64,000 nucleotides of DNA. It comes from an uncultured Bacilli bacterium (GTDB lineage Bacteria > Bacillota_I > Bacilli_A > RF39 > UBA660). The notes beneath the pieces are model-generated. The model had not been told where the DNA came from. It did not search any database and was given only the letters and a program-made list of their open reading frames with translations. The position numbers and the translations under genes are program-made. Shown piece after piece: positions 1-64,000 of the stretch. Numbering within the stretch: position 1 is the stretch's first letter; every line of letters begins with the position of its first letter. The DNA is taken from NCBI GenBank assembly GCA_949451605.1, contig CASTSB010000001.1, forward strand, positions 124,001 to 188,000, written 5' to 3'.

Positions 1-64
1 TTATATTACTTGTTTTAGTAATGTTTTGTTTTTCTAATAATTCTTCATATTCTTCATTTACCAT
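1..64 (-). CDS. Partial CDS, N-terminus only (runs off left edge)
   Basis: A minus-strand reading frame opens with ATG at 62-64 and continues off the window; the visible 21 residues begin MVNEEYEELLEKQ. A good ribosome binding site (GGTAGGAGAG) lies just upstream, and an extended -10 (TGTTATAAT; -10 hexamer at 86-91 on the plus strand) sits in the gap after the kinase gene, so this is probably a separately transcribed gene. The acidic, helical start is not enough to name a family. Confidence 0.6.
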   Translation of the reverse strand, partial: MVNEEYEELLEKQNITKTSNI

Positions 65-110
65 TTTACACTCTCCTACCTTTAAATTATAACATTAAAT
101 GTTTTAGTTT

Positions 111-1334
111 TTAAAGTAGGAAAAAATATTTTATTGTAAATGTTGTTCCTTTATCTGAAGAAGATACATCTATTATCCCATTATCTTCCTCTATAATAGT
201 CTTGGCTAATGCAAGACCTATTCCTACACTATCTTCCTTAGCGTTTTTGCCTTTATAAAATCTTTTAAAAATATATGGTAAATCTTCTTTTGTTATTCCT
301 TCTCCAAAATCTTTAATGGTTATTTCCAGATATGCTTTATTACTAGTATAACTAATTATTATTTTATTGTTTTTATTTGAGTGATCTAATGAATTCTTAA
401 TAATATTTGTAAGAGCTTCAACTTGCCATTTTGAGTCGCATTTAAGTTTACAATCTTTGTTATTGCTTTCTACTTCTATTTCTATATTTCTCAAGTCTGC
501 TAGTAAAGAAACATTATTTATAGCTTTATTTATGATTTTACTAATGCTTACTTCTTCTTTTATATATGTAATGGTATTAGAATCAAACTTTGATAATTTT
601 AAAAGTGATTGAACTAAAAAGTTTATATTCATTATTTCTTTTTTTATATCATGAATAAATTCATTTTTAGTATTGATATCCATTTCATCATTATCAATTA
701 AATTATCTAACATAACAAGAATTGAAGTTAGAGGAGTTTTTAATTGATGAGATATATCTTCTAGTGACTTTTTTAGATTTATTTTATCATGTAAAGAATT
801 CTCAGCATTTTCCTTTAACATAACTGTAGTTTTATATATCTCATTTTTTAAAATAGAAAGTTCATCTTCAGATATTTCATCAATATGAAGTGAATAGTTT
901 TTTCTATTAATTTCTTCTATATATTTGGTAATATTATTTAATTCTTTATCTTTATTATAGTTATATTTTAAAAATAAGCAGATTATAATAACTAAACTTA
1001 ATAATAAAAATATGAGGTTTGTTGCTAAGAAAAGTTTAAAATAATTATTATTTTCTAATATTATAGAATCTCTATTTAGTTCTATTCCATATTTTTTAAA
1101 AAACTCGATATCAGATTTATCTTCATTAAGAGCGTCAAGCAAATCTGTTTCCTTAATACTAGGATATTTTTCTTTTATAAGCGAAACCATATTAGAAATT
1201 TTACTATTAAAGTTTTTTGTATATGTCTTATATTCATAAATATTAAGAATGCAAAATGCACTTATGAAAATTAGTGACAGTAAAAAGGATTTTTTTAAAT
1301 ACTTTTTTAATTCTAGTTTATTTTTCATCATCAA
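111..1334 (-). CDS. Sensor histidine kinase of an ABC-transporter two-component system
   Basis: A membrane sensor kinase that should phosphorylate the response regulator encoded immediately upstream. Transmembrane helices lie near residues 15-33 and 100-122, enclosing an extracytoplasmic sensor loop of about 65 residues. The dimerisation/H-box (DISHQLKTPLTS) puts the phosphorylated histidine at residue 196; an N-box (NIIKNSLDHS), a DFGEGI G1 box and a GIGLALA G2 box form the HATPase domain. The gene overlaps the end of the regulator gene by 17 bases, so translation is coupled; three consecutive ATG codons open it and the exact one is uncertain. The sensor loop distinguishes it from BceS-type kinases, which lack one. 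The likely signal is a peptide antibiotic or envelope stress, judged only from the linked ABC genes. Confidence 0.9.
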   Translation of the reverse strand: MMMKNKLELKKYLKKSFLLSLIFISAFCILNIYEYKTYTKNFNSKISNMVSLIKEKYPSIKETDLLDALNEDKSDIEFFKKYGIELNRDSIILENNNYFKLFLATNLIFLLLSLVIIICLFLKYNYNKDKELNNITKYIEEINRKNYSLHIDEISEDELSILKNEIYKTTVMLKENAENSLHDKINLKKSLEDISHQLKTPLTSILVMLDNLIDNDEMDINTKNEFIHDIKKEIMNINFLVQSLLKLSKFDSNTITYIKEEVSISKIINKAINNVSLLADLRNIEIEVESNNKDCKLKCDSKWQVEALTNIIKNSLDHSNKNNKIIISYTSNKAYLEITIKDFGEGITKEDLPYIFKRFYKGKNAKEDSVGIGLALAKTIIEEDNGIIDVSSSDKGTTFTIKYFFLL

Positions 1335-1977
1335 TTCTATACCCTATTCCTTTAATTGTTATGATTATATTAGACTGTAGTTTTTCTCTAATACGTTTAA
1401 AATATACTGTAATAGTATGATCATCTATATAATTACCAGTCCATTCCCATATTTTATCTAACATTGTGTTTCTTGTAACTACTTTATTTAGATTTATAAA
1501 TAGTAAATTAAGGAGTTTTAATTCAAGAAATGTTAAATCTAATTTTTGGTCATTTTTATAAACTATCATTTTATCCATATCAAATTTTATATCTTGTACT
1601 TTTATTATACTTTGTTTTTTTGAACGAAGTAAGATTCTATTGCATCTTGCGAGTAGTTCTTTTGTACTAAATGGTTTAGTTATATAATCTTCTCCACCTA
1701 AGTTTAGGCCTCTTACAACCATATCTTCATCATCATTAGCAGTAAGAAAGAGCGTAGGAATATTTTTATCTTTTATAGTTTCTTTATATAGGTCAAAACC
1801 ATTTCCATCTGGGAGTGTTATGTCTAGTAAAATTAAATCTATTTCATGATTATTATCAATATAATCTTGAGCATCATGAATAGTAGCTTGATATAAAAAA
1901 TTATAATTATTATTTTCAAACAAAAACTTTAACCCCTTAATAATCCCAGGATTATCTTCTATTAACAGTATGTTCAT
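1318..1977 (-). CDS. OmpR/PhoB-family response regulator
   Basis: A 219-residue DNA-binding regulator. The receiver domain (residues 1-115) has the acidic pocket ED at 7-8, the phospho-acceptor D52 (LILLDITLPDG), T79 region and conserved K102-P (YITKPF). The C-terminal winged helix (about 125-215) ends in the usual GIGYRI motif of the OmpR family. Its RBS (GGGAGGAGA) is strong. It is the partner of the overlapping kinase gene; the probable target is the FtsX-type ABC operon directly upstream, from which it is separated by a short terminator-like hairpin. Confidence 0.93.
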   Translation of the reverse strand: MNILLIEDNPGIIKGLKFLFENNNYNFLYQATIHDAQDYIDNNHEIDLILLDITLPDGNGFDLYKETIKDKNIPTLFLTANDDEDMVVRGLNLGGEDYITKPFSTKELLARCNRILLRSKKQSIIKVQDIKFDMDKMIVYKNDQKLDLTFLELKLLNLLFINLNKVVTRNTMLDKIWEWTGNYIDDHTITVYFKRIREKLQSNIIITIKGIGYRIDDEK

Positions 1978-2011
1978 AATTCTCCTCCCTAAATACTTTT
2001 TATTATATTAT

Positions 2012-2031
2012 AAAAGAGCCTAAGCCCTTTT
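2012..2031 (-). terminator. Hairpin between ABC permease and response regulator genes
   Basis: On the minus strand AAAAGGGC, loop TTAG, GCTCTTTT forms an eight-pair stem (one G-U), followed by TATAATATAATA. It lies 4 bases after the permease stop. The U-tract is weak, so it may only attenuate, letting some transcription reach the regulator and kinase genes. Confidence 0.5.
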
Positions 2032-2035
2032 ACAA

Positions 2036-4660
2036 TTAAATATTTTCATTTCTGATTGTTTCAATAGTATTTTGTTTATTTATTTTTTTAATTGAATATT
2101 TCATTATTATTGAAATAAGAATAAATACGATAATAATAGTTATTAGAATTGGAATTGTTGGTAAACTGTATGTTAGGCCTCCTTCTTTTCCTAAGTTATA
2201 ATAAATCAAATAAGAGATACCAATTCCAAGTGGTATTGCGAATATTAGGGATTTTATTCCAATAAATATGCTTTCTAGTCTAATCATCTTATTGAATTCT
2301 TTATTTGTCATACCAATTGATTTAAACATTGCGAATTCTTGTTTTCTTAGTTCCATACTCGTTGTTATTGTGTTGAATATGTTTGTTATTCCAATTAGAG
2401 ATATTACTATAATAAATCCATATAAAAATATACCTATTAATGTGAAAAGGTTTTTCATCATTTTTACTTGTTCTTCGGAATTATTTAAATTGTAATTATA
2501 ACCTTTTAATGCTTCATCAATATCATCTTGCAACTTAGATGGATTAGATGAATCAAAATATACCGCAACGTTTTCATAAGTATTTTCTATTTTATCAAAA
2601 ATTTTATCATTAACTATAAGCATACTATTTGATCTACTATTTAAACCTAATGGTTTAATATTTGTTACTTTTGCTATCTCAATTCCCCATTTTTCTTTTT
2701 CTGATACAAGACCTGTAATAGTGGCTCCTTTTTCGTATGAAAACTCTCTTACCTTATAATCAATCACTTTAGACTTCTTTTCGTTATATTTGCTTACTAT
2801 TTGTTCATCAAGAAGAATTGCTTTATCTTTTACTTCATTATAATTTAAGCCTAAACTTTTGATATATCTTTTAAACGGTTCTTCGCCTATAGCCGAAACA
2901 TTTATATAGCCATTAAAGAATTCAATATCATCATCTTCTACACCAATAGTTTTAATATATTTTTCAGAATATTTTGGATTCTCAATATTAAATTGAGTGT
3001 TTCTATAAATTGTATAAGCCTTTATATTTGGAAATGCTGAAGTTCCTTTTATAATTTCATATAAACTGTAGTCTTTTTCAATATTGGCTAAAAGACTTAG
3101 ATTATAATCACTTACTTCATATTGATTTTCAATACTTTTCATGGCTATATTCATAAAAGAAGATAAAGAGATAAATATAGTAGCTGAAATAAAGATAGAA
3201 ATAATTGTAGTACGATATTTCTTTTTATTTCTTTTAATATTTTTATAAGAGATAGTTCCTCCTACTCCAAAAATTTTATTAATTAATTTTGGACATTTAA
3301 TTTTCTTTTTATTTATTTGGATGTTTGCACTATTTTTAATTGAGTCAATTGGAGAGATTCGTGAGGCTTTCTTTGCACTTCTAATGGAAGATAAATATAT
3401 TGTAATTATTCCAAGTATAATAGATACAAGAATTGCGATTATAGAAAAATCGAAGTTAAGTGCCATATCTTCAGCAATTACTTCTGCAATATAATAATCA
3501 CTTATCCAAATAAGAATAAAGGCTGCAAGAAGTCCACAAAGTATTCCTAGAGGTATTCCTATAACTCCTAGTATAAATGCTTCATAGAGTACGTTTTTTT
3601 TAATTTGTTTTTTTGTTGCACCTACACTTCTTAACATTCCATATTGTTTTATTTTTTCTGTTATTGATATATCAAAGCTATTTTTGATGCAAAACACTGA
3701 AGTGACGATAATTATAATGCAGACAATTATTACAACATTTCCTAAGCCACTAATTGCGGAGTTTTTTATGGGATTAGTCTCTAAGGAAATCAAATATTGG
3801 TTTTCATAAACATTGTATTTAGCAATATTTTGATTCTTATTTATTTCTGCTATTGCTCCAGATAGTCCTTTAGTATAATATAATTTTTTAAAGTTTTTTT
3901 CATCAACTCCAAGTATCCCTGCAGTGATATCTATATAATTTTTTAATGAAGATTTATTATATCTAGTATAAACATCAACTTTATTAGAAGAAGCAGTCAA
4001 CTCATTTTCATCTAAGTATGTTATTAAAGTATAACCTGGAGAGCTAATTCCTTCTATGCTATAATCTGGTCTTTCAATAATTCCTACTATTTTATATTTA
4101 TTTTTAGTAGTATCTATTATTTCTTCTTTTATTTCTGTATCAAATGGATTTGTTTGATCTAATTCAAAACCTTCTGATATTCTTCTACCTACATCTAGGC
4201 TTAGAGTGTCCCCTACTTTTAAATTAATTCTACCATTAGTTTTTAAATGGGATGGGATTAAAATTTCATTCTTATTATTAGGCATTCTTCCTTCTATTAA
4301 TTTTACTGAAAGATTATCTAATGCTGATTTTGTAAACTCTTTTATATAGGCATAAGGCTTATATTCATTCTTAGATTCTTTTAATTTAGCATATCCTATA
4401 TTTCTGGTTAAATAGTAATTTTCAATCGCTCTATTATTTTTAAATATTTTTATTTCCTCTTTTGGAACATCATAATAGGCGATGTGATAATTACCTTTTT
4501 TAGATGTTTCATAAGTAATTAATGATTCTATTGCACTTGTATAAAGAGATGCTAAAGCTGTAATTAAGGCTGTTGAAAGAATTATACCTATTATTGTTAC
4601 TATAGTTCTTTTTTTATTTAGTTTTAAATTTTTTATGGTTAATTTGTTAAGTAAGTCCAT
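2036..4660 (-). CDS. FtsX-type ABC transporter permease (MacB/SalY-like)
   Basis: An 874-residue membrane subunit with an N-terminal helix (about 17-38), a large extracytoplasmic domain (about 40-290), a first FtsX block of helices (about 300-430, including the typical REGMLRSVGATKKQIKKNVL-like stretch, here EKIKQYGMLRSVGATKKQIK), a further helix near 485, a second extracytoplasmic domain and a second FtsX block (about 740-865, ELRKQEFAMFKSIGMT). This doubled FtsX layout is that of lantibiotic/antimicrobial-peptide exporters and MacB-like mechanotransmission transporters. It is two bases downstream of its ATPase. Substrate unknown; peptide antibiotic detoxification or envelope maintenance is the family expectation. 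Confidence 0.9.
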   Translation of the reverse strand: MDLLNKLTIKNLKLNKKRTIVTIIGIILSTALITALASLYTSAIESLITYETSKKGNYHIAYYDVPKEEIKIFKNNRAIENYYLTRNIGYAKLKESKNEYKPYAYIKEFTKSALDNLSVKLIEGRMPNNKNEILIPSHLKTNGRINLKVGDTLSLDVGRRISEGFELDQTNPFDTEIKEEIIDTTKNKYKIVGIIERPDYSIEGISSPGYTLITYLDENELTASSNKVDVYTRYNKSSLKNYIDITAGILGVDEKNFKKLYYTKGLSGAIAEINKNQNIAKYNVYENQYLISLETNPIKNSAISGLGNVVIIVCIIIIVTSVFCIKNSFDISITEKIKQYGMLRSVGATKKQIKKNVLYEAFILGVIGIPLGILCGLLAAFILIWISDYYIAEVIAEDMALNFDFSIIAILVSIILGIITIYLSSIRSAKKASRISPIDSIKNSANIQINKKKIKCPKLINKIFGVGGTISYKNIKRNKKKYRTTIISIFISATIFISLSSFMNIAMKSIENQYEVSDYNLSLLANIEKDYSLYEIIKGTSAFPNIKAYTIYRNTQFNIENPKYSEKYIKTIGVEDDDIEFFNGYINVSAIGEEPFKRYIKSLGLNYNEVKDKAILLDEQIVSKYNEKKSKVIDYKVREFSYEKGATITGLVSEKEKWGIEIAKVTNIKPLGLNSRSNSMLIVNDKIFDKIENTYENVAVYFDSSNPSKLQDDIDEALKGYNYNLNNSEEQVKMMKNLFTLIGIFLYGFIIVISLIGITNIFNTITTSMELRKQEFAMFKSIGMTNKEFNKMIRLESIFIGIKSLIFAIPLGIGISYLIYYNLGKEGGLTYSLPTIPILITIIIVFILISIIMKYSIKKINKQNTIETIRNENI

Positions 4661-4662
4661 GT

Positions 4663-5334
4663 TTATACCTCCTCAACAATTTTTCCATCTTCAATTTTAA
4701 TAATTCTATCTGCACATTTAGCTATTTCCATATTGTGTGTAATCATTATAATTGTTTGTTTTAATTCTTTATTAGTCTTTTTTAGTAAAGCTACTATTTC
4801 ATCACTAGATTTTGAATCTAAGTTTCCAGTAGGTTCATCTGCTAGAATTATAGTCGGATTAGTGATTAATGCTCTTCCTATACTAGTTCTTTGTTGTTGT
4901 CCTCCTGATAATTCATTTGGAAGATGATTACGTCTATTATAAAGGCCTAAAAGCTTTAGCATTTCTTCTAAAGAAGATTTATTAATTTCTCTATTATCAA
5001 GTGCTAGAGGCAAAGATATATTCTCTTCAACATTAAGGATTGGTATAAGATTATAAAATTGATATATTAATCCTACTTGTCTTCTTCTAAAAATAGCAAG
5101 CTTATCATCCTCAAAATTAAAGATGTCATTTCCATCTATGTATACTTTACCTGATGTTGGTCTATCTACACCTCCTATTAAATGAAGAAGAGTTGATTTA
5201 CCAGAACCTGAAGCTCCAACGATTGCTACAAACTCCCCTTTTTCTACTGAAAAAGATATATGATCTAATGCAACTACTTTGGTAGTATCTTTTCCATATA
5301 TTTTAGTTAAATTTTCTACTTTTAATATTTCCAT
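4663..5334 (-). CDS. ABC transporter ATPase (LolD/MacB/SalX family)
   Basis: A 223-residue nucleotide-binding subunit that powers the FtsX permease. Visible motifs are Walker A GASGSGKS (about 40-47), Q-loop in QFYNLIP, ABC signature LSGGQQQR, Walker B IILADEP followed by TGNLDS, and the H-loop in MITHN. This combination (QQQR, ADEPTGNLD) is characteristic of the LolD/MacB/SalX subfamily. First gene of the transporter pair; RBS AAAGGAAT just upstream of ATG. Confidence 0.94.
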   Translation of the reverse strand: MEILKVENLTKIYGKDTTKVVALDHISFSVEKGEFVAIVGASGSGKSTLLHLIGGVDRPTSGKVYIDGNDIFNFEDDKLAIFRRRQVGLIYQFYNLIPILNVEENISLPLALDNREINKSSLEEMLKLLGLYNRRNHLPNELSGGQQQRTSIGRALITNPTIILADEPTGNLDSKSSDEIVALLKKTNKELKQTIIMITHNMEIAKCADRIIKIEDGKIVEEV

Positions 5335-5443
5335 AAATTTATTCCTTTCTTTTTACAAATAAATTATATGATAGTCTAAGTTACAAGTAAGTTACTGTCT
5401 AAAAAATTATTGAAGCAATTCACTATTTTATTATTATATCACC

Positions 5444-5470
5444 AAAAAAAGTGAGAATTACTCACTTTTA
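5444..5470 (-). terminator. Rho-independent terminator after XRE gene
   Basis: On the minus strand AAAAGTGAG, loop TAATT, CTCAC, followed by seven T residues; the stem starts inside the stop region of the XRE gene ending at 5468. Confidence 0.85.
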
Positions 5471-6202
5471 TTTATAAAAATCTTTATATAATTTATTTCC
5501 TTTATTTATAATATTTTCTAAATATGATTCATCTAAATTTAATTCTTCACTTAATTTTGCAATATTAATTCTATCCTTTTCTTTTATAGATGCAGACGAT
5601 GCGATTACTGTTGTTTTGTTATATAAAGCAAAAATATAATTGTTATAATCATTCCATAATGCTTCAATAGTATTTCCATTATCTAATACTATATCGCAAT
5701 ATAATTCTTTAGTTTTAAAATCCATTTTGAATTCTAATAAAGATGGCATTTTTTGTTTTGGAACTCCAAATACAATATTTTTACTATAATTATATGAATA
5801 ATAGCCTTCTTTATTTTTATGAAATTTATTAGATTTTAAAGCTTCTTGAAATTTACTTTCTAGATTATTTTTAGTTAAAGTATATTTAATTGAATATATA
5901 GAGAAAGATAATATTATTAATAATAGAATTGTTATTAGAATGATAAATCTATTTTTATATTTCTTACTATTTTTTACTTCTTTATCTATTTTATTAATCA
6001 TTTTCTTATCACCTTTTAATAAGATATCTAAGGAAATATTAAACTTATCACTAATTTTTATTAATGTATTGATGTCTGGATAATTCTTATAGTTTTCCCA
6101 ATTAGAAACTGTTTGCCTAGTAACTCCTAAAGTTTCTGCAAAGGATTCTTGAGACATCTTATTTTCCTTTCTTATTTCAATTAACTTATCACCCAGATTC
6201 AT
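5468..6202 (-). CDS. Membrane-tethered XRE-family transcriptional regulator
   Basis: About 244 residues. An N-terminal helix-turn-helix of the Cro/C1 type (about 1-60; SQESFAETLGVTRQTVSNWE) is followed by a lysine-rich linker, one transmembrane helix (about 86-107) and an extracytoplasmic domain of about 130 residues that resembles nothing I recognise. The start chosen is the ATG at 6202 because AAAGGAGG lies 6 bases before it; a longer frame reaching 6223 would place the RBS inside the gene. It is a likely one-component sensor controlling nearby genes (perhaps the ABC genes downstream), but no operator could be assigned. Confidence 0.85.
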   Translation of the reverse strand: MNLGDKLIEIRKENKMSQESFAETLGVTRQTVSNWENYKNYPDINTLIKISDKFNISLDILLKGDKKMINKIDKEVKNSKKYKNRFIILITILLLIILSFSIYSIKYTLTKNNLESKFQEALKSNKFHKNKEGYYSYNYSKNIVFGVPKQKMPSLLEFKMDFKTKELYCDIVLDNGNTIEALWNDYNNYIFALYNKTTVIASSASIKEKDRINIAKLSEELNLDESYLENIINKGNKLYKDFYK

Positions 6203-6275
6203 ATTGTTTCCTCCTTTCGACAATAATTTTCTATTATTTAAATAGATTTTTCTATCAAATTCTTTTTACATCATC

Positions 6276-6311
6276 AAAAAATAAGCGCAAGTTTTTCTTG
6301 CCACTTATTTA
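6276..6311 (-). terminator. Rho-independent terminator after ybjQ-like gene
   Basis: Minus-strand stem AATAAGTG/CGCTTATT continued by CAAG/CTTG with one bulged G, loop AAAAA, followed by TTTTTT. Confidence 0.85.
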
Positions 6312-6327
6312 TTTTAACATATTTTTA

Positions 6328-6648
6328 TTATTTTTCTTTGGTTTTTACTGCTGTTCCATAAACGATTATTTCGGCTGCTCCATTCATTACTGCAGATGAT
6401 CCATATCTTATGTTAATAACTGCATCAGCCCCTAAATTAGTTGCTTCATCTACCATTCTTTTAGTGGCAATTTTTCTAGCTGATGATATCATCTCAGTAT
6501 AGTTTGAAATCTCACCACCTACTATTGTTTTCATACCAGCCATAAAGTCTTTGCCGATATTTTTAGATTGAACAACTTCTCCTTTTACTATTCCAAGGGT
6601 ATCTGTTATTTCAAACCCTGGTATATAATCAATATTTACTAGCTTCAT
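6328..6648 (-). CDS. YbjQ-family (UPF0145) protein
   Basis: A 106-residue protein matching the YbjQ/heavy-metal-binding-domain family: it opens with the family-typical phrase VNIDYIPGFEITDTLGIVKG, has the conserved R-x-x-A helix (SARKIATKRMVDEA) and the GADAVINIRYGSS core. These proteins form small pentamers; their biochemical role is not settled. Start at 6648 is set by GGAGGAG six bases upstream. It overlaps the end of the MerR-type regulator gene, so the two are co-translated, and it is the last gene before a terminator. Confidence 0.88.
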   Translation of the reverse strand: MKLVNIDYIPGFEITDTLGIVKGEVVQSKNIGKDFMAGMKTIVGGEISNYTEMISSARKIATKRMVDEATNLGADAVINIRYGSSAVMNGAAEIIVYGTAVKTKEK

Positions 6649-7279
6649 CTTCTTCTCCTCCATTTATTTCTTTTATTCTTATTATTAAATTGTAGCCTAT
6701 ACTTATTATAGGAATTATAAAAATAAACATTACAAAGTAATAGATTATCCATGGCATCTTTTCTACTTCAGTAAACTGGAAGTAAGTAATTACTGCACCA
6801 ATAAACACAAATAATGTTGCAAAAATAATACTTGATATTACTGCTCCTATAATCTTTTTAGTATGACTTGTTTTTACATCTCTCATAGTAAATCCCTCTT
6901 TATTTAAAATATTAATTTCCTCAAAATATTTAGTAACATCAGAAGACTTCAAATCATTACTCATTTTAGAAATCTCTTTACAGATATTTTGAATTCTTCC
7001 TAATTTTTCTTCTTCTGTTTTTATTTTTTTGATTCGATCTTCCATACACTTTTCTAAAGTAATTTTATTTTCATTTAATTCTTTAATTTCCTTAATTGGA
7101 ACACCTAATTCTCTTAAGATTTTAATATTTTTTAATGTTTTAATATCTGAATCACTATATATTCTGTAATCATTTTCGCTATCTCTTTTTGGTTTAATTA
7201 ATCCTGCTTCTTCGTAATAGCGAATATTCTTTTTTGTTAGATTAGTTTTTTGTTCTACTTCTTTTATAAATACACCCAT
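6629..7279 (-). CDS. Membrane-tethered MerR-family transcriptional regulator
   Basis: A 216-residue protein with a MerR winged helix at the N-terminus (about 1-70: FIKEVEQKTNLTKKNIRYYEE, then the R-I-Y-S-D-S-D-I wing), a long coiled coil (about 75-130), and, unusually, two transmembrane helices (about 137-160 and 168-192) with a short acidic cytoplasmic tail. Start at 7279 is chosen because AAAGGAG lies just before it. Transcription probably starts from a 19-bp-spacer promoter at 7300-7330 whose spacer is a palindrome, the hallmark of MerR autoregulation. The coupled YbjQ-like gene is the only other member of the operon. The signal is presumably membrane-derived; the ligand is unknown. Confidence 0.87.
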   Translation of the reverse strand: MGVFIKEVEQKTNLTKKNIRYYEEAGLIKPKRDSENDYRIYSDSDIKTLKNIKILRELGVPIKEIKELNENKITLEKCMEDRIKKIKTEEEKLGRIQNICKEISKMSNDLKSSDVTKYFEEINILNKEGFTMRDVKTSHTKKIIGAVISSIIFATLFVFIGAVITYFQFTEVEKMPWIIYYFVMFIFIIPIISIGYNLIIRIKEINGGEEDEASKY

Positions 7280-7299
7280 ATTTCTCCTTTCCAAATATA

Positions 7300-7330
7300 A
7301 ATATAGACCTTACAGTAACTGGAAGGTCAA
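7300..7330 (-). promoter_or_regulatory. MerR-type promoter/operator with 19-bp spacer
   Basis: Minus strand: -35 TTGACC (7325-7330), spacer of exactly 19 bp (7306-7324), -10 TATATT (7300-7305). A 23-bp palindrome spans 7306-7328 with half-sites GACCTT-CAGT around a central A; 10 of 11 pairs match. An over-long spacer occupied by a palindrome is the defining architecture of MerR-controlled promoters. It lies 2 bp past the carboxypeptidase stop codon. Confidence 0.75.
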
Positions 7331-7331
7331 G

Positions 7332-8531
7332 TTATTTTTTTAATTTTTTTAGAATAAATATTACGGCAAGAAAAATTAGTATGAATGACATAATAAAACT
7401 TACTATAATTTCTTTATTTACAAATAAAAATTCTTTTAGTGAAAACTCTATTTTTTCTTTTAAAACTATATTTTCTTTTTTTATTAGCTCATTATTATAA
7501 TAGATTTTAACAGTTCCTAATTTTTTATTTTTACTCATTTTTGGAGTGATTAATTTTTCTCCATTATAAATAACTTTAACATTATTTTTATCATAATCAT
7601 TTTTCAAATACTTAGTTAAATCTTCTTTTAAGTAAAAAGAGATATATTTATTATTTGAGTATTTTGTTGGTATTTTAACTAATAAACTATTTTTTTCTAT
7701 TAAGACTTGGTTTTTGTAAGTTTTAAATATTTCATTATAAATATTGATAGCATCTATAATTGGTTCTTTAATTGTTTTTGCATTTGTAGTTACTAATAGA
7801 TATTCTATGTCATTTTCTTTGTCATAGGCAATTGATGCAAGACATCTACCAGCGTTTCCAGTATAGCCGGTTTTAGCACCAATTATATTTTTAACATCAA
7901 GATTGTAATGAGAAGATGCGTTTTTCATGGAATTTTTTACTGTAATATTGCCACTAGATAATTTGTAATTTTCTGTTTTAAAAATTTCTTTAAATTTTTC
8001 ATTTTGATATGCCACTTTTAAAATTTTTGCGATATCATCAACAGTAGAATAATGGGTTTCATCATCTAGCCCTATAGCGTTAGTAAAGTGAGTATTAATA
8101 AGATTTAGCTTTTTTACCTCATTATTCATTAATTTAACAAATTCTTCTTCACTTCCTGATATTGAAATCACAAGTGCGCGAGTAGCATCAGCCCCACTTG
8201 CAAGTAGTGTTGCATATAGCAAATCATTGTATGTTACAGATTGATTATTTTTTAGGCCTACAACATATGCGTTTTCTTCTTTTAAACCAGCAAACATTGA
8301 ATTTTTTAATATTACTTTTTCATTAAAGTCTTTGATATTTTTTATTGCCGTGTAGACTGTCATAATTTTAGTTAATGAAGCAACACTAGTTATTTCGTCT
8401 TTATTAACTTCTAAAACAGGTTTATCTTCAGCTAAATTATATAATACAGCATACTTACTATTTAGCTCTAGTGCATTAACATTTATAAATTGTAGAAAAA
8501 TCAGTAATGCTATTAATAATGTTTTCTTCAT
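7332..8531 (-). CDS. D-alanyl-D-alanine carboxypeptidase (PBP5/DacA-like, peptidase S11)
   Basis: A 399-residue penicillin-binding protein that trims the terminal D-Ala from peptidoglycan stem peptides outside the membrane. It has a signal peptide (about 1-20, MKKTLLIALLIFLQFINVNA), the catalytic SxxK tetrad S-L-T-K (about 52-55), and K-T-G in IGAKTGYTGNAG. At the place of the SxN motif it reads S-G-A-D (LLASGADAT), so the usual Asn is Ala; this variant occurs in some Firmicutes homologues as far as I recall. After a beta-rich domain a single C-terminal helix (about 373-395) with KKLKK tail anchors it in the membrane. RBS AGGAGAATGT supports the start. Confidence 0.92.
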   Translation of the reverse strand: MKKTLLIALLIFLQFINVNALELNSKYAVLYNLAEDKPVLEVNKDEITSVASLTKIMTVYTAIKNIKDFNEKVILKNSMFAGLKEENAYVVGLKNNQSVTYNDLLYATLLASGADATRALVISISGSEEEFVKLMNNEVKKLNLINTHFTNAIGLDDETHYSTVDDIAKILKVAYQNEKFKEIFKTENYKLSSGNITVKNSMKNASSHYNLDVKNIIGAKTGYTGNAGRCLASIAYDKENDIEYLLVTTNAKTIKEPIIDAINIYNEIFKTYKNQVLIEKNSLLVKIPTKYSNNKYISFYLKEDLTKYLKNDYDKNNVKVIYNGEKLITPKMSKNKKLGTVKIYYNNELIKKENIVLKEKIEFSLKEFLFVNKEIIVSFIMSFILIFLAVIFILKKLKK

Positions 8532-8541
8532 ACATTCTCCT

Positions 8542-8570
8542 AAAAAATAAAGAGATATTATAATCTCTTA
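8542..8570 (-). terminator. Rho-independent terminator after small membrane gene
   Basis: Minus-strand AAGAGAT/ATCTCTT stem with a six-base loop and a TTATTTTTT tail, directly at the stop codon of the gene ending at 8568. Confidence 0.75.
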
Positions 8571-8876
8571 TTTGTTATTTTCTCTTATTTTCATTATATT
8601 ATGGATTGTTAATCCGATTAGAAATAAATAAAGTATTAAGATTAGCCAAGGTTCTATCATCTTGTCTACTGTTGCACACTGTACTAAGAATTCCCAGTTT
8701 GTACCACCAAAAACAAAACTAGTCTTTTTAAGACACCAAAGTTCTGCTAGTAGTGGTGCGATTATACTTAATACAACCTGTAAAATTCCTCTTTTTTTGC
8801 TATTATCTATTATTGTTCTAACACCTGTATATAATCCTAACCCTGTTATTATTCCTATAAATATTTCAAAACTCAT
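8568..8876 (-). CDS. Small integral membrane protein, unknown function
   Basis: 102 residues with three hydrophobic segments (about 2-20, 30-48 and 74-94) and a short charged C-terminus (KIRENNK). The middle loop holds two cysteines and several tryptophans. I do not recognise the family. The gene starts 18 bases after the csaA stop, has RBS AAGGGAA, and precedes the carboxypeptidase gene, from which it is separated by a terminator. Confidence 0.7.
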   Translation of the reverse strand: MSFEIFIGIITGLGLYTGVRTIIDNSKKRGILQVVLSIIAPLLAELWCLKKTSFVFGGTNWEFLVQCATVDKMIEPWLILILYLFLIGLTIHNIMKIRENNK

Positions 8877-8894
8877 ATTTTTCCCTTCTTATAT

Positions 8895-9224
8895 TTAGAA
8901 AATTCTTAATCCATTAGGGACTTTTTGATCAGAAGATAATAATACTACTCCATCTTGATTCTCTGTTCCTAATATTCTAACTTCACTTTTTACATCACCT
9001 ATCCTAATAGGTAAAAAGTTGACTACTGCAATTACTTGCTTTCCTATTAAATCTTGTTCTTTATAAAGATCTGTTATTTGTGCAGAAGATGTTTTAACAC
9101 CAATTTCTTCTCCAAAATCTATTGTAACTTTATAAGCTTTGTTTCTTGCTCTTTTATTAATTGAAACATCTATTACCGTTCCTGTTCTGATATCTACTTT
9201 ATCAAAATCTTCTATTCCTATCAT
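8895..9224 (-). CDS. csaA: CsaA-type tRNA-binding (EMAP/Trbp111) domain protein
   Basis: A 109-residue single-domain OB-fold protein. The diagnostic motifs are near the start (DFDKVDIRTGTVIDV), in the middle (KTSSAQIT, corresponding to the usual R-S-S-A-Q) and near the end (VRILGTENQDGVVLLSSDQKVPNGLRIF). CsaA proteins are dimeric, bind tRNA-like elbows and have been described as export chaperones in Bacillus; the precise role is uncertain. Full length for the family. It appears to be first gene of a two-gene unit with the small membrane protein downstream. Confidence 0.92.
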   Translation of the reverse strand: MIGIEDFDKVDIRTGTVIDVSINKRARNKAYKVTIDFGEEIGVKTSSAQITDLYKEQDLIGKQVIAVVNFLPIRIGDVKSEVRILGTENQDGVVLLSSDQKVPNGLRIF

Positions 9225-9278
9225 TTTTCACCTGCTCTTATATATTCATTAACATTATTATAGCAGTTTTTTTACCAT

Positions 9279-9312
9279 TAAAAAAGTAAATCTTTTAATA
9301 TGATTTACTTTT
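9279..9312 (-). terminator. Rho-independent terminator after DUF4026 gene
   Basis: Perfect 11-pair stem AAAAGTAAATC/GATTTACTTTT with a nine-base loop; the T-run lies at the csaA-proximal side, so it serves the minus-strand gene ending at 9305. Confidence 0.8.
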
Positions 9313-10576
9313 CAAAGTCACTTTCTAATAAATATACATTGTCGGGATTTACACTAAACTTCTTTGTGTATATAATCCAATCAGTAATATCCTCTTTGGA
9401 ATACCATCTTTCATCCCCAGTATGAATATCATCAACATCATAAGGTTCTTGTGTTAATTTTGCTTTAAATTTATCTCCTTTAAATTCTAATAACTCAAAC
9501 CAAATATGTTCGAATTTGCCCCTTTCTTCTAAAGGTAATCCTATTTTTAAGAGGATATGATTATCCTTATCTTTAAAATGCTCTTTTACATAATCAAATT
9601 CTTCAATTGCTAGAGCCTTCATCCTTGATGTTTCTTCATCACTTATAAAGAAGATTGGATTATCTCCCCATAGCTTATCATAAATAGAAACTTTACGTAA
9701 TTTTTTATTTTTTTCATCTTCTTCAGTTTGATACAAAAATAAGATACTGGATTTTGTATTGTGCCCATTTTTTCTATCCTTTAAATTACCAAGTTTTAAA
9801 TGTTTATATTCTTTTATTCCTATAGGCCAGCTTCTTCCAGTTACGACCACTGGTTCACCGTTTATTAGACAACCAATATAGGCACCACTTTCTATATCAA
9901 AATTATCATTTTTCTTATCAAGCAAATACATAGCATATGTAGATATAAGATTATAATGATTTTGATAATTATCTGCATCTGATTCTAGTATTTCAAGTTC
10001 TGTAATACCACATCTAGATAGGCCATGAGTATGTAGCCAAACTTCGTTGTTTTTGCCACTTACTGCTTGTACTGTAAATAAGCTTTTAGGGTTTGGCAAA
10101 ACTTTAGATTGTGCAGTCATTTTAACCCATTTTTCAGGTAAAATTTTCTCAGCACTTTCATCTAAAACAGCAACAAGATCGTTAATCATTGCGGTAATAA
10201 GTTTTAATTGTAATTGATATGATTTTCGATAATTATCTTTAAATCCCATAAAAACTGTTAGTGCTTTTTTAGCTTTTAAGATATCTTCTTGATCTTTTTT
10301 ACTAAAGTAGTATCCACTATTTAAATAATATTCTGGTACAGATATATCTCCTTCATAGAATCCAATTTGGTAATCCTCCCCATCATATTCTATAACTAAA
10401 TCATAATAATTTTTTTGAACATTAAAGTTTTTGCTTTTTATTTTGAAATCTTTGCTCTTTGAAATTCTATTAAAACTTGATTCTACCAAGTCAGCAAATT
10501 CACTTCTAGGTATAGCCATCATGTATGATTTTTCTTCCCAATAATTTAGGGGTTGCTCTTTTATTTTTTTAAACAT
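9305..10576 (-). CDS. DUF4026 protein with C-terminal DUF2314-like domain
   Basis: About 423 soluble residues. The central part contains the phrase WLHTHGLSRCGITELEILESD that I associate with DUF4026, and the C-terminal 80 residues (ELLEFKGDKFKAKLTQEPYD, then GDERWYSKEDITDWIIYT and DNVYLL) look like DUF2314. Neither domain has a settled function; proteins of this kind are often genomic neighbours of stress or polymorphic-toxin immunity genes, which I cannot confirm here. Start at 10576 is preferred (RBS AAAGAGGTT nearby) over an upstream ATG at 10594. It is monocistronic by appearance. Confidence 0.75.
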   Translation of the reverse strand: MFKKIKEQPLNYWEEKSYMMAIPRSEFADLVESSFNRISKSKDFKIKSKNFNVQKNYYDLVIEYDGEDYQIGFYEGDISVPEYYLNSGYYFSKKDQEDILKAKKALTVFMGFKDNYRKSYQLQLKLITAMINDLVAVLDESAEKILPEKWVKMTAQSKVLPNPKSLFTVQAVSGKNNEVWLHTHGLSRCGITELEILESDADNYQNHYNLISTYAMYLLDKKNDNFDIESGAYIGCLINGEPVVVTGRSWPIGIKEYKHLKLGNLKDRKNGHNTKSSILFLYQTEEDEKNKKLRKVSIYDKLWGDNPIFFISDEETSRMKALAIEEFDYVKEHFKDKDNHILLKIGLPLEERGKFEHIWFELLEFKGDKFKAKLTQEPYDVDDIHTGDERWYSKEDITDWIIYTKKFSVNPDNVYLLESDFEK

Positions 10577-10635
10577 TGTATAACCTCTTTTCATATTAGC
10601 TTGACTAAGGCTAGTATATCACAAAAATTATTATT

Positions 10636-10944
10636 TTAATTATCAATAATATTTATTGAAGTTATATTTTTTACTTTAAAATAGAAAAGTTCTTTTTTAC
10701 CTTTTTTATCCATGGTAGATAATACAAGCCAGGTATCATTATATTTTATTAATTTTCCTTTAGTTGTTATATTATAATTTAATTCTAAATCATTATCTGT
10801 TTCAATTTCAATGCTCTTTCCAACTAATTCTTTTAATGATGGTAATTTCCTTTTGGATTTGATAGACTCATTTTTTATTTTATCTAGTTTAGAAGAAACA
10901 GTAGAAAAGCCTATAATAAGGCACATTAATATGATATATTCCAT
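10636..10944 (-). CDS. Small membrane-anchored protein, unknown, coupled to XRE regulator
   Basis: 102 residues: an N-terminal hydrophobic segment (about 2-17, EYIILMCLIIGFSTVSS) then a basic stretch and a soluble beta-rich domain (about 40-100). Its ATG directly follows the TAA of the XRE gene (TAA-ATG) and its RBS (GAGGAGG) is inside that gene, so translation is coupled. The beta domain (KGKLIKYNDTWLVLST) parallels the ligand-like tail of the regulator itself, suggesting both bind or sense the same thing. No family recognised. Confidence 0.75.
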   Translation of the reverse strand: MEYIILMCLIIGFSTVSSKLDKIKNESIKSKRKLPSLKELVGKSIEIETDNDLELNYNITTKGKLIKYNDTWLVLSTMDKKGKKELFYFKVKNITSINIIDN

Positions 10945-11382
10945 TTATAAATCCTCCTCAACTACTCTTAAAGCATCGATTAAATTTATATCGATAAGTT
11001 TAGATACACTTTTTTTATTATTCGTACACTCAATTTTAATAAAATCTTCATTACAATTTATTAGTTTAACTGGTGTTTCACTATTTATATTGCCATCAAA
11101 GTAATCATCAGTAAAAGTTAAATAGATTGTTTTTCCTAGAATATCATTAAATATTGATTCGCTTTCATCTTTACAAGTTATTTCTAAATTGTTATCGCAT
11201 AATTCATCTAAACTAATTTTAAATAATTCTGATAATATTTTTGCTTGGGTTAAATCAGGACTAGTAAGGTCACTTTCCCAATTAGATAGTGTTTGCCTAG
11301 ATACTCCTACTTTGTTTGCTAATTTCTCTTGAGTATAATTATATTTTTTTCTTAATGAGACTATTTTATTTCCTATAGCCAT
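10945..11382 (-). CDS. XRE-family transcriptional regulator with beta-rich C-terminal domain
   Basis: About 145 residues. The helix-turn-helix (about 1-60, YTQEKLANKVGVSRQTLSNWE) is followed by an 80-residue domain of alternating strands (TIYLTFTDDYFDGNINSETPV) unlike the membrane helices of the other XRE proteins here. Start at 11382 is preferred (RBS AGAGGTGA at six bases) over a GTG three codons earlier. It forms an operon with the downstream membrane-anchored protein. Confidence 0.85.
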   Translation of the reverse strand: MAIGNKIVSLRKKYNYTQEKLANKVGVSRQTLSNWESDLTSPDLTQAKILSELFKISLDELCDNNLEITCKDESESIFNDILGKTIYLTFTDDYFDGNINSETPVKLINCNEDFIKIECTNNKKSVSKLIDINLIDALRVVEEDL

Positions 11383-11483
11383 TTCTCTCACCTCTTTTTA
11401 ATATTATTACGAATAGGAAAAATAATCTATAAAAATAGTTTAACATTTTGTTTAATTATTTTTACATTTGTCATTTATTATGG

Positions 11484-11515
11484 CATATAAAAACTGGATT
11501 ATGTTAATCCAGTTT
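11484..11515 (-). terminator. Rho-independent terminator after histidine kinase gene
   Basis: Perfect 11-pair stem AAACTGGATTA/TAATCCAGTTT around a three-base loop, followed on the minus strand by TTATATG. Six bases beyond the kinase stop. Confidence 0.8.
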
Positions 11516-11520
11516 CTTTA

Positions 11521-12402
11521 TTAAAATGTAATTTCTATTTTTAATGTTTTATCTTTATAATTAGCTTCTATTTTTCCATTATTTATTTCTACAAGTTGTT
11601 TGGCAATAGATAATCCTATACCATTAGATTTTTTGGCACTTTGAACAGTGTAATATCTATCAAATATTTTCTCTAAACTGGTATGATCAATCATTTTTGT
11701 TTTATTTGAAAATTCAATTACTCCATTTTTACGCATGACTACTTGAAAGTCTTTTTCACTGTATTTAATTCCATTTGATATTATATTTTCAAAGGCTCTT
11801 TTTAGGGAATTTTCATTTAAAACTCTAATTACTTTTTCATCACAGATATTTATCTTTGGCCTTATGCCATTTTCTTTAAATAGACCATAAAAGCTAACCA
11901 AAGTTTCTTCTAAAACACTATTTATAATAATTTCTTCTTTTGTTATTTCATTCTGTATATCTATACTTTTTGAAAAATCAAAAAGTTGCTCCGTTAACTC
12001 AGTTAAATCGTTCACTTTGCTATCAATAATTTTCAAATATCTTATTTGCTTTTCGGCAAGATTATTATTATCCATTAAATCAAGATAACCTCTTATAGCA
12101 GTAAGAGGCGTTCTTAAATCGTGAGAAATATTTGTAATAGATGATTTTAATTCCCCGTTTCCATTCTTATATTCGAGTTCTAATTGTCTTATTTTTCTTA
12201 AACTTTTATTAAGTACATTTGCCAGTTTTTTCAATTCACTATCATTTGTACTAATAGTGATTAAATTATTTGTATCTGTATTTATTATACTTGATATGGA
12301 TTTACCAATATTATTGATTTCATTTTTCATTATAATAATTTTAATAATTAAAAGTATTGAGATGCACAATATTACTAAAAATAAATAAAACCAGATACTC
12401 AT
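11521..12402 (-). CDS. Sensor histidine kinase (BcrAB-type ABC module)
   Basis: About 293 residues. A single N-terminal transmembrane helix (about 3-24), no extracytoplasmic sensor domain, a short HAMP-like linker, the H-box NISHDLRTPLTAIRGYLDLM with H94, an N-box (ENIISNGIKYSE), and the G2 box GIGLSIAKQLVEI. It is the last gene of an operon in the order regulator, ATPase, permease, kinase. Kinases without a sensor loop usually read the state of their cognate ABC transporter or the membrane. Start at 12402 is set by AAAGGTGAT; a GTG three codons upstream is less likely. Confidence 0.9.
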   Translation of the reverse strand: MSIWFYLFLVILCISILLIIKIIIMKNEINNIGKSISSIINTDTNNLITISTNDSELKKLANVLNKSLRKIRQLELEYKNGNGELKSSITNISHDLRTPLTAIRGYLDLMDNNNLAEKQIRYLKIIDSKVNDLTELTEQLFDFSKSIDIQNEITKEEIIINSVLEETLVSFYGLFKENGIRPKINICDEKVIRVLNENSLKRAFENIISNGIKYSEKDFQVVMRKNGVIEFSNKTKMIDHTSLEKIFDRYYTVQSAKKSNGIGLSIAKQLVEINNGKIEANYKDKTLKIEITF

Positions 12403-12415
12403 AATAATCACCTTT

Positions 12416-13240
12416 CTATTTTAGTTCTTTCTTTTTAAACGAAGCCATTCCTGTTACAGTAAATGCTACTATAACTCCTAAGGAATATAATGGTAAAACA
12501 CTTAAATTTGGAACAGTTCTTCCTGCTATTTGAAACATTTGTCCTGCGGGTATAATATCAATACTTAACTGGATTAGTTTTCTTTTTTCTCCTTCTAAAT
12601 AATGATTATTTTTTGTATTAATGATTTCTTGCACACCATCTTTCATAATCATAGTATCAATATATTCTGGTTGTGATAGCCTATCAAATGCCATTAAAGA
12701 ATAAAACATCATACCAAACGCTAACATAATAGTAACTATTGCTGTAATAGTCTTATTTGATATTATCATTGCAATAAATGTAAAGATACTAGAATAAGCA
12801 ATCACTGTTACAAATATACAACCAAGTAACATTAATAATTTAGATAGTGATATTGTGATTCCACCAAATAATGGTATCCCTATACTTACTACCATTCCTA
12901 AAAATAAAAAATAAGAAAATAAACTTGTAATCGTTACTATAATAAGATTAGATAAATATATATTTATTCTTTTATGACCTATACTTATTTTATTTCTTAT
13001 TGCTCCATCTGAATACTCTACACCTAAAAATAAACTTGTAAATATTGCAATTACAATTCCAATTACTGTAGAATAATTAAGCATAAGTTGTTCTACTTCT
13101 ATTACTTCTTTATATTTTTTCATATCACTGAATTGTGTATAAATCATAAATAAGGCAAGACCTATACTAAATATTGTTAATAACCAAAATAATTTATTTT
13201 TTCTTAATCTTGTAAAACCTGCATTTAATAATTTAATCAT
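12416..13240 (-). CDS. ABC-2 type transporter permease (bacitracin/lantibiotic immunity type)
   Basis: About 274 residues with six predicted transmembrane helices (about 16-33, 54-74, 95-117, 130-150, 157-178 and 243-262) and a large extracytoplasmic loop between helices 5 and 6, the ABC-2/BcrB-like arrangement. Its RBS (GGAGGTGG) is the coding sequence for the Gly-Gly-Gly end of the ATPase gene, and its ATG overlaps the ATPase stop (ATGATTAA), so the two subunits are made in step. Probably protects against a lipid-II-targeting peptide; the substrate is inference. Confidence 0.88.
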   Translation of the reverse strand: MIKLLNAGFTRLRKNKLFWLLTIFSIGLALFMIYTQFSDMKKYKEVIEVEQLMLNYSTVIGIVIAIFTSLFLGVEYSDGAIRNKISIGHKRINIYLSNLIIVTITSLFSYFLFLGMVVSIGIPLFGGITISLSKLLMLLGCIFVTVIAYSSIFTFIAMIISNKTITAIVTIMLAFGMMFYSLMAFDRLSQPEYIDTMIMKDGVQEIINTKNNHYLEGEKRKLIQLSIDIIPAGQMFQIAGRTVPNLSVLPLYSLGVIVAFTVTGMASFKKKELK

Positions 13241-14147
13241 TATTGCCACCTCCAATTAAATTCATATAATAGTTTTCTAACGATTCCTCTTGTTCATGAA
13301 GCTCATCTACTATTAAATTTTTCTTGGATAATTCGTTAATGAATTTAGATAAATTATATTTTCCATAAACATTTATAGTTTTACTATCCACTACTTCATA
13401 TGAAATTTTATTTTCTTCAAAATACTTAACAAATTCTTTTTGATTATTAACCTTTAATTCTATTTTGTGCTCCATCTTTTTTATAAGTTCTTCGCTACTT
13501 ATTTCTTTGATAATAGCGCCATTGTCTAAAAATCCATAGTAGGTTGCAATTTTAGATAATTCATCTAAATAATGACTAGATATTAAGATAGTAATTCTTT
13601 TTTCTTTATTTAGTTTTAAAATTAACTCTCTAATTTCTATAATACCTTGTGGATCAAGTCCATTGATAGGCTCATCTAAAATTAAGAAATCAGGATTACT
13701 CGCAAGAGCGATTGCTATCCCTAATCTTTGTTTCATTCCCAAAGAAAAGTTCTTTGCTTTTTTCTTTCCAGTATTCTCTAATCTAACTAATTTTAATAGT
13801 TCATCAATACCATGAAGGCTTGGCATTCCTACTAACTTATACTGTTCGATTAAATTATCTCTAGCAGTCATCTCTCCATAAATAGATGGGGTTTCAATAA
13901 TTGCTCCCATTCTCTTTCTAACACTGGCTATATTATCATTGCTACTATCTACACCATAAATGATATAACTACCATTTGTAGGCTTTTGTAATCCACAAAT
14001 GATTCTTATAAGTGTAGTTTTCCCAGCACCATTTTTACCAATAAGTCCATATATTGCACCTTTTTCAATATGAATATTGGCGTGATTTAAGGCTCTAAAA
14101 TCCTTATATTTTTTTTCAAGATTATTAGTTTCTAATACATATTCCAT
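13233..14147 (-). CDS. ABC transporter ATPase (BcrA/lantibiotic-protection type)
   Basis: 304 residues. Walker A GKNGAGKTT (about 37-45), ABC signature FSLGMKQR, Walker B FLILDEPINGLDP and the H-loop SSHYLDEL identify a DRA-family nucleotide-binding subunit; the C-terminal 90 residues form the extra domain of BcrA-like ATPases. Strong RBS (AAAGGAG). The upstream gap (14148-14228) carries a TAGAAT -10 and four TTAACA direct repeats, so expression is probably activated by the regulator encoded just before it. Confidence 0.93.
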   Translation of the reverse strand: MEYVLETNNLEKKYKDFRALNHANIHIEKGAIYGLIGKNGAGKTTLIRIICGLQKPTNGSYIIYGVDSSNDNIASVRKRMGAIIETPSIYGEMTARDNLIEQYKLVGMPSLHGIDELLKLVRLENTGKKKAKNFSLGMKQRLGIAIALASNPDFLILDEPINGLDPQGIIEIRELILKLNKEKRITILISSHYLDELSKIATYYGFLDNGAIIKEISSEELIKKMEHKIELKVNNQKEFVKYFEENKISYEVVDSKTINVYGKYNLSKFINELSKKNLIVDELHEQEESLENYYMNLIGGGNND

Positions 14148-14170
14148 AATCTTTCTCCTTTCCGATATTC

Positions 14171-14225
14171 ATTCTAATAAAAAAGTGTTAAGAAAATGGT
14201 TAAAAAATTGTTAAGATTTTGTTAA
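14171..14225 (-). promoter_or_regulatory. Four TTAACA direct repeats plus -10 (OmpR-family activated promoter)
   Basis: On the minus strand the boxes TTAACA (14220-14225), TTAACA (14209-14214), TTAACC (14198-14203) and TTAACA (14186-14191) recur at 11, 11 and 12 bp, i.e. one per helical turn, followed 9 bp later by TAGAAT (14171-14176), the -10 of the ATPase gene. No good -35 exists. Tandem direct repeats on one DNA face without a -35 are typical of OmpR/PhoB-family activation; the spacing and sequence are very like Bacillus PhoP boxes. Confidence 0.7.
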
Positions 14226-14228
14226 GAT

Positions 14229-14891
14229 TTACTCTTTCATTTTAAAACCAATACCCCAGATAGATTCAATATACTCTTTTTTTGTGCAATCTCTAATCTT
14301 TTTTCGTATATTACTAATATGTACTCTTAATGAATTTTCATCACAGTCCTCTGTATCCATACTAACTAAATCGAGTAATTTATTTTTTGTAATGACTTGG
14401 CTTGGATTTAATAGTAAATGCTTTAAAATGGCATATTCTGTTTTAGTTAAATTTGTCTTATTATTGTTAATTAGTAATGTATGATTATCATTTAATAGTT
14501 CCAAATCTTTGTATTTTAATGTTTCTAAATTACTATGTCTATTTTTAGGCCTTAATTGCACTTCAATTCTTGCAAGCAATTCTTTACCGTCAAACGGCTT
14601 TGTTATGTAATCATTAGCACCTGATAATAAACAATTAACTTTATCATTAATTGAAGCCTTAGCAGAAAGGACAATTATAGGAATATCCTTAATCTTTTTT
14701 ATTATCTCTTCTCCATTTATGCCAGGAAGCATTAAATCTAGTAAGATTAAATCATATTTTTCCTTTTCTAAAAGGAGTAATGCCTCTGTGCCAGAATAAG
14801 CATTATATGTTGAATAATTGTTAGTCTGTAATAGTTCTTCAATTACGTTATGAATACTATTATCGTCTTCAATAATTAATATTTTCTTCAT
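14229..14891 (-). CDS. OmpR/PhoB-family response regulator
   Basis: About 220 residues: receiver domain with EDD at 8-10, phospho-acceptor D52 (LILLDLMLPG) and K in YITKPF, then a winged-helix domain (LTKTEYAILKHLLLNPSQVI; end GIGFKM). Start at 14891 is favoured by GGAAGAGGTG; a GTG three codons upstream is possible. First gene of the regulator-ATPase-permease-kinase locus; a -10 (TATAAT, plus-strand 14932-14937) overlaps the tail of the preceding terminator. The TTAACA array just past its stop codon is its most likely binding site. Confidence 0.92.
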   Translation of the reverse strand: MKKILIIEDDNSIHNVIEELLQTNNYSTYNAYSGTEALLLLEKEKYDLILLDLMLPGINGEEIIKKIKDIPIIVLSAKASINDKVNCLLSGANDYITKPFDGKELLARIEVQLRPKNRHSNLETLKYKDLELLNDNHTLLINNNKTNLTKTEYAILKHLLLNPSQVITKNKLLDLVSMDTEDCDENSLRVHISNIRKKIRDCTKKEYIESIWGIGFKMKE

Positions 14892-14936
14892 AAATTTCAC
14901 CTCTTCCTAATTTATTAGAGTTTGTAATCTTATTAT

Positions 14937-14969
14937 AGAAAAAAACAAACTATTAGTATAGTTTGTTTT
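14937..14969 (-). terminator. Strong rho-independent terminator
   Basis: Perfect 12-pair stem AAAACAAACTAT/ATAGTTTGTTTT with a four-base loop followed by a T-run on the minus strand; ends the gene at 14979. Confidence 0.9.
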
Positions 14970-14978
14970 GCATATTTT

Positions 14979-15290
14979 TTATTTTTCTATAAAATATCCT
15001 AAAATTGCTCCTGAAATTAAGGTAGTAGCTAAAGTCCAGATGGCTCCAAATATACTGCTGGCAACTGTATAGACTAAGGATGGTAAAGAAACTAGGAGTG
15101 CGACTATTATACCTTTTATAATACTATTTAAGTCAATTTTAACTATGTTTGTAAATATTCCTATTACTATCCAAGTTATAAAAGTTGATATATAAACTGT
15201 TATTTCTATATCTTTGACAAATATTAATGACAAACAATTAAATATTCCTACTATAATTCCAATTAAAGCTCCTTTTGTATATTTTTTCAT
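14979..15290 (-). CDS. Small four-helix membrane protein, unknown function
   Basis: 103 residues almost entirely hydrophobic, with helices at about 6-24, 28-48, 56-77 and 80-99 and glycines within the helices. It follows the XRE regulator gene (stop at 15317) by 26 bases with RBS AGGAGGTA and ends at a strong terminator, so it is probably the regulator's co-transcribed partner. Family not recognised. Confidence 0.72.
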   Translation of the reverse strand: MKKYTKGALIGIIVGIFNCLSLIFVKDIEITVYISTFITWIVIGIFTNIVKIDLNSIIKGIIVALLVSLPSLVYTVASSIFGAIWTLATTLISGAILGYFIEK

Positions 15291-15316
15291 AATGAATACC
15301 TCCTTTGACTAATTAA

Positions 15317-16027
15317 TTATTTACAGAAATTTATTAATTCTTTTTCAGTTTTTTTGTTATCTTTAGATATAATCCAATATTCATTTTTTTTATTAAAATT
15401 GCATCTATATACATCATAGAAGAAAGCATCATAGTAAATCATGTTGCCTATATAAGATGTTTTTATTCTAAACATTGGAGCTTCTTTATTTCTTTTAACA
15501 TTAATGTAATCAGTAATTAGTAAAAAACTTATAGATATAAAAAATATTATAACACTCAATAATAATCTTTTTTTAAGACTTAATAAATTAGTTATTCTAT
15601 AAATTCCTATTATAAATACTATAATTCCAAATATAGAATATATTGAGCTCCAACTGCTTTCACTTGGAAAAATCATAACTGCTGATATGGAAATAAAAAG
15701 ACCAAATATTATGACGATTAGTGAAATTATTTTGTTGAATTTTTCAATTTTTTTTGCTGATAAATCAATAGCATTTGTAATGTTTTCTTCCAATTTGTCT
15801 TGATAATTGAGACCATCTAATTTTTCTCCACTTAATAATTCATTAATTGTAATATTAAGTTCTTTACAAAGCGGTTTAAACAAGGATATATCAGGCATAG
15901 TTTTTCCATTTTCCCAACGACTAACAGACTTATCTGTTACCCCCAATCTTTCTGCAAGTTTTTCTTGTGTTAAATTTTGTTTCTTTCTACAAGATGCAAT
16001 AAATTTTCCAATACGTTCTTGATTCAT
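15317..16027 (-). CDS. Membrane-tethered XRE-family regulator
   Basis: 236 residues. The N-terminal helix-turn-helix (LTQEKLAERLGVTDKSVSRW) and the KTMPDISLFKPLCKELNITI segment are typical of a large Firmicute family. After residue 90 come three transmembrane helices (about 100-120, 128-147 and 152-172) and a 60-residue tail. RBS AAAGGAGTAAT supports the start. It heads a two-gene unit with the four-helix membrane protein. Confidence 0.86.
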   Translation of the reverse strand: MNQERIGKFIASCRKKQNLTQEKLAERLGVTDKSVSRWENGKTMPDISLFKPLCKELNITINELLSGEKLDGLNYQDKLEENITNAIDLSAKKIEKFNKIISLIVIIFGLFISISAVMIFPSESSWSSIYSIFGIIVFIIGIYRITNLLSLKKRLLLSVIIFFISISFLLITDYINVKRNKEAPMFRIKTSYIGNMIYYDAFFYDVYRCNFNKKNEYWIISKDNKKTEKELINFCK

Positions 16028-16119
16028 TAAAATATTACTCCTTTCAAAAAGAATTATATTAAAATGCTAAAAAATATTACAGGACATAAAATGAGAATTA
16101 GATAAATTATTTTTGTATT

Positions 16120-17130
16120 TTACTTTTCTAATTTCATATATAATACTGGATAAGGATTGCCTTGATCATCTAATTCGTTTCTTTGATAAACTTTGAATCC
16201 CATATGTTCATAAGAACCTTTTGCTTCAGGGTTATCTTCATTTACTGCCAGAGTATTTACACCAAAATTATTTATTCCATATATAATCATTTGTTTACCT
16301 ATTCCCTTGCCTCTATATTTAGAGGCAACAAATAGCATTTCTAGTTTATTCTCTTCGATGCCCATAAATGCAATTGGATTATCAAATTGGTCATTAGAAA
16401 TAATCAGATTTGGAGTATTTAATAACGCAGATGGAACATATTTCTTAATCTCTAAAATTTCTTCATTTGATAAAAATTTGTGTGTTTCTCTTACAGAATC
16501 TTCCCATACTTTTAATAATTTATTAATTAGTTGTGGGGTTCTGTCATTTTTTGGAATAATTTTCATATTGATTTTCTCTTTCATAGATTTTTTATTATGT
16601 ATTGCACTTTTAGGCAAAAAATAGTTTTTTATATCATTTTTTTCATTTGCAAGAAGTGCAATTTTGTTTTTTATTCCTCCACCATATCCTGTTAAGTTTC
16701 CATTTGTACCAATTACTCTATGGCAAGGAATGATAATACAAATAGGATTCCAGCCTACTGCTCCACCAACTGCTTGGCTAGACATTTTCTCTAAGCTTCT
16801 TTTTTTAGCAATAATTTTAGCTATCTCATTATAAGTTATGGTTTTACCAAATGGAACTGTTTTCATAATGTCTGATACTTCTTGTCTAAAAGGGGTTAAA
16901 TTTTCTATTTTATATTTAGGAGTAAAATCTGGATTTTTACCACTAAAATAAATATCAAGCCATTTACTTGTTTCTTTGAAAATAGGTAAATATTTTTCTT
17001 CACAATATAAAGCATGTTCAGAAGCATCATTAGAGTCAACAAACCATAATCCAGTTAAATATTCCCCATCACTATTCATTATTATGTTATCAAATGAACT
17101 TGGAGTTTTGTAAAACCATTTGTAAATCAT
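16120..17130 (-). CDS. Fusion of O6-methylguanine-DNA methyltransferase and YjaB-like N-acetyltransferase
   Basis: 336 residues in one uninterrupted frame. The first part (about 1-165) is a full Ogt/MGMT: the N-terminal ribonuclease-like lobe, PFGKTITYNEIA, and the active-site PCHRVI with the acceptor Cys136, which repairs O6-alkylguanine by suicide transfer. After a basic linker (about 170-190) a GNAT domain follows (VWEDSVRETHKFLS, acetyl-CoA loop KYRGKGIGKQM, and DDQGNPYPVLYMKL) that closely parallels E. coli YjaB. The pairing of repair and acetylation in one chain is unusual. RBS AGGAGATAATT. It follows the GyrI-like gene by 25 bases. Confidence 0.9.
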   Translation of the reverse strand: MIYKWFYKTPSSFDNIIMNSDGEYLTGLWFVDSNDASEHALYCEEKYLPIFKETSKWLDIYFSGKNPDFTPKYKIENLTPFRQEVSDIMKTVPFGKTITYNEIAKIIAKKRSLEKMSSQAVGGAVGWNPICIIIPCHRVIGTNGNLTGYGGGIKNKIALLANEKNDIKNYFLPKSAIHNKKSMKEKINMKIIPKNDRTPQLINKLLKVWEDSVRETHKFLSNEEILEIKKYVPSALLNTPNLIISNDQFDNPIAFMGIEENKLEMLFVASKYRGKGIGKQMIIYGINNFGVNTLAVNEDNPEAKGSYEHMGFKVYQRNELDDQGNPYPVLYMKLEK

Positions 17131-17155
17131 AATTATCTCCTAATTTATTATAAAT

Positions 17156-17818
17156 TTATTTTATTTTCTTTATTGGATGTCTTATAACCGTTTTTAAGTT
17201 ACTTTCAATACATCTTCTTGAGTCACTCAAATAAATTTCGTGATGATATCTAATATCTGTAATATCTAATTCAAAGCCCTCTTCTTTTATATGTTCATGC
17301 ATTAATTCAATGGTTTTGGGTTCGTCATCGTAGGATCCGACATGCATACATTGAACACATAGGCCCTCTTCATAACTTAAAAATTCAACTTTTGAAAAAT
17401 CTTGGTTTTTCTTTTTTGTAGCTTCTTCTATAGCCCATTCAAAGTCCTTCTTTGTTACAAATTCAGGTAGTCTAATTATTGAAATAAAATGCATAGCATC
17501 TTTATTATTATAATCTATTGTTCCTTTTATACCATCTTGCCACCAGAAGCCTTCTAAAGGTGGGACTACGTAATTAAAGAATCCTTCAATTTCATGAGAG
17601 GTTTTATAACTCATCTTTATTGTAAAAGCTATAGCATATAGTAAGCCTATTGATTTCTTATACTCTCCATCTTCTTTGTTTGGGTTTCCTGTACCTCTAA
17701 CTGCTATATAATTCATTTTAGGAATTTCTACTATTGCAGGCTTATTTTTAGGTAGATAAAATTCTTTATACTCTTTTTTATAATCAAATGCCTTAACCTT
17801 ATCACTTTTCTTATTCAT
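17156..17818 (-). CDS. GyrI-like small-molecule-binding domain protein
   Basis: 220 residues with the hallmarks of the stand-alone GyrI-like (COG4832-type) family: PAIVEIPKMNYIAVRGTGNPN near the start is split here as PAIVEIPK and YIAVRGTGNPN, then PPLEGFWW, the CMHVGSYDDEP strand and a terminal YHEIYLSD followed by RHPIKK. Family members bind hydrophobic drugs, and some hydrolyse toxic cyclopropanoid or similar electrophiles; which applies is unknown. It is upstream of the alkylguanine repair fusion and may share a transcript with it, consistent with a xenobiotic or alkylation theme. Confidence 0.85.
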   Translation of the reverse strand: MNKKSDKVKAFDYKKEYKEFYLPKNKPAIVEIPKMNYIAVRGTGNPNKEDGEYKKSIGLLYAIAFTIKMSYKTSHEIEGFFNYVVPPLEGFWWQDGIKGTIDYNNKDAMHFISIIRLPEFVTKKDFEWAIEEATKKKNQDFSKVEFLSYEEGLCVQCMHVGSYDDEPKTIELMHEHIKEEGFELDITDIRYHHEIYLSDSRRCIESNLKTVIRHPIKKIK

Positions 17819-17853
17819 AATAACATCTCACTTTCAAATTTTAATAAAAATAA

Positions 17854-18089
17854 TTACTTTGTATTTTCTTCTATTGCTTTTTTGCTGTTACTATATAAAG
17901 CAAATGTTATGAAAAATACTAAAGCTGGCGGAACTACTAATTTTAACGGACTTGAATTTACTATAAATTTAACTGGGCTGTATTCTCCCATTATAGAGCA
18001 CATAACTCCTGCAATAAATATAAATGCAGACATAATTGACATTGTTAAAAATAAGTTTTTTTAATTGTTTCTCTCTTTAAATTAAACAT
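17854..18089 (-). pseudogene. Small membrane protein gene interrupted by a frameshift in an A7 tract
   Basis: An intact 62-codon frame (17854-18042) encodes two hydrophobic helices but has no ribosome binding site. Thirty bases upstream an AGGAGA (18099-18104 on the plus strand) is correctly placed before ATG at 18089, which opens MFNLKRETIKK and then stops. Adding one A to the seven-A run (T7 at 18056-18062) joins the two into one 78-residue protein reading through KKNLFLTMSIMSAF. So either the run is a sequencing error, a slippery/phase-variable site, or the gene is dead. Further upstream (18090-18170) another short hydrophobic reading frame (ILWVWLLAIVVTRL) ends in the same region and also lacks a proper start. 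Confidence 0.6.
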
Positions 18090-18219
18090 TTTAATTTATC
18101 TCCTAAGCTTACTAATCTAGTAACTACTATTGCTAAAAGCCATACCCATAAAATATGCTTACATAATTAAAACTATTTTCATTCATATATTGCTATTTTT
18201 CTTTCTCTTTAATTATAAC

Positions 18220-18252
18220 AAAAAAAGAGTAAATCATAAATATGATTTACTT
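18220..18252 (-). terminator. Rho-independent terminator after 36-residue peptide gene
   Basis: Perfect 11-pair stem AGTAAATCATA/TATGATTTACT, followed on the minus strand by CTTTTTTT. It is 42 bases beyond the peptide stop. Confidence 0.85.
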
Positions 18253-18293
18253 AATAAGCTGTTTTTGATTTTTAATAACAACTTGTGTGAAAA

Positions 18294-18404
18294 TTATTGC
18301 TTTTTAGCTTTTTCTTCTTTTTTCTTTTTACTCCACCAAGTACCGGCTAGTGAACAACTTCCACCCATACATATAAGAACTATAAAAATTAACCAAAATT
18401 CCAT
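18294..18404 (-). CDS. 36-residue single-pass membrane peptide
   Basis: ATG at 18402-18404 is preceded by TAGGAGGCAGAAT, an excellent RBS. The product begins MEFWLIFIVLICMGGSC, giving one transmembrane helix (about 3-23) followed by a very basic cytoplasmic tail (WWSKKKKEEKAKKQ). It lies 22 bases after the XRE gene and before a strong terminator, so it is the last gene of that operon. Two cysteines sit at the end of the helix. No family recognised; likely a small accessory subunit of a membrane complex or a regulator's partner. Confidence 0.75.
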   Translation of the reverse strand: MEFWLIFIVLICMGGSCSLAGTWWSKKKKEEKAKKQ

Positions 18405-18426
18405 ATTCTGCCTCCTAAAATTTTAT

Positions 18427-19008
18427 TTAGATTTTTTTCATTAGAAATATTTCAATTATAAAAATAATAAATGTTATTAAACCTACTAAGATTGCTAACA
18501 ATATTTTTTGATAATTTCTTTTTCCTATTTCTTGCTGTACTTCGTCATAAGATAATGACTTATTTTCCATAAAAGAAATAATTTCTTTATAAGTTTGAAT
18601 ATCGTTATTCTTTTTAAACTTTTCAATGATTGTTGCTGTTACAAATGTTATTACAAAAAATAATGCCCAAATAATAACACCAATATATCCATTTATGCTA
18701 AACAATGGATAAGCACTAAACATAACAATTAGCATTTCTGCTAGGAAAATATAACTCATTATATTAAATTTTTCTATTTTCTCTTTACTAACTATTCTTT
18801 TTATCTCCTCTATATCTCCTTTTATAAAATCATCTAGAGTTACATGAAAAATGTTAGATAACATAGTTAAACTTTTTATATCAGGATAACTTTTACTTGT
18901 TTCCCAATTAGATACTGTTTGTCTTGAAACACATATTTTTAAGGCTAATTCTTCTTGTGAAATATTTTGCTTTTCTCTATAAATTTTAATTCTTGCTCCA
19001 GCATTCAT
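18427..19008 (-). CDS. Membrane-tethered XRE-family regulator
   Basis: About 193 residues beginning MNAGARIKIYREKQN; the start at 19008 is fixed by GGAGGTGC. Helix-turn-helix (ISQEELALKICVSRQTVSNWE), then KSYPDIKSLTMLSNIF, a linker with a long charged helix, two transmembrane helices (about 89-132) and a final one (about 168-190). The promoter overlaps an 18-bp palindrome at 19053-19070, so it probably represses itself. It is followed by the 36-residue membrane peptide. Confidence 0.86.
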   Translation of the reverse strand: MNAGARIKIYREKQNISQEELALKICVSRQTVSNWETSKSYPDIKSLTMLSNIFHVTLDDFIKGDIEEIKRIVSKEKIEKFNIMSYIFLAEMLIVMFSAYPLFSINGYIGVIIWALFFVITFVTATIIEKFKKNNDIQTYKEIISFMENKSLSYDEVQQEIGKRNYQKILLAILVGLITFIIFIIEIFLMKKI

Positions 19009-19027
19009 TTTGCACCTCCAATTACAT

Positions 19028-19070
19028 CTTATACAAAAGAAATATTTTTGTCTGTCAAAAGTCTTTGACA
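19028..19070 (-). promoter_or_regulatory. Promoter with palindromic operator for XRE gene
   Basis: Minus strand: TTGACA (-35, plus 19053-19058), then GTATAA/TATAAG (-10, plus 19028-19034) 18-19 bp later. The -35 is embedded in a perfect inverted repeat TGTCAAA-AGTC-TTTGACA (19053-19070). A repressor bound there would block the -35, consistent with XRE autorepression. Confidence 0.6.
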
Positions 19071-19312
19071 ACTAGTTAGTAATAATGAATTATAGAAAAT
19101 ATTCTTTTTTATTATAGTACAAAAACAAATCATAAATTGATTAGTTATTTAAATTTTAATCCTTTATTTAGCAATAAATCTATAAGTTGCAATTATAATT
19201 GAATTATAGATACTCTAAAATATAATCTATAATTACTAATTACTTATTAATTACATTATAGCGTTTTTCTCTAAACAAAAATAAAAACACGAAGATGGTA
19301 TTTCTTTGAAAT

Positions 19313-19337
19313 AAAAAAACTAGATAAAAATCTAGTT
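19313..19337 (-). terminator. Terminator of the tRNA-Met transcript
   Basis: Perfect stem AACTAGAT/ATCTAGTT with TTTT loop and T5 tail on the minus strand, 11 bases past the tRNA 3' end. Confidence 0.88.
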
Positions 19338-19347
19338 AAATTCTTAA

Positions 19348-19424
19348 TGGTAGCGAAAGAGGGGATCGAACCCCCGACCTTTCGGGTATGAACCGAACGC
19401 TCTAGCCAGCTGAGCTACTTCGCC
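19348..19424 (-). tRNA. tRNA-Met (anticodon CAU), elongator type
   Basis: 77 nt including an encoded CCA end (19348-19350). Acceptor GGCGAAG, D-arm GCTC-AGCTGGCTA-GAGC, anticodon stem TTCGG/CCGAA with loop TTCATAC (anticodon CAT), T-arm GGGGG-TTCGATC-CCCTC. The first base pairs as G-U, and the D-arm and anticodon region match the Bacillus elongator tRNA-Met pattern rather than initiator tRNA. A promoter (19442-19470) and terminator (19313-19337) show it is a solitary transcription unit. Confidence 0.95.
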
Positions 19425-19441
19425 ATAACAAGAACAATACA

Positions 19442-19470
19442 ATTGTAGCACATTATATTTTAAATGACAA
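19442..19470 (-). promoter_or_regulatory. Promoter of the tRNA-Met gene
   Basis: Minus strand -35 TTGTCA (19465-19470), 17-bp spacer, -10 TACAAT (19442-19447) preceded by TGC, i.e. an extended -10; the tRNA begins 17 bases further on. Confidence 0.75.
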
Positions 19471-19496
19471 TAAAAATATTTATTTTTTTAATTTTA

Positions 19497-19793
19497 TTAT
19501 CTTCCTGCTTTTAAATTTTCTATTTCAGTATTTAATGCATTAACCATCTTTTTTAATATTTCAATATTTTCCTCGGTAGAAACATTAGAACTATATTGGT
19601 TTGTATTTACTCCATTTCTTTCTTGTTGAACCTGTTTATAATAGGCATTTGTACATAATACTTGGGCTGTTAACATTAACCAGTTGCCTAAAGCATTTTG
19701 TTCGTTTGCAGTTAAATCATCTATAAGTAAATAACCAACTATTACTGCACTAAATGAGAAAGCTTTTGGAGAAATATTTGGAATAAGATTCAT
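19497..19793 (-). CDS. Conserved small protein of unknown function (two hydrophobic helices, coiled C-terminus)
   Basis: 98 residues: an N-terminal hydrophobic segment (about 11-25, AFSFSAVIVGYLLID), a second amphipathic one around NALGNWLMLTAQVLCTNAYY, and a helical, charged C-terminal tail (about 73-96) that could form a coiled coil. The phrase NEQNALGNWLMLTAQVLCTN looks like a conserved core I have seen in uncharacterised gut Firmicute proteins, but no function is known. RBS AGGTGGTAAT. Divergent from the next gene. Confidence 0.7.
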   Translation of the reverse strand: MNLIPNISPKAFSFSAVIVGYLLIDDLTANEQNALGNWLMLTAQVLCTNAYYKQVQQERNGVNTNQYSSNVSTEENIEILKKMVNALNTEIENLKAGR

Positions 19794-19844
19794 ATTACCA
19801 CCTAATACTAATATATTCTATATAATTTAGGAATATAATTTAAT

Positions 19845-20225
19845 ATGAATGAGGATATTAAAAGGCGTTTAGAACAAATTGATACTGAATATTTAATTTG
19901 GATTATTTATTTCATAATAATAGGCTTATCAATGTATGGTAATACCTTTGAAAAAAAATACTTTTTATATAATGATCAAGAAGCAAAGGAAAAATACAGA
20001 CAAATTAATACTTTTGTTTTTATTGTTGCGGTAATAATTTATTCTTATTTTGTTTACGATAATTATGGTGATTTAAAAAGTTTAAATGAATTTGATTCTG
20101 AAAAGACAAAATTTTTAACTGAATTAAGTTTTTTTGCGACTTGTCTAGTTTTTATAAGTGGTGTTATTTTTCTCTATATAATTGTTAACGATCCTAATAT
20201 TGATACAGAAATTGCATTTAGTTAA
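19845..20225 (+). CDS. Three-helix membrane protein, unknown function
   Basis: 126 residues with transmembrane helices at about 15-32, 53-70 and 90-112 and a charged N-terminus (MNEDIKRRLEQIDTEY). Divergently arranged to the small protein at 19497-19793 with a -10 (TATAAT, 19821-19826) between them. The RBS (AGGA) is weak and 12 bases from the ATG. No family recognised; the divergent pairing suggests a functional link with the minus-strand neighbour. Confidence 0.65.
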   Translation: MNEDIKRRLEQIDTEYLIWIIYFIIIGLSMYGNTFEKKYFLYNDQEAKEKYRQINTFVFIVAVIIYSYFVYDNYGDLKSLNEFDSEKTKFLTELSFFATCLVFISGVIFLYIIVNDPNIDTEIAFS

Positions 20226-20236
20226 GCACTTTTTTA

Positions 20237-20265
20237 TTGGAAAATAAAGGAAATTATGGTATAAT
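20237..20265 (+). promoter_or_regulatory. Sigma-A type promoter
   Basis: -35 TTGGAA (20237-20242), 17-bp spacer, -10 TATAAT (20260-20265) with TGG just before it; the next gene starts 23 bases later with RBS GAGGTGG. Confidence 0.8.
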
Positions 20266-20288
20266 ATACAAATATTTGAGGTGGAAAA

Positions 20289-20600
20289 ATGAAAAACATT
20301 TATAAAGGTAAAATAAAGAAGATGTATATTTCAAATTTTAATATAACAAAAAGTGGGCTTGATTTATTTTTTAATGAAAAAGTAGTATGTAAAAATAGTT
20401 ATTTTTATAAAAATGCTTTTGGGAATATTGTTAATATTGAATATGACAATGTTTTAGCAACTCGTGAAGAAGCTAGAGAATTTGTTAAAGAAAATAGTTT
20501 AGATATATTATTTGTAGATTATGATGAGTTAGAATATGTTCAATCAGTAAATAATAAACAATTAAAACTTATGAAAAACAACTTAAAAAGACGCTTTTAA
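20289..20600 (+). CDS. Small soluble basic protein, unknown function
   Basis: 103 residues, no membrane segment; begins MKNIYKGKIKKMYISNFN, has a mixed alpha/beta core (GNIVNIEYDNVLATREEA) and a basic C-terminus (LKLMKNNLKRRF). It has its own well-formed promoter and RBS (GAGGTGGAAAA) and shares a bidirectional terminator with the convergent AAA+ gene; its stop codon lies in the terminator loop. Not recognised. Confidence 0.65.
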   Translation: MKNIYKGKIKKMYISNFNITKSGLDLFFNEKVVCKNSYFYKNAFGNIVNIEYDNVLATREEAREFVKENSLDILFVDYDELEYVQSVNNKQLKLMKNNLKRRF

Positions 20601-20616
20601 CGTCTTTTTGTTTTTG
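20585..20616. terminator. Bidirectional terminator
   Basis: Stem AAAAAGACG/CGTCTTTTT with loop CTTTTAA; T-runs on both strands. It ends the plus-strand gene at 20600 and the minus-strand gene at 20597. Confidence 0.88.
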
Positions 20617-22312
20617 CTTTAATCTTTGGCCTTACTGTATAGTTTCTACCATCATCTATAGTTTCTTCTGTTATTATTATTTCTTCTATATCTTTAGCAT
20701 TTTCTTTGGCATATTCAAATGATTTATATGTAGCGTTTAGTACTACTCCTTTTAATCCTCTTGCGCCTGTCTTTAATTTTTCTGCTCTATCAGCTATTTT
20801 TTCCTTTGAACCTTCTGTAAATGACAATTTAACACCAATTTTTTTGAAATTGTTTTGTTCAATTTTTAGTGGAGATTCATCAGACCTATCCATTATATGA
20901 ATAAATGAATCGTGTTTTAAATCTTCTAGGCGTTGGATAATTGGAAAACGACCCATAAATTCATCAGGCATCATTCCATTTTCTACAAAATCTTCTATTG
21001 TTGGTTGATTATCAATATTGTTATTTTTTAAAAAACTTGAAAAACCTACTGGATTATTTTTAAAATTTTTATAAACATCTGTAAAGGCTCCACTTGCGAT
21101 TACTATCATTTTGGATGTATTTATATCTACAGTTGAAAAAGTATGTTGCATATTTTCAGTTGCTTTATAAGTAGTCCCATCTAAAAATTTTAATAATATA
21201 TTAAGAACCGCTCTTCCGCCAACATCATCTTTTCTTCCTGAACCTTTTTTATCTATTTCGTCGAAGTAAACAATTGCTCTTTCTGCTTTATTAATATCTT
21301 TGCCACAATCTTTATATAATTGCCATAAAAATTCTTCAATATTTCTCCCTGTATATCCCGGAGAAGTTAATTGAGTAGTATCAACCATGAAAAAAGGACG
21401 TCCTATATATTTAGCAATTAGACTCATTAATTTAGTTTTACCTACTCCTGTTGATCCGGTAAGCAAAATACCATATCTATTATCTTCATTTAGCTCTAGT
21501 CTTGCGATTTCTGTTATAACTCTTTTAGCAGCTTCATCTTGATCTATTAATGTTTTACTTACGTTATTAAATACCTTTTTAATATCAATATATACTTTAG
21601 AGTCTTTTTTGCTTTCGTTTTTAGAAAGCTCAGCGTTTTTATATTTTTCAGTAACACTATAGTTAGTTTGATTCTCATTTTTAATTTCTTTAGCTTTTGC
21701 TTTTTGAGCATTTTCTATTTTAGATTCCTTAAGATAATATTTAGGGTCTTTTATCTTAGAATCAATATTTGTCATAACTTGTTTTGCAAGCTCTAGTCTT
21801 GATACAAGGTCGTTTCTTAGATCCTTTAGTTGCTCTTTGGAGAAAATATTTTCATTTATAGCTTCTGTTAAATCTTGAAGTTCATATTTTTTAACATTAT
21901 TATTTTTATTAGTTGCAATATTTGCTAGAGTCCCTATTAAATCATCTATATCATATGCGTACATATATTTTTCTTCTTCAAGGCCTTCTGCAACTAAATA
22001 AAAGTATCTACCGAATCTATCATCATAAGCTTCCATAATTTCTTTTGCATCAGGTCCAACACCATCTTTTTTAAACATTGAATAAGCTTCATCTATTGTT
22101 AATGGTGATGCATATGCATAAGGATAACTAGAATATGTAGATTCATCACTAGTTAGATTATAGTATTCTCTTCCTTGATCATCGATAAAAACTCTTGAGA
22201 ATTCATCTTCTTCGATTGTCCCTACTGTTGTACAGATATGATTATAAAGAAATAAATCACCATCAATTGTATTTCTTTGTACTATACTTACTATGTATCT
22301 TTTGTCTTCCAT
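20597..22312 (-). CDS. ClpX-like AAA+ ATPase with a novel N-terminal region
   Basis: 571 residues. The C-terminal half is an AAA+ unfoldase module of the ClpX/HslU type: Walker A GSTGVGKT (286-293), the GYTGRNIEEFLWQL segment that mirrors the ClpX pore-side helix, Walker B AIVYFDEIDKKG (about 343-354), sensor regions (KMIVIASGAF, then the arginine finger in FMGRFPII) and a C-terminal small domain containing TGARGLKG. It lacks the N-terminal zinc finger of ClpX and I see no IGF-type ClpP-docking loop, so it probably works without ClpP. The first 240 residues (a beta-rich domain rich in tyrosine, then helices and a charged linker) are not recognised. Strong RBS GGGGGGAAAG. Confidence 0.85.
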   Translation of the reverse strand: MEDKRYIVSIVQRNTIDGDLFLYNHICTTVGTIEEDEFSRVFIDDQGREYYNLTSDESTYSSYPYAYASPLTIDEAYSMFKKDGVGPDAKEIMEAYDDRFGRYFYLVAEGLEEEKYMYAYDIDDLIGTLANIATNKNNNVKKYELQDLTEAINENIFSKEQLKDLRNDLVSRLELAKQVMTNIDSKIKDPKYYLKESKIENAQKAKAKEIKNENQTNYSVTEKYKNAELSKNESKKDSKVYIDIKKVFNNVSKTLIDQDEAAKRVITEIARLELNEDNRYGILLTGSTGVGKTKLMSLIAKYIGRPFFMVDTTQLTSPGYTGRNIEEFLWQLYKDCGKDINKAERAIVYFDEIDKKGSGRKDDVGGRAVLNILLKFLDGTTYKATENMQHTFSTVDINTSKMIVIASGAFTDVYKNFKNNPVGFSSFLKNNNIDNQPTIEDFVENGMMPDEFMGRFPIIQRLEDLKHDSFIHIMDRSDESPLKIEQNNFKKIGVKLSFTEGSKEKIADRAEKLKTGARGLKGVVLNATYKSFEYAKENAKDIEEIIITEETIDDGRNYTVRPKIKAKTKRR

Positions 22313-22380
22313 TTACTCTTTCCCCCCTGTAGTAGATGTATTTTTACTATATAATATTTTTATTTATATAGTCAAGATTA

Positions 22381-23085
22381 TTACTTATTTATAATAGTTT
22401 CTAAAGCTAGCTCAATCATTTGGTTAAAAGAGTTTTGCCTTTCTTCAGGTGAAGTTTCTTCATTAGTTATTAGATTATCAGAAACAGTTAAAATAGTTGA
22501 AGCTTTTTTACCAAGTTTTTTGGCGTTACTAAATAAGGCAAAGCTTTCCATTTCTGTTGCTAAACAATTAAAACTTTTACTTAGATATTCCTTGTCAACA
22601 TCATTATAGAAAACATCAGTACAATATACATTTCCTAAGTTTAATTTTATATTTAATTTTTCAGCCGTTTTTAGAATTGCATTATTTAAAAATTTATTAC
22701 CTGGAAGTAATCTATCATTTTCTTTTGTCAATTCATAATTATAGTTTGATGTTGAATAACTATTTTCTACTAAAACAACTTCATATAAGTTTAATTCTTT
22801 TCTAAAGGCTCCACAACTACCTACTCTAATAATATTTTCAACATTATAGAAATTAAATAGTTCATATGAATATATACCCATACTAGGATTACCCATTCCA
22901 GATGAAAAAATTGTTACTCTTTTTCCTTTATAAAGACCAGTATACGCTAATTGATTGCGAACTGAATTAACTAATTTATAGTCTGTAAGATATTTTTCTG
23001 CTATCATCTTACATCTAAGTGGGTCTCCTGGCATTATTACATCTTTTGCGATATCTTCTTTTTTTGCTTCGATATGTGGTGTCAT
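22381..23085 (-). CDS. deoD: Purine nucleoside phosphorylase DeoD-type
   Basis: 234 residues of the trimeric/hexameric PNP-UDP family: MTPHIEAKKEDIAKDVIMPGDPLRCKMIAE start split as MTPHIEAKK and VIMPGDPLR, GMGNPSMGIYSYEL, VGSCGAF, ATEMESFALF (catalytic region) and SDNLIT. It cleaves purine (deoxy)nucleosides with phosphate to base and ribose-1-phosphate for salvage. RBS AGGAGGTA. A TTGACT (-35-like) just past its stop may start the downstream AAA+ gene, otherwise the two are co-transcribed. Confidence 0.95.
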   Translation of the reverse strand: MTPHIEAKKEDIAKDVIMPGDPLRCKMIAEKYLTDYKLVNSVRNQLAYTGLYKGKRVTIFSSGMGNPSMGIYSYELFNFYNVENIIRVGSCGAFRKELNLYEVVLVENSYSTSNYNYELTKENDRLLPGNKFLNNAILKTAEKLNIKLNLGNVYCTDVFYNDVDKEYLSKSFNCLATEMESFALFSNAKKLGKKASTILTVSDNLITNEETSPEERQNSFNQMIELALETIINK

Positions 23086-23121
23086 TTTTTACCTCCTATT
23101 ATATTTCTATAATAACATATC

Positions 23122-26100
23122 TTAAGGCTTTTTAACAAAGAATTTGTCTAATGCTGCAAGAACTGGAGGAAGAATAAATAATACAAGTAGCGTTGCACAT
23201 AAAGTACCTTGGGATATAGTTATGCATATTTTTGAAGCTATTTGGTCTGCAAAAATGCCTACTATAAAGGTAACAATTATTAATATAAGAGAGCTTGTTA
23301 GAATAGTATGAATTGATTCGTTGTAAGCGTAAATTAAGGCACCTTTTTTATTGTATCTTTTTCTATATTCAATATAGTAATTAGTATATAGAATTGCATA
23401 ATCTATAGTTGCTCCCATTAAAATACTTTGAACTATAATTAGTGAGATAAAGTAGACTTCGCCTCCAAGTAATGATAATATTCCCATAGTAATATATACA
23501 GCACATTGTATAATAAGTGTTAAAAGTAGTTGAACAACTATTGATTTAAATGTAAGACCTATTACTAAGAAAATGAATAAGGCAGTTATGAAGGAAATGA
23601 AATTAAATTCACTTGCAAAAGTTTTATTTAACTCATAAGTCATGGGAGAATTACCTATTAGATATATGTCGTCCCCTACTTTAGATAATTTATTATCAAG
23701 ATTTTTTATAAAAGCAAAGACCTCTTTATCTTCTAATTCAAAATCAGTGTTAATCACTATTCTTGAATAGTGTTTGCCTACAATTAATGGTTTCATATTA
23801 TCTATTAGTTTTTTACTTGTTTTTATTTGATTTTTTAAATCCTTATTAAGAATAAGACTATAACGTAAATCATTTAAAATATCTTTATTTAGATAATTGA
23901 TAAATTCTTCAATTGTTAGTTTATAATTTTCATCATAATTGTATATGCTTCCATAATAAGTATATAAAAGATCTATTAATGCTTTATTTATATTATTGCT
24001 TAGCTTTTGTAAAAGTGTATATAAGTTATTGGCAGTGTATTTATAATTATTCATAGTATTTAACATAACTGTATTAATTCTATTTATTTTATTTTTTGAT
24101 TCTTCTGAAAAATACTTACTAAAGTTATTATTTGGTACAATATCATTTTTTATAAAACTTATTAAATTATTTAAAGATAAATAAATGTTTTTGCCATAGT
24201 ATATTTCATTATAAGAAAATACTAATCTTGTAGTGGAAGAATCCATATTTAAAATATTTGATATTTCATTATAAGAAAGCTTTTTATTTTCAAGAATTTT
24301 ATCCATTATAGTATTAAGTAATTTAACATTTTCTAGCATTTCTTTATTTAAAGTGCTTAAAGCTTGATCATTTTGTCTTTCTAAAATGAACCCTGTTAAC
24401 GTATTAGGTTTAAGTTTTAGATTAATAGTATTATATAAAGCATATATGTTTTTTGTTAAAGATGAATCTATTCCAATAGTTTTTGACATTTGTGCATAAT
24501 CAAAATCAAATGATGCATTTTCAATTATAGAAAAAGCTATTTGAAGCTTTTCTAAAGTTTCCTTATCTAGGCTACTATTAATAAGAGGGTTGTCTTTATT
24601 AGAAATTAGAAAGTTAACTATCTCTTTTGGAGAATCTTTAATTAATCCGTTTTCTATATCACTTAACAAATATATAAGATTTGTTTTTGAATTGTCTATA
24701 TTTAAAAGCAAGCTTACTTCATTTGAATTATATAAAGTATTATTTATTGAACTATTAATTATAGTATTTATAAATTTTATGTTTTCTAATGAATCTTCGT
24801 CAAGAACATTTTCAAAATTGTTGATAACTAGCTCAGTAAATTCTTTTGGAGTTAATTTTTTATCTTCTTCTAAATGTAAATTAGAATATACTAGTTCTAC
24901 CAATTCACTTTTAAAAATGCCTTTTAAACCATCTTTTGATATTGCTTCAGTATTTATCTCATTCTCATTATTTATGAAGGGAAGAATAGTTTTAAATGAT
25001 GTTTGATCAATATTTAATGTAGAAGCATTATTTTCAATCACTTTAAAAAATTCTTTTAGAGTCATATTACTAGTACTAGAAATATTGTTGTTTTTTAAAA
25101 GCAAGATTTTTTCTATTGTTTTTTTATCCATATTTAGAATTGCTGATAATTCTTCTCTACTCATATTTTTTTCTACTAAGTCTTTATTGCTAAGTTTTTC
25201 TATTTGAACTAGTTTTTTTAATAGTTCTTCAGGAAAAAAGCTTGTATAGTTTTCATTTTTAGAAACATTTGAAATTATAAAGTTTACGAACTCATTAATA
25301 GTTAACTTCGTATCTTGATAATTTATACTTGAATAATATAAATATAAATTGTAAGTATCTTCAGCATTTAAATTAAGAAAACTTGCCATTTCTTGATAAT
25401 TATATTTTCTTGTTAGACTATCCTGATTTAATTTTGAAAGTAATTGTAGTTTGCTTTTTAAAGCATTATTAAAATTAGATGCAAATAATTCGTTTTCTGC
25501 AACTACATTTGTTAAGAAGCTAATAAAATCAGCTAAAGTAATTTTATTATTAATATTTTTTCCATTATAGTAAATTAATAAATTAGTAAGTGTATTCTTG
25601 TCAAGATCAAGAATAGTTGCTAGTTCATCAATTGATCTTTCTTTATCAATTTCGTAAATATTAGAAAAGTTTTTTAATGTAGAGATATATTTTTTTGTAT
25701 CTGAAGTGATTAATCCTTTTAAATCTTTATTTTTATATACATCTTTTTCAATAAAATTTATTAAATCATTTAAAGTAATTGCTAAAGTTTGCTTTTTATT
25801 AAAATAATTATAATAAATTGCTCTTATAACATATGGAGATATATCTGTGCTTTCTGAAAGTTTTTTTAATTTGTCATTAAAATTATCAAATGTTAACTTT
25901 TCTCCTATAGTATTACCATAGCACAATACTTCTGTAGTTTTCTTATTATCAATATTATGACAAATGTCTTGTATTTTATCTTCATATTTATTGTTATAGA
26001 TAACAGCCATTTGGTTATTCTCTTTAAATTCTTTTGCAATTTCGTCGTTTTCTTTGCTTGTAAAAAGTATTTTTAAATTTCCCTTAAGTAAAAAACTTCC

Positions 26101-27132
26101 AATAAATAAAATTATTATAAGTGCCAATGCAAAATATCTATAATTGTAACTAAATCTTCCTAAACTTTCTAGACGAATATTAAGGCTTTTTTTCTTTGTT
26201 TTAGTTATTAACTTATCAAATAGTAATATTAGACCTGGTAAAAAAGTAAATATACAAATAAGACTTAGTAAAACTCCTTTAGCAAGAACTATTCCTAAAT
26301 CTTTTCCAATTGTAAAGGTCATAAATACTAAAGCTAGTAAACCCACAATTGTTGTTAAAGAGCTTGAAAAAATAGATGAAAAGCTATGCTCTAGAGCGAA
26401 CTTCATGGCCATTTTATTATCTCTTGTATTGCTTTTTTCCTGACGGTATCTATTCATTAGCATTATTGAATAATCCATAGAAAGAGCCATTTGTAATATT
26501 GCACAAATTGAATCTGTAATATTTGAAACATCATTAAAAATAATATTAGTTCCTTTATTTATAATGACTGCAAGACATATTGTAAATAGGAATAGAAAGG
26601 GTTCTATATATGAGTTACACATTAGAATTAATATTACTAGTGCACATGATATTGCTACTACCATAATCCATAGAGGCATAACTTCTTCATTGGCACTTGC
26701 AATTGTTCCAGAAAAAACAACCTCTTCATTTTGATATTTTTCTTTTACTTCTTCATAAACTTTTGTGGCAGTTTTACCTTTACTATTATCATTAACATTT
26801 AAAATATATAGTGTTTTATTTCCATTATTAAATTTTTTTGATTCATCGTATGAAACTGATGATACTCCTTTTACTTTTTCTAAATCACTTTTTGTTTTTG
26901 ATTTTTCTTTAATATTAGAAAACATTATATATAAGGTTGATGTATTATCCTTAAATTCTTTATTCATTAGTTCCATACCAATTTTTGTATTACTATTTTT
27001 AGGTAAATACTTTGATATATCATCATTTATTTTTACATTATTTGATAAAAAACAACTTAATAATGTAATTATTAAAAATAAGATCATAATAAATTTTCTT
27101 TTTTCTACTATAAAATCTGCTATTTTTTTCAT
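23122..27132 (-). CDS. MMPL/RND-family exporter with giant repeat-built extracytoplasmic loop
   Basis: 1336 residues. The membrane parts are those of MMPL proteins: TM1 at about 14-30, a block of helices at about 150-310 (including DSICAILQMALSMDYSIMLM, the usual GMD-Y-x-L motif region) and TM near 335-350; then a mirrored block at about 1150-1330 (YFISLIIVQSILMGATIDYA). Between the halves about 700 residues form eight or nine tandem helical repeats of roughly 75-80 residues, each starting near a phrase such as KITLADFISFL, KLTINEFVNFI or KLTIEEFINYL and ending with an L-N-M-D type hinge. Usual MMPL loops are a few hundred residues at most. It probably exports or flips a lipid or polymer; substrate unknown. 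Confidence 0.88.
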   Translation of the reverse strand: MKKIADFIVEKRKFIMILFLIITLLSCFLSNNVKINDDISKYLPKNSNTKIGMELMNKEFKDNTSTLYIMFSNIKEKSKTKSDLEKVKGVSSVSYDESKKFNNGNKTLYILNVNDNSKGKTATKVYEEVKEKYQNEEVVFSGTIASANEEVMPLWIMVVAISCALVILILMCNSYIEPFLFLFTICLAVIINKGTNIIFNDVSNITDSICAILQMALSMDYSIMLMNRYRQEKSNTRDNKMAMKFALEHSFSSIFSSSLTTIVGLLALVFMTFTIGKDLGIVLAKGVLLSLICIFTFLPGLILLFDKLITKTKKKSLNIRLESLGRFSYNYRYFALALIIILFIGSFLLKGNLKILFTSKENDEIAKEFKENNQMAVIYNNKYEDKIQDICHNIDNKKTTEVLCYGNTIGEKLTFDNFNDKLKKLSESTDISPYVIRAIYYNYFNKKQTLAITLNDLINFIEKDVYKNKDLKGLITSDTKKYISTLKNFSNIYEIDKERSIDELATILDLDKNTLTNLLIYYNGKNINNKITLADFISFLTNVVAENELFASNFNNALKSKLQLLSKLNQDSLTRKYNYQEMASFLNLNAEDTYNLYLYYSSINYQDTKLTINEFVNFIISNVSKNENYTSFFPEELLKKLVQIEKLSNKDLVEKNMSREELSAILNMDKKTIEKILLLKNNNISSTSNMTLKEFFKVIENNASTLNIDQTSFKTILPFINNENEINTEAISKDGLKGIFKSELVELVYSNLHLEEDKKLTPKEFTELVINNFENVLDEDSLENIKFINTIINSSINNTLYNSNEVSLLLNIDNSKTNLIYLLSDIENGLIKDSPKEIVNFLISNKDNPLINSSLDKETLEKLQIAFSIIENASFDFDYAQMSKTIGIDSSLTKNIYALYNTINLKLKPNTLTGFILERQNDQALSTLNKEMLENVKLLNTIMDKILENKKLSYNEISNILNMDSSTTRLVFSYNEIYYGKNIYLSLNNLISFIKNDIVPNNNFSKYFSEESKNKINRINTVMLNTMNNYKYTANNLYTLLQKLSNNINKALIDLLYTYYGSIYNYDENYKLTIEEFINYLNKDILNDLRYSLILNKDLKNQIKTSKKLIDNMKPLIVGKHYSRIVINTDFELEDKEVFAFIKNLDNKLSKVGDDIYLIGNSPMTYELNKTFASEFNFISFITALFIFLVIGLTFKSIVVQLLLTLIIQCAVYITMGILSLLGGEVYFISLIIVQSILMGATIDYAILYTNYYIEYRKRYNKKGALIYAYNESIHTILTSSLILIIVTFIVGIFADQIASKICITISQGTLCATLLVLFILPPVLAALDKFFVKKP

Positions 27133-27192
27133 TACTTATCGCCTCGCTTATTAAACAAGAAATATAATAACACTTCTTCTTTTATAAATAAA

Positions 27193-27215
27193 GAAAAAAG
27201 AGCTTATTAGCTCTT
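27193..27215 (-). terminator. Rho-independent terminator
   Basis: Minus-strand AAGAGCT-AATA-AGCTCTT stem followed by TTTTC; ends the gene at 27214. Confidence 0.8.
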
Positions 27216-27741
27216 ATTTTACAATTATTAAAGATTTATTATAAGCTTTTACTGCTTCTTCAACTTCCTTTTTATATTTTTTATCTAGGTAGAAATAATA
27301 TTCATAATCTGTTACAAAGTTTAATGATTCTTTACCAACTATTATACCTTTAATATGTGACCATCCTAAATTAAAAGTTATATCTTCATCAAAAGGAAAA
27401 GCAATTCCTTTTTCACTTATTTCGATTTCTCCTTGTTCGTATTTCGTAAAACATAAACTAAAAATAATTGGCTTTGTCCATTTAATTAAAGAATATATAA
27501 GAATAGCTGTTGCAAGGGCAACTAATACAAGAGATAAAAAACAAGGATACATTTTTTCTAATACAAGCATAAGGCTAAGAAATAATATTTCTATTATGGT
27601 TATAAGAAACATAACATTAAAATATTTCATATACTTTAGTTTTCTACTTTTTAAAATGTTTTCTTTATATAAAGAAACCCCCATTGAATCATTAAGTACT
27701 TTGAACAAATTACTATCTTTCATATTATAACTAATTTTCAT
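27214..27741 (-). CDS. YcxB-like membrane protein with C-terminal PH-type domain
   Basis: 175 residues: N-terminal 40 soluble residues, two adjacent transmembrane helices (about 42-62 and 68-88), then a beta-rich domain (about 100-170; EISEKGIAFPFDEDITFNLGW) with the W-x-x-I-K-G strand typical of YcxB/bPH-like folds. Function of YcxB proteins is unknown. RBS AGGAGAGTAG. Followed by a terminator. Confidence 0.68.
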   Translation of the reverse strand: MKISYNMKDSNLFKVLNDSMGVSLYKENILKSRKLKYMKYFNVMFLITIIEILFLSLMLVLEKMYPCFLSLVLVALATAILIYSLIKWTKPIIFSLCFTKYEQGEIEISEKGIAFPFDEDITFNLGWSHIKGIIVGKESLNFVTDYEYYFYLDKKYKKEVEEAVKAYNKSLIIVK

Positions 27742-27806
27742 AACTTCTACTCTCCTATTATATTTTTAATTATAACATAGTTAGGAGTTTTTTTAAAACA
27801 TAAATA

Positions 27807-28634
27807 TTATTTTCTGTCCTCATAATTTTCTAAAAAGCTTTGATATTTACCATTACTTTTTGTTCCTAAAATGCAATTTAAATTTACATTATCTAAGCTT
27901 TTAAAAATATTATAATCTACATTTTCGTTAGTTTCTTTTAAATTCTTGATAAGTTTTTTTATTTCTTTTCTTTTACTTAGCTCTTCTTGGTCTTTAGTTT
28001 TTTCCGTAAATTTACAAGCACAATTGATAAAAGTTAAATCATTAAACTTAGCCCAAGAGATAATATCATCTTCTCGTATCATATAAAGTGGTCTTATAAG
28101 TTCTAAACCTTCAAAATTATCACTATGAAGTTTAGGCATCATAGTTTTTATTTCTGAGCCATAAAACATAGAAAGAAGAGTTGTTTCTATTACATCGTCC
28201 ATGTGATGACCTAGGGCTATCTTATTACATCCTAATTCTTTAGCGTGATTATAAAGACATCCTCTTCTCATTCTGGCACATAAATAACATATACCACGGT
28301 CATTTTTTTCTACCACATTGAAAATATCACTTTCAAAAATTTCTATATCAATATTTAAAGTTTTAGCATTTTCAATGATTAGTTTTCTATTTAAGTCGTT
28401 GTATCCTGGATCCATTACTACAAAGTAAGCTTCAAAAGGTATTTTTCCATGACGTTTCAGTTCTTGAAAACATTTAGCCATTAAAAAAGAATCTTTTCCT
28501 CCACTTATGCAAACCATAATTTTATCGTTTTCTTCAACTAGATTATATGTCTTAATAGCTTTAATAAATTTGGACCAAATGTCTTTTCGATACTTTTTTA
28601 TAATACTTCTTTCAATTTCTTGATATTTTTCCAT
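27807..28634 (-). CDS. ttcA: TtcA-family tRNA 2-thiocytidine synthetase
   Basis: About 275 residues. The PP-loop SGGKDS (MVCISGGKDSFLM) activates C32 of tRNA by adenylation; the CxxC in ICYLCARMRRG and the later Cys in NCACKFT ligate the [4Fe-4S] cluster of TtcA proteins, and GHHMDDVIETTLL is the second conserved block. Start at 28634 (RBS AAAGGA nine bases before) is preferred over the upstream frame reaching 28685. Thiolation of C32 modulates decoding. Divergent from the glycosidase gene. Confidence 0.9.
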   Translation of the reverse strand: MEKYQEIERSIIKKYRKDIWSKFIKAIKTYNLVEENDKIMVCISGGKDSFLMAKCFQELKRHGKIPFEAYFVVMDPGYNDLNRKLIIENAKTLNIDIEIFESDIFNVVEKNDRGICYLCARMRRGCLYNHAKELGCNKIALGHHMDDVIETTLLSMFYGSEIKTMMPKLHSDNFEGLELIRPLYMIREDDIISWAKFNDLTFINCACKFTEKTKDQEELSKRKEIKKLIKNLKETNENVDYNIFKSLDNVNLNCILGTKSNGKYQSFLENYEDRK

Positions 28635-28710
28635 CCTTATCATTCCTTTTTCTTTTAGCGCTTTTATTATACAATATTTCGACAAATAATACTATATTAA
28701 AATATTTTTA

Positions 28711-28725
28711 TTGTGCTATAATCTG
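28711..28725 (+). promoter_or_regulatory. Extended -10 promoter element of the glycosidase gene
   Basis: TGCTATAAT at 28715-28722 sits 24 bases before the start codon; no convincing -35. The divergent ttcA gene has its own TATAAT at 28666-28671 on the minus strand. Confidence 0.5.
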
Positions 28726-28746
28726 ATTGTAAGGAGAGTATTTGAA

Positions 28747-29958
28747 ATGAAAAAGAAAGTTATTATTTTTGTATTTATATTTATATTTATAATTATATTA
28801 TTTGTTGGACTATATTTTTCCTTTATGAAAGATAATTCAAAAGAGGCTTCCTTAAAAAAAGAAAAGCCACAAGAACCTAAAATCAATAAAGTTGATCAAT
28901 TATTGAATAAAATGACAATTGAAGAAAAGATAGCCCAGATGTTAATTCTTTATTATACAAAAGATACAGTTGATGAGAATTTGAAAGATATTTTAGAAAA
29001 TACTAAGCCTGGCGGATTTATAATTATGAAAGATAATATAACAACCTTTGAAAAAACAAAAACATTTATTAGTGATTTGAAAAATAACAGTGAAATTCCT
29101 TTAATTATATCTATTGATCAAGAAGGAGGAATAGTTCAAAGGCTTCAGTATTTAACGGATATTAAACCAACCTATATTCCTAATATGTTAAGTCTTGGAA
29201 AAACTAATGATCAAGATCTTGCGTATAATGTTGGTAAAGTTATGGCAGAACAATTAAAAACTCTAGGTGTTAATGTAGATTACTCCCCTGTTTTAGATAT
29301 TTATTCTAATCCAAATAATACTGTTATAGGAAAGAGAAGTTTTGGCGCTAGTAAGGAGCTTGTTTCTAAGATGGCGCTTTCTGTTGCTAAAGGACTAGAA
29401 GATAATCAAATAGTCCCAACTTATAAGCATTTCCCTGGACATGGTGATACGGATGTTGATTCTCATACTGCTTTACCAGTTATTAATAAAACATATGATG
29501 AACTAAAAGCTAACGAATTAGTTCCTTTTAAGGAAGCAATTAAAAACAATGCAAAAATTATAATGGTTGGGCATCTTTTACTACCAAGTATTAGTAAGTA
29601 CCCGGCTTCTATATCTAAGGAAATTATAACTGATATCTTGAGGAAGGATTTAGGATTTAAGGGATTAGTAATTACTGATGCTCTAAACATGGGAGCACTT
29701 ACTAAAAACTATAGTGAAGAAGAAATATATATAAATGCTATAAATGCTGGATGTGATTTATTACTTATGCCTACGGGTAGTAAAAAAGCAATAGAGATAA
29801 TTAAAAATAGCATTAGTGAGGAAAGAATAAATGAATCAGTAAGAAAAATTCTTGACTTTAAATTAAATAATCTAAAAGATTATGAATTATTGGATAAAAG
29901 TTATCTTAATAATGTGAGTGGGCAAACTATATTAAGTAAAATTCCAGTTAGTGATTAG
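28747..29958 (+). CDS. Glycoside hydrolase family 3 beta-N-acetylhexosaminidase (NagZ-like)
   Basis: About 403 residues from the ATG at 28747 (RBS AAGGAGAG); an upstream in-frame frame to 28711 lacks an RBS. An N-terminal anchor helix (about 2-25) puts the enzyme outside. The barrel carries the GH3 motifs: IISIDQEGGIVQRL, KHFPGHGDTDVDSH (general acid/base His-Asp dyad typical of NagZ-type), and VITDALNMGA with the nucleophile Asp. The expected reaction is release of N-acetylglucosamine from cell-wall fragments in turnover and recycling. Confidence 0.9.
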   Translation: MKKKVIIFVFIFIFIIILFVGLYFSFMKDNSKEASLKKEKPQEPKINKVDQLLNKMTIEEKIAQMLILYYTKDTVDENLKDILENTKPGGFIIMKDNITTFEKTKTFISDLKNNSEIPLIISIDQEGGIVQRLQYLTDIKPTYIPNMLSLGKTNDQDLAYNVGKVMAEQLKTLGVNVDYSPVLDIYSNPNNTVIGKRSFGASKELVSKMALSVAKGLEDNQIVPTYKHFPGHGDTDVDSHTALPVINKTYDELKANELVPFKEAIKNNAKIIMVGHLLLPSISKYPASISKEIITDILRKDLGFKGLVITDALNMGALTKNYSEEEIYINAINAGCDLLLMPTGSKKAIEIIKNSISEERINESVRKILDFKLNNLKDYELLDKSYLNNVSGQTILSKIPVSD

Positions 29959-29968
29959 AGGTGTAGTT

Positions 29969-30826
29969 ATGGAGTTTTTAAACAATTGGATTTTTTGGGT
30001 AGTAATATATCTACTATCTTCTATTTGTTTTTCCCAAACTTTTAAAAAAGCAAATAGAAATATGAAAAATGCTGGAATGATGACAGTGCTTTTAGAGGTA
30101 TTTACTGCATTCTTTGCCCTCTTATTATCAGTATTTTTTGAATATAAGTTTTCAAGTAATATAAATACCTATTTAACATTATTTATTGTTACTATTATTT
30201 ATGCAGCAACTGATAGATTAAATATAGAAGCAAGATATGGATTACAGCCATCAATATTTAGTATGTTAAAACAACTTTCTACAGCTTTTCTAATAGTATT
30301 TAGTTTTCTTTTTTTAAAAGAAGAACCTACTTTACTTAAAATTATTGGAGCAGTTATTATTTTAGGATCAAATATTATGCTTTCTTATGAAAAAGGTAAG
30401 TTTGTATTAAATAAATATTTTATAATGAGTGTTGCGGCTAATTTGTTATTTGCAATTGCTATGTTAATAAATATTAATATATCTTCTGAGTTTAATATCG
30501 GAATCTATACAGTATTTACGGTTACAATTCCTGCCATAATTATTTCTACAATAGGCCGATTTGAAATTAAATCTTTAAGAGAAGAATTTAATTTATACGA
30601 TAAAAAAAGATTCATTATTTCTGGATTTTTATGGGCAGTTATGCTTATCTCGTCAGTGAAAGCTTATCAATATGGAAATGTAAGTATAGTTGCTCCCCTA
30701 TTTTCTCTAACTTCTATTATGAATTCTATTTATGAATATTTTATTACTAGGGATAAGGACATTTTAATAAAAAATATCATTATTGGTATTTTAATATTTA
30801 TTGGTATTATTTTAATTAAAATATAA
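29969..30826 (+). CDS. EamA/DMT-family transporter
   Basis: About 285 residues with ten hydrophobic helices in two halves (FLFLKEEPTLLKIIGAVII in the first half is the EamA signature of a loop and next helix). The start at 29969 has RBS AGAGGTG and is 11 bases after the glycosidase stop, so it belongs to the same transcript. Substrate unknown; the pairing with a cell-wall-sugar hydrolase hints at muropeptide or sugar uptake or export (inference). Ends at a bidirectional terminator. Confidence 0.85.
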   Translation: MEFLNNWIFWVVIYLLSSICFSQTFKKANRNMKNAGMMTVLLEVFTAFFALLLSVFFEYKFSSNINTYLTLFIVTIIYAATDRLNIEARYGLQPSIFSMLKQLSTAFLIVFSFLFLKEEPTLLKIIGAVIILGSNIMLSYEKGKFVLNKYFIMSVAANLLFAIAMLININISSEFNIGIYTVFTVTIPAIIISTIGRFEIKSLREEFNLYDKKRFIISGFLWAVMLISSVKAYQYGNVSIVAPLFSLTSIMNSIYEYFITRDKDILIKNIIIGILIFIGIILIKI

Positions 30827-30853
30827 AAGTATTCATTTAGCTGAATACTTTTT
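30825..30853. terminator. Bidirectional terminator
   Basis: Stem AAAAGTATTCA/TGAATACTTTT with a six-base loop; T-runs on both strands. It separates the plus-strand transporter and the minus-strand YjbR-like gene. Confidence 0.85.
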
Positions 30854-31517
30854 ACTTTGTCAGATTATAGCTCTCATCTATTAATTGTTTGATCTTTTCT
30901 ATTGAAACACTGCCATCAAGTATAATCGTGAACCAGTGTTTTTTATTCATATGATATGCAGGAAAGAAATCAGTATTATCAATTATATTTTGTACTTTTT
31001 CTTTTGTATTTTTCAAATTAATTATTTCAACTCTTTCGCAAGAATTTAGTCCTAATTTATCTTTTGTGAGGCTTGTAATTAAAGCATACCATTTTTCATT
31101 TTCTTTATGTCTTACAATAGATGTTTCTTTAGTTGTTTTAAAAGGAAATTCAAATTTTTCTTTATATTTTTCTTCTGTATATTTTAAAATTTCATTTGTA
31201 ATATTACTATTATAGGTGTCTTTATAAGCACAGATATCTAATATTTTAGATATTTCTTCTTCATATTCTTCTTTGATTGAGCCAATATAATTGCCACTAG
31301 CATTATTAATATCTACTAAATAGTATTCTTCATTAGTTTCATTATCAAATAATCTTGCTTTAAGTGTATTGACATCTAACAAAACTTCTAATGTAAAGTC
31401 CTTATTTAGCATATTCTTTTTATAAATGAAATGATTTTGTTCTTTTATGAATCCATATTTAAATAAGTTTTCTTCAATTAATTTGATATTTTCTTTTTTT
31501 AAATCGATATATTTCAT
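30852..31517 (-). CDS. MmcQ/YjbR-family protein with additional N-terminal domain
   Basis: About 221 residues; the ATG at 31517 has RBS ATAGGTGG. The C-terminal 110 residues (TKEKVQNIIDNTDFFPAYHM, then KKHWFTIILDGSVSIEKIKQLIDESY) are clearly the MmcQ/YjbR double-wing fold, which in other species binds DNA or is uncharacterised. The first 100 residues (KYIDLKKENIKLIEENLF and a beta core) are an extension often seen in this family. It follows the FxLYD-like gene, which ends inside its upstream region. Confidence 0.82.
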   Translation of the reverse strand: MKYIDLKKENIKLIEENLFKYGFIKEQNHFIYKKNMLNKDFTLEVLLDVNTLKARLFDNETNEEYYLVDINNASGNYIGSIKEEYEEEISKILDICAYKDTYNSNITNEILKYTEEKYKEKFEFPFKTTKETSIVRHKENEKWYALITSLTKDKLGLNSCERVEIINLKNTKEKVQNIIDNTDFFPAYHMNKKHWFTIILDGSVSIEKIKQLIDESYNLTK

Positions 31518-31540
31518 TTTGTACCACCTATATCCATTAT

Positions 31541-31571
31541 AAATAAAAAGACTGAAGTTTAACAGTCTTTT
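31541..31571 (-). terminator. Rho-independent terminator after FxLYD-like gene
   Basis: Perfect nine-pair stem AAAAGACTG/CAGTCTTTT with an eight-base loop and T-rich tail on the minus strand. Confidence 0.8.
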
Positions 31572-31572
31572 A

Positions 31573-31914
31573 TTAGTCCCATCCATAAGATGAGGTTTGT
31601 TCTTTTAATAATTTTTGATATTTGATTATTTCTTCTTGACTTGGACTTTCTATACGATAAGAGGTAGAATCAATTGCTTTGTTGTCAGGAAATCCTACAT
31701 TAAGCAACAATTCATCTTCAGGAGATATCGAACCTATATAGTACCATACTTTTATTTCCTTATTATCTTTAGTAAAAAATATATTGATAAATTGATTTTT
31801 TATTTCTTCAGATGAATTATTTTTCAATTTGCCATTAAAGAAGGTATGCGTTGTTTTCTCTGTAATTTCTAACTCACTTATCCAAATATTTGAAGCACAT
31901 ACTTCATCCTTCAT
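31573..31914 (-). CDS. Short FxLYD-like protein, possibly with a damaged 5' end
   Basis: 113 residues: a beta-sandwich segment (ISELEITEKTTHTFFNGKLK, NNSSEEIKNQFINIFFT) that resembles FxLYD/extracytoplasmic accessory domains, then a helical tail. No RBS precedes the ATG at 31914. Twenty codons further up, the same frame encodes a plausible continuation (GLFYNRTGKLVKANKNMKD) closed by a TAA, while another frame opens with ATG (MNKSKVYFTIEQE) and stops. This looks like a frameshift that removed the original start (signal peptide?). Annotate with caution. Confidence 0.5.
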   Translation of the reverse strand: MKDEVCASNIWISELEITEKTTHTFFNGKLKNNSSEEIKNQFINIFFTKDNKEIKVWYYIGSISPEDELLLNVGFPDNKAIDSTSYRIESPSQEEIIKYQKLLKEQTSSYGWD

Positions 31915-32004
31915 ATTCTTATTTGCCTTAACTAATTTTCCTGTTCTATTGTAAAATAGACCTTGGATTTATTCATGTTTATCTCATTTACTTTATATAA
32001 TATT

Positions 32005-33339
32005 TTAAAGTTCACTTGTATTTTTATTATCTTTTGTTGACTCATCAATTTGATTAAAATAATCATTATATGGTTTTAAATAGTTATATTCAAAATTTTC
32101 TATTGATAAAACTTTTGACTTAGGATTATACATCATAAAGTGGGCATAAAAAGTTCCACTGTGATCTGGCATCTTATTAACTAAATGTTCACCATCTGTA
32201 TAAAATAAATATAAACATTCTGTATTCTTTGAACATATTAAATAGTTATTAACGATTTGTGCAAATGCTATTGATACGTCTTCCCTTTTTATCCAATTTT
32301 TATTATTTTTTAATCTTTGATAAAAGTTATTAGATTCCTCTTGATTTGTAAATTTTGCATGAAGTGTTTTATGGTTTTGAAAGTCACTTTCGTCCCATCT
32401 TATTTCTAATAATTTTCCTTTTGTTGGGACATCTTCTTTAATAGCATATTCATAAACGCTTAAATTTTCATATCTAATTAAATTTTCTTTGTAGTCAAAA
32501 TATGATAAAGAAATTAGTACTAGTGTTATACATGATATTACTCCAACTACAATATTTATTGTACATTTATAACCTTCATTTTGATATTTTTTACTTATTA
32601 AGACTGACATTATAGGAAGTGGTAACAATAATAGCGCTAGAGGTGAATACTCAAGTATCAATTCAGCTATATTTATATACTTTAGATTTACAATAAATTG
32701 AATTAAATATTCTGCTATAAACGGGCTTAAAACTGATAAGATAAAAAGTATGCTCAATAACAATTTAACTTTAGGATTTCTTTTATCTTTTTCTTTAAGA
32801 TAATCTTTTATATTTATGTTCTCTTCTTTATAATCATGTTTTTTAATAGCTATTTCTAAAAATGCTAATTCTTCTTTTGGTATTTCATCTACTTTTATTG
32901 GTATTATTTCGTTTTTATTTATTATTAAATAAAAATGGTCTTTTCTATATTTATACTTTTTAATATCACTATAAAAGATTGTTTTTGTTTCCTTTTTACT
33001 TTTCTTTATAATACTCTCTTTTTCTATTTCAATAGTATAATCAAGCTTGTCTTTATTATTTTTAAAGAAAATCTTATATCTGATTTTACGGGTTATAAAA
33101 TATATTAATTTGATTAATACATAAGAAGATATAATTAGAAAGCCATATGCAAGAAGTATCTCGTCTAAACTTAAATCTTCTGGATCAATTATAATAAATA
33201 AGAATAATAATGATATAAAAAATGCTGTTATTAAAAATGTTTTTCTTGATTTGTATGGAAAATATTTATCAATATTTTTGAATTCTTGATAAGTATATTT
33301 TATTTCAATAATGTTCTTGTTCTCATTTTTTTCTTCCAT
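32005..33339 (-). CDS. Multi-pass membrane protein with YcxB-like domain
   Basis: About 444 residues; ATG at 33339 has RBS AGGAGAAAAG. Two helices near 33-50 and 63-84 are followed by a PH-like region (about 100-165, IIKKSKKETKTIFYSDIKKYK) similar to YcxB; then three further helices (about 195-215, 235-258, 262-282) and a 150-residue extracytoplasmic C-terminal domain (EVPTKGKLLEIRWDESDF-like, with TLHAKFTN and TFYAHFMMYN). No known function. It is convergent with nothing and lies just upstream of the copper ATPase stop. Confidence 0.65.
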   Translation of the reverse strand: MEEKNENKNIIEIKYTYQEFKNIDKYFPYKSRKTFLITAFFISLLFLFIIIDPEDLSLDEILLAYGFLIISSYVLIKLIYFITRKIRYKIFFKNNKDKLDYTIEIEKESIIKKSKKETKTIFYSDIKKYKYRKDHFYLIINKNEIIPIKVDEIPKEELAFLEIAIKKHDYKEENINIKDYLKEKDKRNPKVKLLLSILFILSVLSPFIAEYLIQFIVNLKYINIAELILEYSPLALLLLPLPIMSVLISKKYQNEGYKCTINIVVGVISCITLVLISLSYFDYKENLIRYENLSVYEYAIKEDVPTKGKLLEIRWDESDFQNHKTLHAKFTNQEESNNFYQRLKNNKNWIKREDVSIAFAQIVNNYLICSKNTECLYLFYTDGEHLVNKMPDHSGTFYAHFMMYNPKSKVLSIENFEYNYLKPYNDYFNQIDESTKDNKNTSEL

Positions 33340-33380
33340 GATCTTTTCTCCTATAATTTTATTATAACAACTTCTTTTAA

Positions 33381-33416
33381 ACAAAGAAAGAAGAAAACTT
33401 AATTATGTTTCTTCTT
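33381..33416 (-). terminator. Terminator after copA
   Basis: Minus-strand AAGAAGAAAC/GTTTTCTTCTT with one bulged T, loop ATAATTAA, then TTCTTTG. The stem overlaps the copA stop at 33399. Confidence 0.6.
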
Positions 33417-35624
33417 TTTATTTAATATATTTTTAAGTCTTAAAGCATTTAAAATTACAGTTGTACTGCTTAATACCATTGCAAGGGATGCAATCATAGG
33501 ATTTATTATAATATTAAATGGCTTTAATAGTCCTATTGCTAAAGGTATCATTAAAGTGTTGTAAAAGAAGGCCCAAAATAGATTTTGCTTTATATTGGTT
33601 ATGGTTTTTTCACTTATATTAATAAGATTTAATATGCTTTCTAGATTATTACTAATTAAGATTACATCAGATGAATCTATGGCAATTTCCATTCCACTAT
33701 TTAAACTAATTCCAATATCAGCTAGGGCAAGGGATGGACTATCGTTTATTCCGTCTCCACACATTATTACTCTTTTGCCATTTTCCTTTAGTTTTTTTAT
33801 TATATTTGATTTATCTTTTGGTAATACTTCTGAAACTATCTCATCAATGTTTAATTCTTTACCTATTTTAGTGGCAGTTTCATTATTGTCTCCTGTAAGC
33901 ATAATAATTTTGAAGCCTTTTCTTTTTAAGCTTGCAATTACTTGCTTTGCTTCACTCCTTATAATATCATTTACACCTATTAGAGCGATAATTTTATTAT
34001 TTTCTACAACATAAACAATACTACAGCCTATTTCTTTTAAATGATCAGCATCTTTTAAATAATCATTTTTAATCTTTTCTTTTTCTAGTAATTTTAAATT
34101 TCCTAATAAGTATTCATTTTTATTAATAATAGCTTTAATACCTAGTCCTGGAAGCTCTTTATATTTTTGAACATTTAGCTTTTCTAAATCATTCTCTTTT
34201 AGATATTCTGTAAAAGTAGCTGCGATTGGATGAGTACTATTTGATTCAATGCTTCCAATCTTTATTAATAATTCACTTTCTGATAAATCGCTGTAATTAT
34301 AAATCTTTTTTATCTTTAATTTGCCATATGTAAGTGTACCAGTCTTATCAAATACTATGGTGTCCATCTTATTGGCGTTTTCTAAAATTTCGCTTTTTTT
34401 AATTAGTATTCCGTTTGATGCACAAAGCCCTTCACTAACTATAATTGCAAGTGGAGTGGCAAGTCCTAAACTACAAGGACATGCAACTACTAAAATAGTT
34501 ACTAATGTTATTAAAGATGTTTCAATATTCTTTCCCATTAAAAGGTAAGTAATAAAGGTGATAATGGCAATTATTATTACAGTAGGTACAAAATAAGATG
34601 CTATTTTATCAGCAAGACGGGCAATTGGAACTTTACTATTAGATGATTCTAGTACTAATTTAACTATTTCTGATACTGTGGTTTCCTTTCCTATTCTTTC
34701 TGCTTTATATTCTATATATCCGTCATAATTAATACTACCAGCTATTACTTGATCATCTATAGAAAGTGATACAGGTTTACTCTCTCCTGTTATAAAGGCT
34801 TGATCAAAATGGGCTTGTCCTTTGACAATAGTTCCATCTACTGCAATTTTTTCTCCAGCTTTACAAACTAGTATATCACCCTGTTTTATCATATCTAAAG
34901 TAACTTCTTTTTCTTTTCCTTCTATTATAATTGTTGCCTTATTTGGGGTAATAGTTACTAAGTTTTTGATAGCTTCTTTAGTTTTGTCTTTACTTTTTTG
35001 ATCTATAAAGCGTCCTAACTTTACAAAATAAATAATAGTTGCTACTGATTCAAAATATAAGTTCATAATATGGTTATGATCACCTTTCAATGCAAGAAAA
35101 GCACTATATAAACTAAACAAAAAACTTGATAATACGCCAATTCCTACTAGGGTATCCATATTAGGAGTTTGATGAATCAAATTTTTATATCCACTTTTTA
35201 GAATATCAAATCCATATATTATAAACAAACATGATAATATTAATAAAACAACTATATAATTTATTGGGTTTTCAATTGGATCTAATAACTTAATAGTAGG
35301 AAGATTTAACATATGACCCATAGATATATACATTATCAAAATAATTAGAATTGTATGAATAATTAAGTTTAGTCTTGCTTTTTTATTTACATTTTCAATT
35401 TTTATTTCTTGAAACTCTCCTAAACTTTCAAAGCCTGCACTTTTTACAAATCTATTTAAGTCATCTACTGTTAGTTTCTTCTCATCATATTCAATTGATG
35501 CATTAGCCATAACTAAATTAACTGAAGCTTGAAGTATGCCATCTTGTTTTTGTAAATATTTTTCTAATCCATTAGAACAAGCAGAACAAGTCATACCTTC
35601 TATTGATAAAATTATCTTTTCCAT
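33399..35624 (-). CDS. copA: Cu(+)-exporting P1B-type ATPase
   Basis: 741 residues. One N-terminal heavy-metal-associated domain (GMTCSACS, Cys13 and Cys16), the transmembrane CPC motif in VVACPCSLGLATP, the phosphorylated Asp in VFDKTGTLT, the TGES actuator motif in FITGESKPV, the SHP-type IESNSTHPIA and the hinge MCGDGINDSP. It pumps Cu+ from the cytoplasm. Co-transcribed with copZ nine bases upstream. Only one HMA domain, which is common in Firmicutes. Confidence 0.96.
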   Translation of the reverse strand: MEKIILSIEGMTCSACSNGLEKYLQKQDGILQASVNLVMANASIEYDEKKLTVDDLNRFVKSAGFESLGEFQEIKIENVNKKARLNLIIHTILIILIMYISMGHMLNLPTIKLLDPIENPINYIVVLLILSCLFIIYGFDILKSGYKNLIHQTPNMDTLVGIGVLSSFLFSLYSAFLALKGDHNHIMNLYFESVATIIYFVKLGRFIDQKSKDKTKEAIKNLVTITPNKATIIIEGKEKEVTLDMIKQGDILVCKAGEKIAVDGTIVKGQAHFDQAFITGESKPVSLSIDDQVIAGSINYDGYIEYKAERIGKETTVSEIVKLVLESSNSKVPIARLADKIASYFVPTVIIIAIITFITYLLMGKNIETSLITLVTILVVACPCSLGLATPLAIIVSEGLCASNGILIKKSEILENANKMDTIVFDKTGTLTYGKLKIKKIYNYSDLSESELLIKIGSIESNSTHPIAATFTEYLKENDLEKLNVQKYKELPGLGIKAIINKNEYLLGNLKLLEKEKIKNDYLKDADHLKEIGCSIVYVVENNKIIALIGVNDIIRSEAKQVIASLKRKGFKIIMLTGDNNETATKIGKELNIDEIVSEVLPKDKSNIIKKLKENGKRVIMCGDGINDSPSLALADIGISLNSGMEIAIDSSDVILISNNLESILNLINISEKTITNIKQNLFWAFFYNTLMIPLAIGLLKPFNIIINPMIASLAMVLSSTTVILNALRLKNILNKKKKHN

Positions 35625-35632
35625 AATTTCAC

Positions 35633-35836
35633 CTATTTGATTTCAAAGCCTAAATCTTCAATTTTTTCTTTTACTTCTTCTATATTCAATTCATTAGAAG
35701 CCGTAATTAATACTGTATTATTTTGGTGATTTGCTACTACCTTTTCAATACCATTTAAAGACAATAAAACATTTTCAACTCTTTTTTCACAGCCTCCACA
35801 AACCATTCCTTCAACATTTAAATCTATTTCTTTCAT
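35633..35836 (-). CDS. copZ: Copper chaperone CopZ-like HMA protein
   Basis: 67 residues, one ferredoxin-like HMA fold with the metal-binding motif GMVCGGCEKRV (two cysteines). Delivers Cu+ to CopA. Starts right after the transporter stop (35838) and ends before copA, so all are read together. There is a Gly between the binding cysteines and no Met/His outside, which is normal. Confidence 0.93.
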   Translation of the reverse strand: MKEIDLNVEGMVCGGCEKRVENVLLSLNGIEKVVANHQNNTVLITASNELNIEEVKEKIEDLGFEIK

Positions 35837-35837
35837 A

Positions 35838-36512
35838 TTATAATTCCCTTTCTTTTACTCTTTTACTCAAATATAAAAATGGTGTATCACATAATGCAAT
35901 TAGTAATTCGATGATAGTTGTGCCTATAGCTATTGATAAAATATCATTACCACTATAAATTCCATAGAAAGCAAAGAATGTAAATAAGAAATTTTCTCCA
36001 CCATTACATATTATGGTTGCTAAGTTATTTCTTAACCAAAGCTTTTTACCTTTACATATTACTTTTAGTTTATCAAAAAGCCATACATCAGCCATATTGG
36101 CAATAAAATACATAAATACGCTTGATAGACAAATTCTTGGAGATAGCCCAAAAAGCATATTCATAGCATCTGATGCTACGTCAATAGAATTAGCTTCATA
36201 TAGCAAACTAATTTGAGTTACTATCAAATATATTATAACAGAAGAAAGCCCTATATATACACCTTTCCTGGCTGTTTTTTTACCATAATTTTCACTTAAA
36301 ATATCAGTTACTAAGAAAGTTGAGGCAAATAAAACATTTCCTAAAGAAGTTTCTAATCCAAACATATTTACACTCTTTGCGACTTGAATATTAGCTAATA
36401 TTGATGCGATAGCTATCCAAGCGTAAAGGCCTGTTTTACCGAATAATTTTTTTGCTACTAAAATCAAGCTAAATGTTGAAATTATTTCTATAATTAATAA
36501 TAATTCATTCAT
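35838..36512 (-). CDS. Queuosine precursor transporter (YhhQ/VUT family)
   Basis: 224 residues, six to seven hydrophobic helices; the block LASTFLVTDILSENYGKKTARK-like segment (here FASTFLVTDILSENYGKK) is the conserved family signature (Asp-x-x-x-Glu-x-x-G), plus a later N-x-x-W-x-x-Asp region. Members import preQ0/preQ1-type queuosine precursors. It sits between an SDR gene and copZ with only short gaps; no preQ1 riboswitch was found upstream, and no queuosine-synthesis gene is in the window. Confidence 0.87.
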   Translation of the reverse strand: MNELLLIIEIISTFSLILVAKKLFGKTGLYAWIAIASILANIQVAKSVNMFGLETSLGNVLFASTFLVTDILSENYGKKTARKGVYIGLSSVIIYLIVTQISLLYEANSIDVASDAMNMLFGLSPRICLSSVFMYFIANMADVWLFDKLKVICKGKKLWLRNNLATIICNGGENFLFTFFAFYGIYSGNDILSIAIGTTIIELLIALCDTPFLYLSKRVKEREL

Positions 36513-36527
36513 TTACATTCCTCTTTT

Positions 36528-37172
36528 CTACCAAATGAAATTTGATTTTAAAGCCTCTCCATTATCTATGAAAATATCTTGACCTGTCATTGATTTATTA
36601 TTTACAGCAATAAAATAAGTAAAATCAGCTATTTCTTCCGCACTTGCCCATTTATTTAATAGTGTTTCATCTAATACTTGTTTCCAAAGTGTTGGAGAAT
36701 CAATAATATGTTGATTAAGTTTTGTAATAACTCCTCCTGCAGAAATACTATTACTTGTAGCTCCATAATTAGCAATTCTTAAGGCGACATTTTTCATATA
36801 GGCTACAATTCCACCTTTACTGGCTACATATTCTGGAAATTCAGCTCCAGTAGTTGCACTTGCAGAGGCCATAAATACAACTGACTTTATTTTAGGTTGA
36901 ATAGCATACTTTTCTGTAACTGCAATTGTTGCTTTTAAATTGATATCAATATCGGTTACGTTATTTTGAACGCCTGCGTTATTAATTAGTATTTCTACAT
37001 TATCGATTGATGGAAGAGTCTTGCTTATATCTCCCACTATATGAGTATAGTGTTCACTATTTATTGTAGACTCATTTATATCTATTCCTATAACTTCGTG
37101 TCCTTCATTTATAAATTTTGATGCGACTGCCCTGCCAATTCCTTCTGATGTTCCTGTTATTAATACTTTCAT
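36528..37172 (-). CDS. Short-chain dehydrogenase/reductase
   Basis: 214 residues of the classical SDR fold: nucleotide motif TGTSEGIGRAV, D-I-N after strand 2 (a preference for NAD), NNAGVQNN, catalytic YVASKGG (Tyr and Lys) and a C-terminal DIFIDNGEAL. Similar to FabG-like reductases but with a shorter form; the substrate is unknown. First gene of the operon that continues with the queuosine-precursor transporter and copper genes; its promoter is at 37227-37255. Confidence 0.88.
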   Translation of the reverse strand: MKVLITGTSEGIGRAVASKFINEGHEVIGIDINESTINSEHYTHIVGDISKTLPSIDNVEILINNAGVQNNVTDIDINLKATIAVTEKYAIQPKIKSVVFMASASATTGAEFPEYVASKGGIVAYMKNVALRIANYGATSNSISAGGVITKLNQHIIDSPTLWKQVLDETLLNKWASAEEIADFTYFIAVNNKSMTGQDIFIDNGEALKSNFIW

Positions 37173-37226
37173 GCTTACACCTCTTTTTCTATTAAAACAA
37201 ATAAAGTATATTCATTAACACGCTAT

Positions 37227-37255
37227 ATTTTAAACTATCAATTCTTTCTTGTCAA
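37227..37255 (-). promoter_or_regulatory. Promoter of the SDR-QPTR-copZ-copA operon
   Basis: Minus strand consensus -35 TTGACA (37250-37255), 17-bp spacer, -10 TAAAAT (37227-37232), 54 bases before the ATG. There is no CsoR- or CopY-like palindrome that I can recognise around it. Confidence 0.75.
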
Positions 37256-37271
37256 AACTTTTTAAAGCAAA

Positions 37272-37294
37272 TAAAAATCAATCTTTCGACTGAC
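37272..37294 (-). terminator. Rho-independent terminator after CaCA gene
   Basis: Minus-strand TCAGTC-GAAA-GATTGA stem (one G-U) with a stable GAAA tetraloop and TTTTTATTT tail; three bases after the antiporter stop. Confidence 0.8.
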
Positions 37295-37297
37295 ATT

Positions 37298-38272
37298 TTA
37301 TTCTGCTATCATACTAATAATATATAGAATATAAATAGTTATTAGTAGAAAGCCTTTGCCTCTACTAAGCTCACTTTTATCATTTAATACAGAGACTAAT
37401 TGTAAAAATAGCGTCACCATAATTAAGACAAGAATACTTAAATTAAAATCTAAGGAAAAAGATAGAGGATTAATTACTGCTCCTAAACCAATTAGTAAAC
37501 ATAAATTTAAGATGTTTGAACCTGAAATATTTCCAAGTAAAAGATTAGTTTCATCTTTTTTGGCAGCTATAATTCCTGTTATTATTTCTGGTAATGCAGT
37601 TCCAATAGCAACAATAGTCATACCTATAAACTTTTCTGATAAGTTAAATTCCTTAGCTACTATTACAGAATTATCTACTACGAAATCGGCACCAAATTTT
37701 AAACCAATAACGCCAATTACTAAATAAAGAATAGTTTTAAATAAAGAGTAGTTTTTTATGCTTTCTGCTTGTTCTTCTAGTTCATTTTCTATTATTTCAT
37801 TTTTGAGTTGTTTTTCTTCATATATTGTGTAGATTACATAGGCTACTGTACATAAAAGAAGAAATACTCCTTGTCCTCTAGTGATTATTTGAGAGTGATT
37901 AAACATAGTTATGTTACCTAGATATAAAAGTAGTGCCATAGCAGCCATTCCTATTGGCAAATGCCTATTAATTATTCTTTTGTCTAATTTGACTGGTCTT
38001 ATTAAACTTGTAATTCCAATTACTAATAAAAAGTTACATATACAGCTTCCAATAGCATTTCCTATTATCAAATCAGAGTGCCCATCAACCGATGATACTA
38101 TTGTTACAAAGACTTCTGGAAGAGAAGTACCGATGGCTATTATAGTAAGCCCTATAAGCATTTCTGATAAACCAAATCTTTTGGCTATGTTGGTTGCGGC
38201 TTCTACTAATAAGTCTGCACCTTTTATTAGAAAAATAAATCCTAAAATAATAAGTATTACTTCGGTTAACAA
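37298..38272 (-). CDS. CaCA-family cation antiporter (Na+/Ca2+ exchanger, YrbG-like)
   Basis: 324 residues, ten transmembrane helices, two inverted alpha-repeats: GTSLPEVFVTIVSS with GNAIGSCICN, and GTALPEIITGI with GNISGSNILN. These are the ion-coordinating repeats. Start is TTG at 38272: no ATG lies before residue 43 and a strong RBS (AAGGAGGGG) is 7 bases upstream of the TTG. Expected to export Ca2+ (or K+) in exchange for Na+/H+. Monocistronic with its own terminator. Confidence 0.92.
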   Translation of the reverse strand: MLTEVILIILGFIFLIKGADLLVEAATNIAKRFGLSEMLIGLTIIAIGTSLPEVFVTIVSSVDGHSDLIIGNAIGSCICNFLLVIGITSLIRPVKLDKRIINRHLPIGMAAMALLLYLGNITMFNHSQIITRGQGVFLLLCTVAYVIYTIYEEKQLKNEIIENELEEQAESIKNYSLFKTILYLVIGVIGLKFGADFVVDNSVIVAKEFNLSEKFIGMTIVAIGTALPEIITGIIAAKKDETNLLLGNISGSNILNLCLLIGLGAVINPLSFSLDFNLSILVLIMVTLFLQLVSVLNDKSELSRGKGFLLITIYILYIISMIAE

Positions 38273-38391
38273 GTAATTCCCCTCCTTACTTTGTTTCCTT
38301 GATGTATTATTTTCTATCTTAAATTAATGTTACAACAATAATCATTTAAAGTAAACTTAAAAGAAACAAATTATATTAATTTTTGTCACTT

Positions 38392-38421
38392 AAAAAGTAA
38401 ACCAATTTTGGCTTACCTTTT
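38392..38421 (-). terminator. Terminator after lactate dehydrogenase gene
   Basis: Minus-strand AAAAGGTAAGCC/GGTTTACTTTTT stem (12 pairs, two G-U) with an AAAATT loop, ending in a T-run. Confidence 0.8.
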
Positions 38422-38423
38422 CT

Positions 38424-39332
38424 TTATTCTACTTCTTTAATAGCATTCTTTATAACATTTATGGAATTAATTATTTTCTTTGTTTCTTCCTCATCTAAAG
38501 GAATGAATATCTTTTCTTGTACTCCATTCATATTTACTATAGCTGGTGTTGAGATACAAACATCATTTTCTTTATCATAACTTGAGACTGGCAAAATAAT
38601 ATTCTTATCTTCTAATATGGCTGAAGTAATTCTTGCAAGGCACATTCCTATACCATAGTAAGTTGCACCTTTTCTTTTGATTATTTCATATGCTGAATTT
38701 CTAACTTCTTCTTCAATTTCCTTCTTATCTTCTTCAGTTAGAAAGGAATCTAAGCTAGTTAGAGCGATATTGGCGTTACTCCATGCAACAAATTCACTAT
38801 CTCCGTGTTCTCCTATAACGTAGGCTTGAATATCTTTTGGCCTTACGCCTACTTTATTACTTACTAAATATTTAAGTCTTGCAGTATCTAAGGTTGTTCC
38901 TGAACCTATAACTTTATTTGGAGGGAGATTAGAATATTTTAATGTTAAATAAGTCATGACATCTAATGGATTAGTTGCTACTAAGAATATTCCATCAAAA
39001 TTATTTTTCATTACATCATTAATAATCGATTTAAAAATCTTACTATTTTTATTAATAAGATCCATTCTGGTCTCGCCTACTTCTTGATTAGATCCAGCAG
39101 CAATTACAACTATTCTTGCATCACGACAATCCTCGTAACTACCTACTCTTACAAATACTCTTGTAGGACTGTATGCAAGGCAATGATTTAGGTCCATTGC
39201 TTCTCCTTCAATTCTTTCTTTGTTTAAATCGATAAGTACTAATTCATCAACATAAGAATATTGATTTATAAGTGCATAGGCATAACTCATGCCAACATTT
39301 CCGCATCCAATTAAAACTATTTTGTTTTTCAT
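38424..39332 (-). CDS. ldh: L-lactate dehydrogenase
   Basis: 302 residues of the LDH/MDH superfamily: Rossmann motif IGCGNVGMS, substrate loop with NQEVGETRMD (Arg binds the substrate carboxylate), VATNPLDVMTY, the GTTLDTARLKYL helix and catalytic His in GEHGDSE. The Gln in the substrate loop points to lactate rather than malate. It reduces pyruvate with NADH to close fermentation. RBS AAAGGAAGGA. Own terminator. Confidence 0.92.
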   Translation of the reverse strand: MKNKIVLIGCGNVGMSYAYALINQYSYVDELVLIDLNKERIEGEAMDLNHCLAYSPTRVFVRVGSYEDCRDARIVVIAAGSNQEVGETRMDLINKNSKIFKSIINDVMKNNFDGIFLVATNPLDVMTYLTLKYSNLPPNKVIGSGTTLDTARLKYLVSNKVGVRPKDIQAYVIGEHGDSEFVAWSNANIALTSLDSFLTEEDKKEIEEEVRNSAYEIIKRKGATYYGIGMCLARITSAILEDKNIILPVSSYDKENDVCISTPAIVNMNGVQEKIFIPLDEEETKKIINSINVIKNAIKEVE

Positions 39333-39391
39333 ATTATATCCTTCCTTTTATTATTCTACTTTTAAAGTATACCACAAATTTTGAATTATTA

Positions 39392-39422
39392 TAAAAAGTA
39401 ATTCAATAAAGAATTACTTTTT
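39392..39422 (-). terminator. Terminator after XRE gene
   Basis: Stem AAAAAGTAATTC/GAATTACTTTTT (12 pairs) with a six-base loop and T-rich tail on the minus strand. Confidence 0.82.
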
Positions 39423-39434
39423 TAAAGATTGATT

Positions 39435-39788
39435 TTATCTAACGTTAATATTAGTTATATTAAAGAATATAAAACTTATGATATCTATAATTAGCAAAAT
39501 TACAAATAGAATTCCCATAACTTTTAGTATTTTGATAGTTAAACCTGCTAAACGCTCAGTATTACTAATCTTTTCTTGCATGATATCTTTTATATCGTTA
39601 TCACATAATTCATCTAAACTTATTTTAAAGATTTTAGATAACTCTTTTGCTTGTTTTATATCTGGTGATGTTTCTCCTAACTCCCATTTAGAAATTGTTT
39701 GCCTTGTTACAGAAAGTTTCAGTGCTAACTCTTCTTGTGAAAGATTTGCTTTTTTTCTTAAAGTATATATCTTATTTCCTATATTCAT
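39435..39788 (-). CDS. Small membrane-tethered XRE-family regulator
   Basis: 117 residues: HTH (LSQEELALKLSVTRQTISKWE, with GETSPDIKQAKELSKIF), then a 25-residue linker and one C-terminal transmembrane helix (about 92-112). RBS AAGGAGAATA. No extracytoplasmic domain, so it may be tethered to sense membrane state or to hold it near the membrane. Its promoter region overlaps the start of a 416-bp gene-less stretch. Confidence 0.85.
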   Translation of the reverse strand: MNIGNKIYTLRKKANLSQEELALKLSVTRQTISKWELGETSPDIKQAKELSKIFKISLDELCDNDIKDIMQEKISNTERLAGLTIKILKVMGILFVILLIIDIISFIFFNITNINVR

Positions 39789-40204
39789 TTTATTCTCCTT
39801 TCACTTATAATCTTATAGTTTTTATAATTATTATTCTACCAATTTAAAATGGAAATTGCGCAATATTTCTTAACATATTTATTTTTTTTAAATATTTAAG
39901 TATATCATCAAATGCTTAGTTGGGGATATGTTATATTAAAATGCAATTAATAATTGCTGATTTTAATATGAAAATATGAGTTAGCTGAGCTGTTTAATAT
40001 TTTTATTATTAGAACTACATTCTATTCCTTTTATTTTTCATTATTTAACCTACTCTTTTATACTTAATTTAACTAGTCAGTATGTAACACCTTGATGATG
40101 TAAAATATATTCTCTCCTTTTTTGTTAGCTATTAATCTAACATATTATAATTTTAGATTTATCTTTATTTAATAACCTGGATAAATATTTTAGGATAAAT
40201 GAAT
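39789..40204. other. 416-bp stretch without a gene; contains a 37-nt imperfect palindrome
   Basis: Both strands contain only short, stop-riddled frames. The upstream (XRE) side should hold that gene's promoter. A notable structure is a 37-nt hairpin at 39933-39969: arms ATATTAAAATGCAATTA and TAATTGC-TG-ATTTTAATAT pair over 17 bp with a two-base bulge. On the minus strand an orphan ribosome binding site (AAAGGAGAG near 40118) has no start codon behind it, as if a gene had been lost. Confidence 0.6.
39933..39969. repeat. Long imperfect palindrome
   Basis: Seventeen paired bases around a central A with one two-base bulge; not followed by a T-run in either direction, so not a terminator. Could be a protein-binding site, a mobile-element remnant or a cruciform. 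Confidence 0.6.
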
Positions 40205-41086
40205 TTAATTTTTAATATTGGTTATATTTAATATATTTTTTAATAATTTTTCTATTTCATTTCTATTTTCTATTTCATTTATAGCAAAACATTTCTTTCC
40301 AAGATCTTTAAATGATGCTCCACAATGGAATACTGTTATTCTATCTACAATGATAAATCTATCATGATACGTATTATTATCTATAAATGTAATATTATTA
40401 TATTGTTTTAAATACTTATTTTTAAGGTCCGCGTTTATATTAGATGAAATGATTATAATTTTTCTATTCTTAAACTTTAATTCGTCTAAAATCTTTTTTC
40501 CAATATAGTTATCAATAATTATTATTTCTTCTTTTGCCATATTAAAAATATCTAATAGCACTGAATAAGCATCATAAATATCTCCTTTGAAAAAAATAGA
40601 ATTTTTTGCTATAGCTTTAGAATCAAACTTATCAAATAATTCATCTATTCTTTTTGTATTATTATCAACTTTTTCTTCTAAAAGTAGGAATTTGTGCGGT
40701 AAAAAATTCTTATTGTAATTTATATAATGTCTCATTTTTACAAAGGTATCCATTATTCTAATACTTACTTCTGTAGCAATACTTGATTTTAAAATTGTTG
40801 CAAGCATGTAAACTCCTTGTTCTGTAAATATTCTAGGATTAGTTCTAGATTTTGAGCTAATATTTGCGGTCGCATTTTGCGACCACAAATTATTAAGCTC
40901 ATTATCATTTGCAATCCAAGATATTCTTTCTGGAAATTTTTCTTTATTTCTATAAACTGCTTCATTTACTCTTTTCGTTTCAACACCATACAGTCTTGCC
41001 AAATCAGAATCTAACATCACTTCATTTCCATTGATTTCATATATCATTTCCTCGATATTAATAATATCTTCTACTATTTCGTTCAT
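40205..41086 (-). CDS. ORF6N-domain protein with C-terminal HKD (phospholipase D-like) domain
   Basis: 293 residues. Residues about 14-105 are an ORF6N/KilA-N-type domain (MIYEINGNEVMLDSDLARLY, GVETKRVNEAV, RIFTEQGVYMLATIL), known from phage antirepressor-like proteins. A coiled coil follows (about 130-160), then a C-terminal domain with HDRFIIVD, an HxRx4D variant of the HxKx4D phospholipase D/nuclease signature, and CGASFKDLGKKCFAI. RBS AAGGAGG. It lies alone behind its own leader RNA and terminator (41107-41254). Whether the catalytic site cuts nucleic acid is unknown; ORF6N proteins with this tail are widespread in phage-like and accessory loci. Confidence 0.88.
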   Translation of the reverse strand: MNEIVEDIINIEEMIYEINGNEVMLDSDLARLYGVETKRVNEAVYRNKEKFPERISWIANDNELNNLWSQNATANISSKSRTNPRIFTEQGVYMLATILKSSIATEVSIRIMDTFVKMRHYINYNKNFLPHKFLLLEEKVDNNTKRIDELFDKFDSKAIAKNSIFFKGDIYDAYSVLLDIFNMAKEEIIIIDNYIGKKILDELKFKNRKIIIISSNINADLKNKYLKQYNNITFIDNNTYHDRFIIVDRITVFHCGASFKDLGKKCFAINEIENRNEIEKLLKNILNITNIKN

Positions 41087-41106
41087 TTAAAAACCTCCTT
41101 ATAACG

Positions 41107-41138
41107 AAAAAAGGAGATACCTCTATAAAAGTATCTCC
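41107..41138 (-). terminator. Terminator between leader RNA and ORF6N gene
   Basis: Minus-strand GGAGATAC, loop of ten bases, GTATCTCC, then TTTTTT. It sits 21 bases before the ORF6N ATG, so the gene can be expressed only by read-through (attenuation). Confidence 0.85.
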
Positions 41139-41219
41139 CGAATAGATATATTTTTACTTGCCCAAAATATAAATTATCGATTAAATTGTTCACATCAACA
41201 CATGGCAAGTAATTGATGT
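41107..41219 (-). ncRNA. Candidate pseudoknot-forming leader RNA of the ORF6N-HKD gene
   Basis: From a predicted start at about 41219 the minus-strand RNA contains two interleaved helices: S1 ACATCAA (41219-41213) with TTGATGT (41198-41192), and S2 TTACTTGCC (41212-41204) with GGCAAGTAA (41162-41154). Because the 5' arm of S2 lies inside the S1 loop, they form an H-type pseudoknot (or, since they abut, two alternatives). A 29-nt single-stranded stretch follows, then the terminator hairpin at 41107-41138. An alternative stem TATCT/AGATA would pair with the terminator's 5' side. Architecture equals a transcription-attenuation switch or a type-III-antitoxin-like RNA. Homology to known riboswitches not recognised. 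Confidence 0.6.
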
Positions 41220-41225
41220 ACTTAG

Positions 41226-41254
41226 AATATAGCATATTAATTTTCTAAATACAA
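41226..41254 (-). promoter_or_regulatory. Promoter of the ORF6N leader RNA
   Basis: Minus strand -35 TTGTAT (41249-41254), 17-bp spacer, extended -10 TGCTATATT (-10 hexamer 41226-41231). It lies between the methylase stop (41282) and the RNA. Confidence 0.65.
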
Positions 41255-41281
41255 TCTAACAAAAATATTTTTTATTACAAT

Positions 41282-42499
41282 TTATTTTCTTTCTAAAATT
41301 GTGATTGTCTCAACGTGATACGTCCTTGGAAACATGTTAAATGGTTTTATACTTATTACATTGTAGATCTTATTTAACTCATTTAAATCTCTTGATAAAG
41401 TTACAGGATCACATGAAATATAAATAATATATTTTGAATTAATCTTTTCCAAATACATTAATGTTTTTTTATCTAAACCTGCTCTTGGGGGATCTACTAC
41501 TATTAAATCATAATTTCCTTTTAGCTTATCAATTTCATTTTCTACCTTATTACAAATAAAAGTAATGTTCTTACAGTTATTTAATTTTTTATTTTCATTA
41601 GCGTCGTTTATACTGGATTTTACACAATCAATCCCTAATACTTCTTCTGCATAATCTGAAATATAGATTCCTATTGTACCAGTACCACAATATAAATCTA
41701 AAGCCTTTTTTGGTTTTTTCTCTTTACAAAAATTTAATACTTCATCATATAATTTATCTACTACAAAACTATTTACTTGAAAAAAAGAGTTTTTAGAAAG
41801 ATAAAAACTTTTATTGCCTATCTTTGAAATAAGTTTAGAATTATTAGATACACACTTATCATTTACGTAAATAACTCCTATTTCATTTTTTATAGCTTCT
41901 ATGTCTTCAACTATTCCGTCTATACTAATCATAAAGTCGTCTTTATTTTTAGATAAGTCATTTGTTCTTATCATTATTTCTGATATATTATTCTTTTCAT
42001 TTTCAATTAACTTTTTTAGAAGAGGAATTTTATTATTTAATTCTTCTTTTAATAAAGGGCAACTACTTAATTCAATTACTTCATTAGTCTTTTTTTTATA
42101 AAAGCCTAGTTTTCTATTCTGAACATGAAAAATAGCCTTATTTCTATAACTGTCATTAATAAAACTTTTTGTATCTTCTATAATAGAAGAATCTATATTA
42201 GTATATTTTTTTATAAGCTCTTTTAGTTTTTCCTTTTTGTAATAAAGCTCTTCTATATAATTTAAATGTCTAAGATTACAACCTCCACATTCATTAAAAA
42301 TATTACAATCAGAATTTACTCTTTCCTTGGATAATTCAATATAATATTCTACTTTTCCAATACAATATTTCTTATGATCTTTAGTAATCTTTATTTCTAC
42401 TATTTCATCTTTTAAGGCATTATCAATAAAACATATTTTATCATTTATATATGCAATTCCTCTTCCAAAATGATCAAGTTTTTCTATTTTTACTACCAT
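41282..42499 (-). CDS. 23S rRNA (uracil-C5)-methyltransferase, RlmD/RlmCD-like
   Basis: 405 residues. A TRAM domain (about 1-55), a four-cysteine [4Fe-4S] cluster (CNIFNECGGCNLRHL and a later SSCPL), a central domain, and the SAM-dependent catalytic half: LDLYCGTGTIGIYI, DPPRAGL and the nucleophilic Cys in ISCDPVTLSRDL. Modifies U1939/U747-type positions in 23S rRNA. RBS AAAGGGAC, promoter -10 TATAAT on the minus strand (plus 42523-42528). The cysteines and TRAM domain separate it from TrmA. Confidence 0.92.
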   Translation of the reverse strand: MVVKIEKLDHFGRGIAYINDKICFIDNALKDEIVEIKITKDHKKYCIGKVEYYIELSKERVNSDCNIFNECGGCNLRHLNYIEELYYKKEKLKELIKKYTNIDSSIIEDTKSFINDSYRNKAIFHVQNRKLGFYKKKTNEVIELSSCPLLKEELNNKIPLLKKLIENEKNNISEIMIRTNDLSKNKDDFMISIDGIVEDIEAIKNEIGVIYVNDKCVSNNSKLISKIGNKSFYLSKNSFFQVNSFVVDKLYDEVLNFCKEKKPKKALDLYCGTGTIGIYISDYAEEVLGIDCVKSSINDANENKKLNNCKNITFICNKVENEIDKLKGNYDLIVVDPPRAGLDKKTLMYLEKINSKYIIYISCDPVTLSRDLNELNKIYNVISIKPFNMFPRTYHVETITILERK

Positions 42500-42570
42500 A
42501 AAAAGTCCCTTTCATCTCTTCTATTATACATATTTTTTTGTTGTTATACCATACTAATAATGGTGATTTT

Positions 42571-43950
42571 ATGCTTAAAGATAATAATTCAATTGATATA
42601 ATAAAAAAGGATATAAAAATAGCTGGTTCAAAAGTTCAATTGCTTTTTTGCGAAGTTCTCACAGATTCTTATTCAATAGATAGATTTATTCTTTCTAATA
42701 TTTTTAATTTAGATAAAAAGGCTCTAAAGAATTTAAAAGATAATATACCTAATACTAATATTAATGAAATTCAAGATAAAGAAATTAGCGAATATATCTA
42801 TAAAGGATTTTTAGTTATAATTACAAAGTGGAAGACTTATGCAATTGAGGTAAAAAGTAATTTAAATCGAAGTATTCCAACAATAAATGGCGAAGTTTCT
42901 GTTACTGGACCAAAAGATTCTTTTATAGAAAACTTTAATACTAATATCGGCTTAATCAGAAAAAGAATACCTTCATCTAAATTAGAAATTGAAAATAAAT
43001 TTATTGGAAGACTAACTAAAACAAAGGTTGGAATTTTATACATAACAGGGATTACTAATAATAATTTGGTAGAAAACGTAAAAAAACAACTTTCTAAAAT
43101 AGATATTGATGGATTGTGTGATTCTAGCTATTTAAAACGAAACTTAGAAATTAAGGGACAGCTTTTCCCTACTGTTATGCTTACCGAAAGACCTGATAAA
43201 AGCGTTATGGCACTTCTTGAAGGCAAAATAGTTATAGTAGTAGATAATAGTCCTTATGCTTTAATTGTACCTAGCTTTCTAATTGATTTTTTTCATACAG
43301 TTGATGATTATTATCAAAAAAGTGTACATGTTTCATTTATAAGAATAATCAGGTTTTTTGCATTTTTAATTGCTATTTTAACGCCTGCTGTATATATTGC
43401 AGTAACAACTAGAGATTACGACTTTGTTCCTCTAAATCTTTTACTTATGTTAAAAGCTGGTAGGACATTTGTACCTTTTCCTGCTTATTTAGAAGCCCTC
43501 TTTATGATTATCTGTTTTGAGATATTAAGAGAGTCCGATATTCGAATGTCTACTACTAGTGCCTCAGCAGTATCAATACTGGGAGGCTTAATTTTAGGTG
43601 ATGCGGCTGTTGCAGCGGGTATTGTTTCACCAATTATGATTATTGTAATTGCCATTTCTTCAATCGCTGGACTAACCTTCTCTTCGATTGAGTTTGTAAA
43701 CGTTTTAAGATTTTATAAAGTATTACTTTTGTTACTTAGTAGTTTTCTTGGAATGCTGGGAGTATTTAGTGGAATCTTATTTCTGATTTATAATTTGTAT
43801 CAAACTAAATGCTTTGGATATAGGTATTTAATCCCTTTTATTCCGCTGGATAAACATGAAATAAAAGATTCTCTTATCCAAACTGATGAGGATCAATTAT
43901 ATAGAAATAATACAATTACAAAAAATAAATATAGAGGTAATATACGATGA
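42571..43950 (+). CDS. GerA-family spore germination protein (GerAA-type)
   Basis: About 459 residues from the ATG at 42571 (GGTGAT just before it). The GerA core is complete: soluble N-terminal domain with NRSIPTINGEVSVTGPKDSF (the family-defining proline and G-P-K-D/E-x-F region), FIGRLTKTKVGILYITGITN, then at least four membrane helices (about 260-400) with a conserved P-F-P-A-Y (TFVPFPAYLEALFM) motif. In spore formers GerAA forms the germinant receptor with a permease GerAB and lipoprotein GerAC. The permease is missing here. Confidence 0.88.
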   Translation: MLKDNNSIDIIKKDIKIAGSKVQLLFCEVLTDSYSIDRFILSNIFNLDKKALKNLKDNIPNTNINEIQDKEISEYIYKGFLVIITKWKTYAIEVKSNLNRSIPTINGEVSVTGPKDSFIENFNTNIGLIRKRIPSSKLEIENKFIGRLTKTKVGILYITGITNNNLVENVKKQLSKIDIDGLCDSSYLKRNLEIKGQLFPTVMLTERPDKSVMALLEGKIVIVVDNSPYALIVPSFLIDFFHTVDDYYQKSVHVSFIRIIRFFAFLIAILTPAVYIAVTTRDYDFVPLNLLLMLKAGRTFVPFPAYLEALFMIICFEILRESDIRMSTTSASAVSILGGLILGDAAVAAGIVSPIMIIVIAISSIAGLTFSSIEFVNVLRFYKVLLLLLSSFLGMLGVFSGILFLIYNLYQTKCFGYRYLIPFIPLDKHEIKDSLIQTDEDQLYRNNTITKNKYRGNIR

Positions 43951-44336
43951 AAAAAAATTTTATAATAATATTATTCATTTTTTTAACTAATATCTTTTTT
44001 GTTCCAAAATATAATGAATTAAATAATCTTGCAATTATTGATAATATTGGTGTTTCTTTTAAAGATAATAATTATACTGTTTATTTACGAGAAATAATTC
44101 CTACAAAAGATAATAATAAAATGCATTATGATTATAAAATATATGAAGAAACTACTTCTAACTTAGATAATGCATTAGTACTTTTACAAGCGAAGACAAA
44201 AAAACAACTTTATCTTAAAAAAGTTAAAACTTTATTAATAAATACTGAAAGTGATGAGGTTATTTCTAAATTAAAGATTAAGCCTAAAGTTATTTATCAT
44301 ACAAATAATATTTTGAAGAAATTAAAAAAGAGCTAG
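43947..44336 (+). CDS. Truncated GerAC-like protein
   Basis: 129 residues overlapping the end of the GerA gene by four bases. The N-terminus is a signal-like helix; KYNELNNLAIIDNIGVSF and NYTVYLREI match the first domain of GerAC-type lipoproteins (normally about 370 residues). There is no lipobox cysteine and the later domains are absent; the reading frame ends cleanly, so it is a natural truncation rather than an internal frameshift. With the missing GerAB it implies a reduced or repurposed receptor. Confidence 0.7.
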   Translation: MKKNFIIILFIFLTNIFFVPKYNELNNLAIIDNIGVSFKDNNYTVYLREIIPTKDNNKMHYDYKIYEETTSNLDNALVLLQAKTKKQLYLKKVKTLLINTESDEVISKLKIKPKVIYHTNNILKKLKKS

Positions 44337-44347
44337 TATTACTAGCT
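44324..44347 (-). terminator. Terminator shared by convergent genes
   Basis: Minus-strand AGCTAG-TAATA-CTAGCT stem followed by CTTTTTT; overlaps the GerAC-like stop and ends the minus-strand gene at 44342. Confidence 0.75.
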
Positions 44348-44857
44348 ACATTGATATCCTTTTTCTTGATAATAATTCATTAAAGTTGTTTGGTCTTGAA
44401 ATTGATTGGTAATTGTCTCTTCTTTTGTTGAGTCAAATAGTTTTTTATTAATAATTAGTGTTATATTACCATTCGGATTTGTGATGTCTCCTTCTATATT
44501 TTCGCCTTGAATATTTCCAATTAAGTTAAGTAAAGAATTATACTCTTGTGCATCAGATTGATTTTCTGGAGTAATATTAGCAATTACTACTTGAGAGCTT
44601 AAAGTTATCTTGTTAGTAATTATTTGATTACTATTAAACTCACTTACAGAAGTTATTGAATCTCCTGATGAAAGGCTTTTAACGCAAGTCATAGTAATAT
44701 TTTCATTTGATACTTCCCCACTATCAGGATTATTGATAGGCTGTTCTTCTTCTTGATAAAGCATTCTACATAATGGAGGCATTATTATAAAAATTGCTAA
44801 AAAAGCTATAGTTATTAGAACTGTTGAAGTTTCTACAGGTTTCTTTTTATTGTTCAT
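44342..44857 (-). CDS. Membrane-anchored extracytoplasmic protein, unknown
   Basis: 171 residues: one transmembrane helix (about 11-32), then about 135 extracytoplasmic residues with three cysteines and an acidic, Asn/Glu-rich sequence. The ending (YYQEKGYQCS) recalls many small uncharacterised secreted proteins of this bacterial group. RBS AGGAGAATC. It shares a terminator with the GerAC-like gene; no function known. Confidence 0.65.
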   Translation of the reverse strand: MNNKKKPVETSTVLITIAFLAIFIIMPPLCRMLYQEEEQPINNPDSGEVSNENITMTCVKSLSSGDSITSVSEFNSNQIITNKITLSSQVVIANITPENQSDAQEYNSLLNLIGNIQGENIEGDITNPNGNITLIINKKLFDSTKEETITNQFQDQTTLMNYYQEKGYQCS

Positions 44858-44915
44858 TTTTGATTCTCCTTCTTATTCTATTATAGGTATAACATACATT
44901 AATTTCCTTTTCAAG

Positions 44916-45497
44916 CTATTTTATTTTGATACCTAAAAATGCTGTCAACATAATTGCTTGATCTAAAGAAACTATAATACCTTTTAAATTTTCAAGCTGT
45001 ATTTTAATATTTTTGATATTGCAACTCGTAAAATCTAAATCCTTTAATGAAGTTCTTGAAAACTCACTTTCTTCCAAATTAGAGTCAATAAACTCTAATT
45101 TTTTCCATTTAACTAAATTAAACGAAGTAGCTTTGAGAATACAATTATTAAATTTAATATTCTTTAAATTAGTATTATTAAAATTTGCATACATTAAATT
45201 ACAATTATCAAAAATTACATCATCTAAATACGAGTCAGTGAAATTTACTCCTACCAAATTACAATTCTTAAATGTTATTTTTGTATAAGAATGATCTGTT
45301 AAAGAGATATTAGATAAATTACTTTCTTCAATAAGGCTATTTTCGATATCTATTCCTTGGAATGTAACATTTTGGAATGTACAAGAAGAGATTTTCGAAT
45401 TTTTTATTTCTAAATAGTCGTGATATCCTGTTATTGTACTACTTTCTAATATTTCATTATTCATTATGTTGTTTGGCAGATTATCAATTTTCTTCAT
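44916..45497 (-). CDS. Pentapeptide repeat protein
   Basis: 193 residues in which nearly every fifth residue is Leu/Phe within A/N-(D/N)-L/F-x-x units (e.g. NSLIEESNLSNISL, NLMYANFNNTNLKNIKF), giving a right-handed quadrilateral beta-helix. Such proteins may mimic DNA (quinolone-resistance type) or act as scaffold; nothing here decides. Last gene of the overlapping operon; the ATG overlaps the DUF3006 gene stop. Confidence 0.86.
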   Translation of the reverse strand: MKKIDNLPNNIMNNEILESSTITGYHDYLEIKNSKISSCTFQNVTFQGIDIENSLIEESNLSNISLTDHSYTKITFKNCNLVGVNFTDSYLDDVIFDNCNLMYANFNNTNLKNIKFNNCILKATSFNLVKWKKLEFIDSNLEESEFSRTSLKDLDFTSCNIKNIKIQLENLKGIIVSLDQAIMLTAFLGIKIK

Positions 45498-45729
45498 TAC
45501 AATTCTCTTTTCTTTTTAATTTTTCTAATCTATCTCGTAGAGTTTTTCTTCTTGCTAGCTCTGTATCATCATCTATAATATAATTATTATTTTTAAATAT
45601 TAGAATAGATCCTTCATGAATATTTACAGGTAAATTGTCAATAGATTCCTCTTTTATTTCTTTAGTATGTAAATTTTCTAGTTTAACAATATTTTCAAAT
45701 ATTTCGTCTACAACAAATAAATTATCCAT
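45484..45729 (-). CDS. DUF3006-family small protein
   Basis: 81 residues; the sequence (MDNLFVVDEIFENIVKLEN then LPVNIHEGSILIFKNNNYII and a charged helix) fits DUF3006, a small beta-rich family nearly always encoded next to ComEC-like metallo-beta-lactamase proteins, as here (overlap of 8 bases with the hydrolase gene). Function unknown. Confidence 0.82.
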   Translation of the reverse strand: MDNLFVVDEIFENIVKLENLHTKEIKEESIDNLPVNIHEGSILIFKNNNYIIDDDTELARRKTLRDRLEKLKRKENCNEEN

Positions 45730-46651
45730 TTGTATCTGTTTCTACCTTTCTAAATTCAATATTAGTTCCATTAGTACTTAAAATGATTGTACCATCTATA
45801 TCTGTTCTAAGTACCTTAATATTATTTTTTTTCAATTTATTAAGAGTTTCTTCTGTTGGATGATTATAAATATTATTTTTGCCAACTTGAATGATAGCAT
45901 ATTTGGGATTCACTTTTTTTAAGAAAGAAACACTGGATGAGTATTTTGAACCATGATGACCAACTTTTAAAACATCAGCTGATATATCTTTATTTAATAT
46001 TTTACTTTCAACATTTGAAGATGCGTCTCCTGTAAAAAGAAAACTTTTATTTTGATAGGTCATTTTAAAAACAATTGATGAATCATTTAAATTATTTTCA
46101 TCATTTCCAACATATAAGATATTAAATTCTGCATTTAAAGAAGAAAATTTTGTATCAACTTTTGGTATTTCTACTTCAATATTTTTTTCTTCTAGTGCAT
46201 CTAGCATATCTTCAAATGTTTTAGAAGTTGTAACTACATCAGGCATATAGAATTTTTTTATTTTAAAACTTCTTATTATATCATCCATGCCGCCTATATG
46301 ATCTTCATGGGGATGGGTTGCGAATACGTATTCAAATTCATTAATACCTAAACTCTCAAAATATTTAACTAGTTTCTGTCCATCATTATTGTTTCCTGCA
46401 TCAATTAATATATTTTGCTTTTTATTAGTTATTAAAATACAGTCAGCTTGTCCAACATCTATATAGTGAATATCAATTGTATTTTTCGATAATTCTTTTC
46501 TTTCTAAAGAAACTGGTTCAGCTTGACCCTTTTTATTATTTAATAAGTTATTTATTGGCTCTTCTAGAAAAGTAAAATATATTGCAGTAAGTATAAATAA
46601 AAATAGACTTATTAATATTTTGTTTAATTTCTTTTTAGCCTTTTTACTCAT
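45722..46651 (-). CDS. ComEC-like metallo-beta-lactamase-fold hydrolase, membrane-anchored
   Basis: 309 residues: N-terminal transmembrane helix (about 8-28), then an MBL domain with HYIDVGQADCILI, the metal motif THPHEDHIGG, FLFTGDASS and VGHHGSKYSSS. This is the extracellular nuclease-like part of ComEC (competence) proteins, standing alone without the channel domain. It may be a secreted or surface nuclease/phosphodiesterase; natural transformation cannot be inferred as no channel is present. Paired with DUF3006. Confidence 0.88.
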   Translation of the reverse strand: MSKKAKKKLNKILISLFLFILTAIYFTFLEEPINNLLNNKKGQAEPVSLERKELSKNTIDIHYIDVGQADCILITNKKQNILIDAGNNNDGQKLVKYFESLGINEFEYVFATHPHEDHIGGMDDIIRSFKIKKFYMPDVVTTSKTFEDMLDALEEKNIEVEIPKVDTKFSSLNAEFNILYVGNDENNLNDSSIVFKMTYQNKSFLFTGDASSNVESKILNKDISADVLKVGHHGSKYSSSVSFLKKVNPKYAIIQVGKNNIYNHPTEETLNKLKKNNIKVLRTDIDGTIILSTNGTNIEFRKVETDTNG

Positions 46652-47352
46652 CTGTTCTCCTTAATTATGCCATTATTTGGAAGAAGCTTTACTTCTTCCT
46701 TGGTAATTATATAAGCATCATTTTCCTGTTTGCTTTTAATTATTTCGTAATTATTATCAATTATTTTCAAAGCAGTATTATCTTCTAAAGAATAGACTTT
46801 TTTATCTTCTATCTCAGATAATAATTCTTTTTTCTTTTCTTGAGTATGATGAGGAGAAAAGATGATATTTATAATTCCTAGACCATCTATAAATTCAAAT
46901 TTATCACTTTCACCTCTTAATTTTAGCGAATCTGAATATCCTTTATTTGCTAAGGCAATGGCTCCAGCTGAAATACCTACCAAAACTTTATTTTCATTGA
47001 CCGCTATTTTTAATAATGATACTAAATCATAATTTTTTAAATCATTAACTAATTTAACAGTATCCCCACCACACATATAGATAATATCAGCATTTTTTAT
47101 TTTTTCTTCGACAATATTTCTGTTGTTAATAATGTTTTTCTTTTTTAAATAAGCACAATTACAGCCTAAATCAGAATAAATTTTCTTCATAGTATCATAG
47201 TAGGAATCTGAAAAGTTAGATGCAAGTCCAATGAATAAGAAATTAGGCTTATCAGTATTTGCCATTCTTACTATTTCTTCATCTATTTCTTTTGTTTCGT
47301 AGGCACTATTACCTCTTCCTACTTCTCCACCACCAATTAACATTAATTTCAC
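46648..47352 (-). CDS. Peptidase E-like serine peptidase (S51)
   Basis: 234 residues: catalytic Ser in LVGISAGAIALA, MCGGDTVKLV and SPHHTQEKKKELL mark the PepE/cyanophycinase class-I-glutamine-amidotransferase-like fold; Ser-His-Glu triad. Removes N-terminal Asp from dipeptides in other species. The ATG overlaps the previous gene's stop by one base. Confidence 0.87.
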   Translation of the reverse strand: MKLMLIGGGEVGRGNSAYETKEIDEEIVRMANTDKPNFLFIGLASNFSDSYYDTMKKIYSDLGCNCAYLKKKNIINNRNIVEEKIKNADIIYMCGGDTVKLVNDLKNYDLVSLLKIAVNENKVLVGISAGAIALANKGYSDSLKLRGESDKFEFIDGLGIINIIFSPHHTQEKKKELLSEIEDKKVYSLEDNTALKIIDNNYEIIKSKQENDAYIITKEEVKLLPNNGIIKENR

Positions 47353-47705
47353 TATATATCACCTTCTATATCAATATATTCCTTATTACAATTATGACAA
47401 GAATAATGCATATCTTTTAAGATTTTATAATTTTTATCTTTATATTTGTCAGTAATTTCTTTTAACTCTTCTTCTTTTATACAATTATCATGATATATAT
47501 AGTAACATTTTTCTTCAATATTATATATTACTCTTCCTCTTGGAAAATAATCAAAGTCTTTATTATATTTAACTAGATAGAATCTATTCCAAATATCAAA
47601 GTGACTTTCTGGATAATTTAGATAAATTCCGTACTTATGAGCTTCTAAATTACTACATTCATGAATTAAAAAATCTTTATTAACTTTGAAAAATAAATTT
47701 ACCAT
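47352..47705 (-). CDS. Conserved small protein with C-terminal zinc-finger-like motif, unknown
   Basis: 117 residues. Aromatic-rich beta core (NYPESHFDIWNRFYLVKYN, FPRGRVIYN) and a tail HYSCHNCNKEYID with a CxxC preceded by H. It may be RNA/nucleotide related (compare NUDIX-associated ZnF) but I cannot place it. The operon position, between DUF4186 and peptidase E, is conserved only as far as this window shows. Overlaps or abuts neighbours on both sides. Confidence 0.65.
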   Translation of the reverse strand: MVNLFFKVNKDFLIHECSNLEAHKYGIYLNYPESHFDIWNRFYLVKYNKDFDYFPRGRVIYNIEEKCYYIYHDNCIKEEELKEITDKYKDKNYKILKDMHYSCHNCNKEYIDIEGDI

Positions 47706-47707
47706 AA

Positions 47708-48088
47708 TTATTCTCCTTTCATTTCAATTTTTATCCAAGTCATTATTACTCTAACAATGTAATCAATTTCATCTCTCGTAAGAACTTTATCTTCAGCTAT
47801 CCTATGCCATTTGGATAGACATTTTCTACAACAGGTTGCGGTTGCATGTTGAGCTATAAAGACTGGATGATTTTTCATAGGCGTTTGTCTTCCATCGTTT
47901 TCGATATTTTTTGGAGATAAACGTTCAATCACTATTTTATAAGCTTGTTCTTTGATAACTTTCCCTGTTTTACTAATTATATAATCCTTTTCTTTTTGTT
48001 TAAGATGAAAACTATTTCTAAACTTACTCTTTGATAAAGCAGTAAGAGTATTATTTATTTGTTCAATTAATTTGTTTTTGTTGTTCAT
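47708..48088 (-). CDS. DUF4186-family protein
   Basis: 126 residues. The family's key motif is complete: SKFRNSFHLKQKEKDYI, RLSPKNIENDGRQTPMKNHP and VFIAQHATATCCRKCLSKWH with a cysteine pair, consistent with a metal-binding or DNA-repair-like small enzyme of unknown function. It overlaps the YiiX-like gene by 26 bases, so co-translated. Function unknown. Confidence 0.86.
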   Translation of the reverse strand: MNNKNKLIEQINNTLTALSKSKFRNSFHLKQKEKDYIISKTGKVIKEQAYKIVIERLSPKNIENDGRQTPMKNHPVFIAQHATATCCRKCLSKWHRIAEDKVLTRDEIDYIVRVIMTWIKIEMKGE

Positions 48089-48623
48089 TTAAATTTATCT
48101 TTACCTTATAATTTTTTAACTTGCCTCTATAGCAAAGATTTACATTATTTAATCGTTTAAAGTCTTCAGGTTTTGCGACTTCAGGAAGGTTATTTTCTAT
48201 TTTAGCTTCATCCATAAGTCTTTTTACAAATTCAGCACAATAAAAAGAGTCTTTTCTTTTAATCTTGTATCTAAAACGAGCAGCGAATAAGCCGTAGATA
48301 TTAAATTTATATTTTTTATTGCTCTTGCACATTCTATTTAATCTTCTCTTTAATTTTTTGTACTGATAATTAGTTACTTGAAGTGTATAAATGTTAGTAA
48401 GTGTTTTATTTTCGAAGCGCTTAAATGTACCGAAATCTAATCCTTCTCTAACAAATCCTCCAAAAAATGGATTATAAGGATTAATTCTACCAAAAGAATA
48501 CATTTCTTTTAATTCTTTATCCAAAGCAATGGAGACATGGGCAAATTCATCATTAGTTGCGAGTCTAATAAACCTTGACATTACTGTTCCACTATAAGTT
48601 AATATTAAGTAAATTTCTTTCAT
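48063..48623 (-). CDS. YiiX/YebB-like papain-fold amidase/hydrolase
   Basis: 186 residues with no signal peptide. The catalytic pair of permuted NlpC/P60-like enzymes is visible: His in FAHVSIAL and Cys in SFYCAEFVKRLMDEA. Members hydrolyse or bind amide bonds of lipids or cell-wall peptides. First gene of the overlapped operon; RBS GGTGGTATT. Confidence 0.82.
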   Translation of the reverse strand: MKEIYLILTYSGTVMSRFIRLATNDEFAHVSIALDKELKEMYSFGRINPYNPFFGGFVREGLDFGTFKRFENKTLTNIYTLQVTNYQYKKLKRRLNRMCKSNKKYKFNIYGLFAARFRYKIKRKDSFYCAEFVKRLMDEAKIENNLPEVAKPEDFKRLNNVNLCYRGKLKNYKVKINLNEQQKQIN

Positions 48624-48653
48624 AATACCACCAATTATATTTTATATCATATG

Positions 48654-48683
48654 AAAAAAAATGTCTATTTTATATTAGACATT
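48654..48683 (-). terminator. Terminator after lipid kinase gene
   Basis: Minus-strand AATGTCTA/TAGACATT stem with eight-base loop and eight T residues; overlaps the stop at 48675. Confidence 0.88.
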
Positions 48684-49595
48684 CTTCTTGAATAGATTTT
48701 TTTGTTTTTGTTTTGGCACAATAAATTCGATTTTATTATTTGTCTTTATGTAATACTCTTTTGCTGTTTCTTGGTATTTTTCTCCATCTATACACCAATT
48801 TTTTTCGGGAAAATCTTTTAGCTTAATTGAAATTTCACTGGCTTTTAAAGTAGTGATATTTTTAGGATGACCACCTAAATAGAAGGAAATGAAGTTATTT
48901 ATTAAATCGATTTGATTATTTGATTTACATAAAAATACTTCTAATTTTCCGTCATCTAGTTCTATATTTTTATAGAAATTTGAAACTCCTGCAATATGAT
49001 TTGTATTCGTGACCATAATCATAGAATATTCATCTTTTAATTCTTTTCCATCAGCAATTATGGTTGCTTTTTGCATTTTGATATCTTGGAAAAATTCTTT
49101 AATTCCCTCCTTGATATAAGCTAAATAACCAGATTTACTTTTTTTGATTCTTGATGTTTCATAAGGAATATTTAGAAATTTTCCTCCTCCTATTACATAA
49201 GTAAAAGGATTATTATTTACTGTCCCGATATCAATTTCTTTTATATCGCCTGTTAAAGCCATATCTAAATTTTCCAGTAGTGATTTTTTAAATCCTAACA
49301 TTTTGGCAACGTCATTGCAGCTACCAGTTGGGAATGGACATACAGGGATTTTTTCTTGTCTTTCTAAATCCCCTCTAACTACCTCATTTAAGGTACCATC
49401 ACCACCTATTGCATAAACTAGATCATACTTTTCAGCATTTTTTACAATTTCTGTAGCGTGATGTGGCCTTTTTGTAAATATTAAATCCGCTTCTATTCCT
49501 TGTTCTTTTAGTTTTTCACAAAACTTTTTTATAATAATGGCTGGAATACCTATTCCACTATTTGGATTATATACAATTAATATTCTTCTTTTCAT
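48675..49595 (-). CDS. DagK/YegS-type diacylglycerol/lipid kinase
   Basis: 306 residues: NPNSGIG near the start, GGDGTLNEVVRG, PTGSCNDVAKML and the later C-terminal lobe with GVSNFYKNIELDDGKLEVF are the DAG-kinase catalytic domain motifs. It phosphorylates diacylglycerol or a related lipid. The ATG is 5 bases from the stop of the ABC exporter gene, so co-transcribed. Confidence 0.92.
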   Translation of the reverse strand: MKRRILIVYNPNSGIGIPAIIIKKFCEKLKEQGIEADLIFTKRPHHATEIVKNAEKYDLVYAIGGDGTLNEVVRGDLERQEKIPVCPFPTGSCNDVAKMLGFKKSLLENLDMALTGDIKEIDIGTVNNNPFTYVIGGGKFLNIPYETSRIKKSKSGYLAYIKEGIKEFFQDIKMQKATIIADGKELKDEYSMIMVTNTNHIAGVSNFYKNIELDDGKLEVFLCKSNNQIDLINNFISFYLGGHPKNITTLKASEISIKLKDFPEKNWCIDGEKYQETAKEYYIKTNNKIEFIVPKQKQKNLFKKNV

Positions 49596-49600
49596 ATATT

Positions 49601-51751
49601 TTATAATTCGAATTGTGAGTTATATAGATCTGCATAGAAACCATTTTTCTTCATCAATTCTTCGTGACTTCCTTGTTCTATAATGTTTCCTTCTTTCATA
49701 ACTAAGATGAGATCTGCATTTTTGATTGTAGATAATCTGTGTGCAATTATGAAAGAAGTTTTTCCTTCTGTTAATTTATCCATTGCTTTTTGGACTAATT
49801 CTTCTGTTCTTGTATCTACATTAGATGTTGCTTCATCTAGAATTAGGAATGGAGCATCTTCAACCATACCTCTTGCTATAGTTAATAACTGTTTTTGGCC
49901 ACTACTTATAGTATCATTATCTTCTATTTTAGCATCTAATCCACCTGGTAGTGTTTTTATAAAATGATCTATTCCTACAGTTTTACATACTTCCCAGATT
50001 TCTTCATCCTTGATATTTTCTTGATTAAATTTAATATTTTCTTTTATTGTTCCTTCAAATAGCCAAGTATCTTGAAGAACCATAACGAATAGTTTATGAA
50101 TGTTTTCTCTTGTTAGTTCTTTTGTAGAAACTCCATCAATTAAAATCTCTCCATCATTTATATCATAAAATTTCATAAGTAAATTTACCATTGTAGTCTT
50201 ACCTGCTCCTGTTGGACCAACTATAGCGATTTTTTGACCTGGTGTTACTTTAACATTGAAATTCTTTATGATTGTTCTTTTTTTATCATAACCAAATTTA
50301 ACATTTTTAAATTCGATATTCCCTTTTACTTTATGTCTATGAAGATGCTTTCCAACATTTTCAATAGGCATTTCTTCTTCATCTAAAAATCCAAATACTC
50401 TTTCACTTGCTGCTGCAGTTGATTGAAGAGAAGTCATAGCTTGAGCAATTTGCGATAAAGGATTTGTAAAAAGTCTTACATATATCATAAATGCAACTAT
50501 AACTCCAAATGTTATATGATTGTTTAATACTAATAGTGCTCCTATTATACATACTACTACATATCCTAGATTTCCAACAAATCCCATTATTGGTTGCATA
50601 AGCCCTGATAAAAAGATACTTTTTCTAGATGCTTCATATAATTTCTTATTTAGCTCTTCGAAATCTTCGATTGCTTTATCTGTTCCATTATATACTTTAA
50701 CAACATTATGTCCTGAATAAATTTCTTCAATAAATCCATTCAAATTTCCCATCTCAGTTTGTCTTGCAATAAAATACTTTTGAGAATTTCCTAGTATTCC
50801 GAACATTAAAACAAAGCCTACTAAACTAGAAAGTATTGCAGCTATTGCCATTACCCAGTTTGTTACAAACATCATAATAACTGATCCTAAGAATAATGTT
50901 ACACTAGCAACTATAGTTGCTAAAGAATTGTTTAAATTTTGAGCAATTGTATCAACATCATTTGTAACTCTAGATAATACATCACCTGTTTCGTGAGAAT
51001 CAAAATATTTAAGAGGCAGTTTGTTTATCTTTGATGATATTTTACTTCTTAGTTTTCTTGCAAAATTATTTGAAACAGTAGTCATCGAATAATTTTCAAT
51101 AAAACTAAATAAAGAGCTTGCTAAATATAGTATTATCATGAATATAGCAAGATTTTTTATCTTTTGCATATCTATTTCTGGCTTAACAAGATCATAAACT
51201 GATTTAGGTAAGTCATCGATTAGAGCTAGAGCATTTTCAGTTCTTTCTTCTCCATCCATTTTGGAATATATCTTAAACATTGCAACTTGATCTTTTACTG
51301 ATATTACTTTGTTATCTACTTTAATATCTTCTAGTAAATATTCTAAGACAGTATCTGGTAGTTGGAAAAATATTGATTTTTTTTCTTCTTCTGTCATTGT
51401 ATTTATGTTAGAAAATATATCGATAAACTTCTTTATATCTTCTTGTGGTACATCTGAACTAGCAATAGTACTAGCTTTTGACGCTATTTTTTCTTCAGTT
51501 AAATTATTACTTATTTTTTCACTTATTTGAGTTAATTTCTCTGTTTTAGGTATTAATCCTTTTGAGATAGTATCAGTAAAATCTGATAATTTATTAGGAG
51601 CAATTAGTGCTAAAATGGCACTAGTCATTGCAAGGATTAAAGCAAAAACCATTATAAATTTCCATGGACTTAAATTTTTAAGAAGTCTTTTCATTGAACC
51701 AAAAAAGTCTTTTGACTTTTCGGGTGTTTGTCTTCCTCCTGGTCTAGGCAT
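49601..51751 (-). CDS. Heterodimeric ABC exporter subunit B (LmrD/BmrD-like)
   Basis: 716 residues, an ABC exporter with fused permease and ATPase. An unusually large extracytoplasmic insert follows TM1 (about 55-185). Helices up to 460; then NBD with Walker A VGPTGAGKTTM, signature ISSGQKQLL (degenerate LSGGQ), Walker B FLILDEATSN with catalytic Glu present. The partner is the next gene, whose Walker B is degenerate, as in BmrCD/TM287-288. Substrate unknown (drug or lipid). Confidence 0.92.
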   Translation of the reverse strand: MPRPGGRQTPEKSKDFFGSMKRLLKNLSPWKFIMVFALILAMTSAILALIAPNKLSDFTDTISKGLIPKTEKLTQISEKISNNLTEEKIASKASTIASSDVPQEDIKKFIDIFSNINTMTEEEKKSIFFQLPDTVLEYLLEDIKVDNKVISVKDQVAMFKIYSKMDGEERTENALALIDDLPKSVYDLVKPEIDMQKIKNLAIFMIILYLASSLFSFIENYSMTTVSNNFARKLRSKISSKINKLPLKYFDSHETGDVLSRVTNDVDTIAQNLNNSLATIVASVTLFLGSVIMMFVTNWVMAIAAILSSLVGFVLMFGILGNSQKYFIARQTEMGNLNGFIEEIYSGHNVVKVYNGTDKAIEDFEELNKKLYEASRKSIFLSGLMQPIMGFVGNLGYVVVCIIGALLVLNNHITFGVIVAFMIYVRLFTNPLSQIAQAMTSLQSTAAASERVFGFLDEEEMPIENVGKHLHRHKVKGNIEFKNVKFGYDKKRTIIKNFNVKVTPGQKIAIVGPTGAGKTTMVNLLMKFYDINDGEILIDGVSTKELTRENIHKLFVMVLQDTWLFEGTIKENIKFNQENIKDEEIWEVCKTVGIDHFIKTLPGGLDAKIEDNDTISSGQKQLLTIARGMVEDAPFLILDEATSNVDTRTEELVQKAMDKLTEGKTSFIIAHRLSTIKNADLILVMKEGNIIEQGSHEELMKKNGFYADLYNSQFEL

Positions 51752-53504
51752 TTTCTAATTCCTCCTCACTTAATTGTGATAAAGCTATTTCTTTATACAC
51801 TTCGCATTTTTTAAGTAATTCTTTATGCGTTCCTATTCCTACACATTTTCCTTTATCTAAAACTACTATTTTGTCTGCATTAATAATTGTTCCTATTCTT
51901 TGAGCAACTATCATACTAGTAGCATCTTTAGTGTACTCTTTTAATTTCTTTCGAAGGGTTGCATCTGTTTTATAGTCTAGTGCAGAAAATGAATCATCAA
52001 ATATATAGATTTCTGGATCTCTTGCAATTGCTCTTGCAATAGAAAGTCTTTGCTTTTGTCCTCCTGATACATTAGTACCGCCACGAGCTATATGCGCATC
52101 ATAACTTTTATCCATCTTTTCTACAAAGTCTGTTCCTTGAGCTACTTCGATTGCTTTTTTTATTTTATTAATATCAGGTTTTTCCTTACCATTATTTCCA
52201 TATGCAACATTTTCCGATACTGTTCCAGTAAACATAACCGCTTTTTGAGATATATAGCCTAGTTTATTATATAGAGCTGTTTGCTTGTATTTTTTAACAT
52301 TTACTCCATCTACTAATACTTCTCCATCTGTTGCATCATATAATCTTGGTACTAAATTAATAAGAGTAGATTTACCTGAACCGGTTGACCCTATAAAAGC
52401 AATAGTTTCTCCTTTATTAACTTTAAAAGAAATATCTTTTAGTAAATATTCATCTGCATCTGGATATTTGAATGAAACATTTTTAAATTCAACAGTACCT
52501 TCTTCTTTAGTCTTACCATCAAAATTTCCGTCTACAATACTTTCTTTAGCATCTAGAACTTCGTTAATACGAGTTGCGGAAATTTGAGCTCTAGGTACCA
52601 TCATGAAGATAAATGCTAACATTAAAAATGACATAATTACTTGCATTCCATAACTTGAAAATACAACCATATTACTAAATAGAGTTATCTTGTCTTGCAT
52701 TCCTGCTTGATTGATAAGAAAAGCTCCAATTATGTATATTCCTAGGGTTAAGCCATTCATTACTATGTTCATAACAGGCATCATAACAGAAAAACATCTT
52801 TGATTAAATAATTGCATATCTGTTAAATAATTATTAACGCCCTCAAATCTTTCCGTTTGAAAAGATTCGGCATTAAAGGCTCTTATTACTCTAATACCTT
52901 GTAAGTTTTCTCTTGTAACACTGTTTATTTTATCAATTGCTTTTTGAACACGAGCAAATCTTGGTAAAACTAGAATCATTATTATTGAAACTGTTGTTAA
53001 AAGTAATACTACGCAACAAGCCGTTAGTATACTCCACTCAAATCCTTTATTAAGTATTTTTAGAATAGCCCATACAGCCATTATAGGTGCCTTTGCCATC
53101 ATTTGTAGTCCCATACCTATTAACATATCTACTTGAGTAACATCATTAGTTGTTCTTGTAATTAAACTACTTGTTGAAAATTGTTTTACCTCAAAAGTAC
53201 CTAATTTTTCTATCTTCTTAAAAATCTTTTTTCTTATTGTTGCAGCAAAAGAAGATGCAACATTTGCCGCTATATAACCAACTATTGCAGCTGATATAAG
53301 GCTTCCTCCAGCACATAATAACATATATATACCTTGTTCTATTACTTCACCTATAGTACTTCCTTCAGTTTGTACAAGGGCTGTTATAGTGCTCATATAA
53401 TCAGGAAGTTTTAGTTCAATATATACATTAAATATTACTAAAACTAAAGCAACTAAAATAAGAATTAATTCTTTTTTAGTTAAATTTTTAAATAATCTAA
53501 ACAT
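51744..53504 (-). CDS. Heterodimeric ABC exporter subunit A (LmrC/BmrC-like), degenerate Walker B
   Basis: 586 residues. Six transmembrane helices (about 18-35, 55-80, 130-150, 160-180, 240-262, 270-295), NBD with Walker A IGSTGSGKSTL, signature VSGGQKQRLSIA, and Walker B YIFDDSFSALD, where the catalytic Glu is replaced by Asp. This is the degenerate-site half of heterodimeric exporters. Overlaps the following subunit gene by 8 bases. RBS AGGAGATAG. Confidence 0.92.
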   Translation of the reverse strand: MFRLFKNLTKKELILILVALVLVIFNVYIELKLPDYMSTITALVQTEGSTIGEVIEQGIYMLLCAGGSLISAAIVGYIAANVASSFAATIRKKIFKKIEKLGTFEVKQFSTSSLITRTTNDVTQVDMLIGMGLQMMAKAPIMAVWAILKILNKGFEWSILTACCVVLLLTTVSIIMILVLPRFARVQKAIDKINSVTRENLQGIRVIRAFNAESFQTERFEGVNNYLTDMQLFNQRCFSVMMPVMNIVMNGLTLGIYIIGAFLINQAGMQDKITLFSNMVVFSSYGMQVIMSFLMLAFIFMMVPRAQISATRINEVLDAKESIVDGNFDGKTKEEGTVEFKNVSFKYPDADEYLLKDISFKVNKGETIAFIGSTGSGKSTLINLVPRLYDATDGEVLVDGVNVKKYKQTALYNKLGYISQKAVMFTGTVSENVAYGNNGKEKPDINKIKKAIEVAQGTDFVEKMDKSYDAHIARGGTNVSGGQKQRLSIARAIARDPEIYIFDDSFSALDYKTDATLRKKLKEYTKDATSMIVAQRIGTIINADKIVVLDKGKCVGIGTHKELLKKCEVYKEIALSQLSEEELENA

Positions 53505-53523
53505 AATCTATCTCCTCTCTTTT

Positions 53524-53934
53524 TTATTTTTTTGTAAGACATAAAAAGCCAAATCTAGTTTTGCAAGTTGGACAAGTGGTATGTTTTATCCCTCTTTTTT
53601 TAGGTAAAGGCAATTTTATCTTTTGTTTGCATTTAGGACATTTTTTATAAATATTTGTTTTTTTAGTAAATAATTTTTTCTTTATTTTTCTAAATGGCTC
53701 TATAATTTTACCACGAATTTCTAAAAATTGTCTATTTTCTTTTACCCTTTTATAGATATTTTTTGAAAGGGTTCTAAATATTATAATTAGGAGTAATAAA
53801 ATTTCTATTAATGTTAAATATATATTTTTAATAAATAGATTTGTAATTAAGATTACTAGATAAATATTAAGTATAAATTTACTTAAATTATCTACTCCAT
53901 AACGTCCTTTCATAAATTCGATTAATTTAATCAT
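53524..53934 (-). CDS. Small membrane protein with C-terminal zinc ribbon
   Basis: About 136 residues. Starts MIKLIEFMKGRYGVDNLSKF (start uncertain among several ATGs; a TTG at 53955 and ATGs at 53943-53934; RBS GGAAGAAGAG lies just upstream). Two transmembrane helices (about 20-38, 43-62) then a basic linker and a ribbon CPKCKQKIK-15-TCPTCKTRFGF with four cysteines. It resembles small zn-ribbon membrane proteins of clostridia. The gene lies between the YugP-type peptidase (overlap) and ABC genes. Confidence 0.75.
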   Translation of the reverse strand: MIKLIEFMKGRYGVDNLSKFILNIYLVILITNLFIKNIYLTLIEILLLLIIIFRTLSKNIYKRVKENRQFLEIRGKIIEPFRKIKKKLFTKKTNIYKKCPKCKQKIKLPLPKKRGIKHTTCPTCKTRFGFLCLTKK

Positions 53935-54616
53935 TTTCATCATCTCTTCTTCCAAATATTAATATTAGTCTTAGTATTTCTAATATAGTAGAAAGAATGG
54001 ATGCTACATATGTAAGAGCAGCTGCTGTTAACATTGTTTTTCCTGAAGGTATCTCTTTATCATCTAATAAGTTATTGTTTTTTATTTCTTTAATAGCTCT
54101 TCTTGATGCATTTATTTCTACTGGTAAAGTAATTAGTTGAAATAGTAAAATTATAACCTCTGCAAATATTCCTAGCCAAATAAGTCCTAGTGAACCAAAG
54201 AAGCATCCAAGTAATATTGCGAAATATCCTGCATAAGAGGCAAAATTCACTAGTGGTATGATGCTACTTCTAAGATGCAAAAATGCGTATTCTTCCTTAT
54301 CTTGTATTGCATGACCACATTCGTGAGCTGCAACAGCAACTGAAGCTATACTCGTTCCATTATAGATGTCACTTGATAATCTAATTTCTTTATTTTCTGG
54401 ATCATAGTGATCTGTCAGTGTTCCCACAACTTCTACTATATTTATATTTTCTAAGTTATTATTATCTAATATAATTCTTGCGGCTTCTTGCCCTTTTATT
54501 CTTTTGTTAGATTTAACTCCTTTAAATTTGCTATAAGAAGCAGATACAAAACCTTGAGCACTCAAAGTTATTATTAGTGCCAGCATTGTTATTGTATATG
54601 ATACTACAATAATCAT
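53927..54616 (-). CDS. YugP-like zinc metallopeptidase, membrane
   Basis: 229 residues. A short N-terminal helix, then the metal-binding HEXXH in VAVAAHECGHAIQD and a following GYFAILLGCFF region; several transmembrane helices (about 120-165 and 195-220). The family (neutral zinc metallopeptidase, YugP) is membrane-bound and of unknown substrate. First gene of the peptidase, zinc-ribbon, ABC, ABC, lipid-kinase operon. Confidence 0.88.
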   Translation of the reverse strand: MIIVVSYTITMLALIITLSAQGFVSASYSKFKGVKSNKRIKGQEAARIILDNNNLENINIVEVVGTLTDHYDPENKEIRLSSDIYNGTSIASVAVAAHECGHAIQDKEEYAFLHLRSSIIPLVNFASYAGYFAILLGCFFGSLGLIWLGIFAEVIILLFQLITLPVEINASRRAIKEIKNNNLLDDKEIPSGKTMLTAAALTYVASILSTILEILRLILIFGRRDDEND

Positions 54617-54725
54617 TTGTTCCTCCTCTAATTCTATATTAGAAATACTAAGTACTATTAATTTTATTAATAAAAGACCCCAGATATACTTATAATCCTA
54701 ATATAAAACATAGATTATTATAGCA

Positions 54726-54751
54726 CAAAAAAAGACAGTTTAAAACTGTCT
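54726..54751 (-). terminator. Terminator after first BspA-like gene
   Basis: Minus-strand AGACAGTTT/AAACTGTCT stem (hairpin with minimal loop) then seven T residues. Confidence 0.82.
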
Positions 54752-54761
54752 AAAATTATTA

Positions 54762-57116
54762 TTAAGCAATTGATACCATTACACCACTCACACTATCTTC
54801 ATTTAAACGATCTTTAATCCACGTTTGAGCATCAACATTTTTTACGTATATTGTAGTTAATTCTTTGCTTGAACTAAACATACTTGATGAATTAGTAACA
54901 TTATTGAAAATAGCATTATTTAAATATATGACTTTCAAGTTAGTACAGAACATAAAAATATGATACGTTTTAGTAACATTAGATGTATCAAAACTGCTCA
55001 AATCTATTGTTTCTAAATTACCACATCTTGAAAACATTGATGATATATTAGTTACTTTGCTTGTATTAAATTTTTCTAGACCAATAATTTCTGTCAATGC
55101 CATATTATTATTCCATCCAGAAAACATACTATTCATATCAACTGCATTACTTGTATCAAAACTACTTACATCTATTGTAGTTAAGGAATGGCAACCTTGA
55201 AACATACCACTAAAATTATCAGCTTTTCCTGTTCTAAAGTTACTTACATCAAGACTTTGCAAATTATAACATCTAGCAAACATTGATCTAAATGAGTGAT
55301 AAAATCCATCTGGAGTAGTACTAACATTACTAGTATCAAAACCACTAACATCTAAAGATGTTAAAGATTGACAATCAGAAAACATACCTCCCATATCAGT
55401 ACATTTTGCTGTATTAAAATTGTCTAACTTCAAATATGTCAATTTGCTACATTCCTCAAACATTTCTTGCATTGTAGTGACATTACTAGTATCAAATTCG
55501 CTAATATCTAAACTTATAAGGCTTATTAGTTCACTAAATGTGCCAGACATATTAGTTACTCCTGAAGTGTTAAATTTATTTAAACTTAGAGTTGTTAAAC
55601 TACTGCATCCTTTAAACATCTCTTGAATACTTTCTAATTTACTAGATGTTGTAATGTTTTCCATATCCAAAGTTGTTAAATTTGAACATTTTTTAAACAT
55701 ACGTGACATAGTAGTAACATTATTCGCAATAAAATTAGGAGAATATGTTATTTCCTTTAATCCATTACATCCTTCAAACATTGATAACATATTTGTAACT
55801 TTAACAGTTGAAAAATTAGTCACATCTATTGATTCCAGCATTATGCAATTGTAAAACATTCTCCCCATATCAGTAACATTACTTGTATTGAAACTATATA
55901 TATTTAAAGTTGTTAATTTCTGACAATTATTAAACATAGATGCCATTATAGTTACTTTACTTGAATCGAAACTACTTAAATCTAATTCTATTAAATTTCT
56001 ACAATTTTGAAAAAGGCTAGTATAAGCACTAGCTTTTGAAGTATCGAATTTAGATAAATCTAATGCTTCTAAACTACTGCATCCTGAAAACATAAATGCT
56101 AACATTGAAACATTTGATGTATTAAAATTACTTAAATCAATTGTGGTTAAACTAGAACAATCTCTAAAAAGCTCATACATACTAGTAACTTTTTCTGTAT
56201 TAATAGTTGAAATATTTAAGTTAGTTAACTTAGAGCAGCTAGTAAATACATTATTCATACGTGTAACATTTTCAGTTTTAAGATAAGTTAAATCTATAGA
56301 AGTAGCATTCATACATGAATAGAACATATATCCAAGGCTATCTCCAGCTCTTACGCCATCATCTTGACCAATATACACTTCATATAATCCATTAGTATCA
56401 GCGTCTTCTGCATATAATTTAATACTATCAGATGAATCGTGCGAAACATCAAAATATGTTTTACCACCAAAAGTAATTGCATTAGAAGAAACTTCATCAG
56501 TATTTTTAAAGGAAACTGATTCAATTTGATTTTTCTTAATATCTGTATCTAAAAATCTACCAGTTGAGCTAGTACTTATTGGAGGCTTTTTTAAATAACT
56601 TTCAGCATATTTTTTGAATTCAAAATTTAAATTTAGATTATATGTAGTAGAAGATGAAGAAAATCCGCCTTCTTTATATTTTATAGTTAGAATGATTGTT
56701 TTTGTAAAACCTAGAGAGCACTTATTGTCCTGACATAGTTTATCACCTATATTGTAATCACTTATTGTGAATTCTAGATTATCTGGAAGACCTGTTATTG
56801 ATGCTAATTTCATCTCTTGGTTTCCTGTATTTGTTATATCAATCGCATAAGTTACGGTCGATCCACTATTAGGTAAAAGTGCTCCTACTTTTATACTTGC
56901 TTTATTATAGTCTTCTGATAAAGAAGTCCCTCCACTAGTTACTCCATTTACTCTTATTCCTGTTATTCTTATATCACTTTTTATACGGACATCAGCTACT
57001 GTTCCAGTTATATTTAAAACACTATTAAAAGATGCATAAGCAAGGCTTAAAGTTACTACAAATATTACAATTAAAATTGATAAGTTTTTGCTATTTACTA
57101 ACCTTTTAATACTCAT
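54762..57116 (-). CDS. BspA-like leucine-rich-repeat surface protein (DUF285 repeats)
   Basis: 784 residues. N-terminal export module (about 1-170): signal-like helix (about 12-28, ending YASFNSVLNITG), a beta-domain with the pair LCQDNKCS and the K-Y-K-E-G-G strand. From about 250 to the end, roughly 22 repeats of about 24 residues of type L-x-x-M-F-x-x-C-x-x-L-x-x-L-D-L-S-x-F-D-T-S-N-V-T form a BspA-type LRR solenoid. Ends in V-S-G-V-M-V-S-I-A with no LPXTG or membrane anchor. Probably a host-/mucin-adhesion protein. RBS GAGGTT. Highly similar organisation to the next gene. Confidence 0.92.
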   Translation of the reverse strand: MSIKRLVNSKNLSILIVIFVVTLSLAYASFNSVLNITGTVADVRIKSDIRITGIRVNGVTSGGTSLSEDYNKASIKVGALLPNSGSTVTYAIDITNTGNQEMKLASITGLPDNLEFTISDYNIGDKLCQDNKCSLGFTKTIILTIKYKEGGFSSSSTTYNLNLNFEFKKYAESYLKKPPISTSSTGRFLDTDIKKNQIESVSFKNTDEVSSNAITFGGKTYFDVSHDSSDSIKLYAEDADTNGLYEVYIGQDDGVRAGDSLGYMFYSCMNATSIDLTYLKTENVTRMNNVFTSCSKLTNLNISTINTEKVTSMYELFRDCSSLTTIDLSNFNTSNVSMLAFMFSGCSSLEALDLSKFDTSKASAYTSLFQNCRNLIELDLSSFDSSKVTIMASMFNNCQKLTTLNIYSFNTSNVTDMGRMFYNCIMLESIDVTNFSTVKVTNMLSMFEGCNGLKEITYSPNFIANNVTTMSRMFKKCSNLTTLDMENITTSSKLESIQEMFKGCSSLTTLSLNKFNTSGVTNMSGTFSELISLISLDISEFDTSNVTTMQEMFEECSKLTYLKLDNFNTAKCTDMGGMFSDCQSLTSLDVSGFDTSNVSTTPDGFYHSFRSMFARCYNLQSLDVSNFRTGKADNFSGMFQGCHSLTTIDVSSFDTSNAVDMNSMFSGWNNNMALTEIIGLEKFNTSKVTNISSMFSRCGNLETIDLSSFDTSNVTKTYHIFMFCTNLKVIYLNNAIFNNVTNSSSMFSSSKELTTIYVKNVDAQTWIKDRLNEDSVSGVMVSIA

Positions 57117-57282
57117 ATAAAACCTCGTTATCCACAGTTACCTACTATAGATAAAGTATACCCTTCCCCCGAGCAAAATGTCAATATTCCACAAAACAAA
57201 AAAGAAGATTTTTAAATTTGTATTGGTAAACTAAAAATGGATCCTATTAGAGAAAAACTATACAGTATATAGACTTTAAAAT

Positions 57283-57304
57283 AAAAAGGAAACTTTCGTT
57301 TCCC
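57283..57304 (-). terminator. Terminator after second BspA-like gene
   Basis: Minus-strand GGAAAC-GAAA-GTTTCC stem with GAAA tetraloop and TTTTTATTTT tail. Confidence 0.85.
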
Positions 57305-57314
57305 TATTATATTT

Positions 57315-60300
57315 TTAAGCAATTGATACAGTTACACCTGTTATGCTATCATTAGCAAGCTTTGAATTTACCCAAGATTGCATAGTAGTATTTTTAACAT
57401 AAACTGTTCTGAGTGAATGGCAGTAGTAAAACATTTCTTCTGTATTTGTTACCTTGCTTGTATCGAAATTTTTTATATTTAATGTTACTAAATCAGTGCA
57501 GGCTCTAAACATGCATTTCATGTTTGTTACATTACTTGTATTAAAACTACTTAAATCAAGAGTTGTAACACTTGCTTGCAAAAACATATATTGCATATTT
57601 GTAACATTGCTTGTATTAAAACTTCTTAAATCAAGAGATTGCCAATAACAGTTATAAAACATATATTGCATATCTGTACATTGACTTGTATCAAATTTAG
57701 TTGTATTTACATACTGAAGTGGCCAACAATTATAAAACATATATGCGGCATTAGTTGTTTTAATTTCATTTAATATAAGATTACTTAGTTTATTACAAAC
57801 ACAAAACATATAAGCAGTATTTGCATAGTTTTTAAGATTGAACTTTGATAAATCTATTTTTTCTAAGAGCTTACATCCATAAAACATATTTCTACATGTT
57901 GTCACATTTGTTGCAACAAAGTTTGATGTATCGATACTTGCTAGAGTATTACATTGATAAAACATATAACTAATATCCGTAACTGCATTTGTTAAAAAAG
58001 TTGCGGTATTTATATTTAGATTTTTTAATTTATTACATTGTTGGAACATTGCAGACATAGTTGTAACTTTGCTTGTATTTAGTGATCCTAAATTTATTGT
58101 TTCTACCGCATTACAAAGATTGAACATAAAAGCAGTAGTATTAACATTACTAATTGAAAATTTACTAAGGTTAATAGATGTTATTTGATTACAGCCATGA
58201 AACATACTATTTAATTTTTCAATATTTGTAGATACAAAGCTAGATGTATTAGCACTAGTTAAAACTGTACAGTTCCAAAACATTTGTCCCATATCTTTTA
58301 CATTACCTGTACTAAATTTTCCCAAATCGACCGAAGTTAAGCTATTACATTCTTTAAACATTGAATTTAAAGTTGTTGATAATGAAGGATTAAAGTTATT
58401 TAATGTAAGAGTTGCTAGTTTATTGCAATTATAAAACATATATGAATTATCTGTTACTTTACTTTCACCAAAACTGTTTAAATTTAATGAAGTTAAATTA
58501 TTACAGCCTGCAAACATACTTTTCATTTGAGTAACGTTTGTTGCAGTAAACTTGCTAGTATCAATTGATGTGAGTGAATTGCAATTATAAAACATCCATC
58601 CCATATTGGTTACTTTTTCAGTTTTAAAAGTAGTAGTATTTATAGTTATTGAACTAAGTTTGTAGCAGTCATAAAACATGTTTTTCATATCTGTTGTATT
58701 GCTTGTATTAAAACTGCTAAGATTAAGACTTGTTAGTTTATTGCATTCAGCAAACATTTGAAACATTGTAGTACAAAGATAAGGGTTAAAATTACTAATA
58801 TTTAGATTTACTAAATTAATACAGTCCCGAAACATATAAGCAGTAGTTGTTGTTTTACTAGTTCCTAGATTATTTAAATCTAAAGAAGTTAGACTACTAC
58901 ACTGCCAAAACATAGCATACATTGTAGTGGAATTAGTTCCTACAAATTTGCTTCCTAAAGTCAAGCTTGCTAATTTTGGACATTCAGCAAACATATATTC
59001 CATATTTTCTACACTTCTTGTATCCCAACTACTTATGTCAATTGTAGTCAATACAGAACATTTTCTAAACATAGATTGCATATCCGTTGAAAAACTAGCA
59101 ACAAAATTTTTTATATTTATTGAAGTTAGAGCAAAACATCTATTAAACATACTTGAAGTATTAGTTGCCTTAGTAGTTGTAAAAGACCCTAGATTTATCT
59201 CTGTTATACTATTGCAGTCATTAAACATACTTTTCGTGTTTAGAGCATTAGTAGCGACAAATTTAGATGTATCTACATTAAGAAGTTTCTTACATTCAGA
59301 GAACATCCAAGCCATATTAGTTACTTTATCAGTTTTAAATAAAGTAGTATCTATATTAATACTTATTAATTCTACACATAAATTAAACATTTTTTCCATA
59401 TCAGTAACTTTACTTGTATTAAATTTACTTAGATTTAAAGTAGTCAGGTTTGAACAATCGGAAAACATTCCAGACATATCTTCTACGTTTGATGTAATAA
59501 AATTTATAATGTTTAAATTAGTAAGCGAACTACATTCTGAAAACATTCTTTTCATTTGAGTTACTTTTGAGGTATTAAAAGAAGATAAGTCAACACTTTT
59601 AAGTTTATTACATTCAAAAAACATCCAGCCTAAATTAGTTACATTTGTTGTAATAAAGTTGCTTAAATCTAAAGATCCTATATTACTACAAGTGTGGAAC
59701 ATAGAATGCATATCAATAACATTACTAGTATCAAATGTCGATAAATCTAGCCCTGTTAGACTACTACACATACTAAAAATATAACTCATATCTGTTACTT
59801 TTGATGTATTAAATCTTGATAAATTAAGAGTTGTTAAGCTACTACAATAATTAAATAAAGAATTCATACTTGTAACGGCATCTGTATTAAAATATGTTAA
59901 ATCTATTGATTTAAGATTAGTCATATATTTAAATAGAAAACTAGAATCTGGATTTGCTTTTACTCCTCCATCTTGACCTATATATAATTCATATAAGCCA
60001 TTATTATCTGTATCAGTATAATATGCCATAATATTTCCAGTTGAGTCTTCAGATACATCAAAACTTTCAATTACGTTAACAGGTACTGCTTTGCTATTTT
60101 TAAAAGAAATAGACTCTATTTCATTTCTTTTAGCTGTTTGATTAAAGAATTTAACATCAGCAGAGTCTGGGTTTCCTGAAACCTTTAAATAATCAATATA
60201 ACTATTGGTAATTACAATATCTCCTGATACATTTGGAATTGTAAGTATTCCTGTTGAATGTGTATAATCAAAATTTGTAATGGAAACATTGTTCATTTTT

Positions 60301-60938
60301 ATTGTCATACTTGATGGCTTTTGATTTTCATTATTAAAATCTAACTTATATGTACCATTTCTAATTGCAGAATCGTTTTTTTGTTTTCCTTCATTAGTAT
60401 TATATGTAACTGTATACATCCTTTGAAAATCAAAATCTAATTTTAAATTATAAGTTGTTGAAGATGCAGAGAATCCTCCATCTTTATATTTAATCTTAAC
60501 TCGTATTGTTTTAGTCATTCCTAGACTACATTTATTATCCTGGCATAAAGCTTTATTCATTTCGTAATCAAGTACTTCAAGTGATAAATTTTCTGGTAAA
60601 TTATTAATTGAAAGAATTCCCATCTCTACATTACCAAGATTAGTTATATCTACTGCATATACCGCCTCAGATGTAGAACTTGGAAGAGTTACACCTACTT
60701 GGATATTATTCTTATTATAATCCTCATAATTAGATGAAGCATTATTAAAACTACTAGTTCTAATTCCTGTTATTCTTATATCTTCTCTTATTCTAACATC
60801 AGTTGAAAAACCTGATAGATTAAGATTAGAATTAAATGCCGCATAACCAAAGCTTAGTAGTACAACAACGCTTAAAATTAATATAGAAAGGTTTCTTTTA
60901 GTAATATTCTTTTCTAAGTATCTTAAAAAAACATTCAT
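57315..60938 (-). CDS. Giant BspA-like LRR surface protein (DUF285 repeats)
   Basis: 1207 residues with the same N-terminal export module as the 784-residue neighbour (about 1-170; FGYAAFNSNLNLSG, CQDNKCSLGMTKTI), then a short extra beta-domain (about 170-240, YTVTYNTNEGKQKND, a bacterial-Ig-like/flaggin-like repeat) absent from the neighbour, and about 35 LRR repeats (about 340-1190) of the DUF285 type, ending again ...TGVTVSIA. Secreted, unanchored by any motif I can see. Paralogous duplication and expansion are evident. RBS GAAGGTGAGC. Confidence 0.92.
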   Translation of the reverse strand: MNVFLRYLEKNITKRNLSILILSVVVLLSFGYAAFNSNLNLSGFSTDVRIREDIRITGIRTSSFNNASSNYEDYNKNNIQVGVTLPSSTSEAVYAVDITNLGNVEMGILSINNLPENLSLEVLDYEMNKALCQDNKCSLGMTKTIRVKIKYKDGGFSASSTTYNLKLDFDFQRMYTVTYNTNEGKQKNDSAIRNGTYKLDFNNENQKPSSMTIKMNNVSITNFDYTHSTGILTIPNVSGDIVITNSYIDYLKVSGNPDSADVKFFNQTAKRNEIESISFKNSKAVPVNVIESFDVSEDSTGNIMAYYTDTDNNGLYELYIGQDGGVKANPDSSFLFKYMTNLKSIDLTYFNTDAVTSMNSLFNYCSSLTTLNLSRFNTSKVTDMSYIFSMCSSLTGLDLSTFDTSNVIDMHSMFHTCSNIGSLDLSNFITTNVTNLGWMFFECNKLKSVDLSSFNTSKVTQMKRMFSECSSLTNLNIINFITSNVEDMSGMFSDCSNLTTLNLSKFNTSKVTDMEKMFNLCVELISINIDTTLFKTDKVTNMAWMFSECKKLLNVDTSKFVATNALNTKSMFNDCNSITEINLGSFTTTKATNTSSMFNRCFALTSINIKNFVASFSTDMQSMFRKCSVLTTIDISSWDTRSVENMEYMFAECPKLASLTLGSKFVGTNSTTMYAMFWQCSSLTSLDLNNLGTSKTTTTAYMFRDCINLVNLNISNFNPYLCTTMFQMFAECNKLTSLNLSSFNTSNTTDMKNMFYDCYKLSSITINTTTFKTEKVTNMGWMFYNCNSLTSIDTSKFTATNVTQMKSMFAGCNNLTSLNLNSFGESKVTDNSYMFYNCNKLATLTLNNFNPSLSTTLNSMFKECNSLTSVDLGKFSTGNVKDMGQMFWNCTVLTSANTSSFVSTNIEKLNSMFHGCNQITSINLSKFSISNVNTTAFMFNLCNAVETINLGSLNTSKVTTMSAMFQQCNKLKNLNINTATFLTNAVTDISYMFYQCNTLASIDTSNFVATNVTTCRNMFYGCKLLEKIDLSKFNLKNYANTAYMFCVCNKLSNLILNEIKTTNAAYMFYNCWPLQYVNTTKFDTSQCTDMQYMFYNCYWQSLDLRSFNTSNVTNMQYMFLQASVTTLDLSSFNTSNVTNMKCMFRACTDLVTLNIKNFDTSKVTNTEEMFYYCHSLRTVYVKNTTMQSWVNSKLANDSITGVTVSIA

Positions 60939-61012
60939 ATGCTCACCTTCTATCTGCTATTTTACTATATATTAGTATACCAAAAAATTACTCACCTAAC
61001 AACAAAATGCAA

Positions 61013-61037
61013 TAAAAAAAGGAAACTATGTTTCCTT
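61013..61037 (-). terminator. Terminator after small secreted protein gene
   Basis: Minus-strand AAGGAAAC-ATA-GTTTCCTT stem followed by T5; its stem is nearly the same as the one after the large BspA-like gene. Confidence 0.85.
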
Positions 61038-61047
61038 AATTATTTAA

Positions 61048-61626
61048 TTAATAATTTGCTGTTGAATCTGCTTGTTGGAATACAAGTGATAAGTTACATG
61101 TAATGCTATCTAGTGCAGTTGGCAAATCAGTTGCATTTAAGTTTTTGTTGTATTCTACTCTTACTTTAACTTTTTTAGAAGCATTTGCTCTTAGTCCATC
61201 TTTAACAGTTAAATTATTTCCATCTGCATAACTAACAGTATATGTTAAATATTTTTGTTGGTCTGCAGTTAATTGAGATTTATTAACTGAAGTTAACATA
61301 GCATCAATTGTACCTTTGTTAGCAATATCTACTGTAAATTCATAGAAATCTCCAGGTAATGCTAATTCAACTGAGAAATTTAATCTTGTAGGATCTCCAG
61401 TTGCTAAAGCAATTGTTCCACTTTGTGTGTTTGATGCACTTTCTTGAATATTTTCAAATTGTACTTTCCATGTATTTTTCTTAATTGAAGTGCTACCAGT
61501 AATATTTAATGTTGTTGATAAAACTGCGAAACCTACACTCATACATAAAATTAGTAATAAAACTAAATATAATTTACTGTTATTATCTTTTTTTCTTTGT
61601 TCTTGACCTTGTCCTTGATTATTCAT
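61048..61626 (-). CDS. Small secreted/surface protein with the BspA-type export module
   Basis: 192 residues: 15 charged/Gln residues, a hydrophobic export helix (about 18-36) ending VGFAVLSTTLNITGSTSI, and one beta-rich domain with the features of the N-terminal module of the two LRR proteins. Possible processing after the A-V-L-S stretch. No repeats. May be a fibre-like or structural subunit (TasA-like biofilm proteins come to mind) but similarity is not strong enough to say so. RBS AGGGAGGAG. Directly upstream of the LRR genes. Confidence 0.75.
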   Translation of the reverse strand: MNNQGQGQEQRKKDNNSKLYLVLLLILCMSVGFAVLSTTLNITGSTSIKKNTWKVQFENIQESASNTQSGTIALATGDPTRLNFSVELALPGDFYEFTVDIANKGTIDAMLTSVNKSQLTADQQKYLTYTVSYADGNNLTVKDGLRANASKKVKVRVEYNKNLNATDLPTALDSITCNLSLVFQQADSTANY

Positions 61627-61725
61627 AAATATCTCCTCCCTATGATAATTTAATTTTAATATTTTAAATTTAAATAGTCAAGAGATGATATTAAAATTTT
61701 ACAGTTCAACATAATTTTGTCACTT

Positions 61726-63105
61726 TTAAAAATTAGAATGCTTTTTTGTTTTAGTTTTTTCTAAAGATTTAGAATCTATATAAATAACTTTGCCTCCTGG
61801 AGGAGAAATTTCTACTCCATCATAAACCATCCAAATGATATTACTCTTTTTCTTAGGTGTTTCTGCATAACCATCTGTAAATATTATTTTGTTATTAGCG
61901 TGAGGCGTGAACGAGTTAACTGCAACATCAAAATCTGTTCCGCCTCTACCTTCAAATACTAAATTATCAATATCAGTCATGTTTTTAACTGGTTGAAATC
62001 CATAGAATTTGGTATCAAAACAACCTACTGATAATATTGAATCTTTTAAAATGTTTTTACATTCTCTTAAAAAGTTTTTTAGTAATTCTTCATCAACAGA
62101 TCCACTAGTATCTAATAAAATTTCTGTTTCATTATGTGGTAATTCTTCTAGATGGGGAGTAACTACACCATACTCTATTGTTGCATTTTCAAAGGACCAA
62201 TCATAGTCACGATAAGTATTCACTTGAAGTATTCTTTTCCAATCTAATAAATTTGTTTTTCCTTCAATATTAGATAAATTTATTTTTTCTTGATCTGTCT
62301 CTTCTCCAGGAAGTCTTGGTCCAGCTGTTTTTATTTTTTCTAACTTATCTTTTAATTTCTTTAAATTAACTAATTTTTCTTTTTTATTTTCTTTAAAGCT
62401 TTTAGTCTCATCAATTTCTTTATTTGGATGATTTTCTTTATCTAAATTAGAATCTGTACCATTTTTTACTTTTTTATTATCATCTTTTTCTTCATCCAAC
62501 CATCTTTTATGAGAAGAAACATTATTTTCATCAAATTCATCATTGCTTTTATTATTGCCCTTATCATTTTCTTCAAAGTCTTCACTATCTTTTATATTAC
62601 TATTTTGAGAGTCCTTCTCATTATGATTATTGTTTTGAGACTTATTACTGTCCTGAATACTTTGTCCTTTATTGTAATCTTTTTGGCTTTTATTTTTACT
62701 ATCATCTTTTTTGGTCTGTTCTTCTTTTATTAGTTTTTCGTAAAACTTTTCAGCACTGAAGTTTACAGCTTCTGGTTTATCTATAATACCTTCAGGAGCG
62801 GTTAAACCATCTTTTTTTAGAAGGGCATTAATGACTGCATCCGTTGCGATATTCCATAATCTAAGATTCTTATTTTTACATCTTTTTATATGATCAAAGG
62901 CTATATGACATACTTCATGGGCTATTGTGAATTTTTGTTGGTCTTCTGTTAATTTTTCTAAAAAAGTTTTATTGTAATAAATATTTTTGCCATTTGTTTC
63001 ACATGTTCCATAATCTTGTTCTATAAATTTTGCACTTGTAATAATTCTTCCGAATAAGGGGTAAGATGCTAAAAGGCTTGTCTTTATTTTATCAATATTT
63101 ACCAT
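61726..63105 (-). CDS. VWA-like (DUF2201) protein with N-terminal metallopeptidase-like domain
   Basis: About 459 residues. Residues about 40-80 hold the zinc motif FTIAHEVCHIAFDH (HExxH plus downstream His); then an Asn/Lys/Glu-rich linker (about 135-250, low complexity) and a C-terminal VWA-like domain with MIDAS LDTSGSVDEE and GGTDFDVA. DUF2201-type proteins are partners of MoxR-family AAA+ ATPases, which is the arrangement here. Start at 63105 (RBS GGTGATAT); a frame reaching 63120 would add five residues. Genes at 63105-63488 and 63445-64000 are upstream in the same operon. Confidence 0.85.
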   Translation of the reverse strand: MVNIDKIKTSLLASYPLFGRIITSAKFIEQDYGTCETNGKNIYYNKTFLEKLTEDQQKFTIAHEVCHIAFDHIKRCKNKNLRLWNIATDAVINALLKKDGLTAPEGIIDKPEAVNFSAEKFYEKLIKEEQTKKDDSKNKSQKDYNKGQSIQDSNKSQNNNHNEKDSQNSNIKDSEDFEENDKGNNKSNDEFDENNVSSHKRWLDEEKDDNKKVKNGTDSNLDKENHPNKEIDETKSFKENKKEKLVNLKKLKDKLEKIKTAGPRLPGEETDQEKINLSNIEGKTNLLDWKRILQVNTYRDYDWSFENATIEYGVVTPHLEELPHNETEILLDTSGSVDEELLKNFLRECKNILKDSILSVGCFDTKFYGFQPVKNMTDIDNLVFEGRGGTDFDVAVNSFTPHANNKIIFTDGYAETPKKKSNIIWMVYDGVEISPPGGKVIYIDSKSLEKTKTKKHSNF

Positions 63106-63488
63106 TATATCACCACACAATAAGATAATACTTCACTATCAATGACACTTATATTTTTTGAAGTTATAAATATTTTAGATTCTTTAGGTAGAGGAAATAC
63201 TCCTACTTTTTTATATTTTAAAATCTCAATAAATTTCTTTTGCTCTTCTTTAGAGATATTATCCATATTATCAATAATTAATAATTTATTTTTACTATTA
63301 CACAAGCATTGATACCATTCAGGAGGTAAATAATTAGTACCTTCATAATGACCATTTAAATCATCAATACTAACGCTTACATCTAAAATAGTATAATTAT
63401 CAAACATACTATAGTCACTACTTGTAAATAATATAGGCTTAGTATTATTTTCTAAGGCTTTTTTTAAAAGTTTTAGCTTCTCTTTCAT
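63105..63488 (-). CDS. AAA-like protein lacking the P-loop
   Basis: 127 residues. The Walker-B-like segment LLIIDNMDNISKEEQKKFIEIL, the sensor-like SKIFITSKNIS and the order of strands suggest half of an AAA+ domain, but the place of Walker A (ILFTSSDYSMFDN) has no G-x-x-G-K-T/S, so it cannot bind ATP normally. Probably a structural partner or adapter in the MoxR/VWA complex. It overlaps the upstream MoxR gene by 44 bases and abuts the VWA gene (one-base overlap). RBS AGGTGAATA. Confidence 0.68.
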   Translation of the reverse strand: MKEKLKLLKKALENNTKPILFTSSDYSMFDNYTILDVSVSIDDLNGHYEGTNYLPPEWYQCLCNSKNKLLIIDNMDNISKEEQKKFIEILKYKKVGVFPLPKESKIFITSKNISVIDSEVLSYCVVI

Positions 63489-64000
63489 TACTATTCACCT
63501 CATCATTTATTGATAATTCGTATATTTTTTCTAATCTTTTTGTAGCATCTCCAATCCAGACTTTATCAAATAAAGCAGTCAATTCGCCACCAAAATTATC
63601 TTTCACAAAATTTCTTACTGGCTCTACTTGATCAAAATTTGCTATTGTTAAGCCCATTGTTGTTACATATTTATCTGCTATATTCATATTAGATAAATAT
63701 TTCTTATCAATATTATTTTCTATAATATCATTTACCCCTATACCTTTTCTTGTTGAGAATTTAATAAAGTCTTCTGTTAATTCTTTGCCTATTAAACTTC
63801 TTAACATATATGGATTGTTAGATGTGTATAAAAGACGTGATGCCATTTCCCATTTTCTTGGTGTTGCATTGGGACTTATTCCTGTATATTCTTTTCTAAA
63901 TACTTCTTCGCGATTTAAATAAATGTAATTATAGATTGCAGGATGAATTTTTCTTGGTAGTTTTATTTTTCTAAATGGAATTGTGTTATTGTTTCCATTT
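63445..64000 (-). CDS. MoxR-family AAA+ ATPase, C-terminal part (runs off right edge)
   Basis: The reading frame has no stop from 63445 to the window edge, and its sequence upstream of the internal ATG at 63846 continues (KIHPAIYNYIYLNREE, TPRKWEMASRLLYTSNNP), so 63846 is not the start. The visible 185 residues contain the MoxR lid region: HPAIYNYIY, G-I-S-P-N-A-TPRKWEMAS, LIGKELTEDFIKF and a helical C-terminus. The P-loop is beyond the window. MoxR proteins act as chaperone-like ATPases for VWA partners, here the gene at 61726-63105. Confidence 0.78.
   Translation of the reverse strand, partial: NGNNNTIPFRKIKLPRKIHPAIYNYIYLNREEVFRKEYTGISPNATPRKWEMASRLLYTSNNPYMLRSLIGKELTEDFIKFSTRKGIGVNDIIENNIDKKYLSNMNIADKYVTTMGLTIANFDQVEPVRNFVKDNFGGELTALFDKVWIGDATKRLEKIYELSINDEVNSNEREAKTFKKSLRK

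Follow-up and report, generated by a model that had tools for sequence, protein, structure and literature searches.

Three neighbouring genes on the minus strand of the window (the whole stretch of 64,000 nucleotides that was analysed) code for proteins of 784, 1207 and 192 amino acids (Table 1) which start with one common module. It opens with charged residues, continues with a hydrophobic helix whose end is conserved and resembles a cleavage site, and closes with a beta-sandwich of about 130 residues. With moderate confidence we regard this region as an export-and-assembly module, that is, a divergent TasA-like secreted subunit which would assemble by donor strands. The modules are probably part of a divergent TasA/SipW-like system in which subunits would be joined by donor strands and the large ones carry LRR, LamG-like and other cargo.

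The shared module

The modules of the two LRR proteins are 55% identical. The 192-aa protein has 22% identity to the 784-aa module; in a wider alignment its identities to the LRR pair are 16% and 18%. The motif CQDNKC occurs in both LRR modules and is absent from the 192-aa protein. The Cys pair pointed out in the sequence-only reading is therefore a trait of one subfamily, A, and not of the module at large. Pairwise BLAST finds a weak match between the 784-aa module and the 192-aa protein which is concentrated at the signal end (E = 5e-4 in one comparison). That reading had also proposed that the three proteins have one N-terminal module in common, a claim open to the objection that the similarity might be confined to the signal peptides. 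We find that it persists in the mature parts. Profile–profile comparison of these parts gave 40.4 over 119 columns for A–B (best of 20 column shuffles 19.2) and 51.8 over 95 columns for B–C (best shuffle 19.3), and with 66 B sequences 66.2 for A–B (best of 30 shuffles 23.9) and 66.5 for B–C (16.5). A direct domain relationship between A and C was sought by the same mature-only comparison and not found (17.4, best shuffle 21.8); A and C are thus connected solely via B. No Pfam or NCBIfam family scores above its cut-off for the module.

A common fold had likewise been expected. AlphaFold2 predicts a confident beta-sandwich for the 192-aa protein (residues 55–185) and, with moderate confidence, strands at residues 49–169 of the 784-aa protein.

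The sequence-only reading described a local cluster. Instead, a genome-wide search for the module, as it had recommended, revealed about 47 open copies in the genome of 1.33 Mb. They fall into three subfamilies, namely A (LRR-linked), B (the type of the 192-aa protein) and C (stand-alone), and take close to 5% of the DNA. Genus-mates have 3–42 B copies each. In two other scorings, which took at most eight candidates per genome, the copy numbers are lower bounds. A scan of genome contigs gave four loci, and two scans of viral contigs no relative.

Comparison with the TasA family

TasA/TapA/SipW of Bacillus subtilis and TasA/CalY of B. cereus form a sortase-independent fibre system (PMC9674648, PMC10269814, PMC10151520, PMC13082335). 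Like our module as predicted, TasA is a secreted beta-sandwich which follows a signal helix with a small-aromatic-Ala end, and its mature N-terminus is hydrophobic (AFND, here [AS]FNS). A further likeness is the neighbouring gene, which in both cases codes for an ER-type signal peptidase. By curated score the module is not a member of the TasA family. The 192-aa protein stays below the gathering cut-off of PF12389 (Peptidase_M73, camelysin-TasA; 14.5 against 22.5 bits), the own genome gives no match to PF12389 at E ≤ 0.001, and a single B member out of 11 attains E = 0.1. In relatives, two module proteins (L188 and L190) match B (E = 3.7e-12 and 4.1e-27) and also PF12389, here below cut-off (E = 2.9e-4 and 8.3e-4). 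Compared with classical camelysins, B scores 36.0 over only 31 columns, where shuffles do not exceed 10.8, and A gives almost no alignment (19.5); this comparison omitted L188, L190 and L183, and L173 was cut early so that part of its helix remained.

Structure comparison with Foldseek and VIA does not set TasA apart from the remaining Ig-like folds. Foldseek gave no match at E ≤ 0.001, the TasA fibre 8aur being at rank 6 (E = 0.019). VIA-align gave Z = 5.7 for TasA and placed the 0406 filament of Sulfolobus acidocaldarius among the top structural matches (Z = 6.7, rmsd 8.6, 142 residues), both level with unrelated Ig-like folds. Profile searches of the PDB provide leads only: Titin came first (full-chain E = 6e-4, from scattered weak matches), followed by the archaeal bundling protein X (9rhp, E = 0.13, profile positions 69–176), a weak likeness to archaeal bundling pili which is not significant alone. 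No useful match came from searches with the profiles A6 and A4.

Signal helix and signal peptidase

The 96 modules selected by motif have a small P3 in 87 cases, an aromatic P2 in 82 and Ala or Ser at P1 in 93. The search pattern itself demanded a hydrophobic P2, a small P1, a hydrophobic P2′ and Leu near P6′, and nine of originally 105 proteins were removed for failing the mature-domain profile. We also worked without the motif requirement on 123 distinct mature domains from the loci examined (10 of 133 were omitted for too little upstream sequence), with profiles derived from motif-bearing members of the own genome. A hydrophobic segment lies upstream in 121 of the 123 and the strict motif in 102; by eye, 17 of the remaining 21 have a clear looser motif and two a doubtful one. 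In TasA, with Trp at P2 and Phe at P2′, SipW cuts and the Ser/Lys enzyme LepB cuts poorly (PMC10269814). Our modules show the same SipW-type context (P3 small, P2 aromatic, P1 Ala, P2′ large and hydrophobic), in part because the search pattern asked for it; an aromatic P2′ occurs in just 30 of the 96.

A candidate enzyme is at hand. The relatives encode an ER-type signal peptidase of 355–415 codons whose N-terminal domain is polytopic and carries no annotation; its gene adjoins module genes. A module lies within 1.5 kb on the same strand for 27 of 33 long enzymes, as opposed to 0 of the 24 other ER-type peptidases whose loci were examined, and the long enzyme occurs in 22 of 24 module-positive genomes as opposed to 0 of 36 others; G007 and G030 are module-positive genomes in which none was found. 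Six of the 33 have no same-strand module nearby. The one in G021 has a module on the opposite strand at 933 bp, and for those at G013:C26, G005:C10, G026:C20, G050 and G003:C7 the stretch examined holds none. Residues S290, H329, D348 and D354 are present in all 27 aligned long enzymes. Two enzymes of 388 aa score 94.1 and 85.0 bits against TIGR02228 (ER-type signal peptidase I, cut-off 51.85) and remain below the cut-off for SipW of Bacilli, NF046067 (66.3 and 70.0 against 190 bits). The check for a SipW-type peptidase which the sequence-only reading had advised turned up a Ser/His ER-type enzyme encoded in the genome, although not within the window. That reading anticipated neither the unannotated N-terminal domain of the enzyme nor the recombination at the module nor the poly-G tracts described below.

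The helix might also stay uncleaved, so that the module would be an N-terminal membrane anchor plus stalk tethering the proteins to the cell membrane. This agrees with the model of the 192-aa protein, in which the helix runs unbroken across the putative site (residues 9–39), and with the lack of LPXTG noted before: when the C-terminal 60 residues of 40 own-genome frames were scanned, an LPXTG-like motif was absent from all. We nevertheless judge it unlikely because a mere anchor requires no conservation of small residues where the helix ends or of a strand beyond, and would leave unexplained why module genes pair with an ER-type signal peptidase. The result for the 40 frames also speaks against sortase anchoring, although sortase genes exist. 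A lipobox has the pattern [LVI][ASTVI][GAS]C; by eye none is present in the three window sequences, and the lipoprotein reading was dropped. Type IV pilins are likewise rejected since the hydrophobic helix precedes the predicted cut and does not come after it.

Proposed assembly

Downstream of the predicted cut the subfamilies agree over a short stretch: identity between them is 0.38–0.45 at P3′–P10′ (shuffled 0.12–0.13; P6′ and P8′ are partly selected) and 0.05–0.13 at P11′–P20′ (shuffled 0.07). P1′–P2′ differ between B and the other subfamilies (identity 0.00 and 0.03), and A modules read [AS]FNSxLNI. In the 192-aa monomer model residues 39–45 are below pLDDT 50. In a natural duplication of the sandwich (L102), the second copy is missing this mature N-terminal stretch. 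The mature N-termini of TasA and TapA are given as AFNDI and AFHDI (PMC10151520), and residues 28–38 as the donor strand of TasA (PMC9674648).

We suggest that assembly proceeds in the following steps. Sec would export the precursor, and the long peptidase would cut after the conserved small residue at P1. The new N-terminus, x-[FL]-[NS]-[ST]-x-L-x-I-x-G, could then serve as donor strand and complete the sandwich of the subunit that follows. The stand-alone proteins of B and C would form the repeat units of the fibre; the same strand might join long proteins (LRR, LamG-like, Gly-rich and others) into or onto it, a display without sortase.

The small window protein had been proposed as the polymer to which the large ones attach. 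Gene order elsewhere speaks for this role: the nearest module is a stand-alone frame of at most 247 codons for 23 of the 27 peptidases with a same-strand module (one frame is cut by a contig end), an order like sipW-tasA. The 192-aa protein itself is hardly singled out, however, as many equivalents of it exist. Different from the TasA system are also the longer peptidase with its N-terminal polytopic domain, the roughly 47 copies in one genome and the fusion of modules to large cargo.

Alternatively, the module may be cleaved and secreted, after which single sandwiches would bind to the cell wall or some other part of the envelope, with no fibre and no donor strand. Ig-like folds do serve varied binding roles, the separate terminators fit large proteins each standing alone, and five sortase genes over cut-off make a wall likely. 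This appears rather improbable to us, as it explains neither why the mature N-terminus is conserved even between A and C, which have domains that no longer align directly, nor the abundance of stand-alone modules without cargo.

Cargo and variation

The module precedes unlike cargo: LamG-like domains, Gly-rich sequence of the ALK/LTK type, Listeria-Bacteroides repeats, DUF6273-like sequence, a frame of 5,479 codons, or none, stand-alone modules being numerous. It appears that dozens of different secreted proteins are built on one starter domain. Both window LRR proteins pass the cut-offs of PF03382 and TIGR02167, so that their cargo is that of DUF285/PARCEL/BspA-like LRR proteins; the model of the 784-aa protein contains the LRR solenoid, and the best target TM-score among the 50 Foldseek matches listed was 0.67 (BACOVA_04585, 4fs7). 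Published PARCEL proteins are described as lipoproteins or with other membrane topologies (PMC2996958); here the LRR part comes after a module with a predicted cleavage site. We consider it very unlikely that these are simply secreted LRR proteins of the usual BspA-like kind that have a signal peptide in common, with the beta-domain a trivial remnant of duplication. Such proteins are widely known (PMC2996958) and the A paralogues are clearly products of duplication, but the same module stands ahead of unrelated cargo or none, and in A the module is conserved while the cargo has diverged.

The A module is homogenised among paralogues at synonymous sites, and recombination at the module may renew the LRR repertoire. 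In addition, tracts of at least nine G occur only twice in the assembly, one in the promoter spacer of an A gene (G000:C15:8511-8520) and the other in the frame of an A gene (C1:66555-66564). The G10 spacer is related to that of the 784-aa gene, where the tract is interrupted. Judged by their sequence, these tracts suggest phase variation of A genes, of which at least two could be switched by poly-G slippage. In Bifidobacterium breve, a pilus switch is reportedly a poly-G contingency locus. The presumed likeness is a long G tract in the promoter or early frame of a surface-protein gene; the tracts here are known from one assembly and would be putative switches.

More tentatively, we propose a sortase-free display machine. 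The ER-type peptidase with its polytopic domain would mature, and perhaps hand over, dozens of donor-strand modules to give mixed fibres with interchangeable cargo, whose subunits vary by recombination at the module and poly-G switching. Among the open-licence PMC matches listed, none describes this lineage's module, long peptidase or poly-G switches, which does not prove absence from print. Given its share of the DNA and the B copies in genus-mates, the module set is probably a major means of meeting host and neighbours. If our proposal is true, donor-strand fibres would be not just a scaffold of biofilms but a platform on which Gram-positive bacteria display proteins in general, and a signal-peptidase architecture is added whose N-terminal part is undescribed by Pfam and NCBIfam. 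Module profile and long peptidase would then be a handle for annotating proteins which these databases leave unnamed.

Organization of the window genes

Table 1. Features of the three module genes in the window
Feature	Position	Strand	Basis or remark
Stand-alone module protein, 192 aa, subfamily B	61048..61626	-	sequence; beta-sandwich 55–185 predicted
192-aa protein, predicted cleavage after Ala34		-	position inferred from motif
192-aa protein, candidate donor strand, residues 35–44			
Subfamily A protein, 1207 aa, DUF285/PARCEL-type LRR repeats	57315..60938	-	PF03382 502.7 bits, TIGR02167 480.5 bits
N-terminal module of 1207-aa protein (residues 1–174)	60417..60938	-	predicted cleavage after Ala33
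Subfamily A protein, 784 aa, DUF285/PARCEL-type LRR repeats	54762..57116	-	PF03382 271.5 bits, TIGR02167 369.7 bits
N-terminal module of 784-aa protein (residues 1–170)	56607..57116	-	predicted cleavage after Ala28
Terminator-like stem 3′ of 192-aa gene	61019..61037	-	
Terminator-like stem 3′ of 1207-aa gene	57286..57305	-	
Terminator-like stem 3′ of 784-aa gene	54733..54751	-	
Promoter-like site, 784-aa gene	57155..57184	-	TTGACA, 18-base G-rich spacer GGGGGAAGGG, TATACT
Promoter-like site, 1207-aa gene	60974..61002	-	consensus match only
Promoter-like site, 192-aa gene	61653..61681	-	consensus match only

An Rfam search of positions 54000–62000 gave no match above thresholds, and a PHROGs search no useful match. 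The promoter-like site of the 784-aa gene is the top-scoring (11/12) of 48 consensus matches, with 56 expected in shuffles. Terminator-like stems number seven in the region against 1.2 expected (both strands). As each window gene has its own promoter-like site and terminator-like stem, the three genes need not form one transcription unit.

The N-terminal module and its extent

Alignment confirmed that the three window proteins share the N-terminal motif and beta-domain described in the sequence-only reading. Pfam and NCBIfam contain no family over cut-off for the first ~170-190 residues of any of the three. The LRR regions of the 784-aa and 1207-aa proteins are DUF285/TIGR02167 (PARCEL) repeats, far above the cut-offs of both databases. 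The 192-aa protein matches the camelysin family PF12389 with E = 0.032, which is below the cut-off, and has further sub-threshold matches, for example to DUF2713 (E = 0.007).

We searched the assembly of the window's genome, G000 (1,328,449 bases in 22 contigs, 95% complete), for the module and found three subfamilies. Subfamily A, which is linked to LRRs and has the Cys pair (CQDNKC in the two LRR proteins of the window), comprises 11 aligned open genes and the 702-codon frame C6:22231; three more are broken. Subfamily B, the type of the 192-aa protein, has 11 aligned members and C4:43231, and one further frame contains a stop. Subfamily C consists of stand-alone proteins of about 230 aa and was found at 27 places with E<=1e-46; 23 of these are free of internal stops, and in two of the 23 the module start is missing. 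The shared module is real and the set, with about 47 open frames genome-wide, is bigger than the earlier reading had stated. With C6:22231 left out and 229 codons assumed per C frame, their combined length is about 62 kb, which is 4.7% of the assembly. The expansion of subfamily C is almost confined to G000, as among 59 other relatives only G023 has a match better than 1e-20.

It had been considered that the likeness might be limited to signal peptides. This is not so, because profiles of the mature part only, with helix and motif removed, retain the A-B and B-C links, well over column-shuffled and reversed controls and more strongly when 66 B sequences are used. Between A and C this comparison gave no direct link.

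Distribution and cargo

The B profile (E<=1e-4) is present in 24 of 60 related genomes, namely in 23 of the 37 genomes of the family and in 1 of 23 outside it; all six genomes of the genus have it, with 3-42 copies each. A class-wide sample gave 24 of 395 genomes (22 from this family and two from one genus of another family) and a phylum-wide sample 10 of 392, every one in this family. The counts for all three samples take in G000 itself.

In G000 the C-terminal cargo of the B proteins includes LamG-like folds and LRRs, to which the relatives add ALK/LTK Gly-rich, Listeria-Bacteroides repeat and DUF6273-like domains, the last below cut-off. Among 20 module proteins scanned, three long ones (L069:14964, L150 and L155) had no family match at all. 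Judging from its sequence, a Gly/Thr/Asn-rich frame of 5,479 codons with a B module at its start (L133; G024:C24, from 57178 downwards) is predicted to be a giant adhesin-like protein in a genome of 1.1 Mb.

A long signal peptidase paired with the module

The search for a SipW-type peptidase, proposed in the sequence-only reading, was positive: in G000 four signal peptidases of the ER type score above the TIGR02228 cut-off. Two of these are 388 aa long and carry their catalytic domain at the C-terminus; the polytopic N-terminal part of ~255 residues has no Pfam or NCBIfam family over cut-off. One is encoded one gene upstream of the A gene C3:79923, and a B gene (C3:96274-97746) ends 70 bp before the start of the other. 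In the stretch flanked by both, between two B genes, lies a 434-aa protein (C3:94948-96252) in which the motif is degenerate.

This long form (355-415 codons) occurs in 22 of the 60 related genomes; all 22 are among the 24 that carry the B profile, and the 36 lacking the profile have none (Fisher p = 2e-14 overall and 2e-8 within the family, kinship ignored). A same-strand module frame lies within 1.5 kb of 27 of the 33 long peptidases; for 23 of these 27 the nearest frame is stand-alone with at most 247 codons. No module lies in the examined flanks (mostly 1.5 kb) of 24 further ER-type peptidases, 12 of which come from module-positive genomes. An alignment of 27 long peptidases shows no variation at S290, H329, D348 and D354, nor at E118, R121 and P210 of the N-terminal polytopic domain. 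Long peptidases are located at L088:721-1887, L090:727-1893 and in 21 other genomes.

Some short-form ER-type peptidases of the same class adjoin classical PF12389 proteins (for example at G013:C25, G013:C49, G025:C20 and G041:C1). Short peptidase and camelysin-like gene are a second, parallel pair. The protein next to the short peptidase at C8:45384 (L091:799-1395) has an N-terminus of another, camelysin-like style.

Predicted cleavage site and donor strand

We analyzed the cleavage context of 123 distinct mature domains without demanding the motif. A hydrophobic segment precedes 121 of them and the strict motif is found in 102; by eye, the other 21 have a clear looser motif (17), a doubtful one (2) or none (2). 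Of 96 motif-selected modules, 87 have a small residue at P3 and 82 an aromatic one at P2; the search pattern itself fixed much of P2, P1, P2' and P6'-P8'. The site corresponds to the cleavage context of TasA; according to PMC10269814, LepB is hindered by the Phe that TasA has at P2' and by its Trp at P2, and SipW does cut TasA.

According to the respective papers, the donor strand of TasA comprises residues 28-38 (PMC9674648), and TasA and TapA start with AFNDI and AFHDI (PMC10151520). The A modules start with [AS]FNSxLNI. Identity across A, B and C is 0.38-0.45 at P3'-P10' (0.12-0.13 when shuffled) and just 0.05-0.13 at P11'-P20' (0.07 when shuffled); at P1'-P2' A is like C and B differs. One relative has a duplication of the sandwich; the copies are 42% identical over 125 columns, and the second is without the N-terminal stretch. 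For the 192-aa protein, the monomer model shows a helix (residues 9-39) and the sandwich (55-185), with a stretch of low confidence at 39-45 between them. Together, these data on site, strand, duplication and model are compatible with a candidate donor strand. Fold comparisons gave Z 5.7 for the TasA fibre (119 residues, rmsd 3.1) and Z 6.7 for the archaeal 0406 filament; both were tied with unrelated Ig-like folds.

We suggest that the most likely function of the module is sortase-free display. The dedicated ER-type peptidase would cleave the module precursors, the cleaved modules would assemble by donor strand into TasA-like fibres, and the proteins would be displayed on or in these fibres with no sortase needed. 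Export and pairing with the long peptidase are, taken jointly, well supported; the whole reading including donor-strand assembly we hold to be somewhat better than an even bet. By score the module fails membership in the curated camelysin family (PF12389); it probably works like a camelysin.

Poly-G tracts and probable module recombination

Six A genes were compared in 15 pairs. Identity is 77-98% over the module (bases 1-510), 41-66% over bases 511-900 and 38-55% over bases 901-1500 (10 pairs, the short gene C4:72373 left out). C15:5919 and C6:18368 share 120 identical codons and diverge thereafter. At fourfold-degenerate sites, agreement is 0.67-1.00 in the module versus 0.37-0.52 in the cargo for eight of nine pairs; the ninth, across the two A subgroups, gave 0.39 versus 0.45. 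This is not what protein-level selection alone predicts; it is what gene conversion or recombination of the 5' module predicts.

The G000 assembly (G+C 27% in the 315 kb read) has only two tracts of at least nine G. Because they are placed at the promoter of one A gene and in the frame of another, phase variation of A genes is likely. The A genes with 100 bp upstream make up about 2.6% of the assembly, and both tracts would fall there by chance with a probability of ~7e-4, calculated post hoc. C1:16070, a near copy of C1:66359 with an interrupted tract, is likewise broken. In the loci read from G007, a genome of another genus, two genes with a B module are preceded by G9 tracts at a distance of roughly 145-170 bp.

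Window genes, G-rich tracts and promoters
Feature	Position	Strand	Remark
192-aa protein	window 61048-61626	minus	first of three in transcription order
1207-aa LRR protein	window 57315-60938	minus	second in transcription order
784-aa LRR protein	window 54762-57116	minus	third in transcription order
G10 tract	G000:C15:8511-8520	minus	-35/-10 spacer (19) between TTGACA and TATACT, upstream of A gene C15:5919
G10 tract	G000:C1:66555-66564		inside module frame of frameshifted A gene C1:66359
C15:5919-type promoter, interrupted G-rich spacer 18	window 57155-57184		before 784-aa gene
C15:5919-type promoter, interrupted G-rich spacer 20			before C6:18368
G007 G9 tracts	L159 around 1196; L160 around 2458		hairpin-like repeat after each
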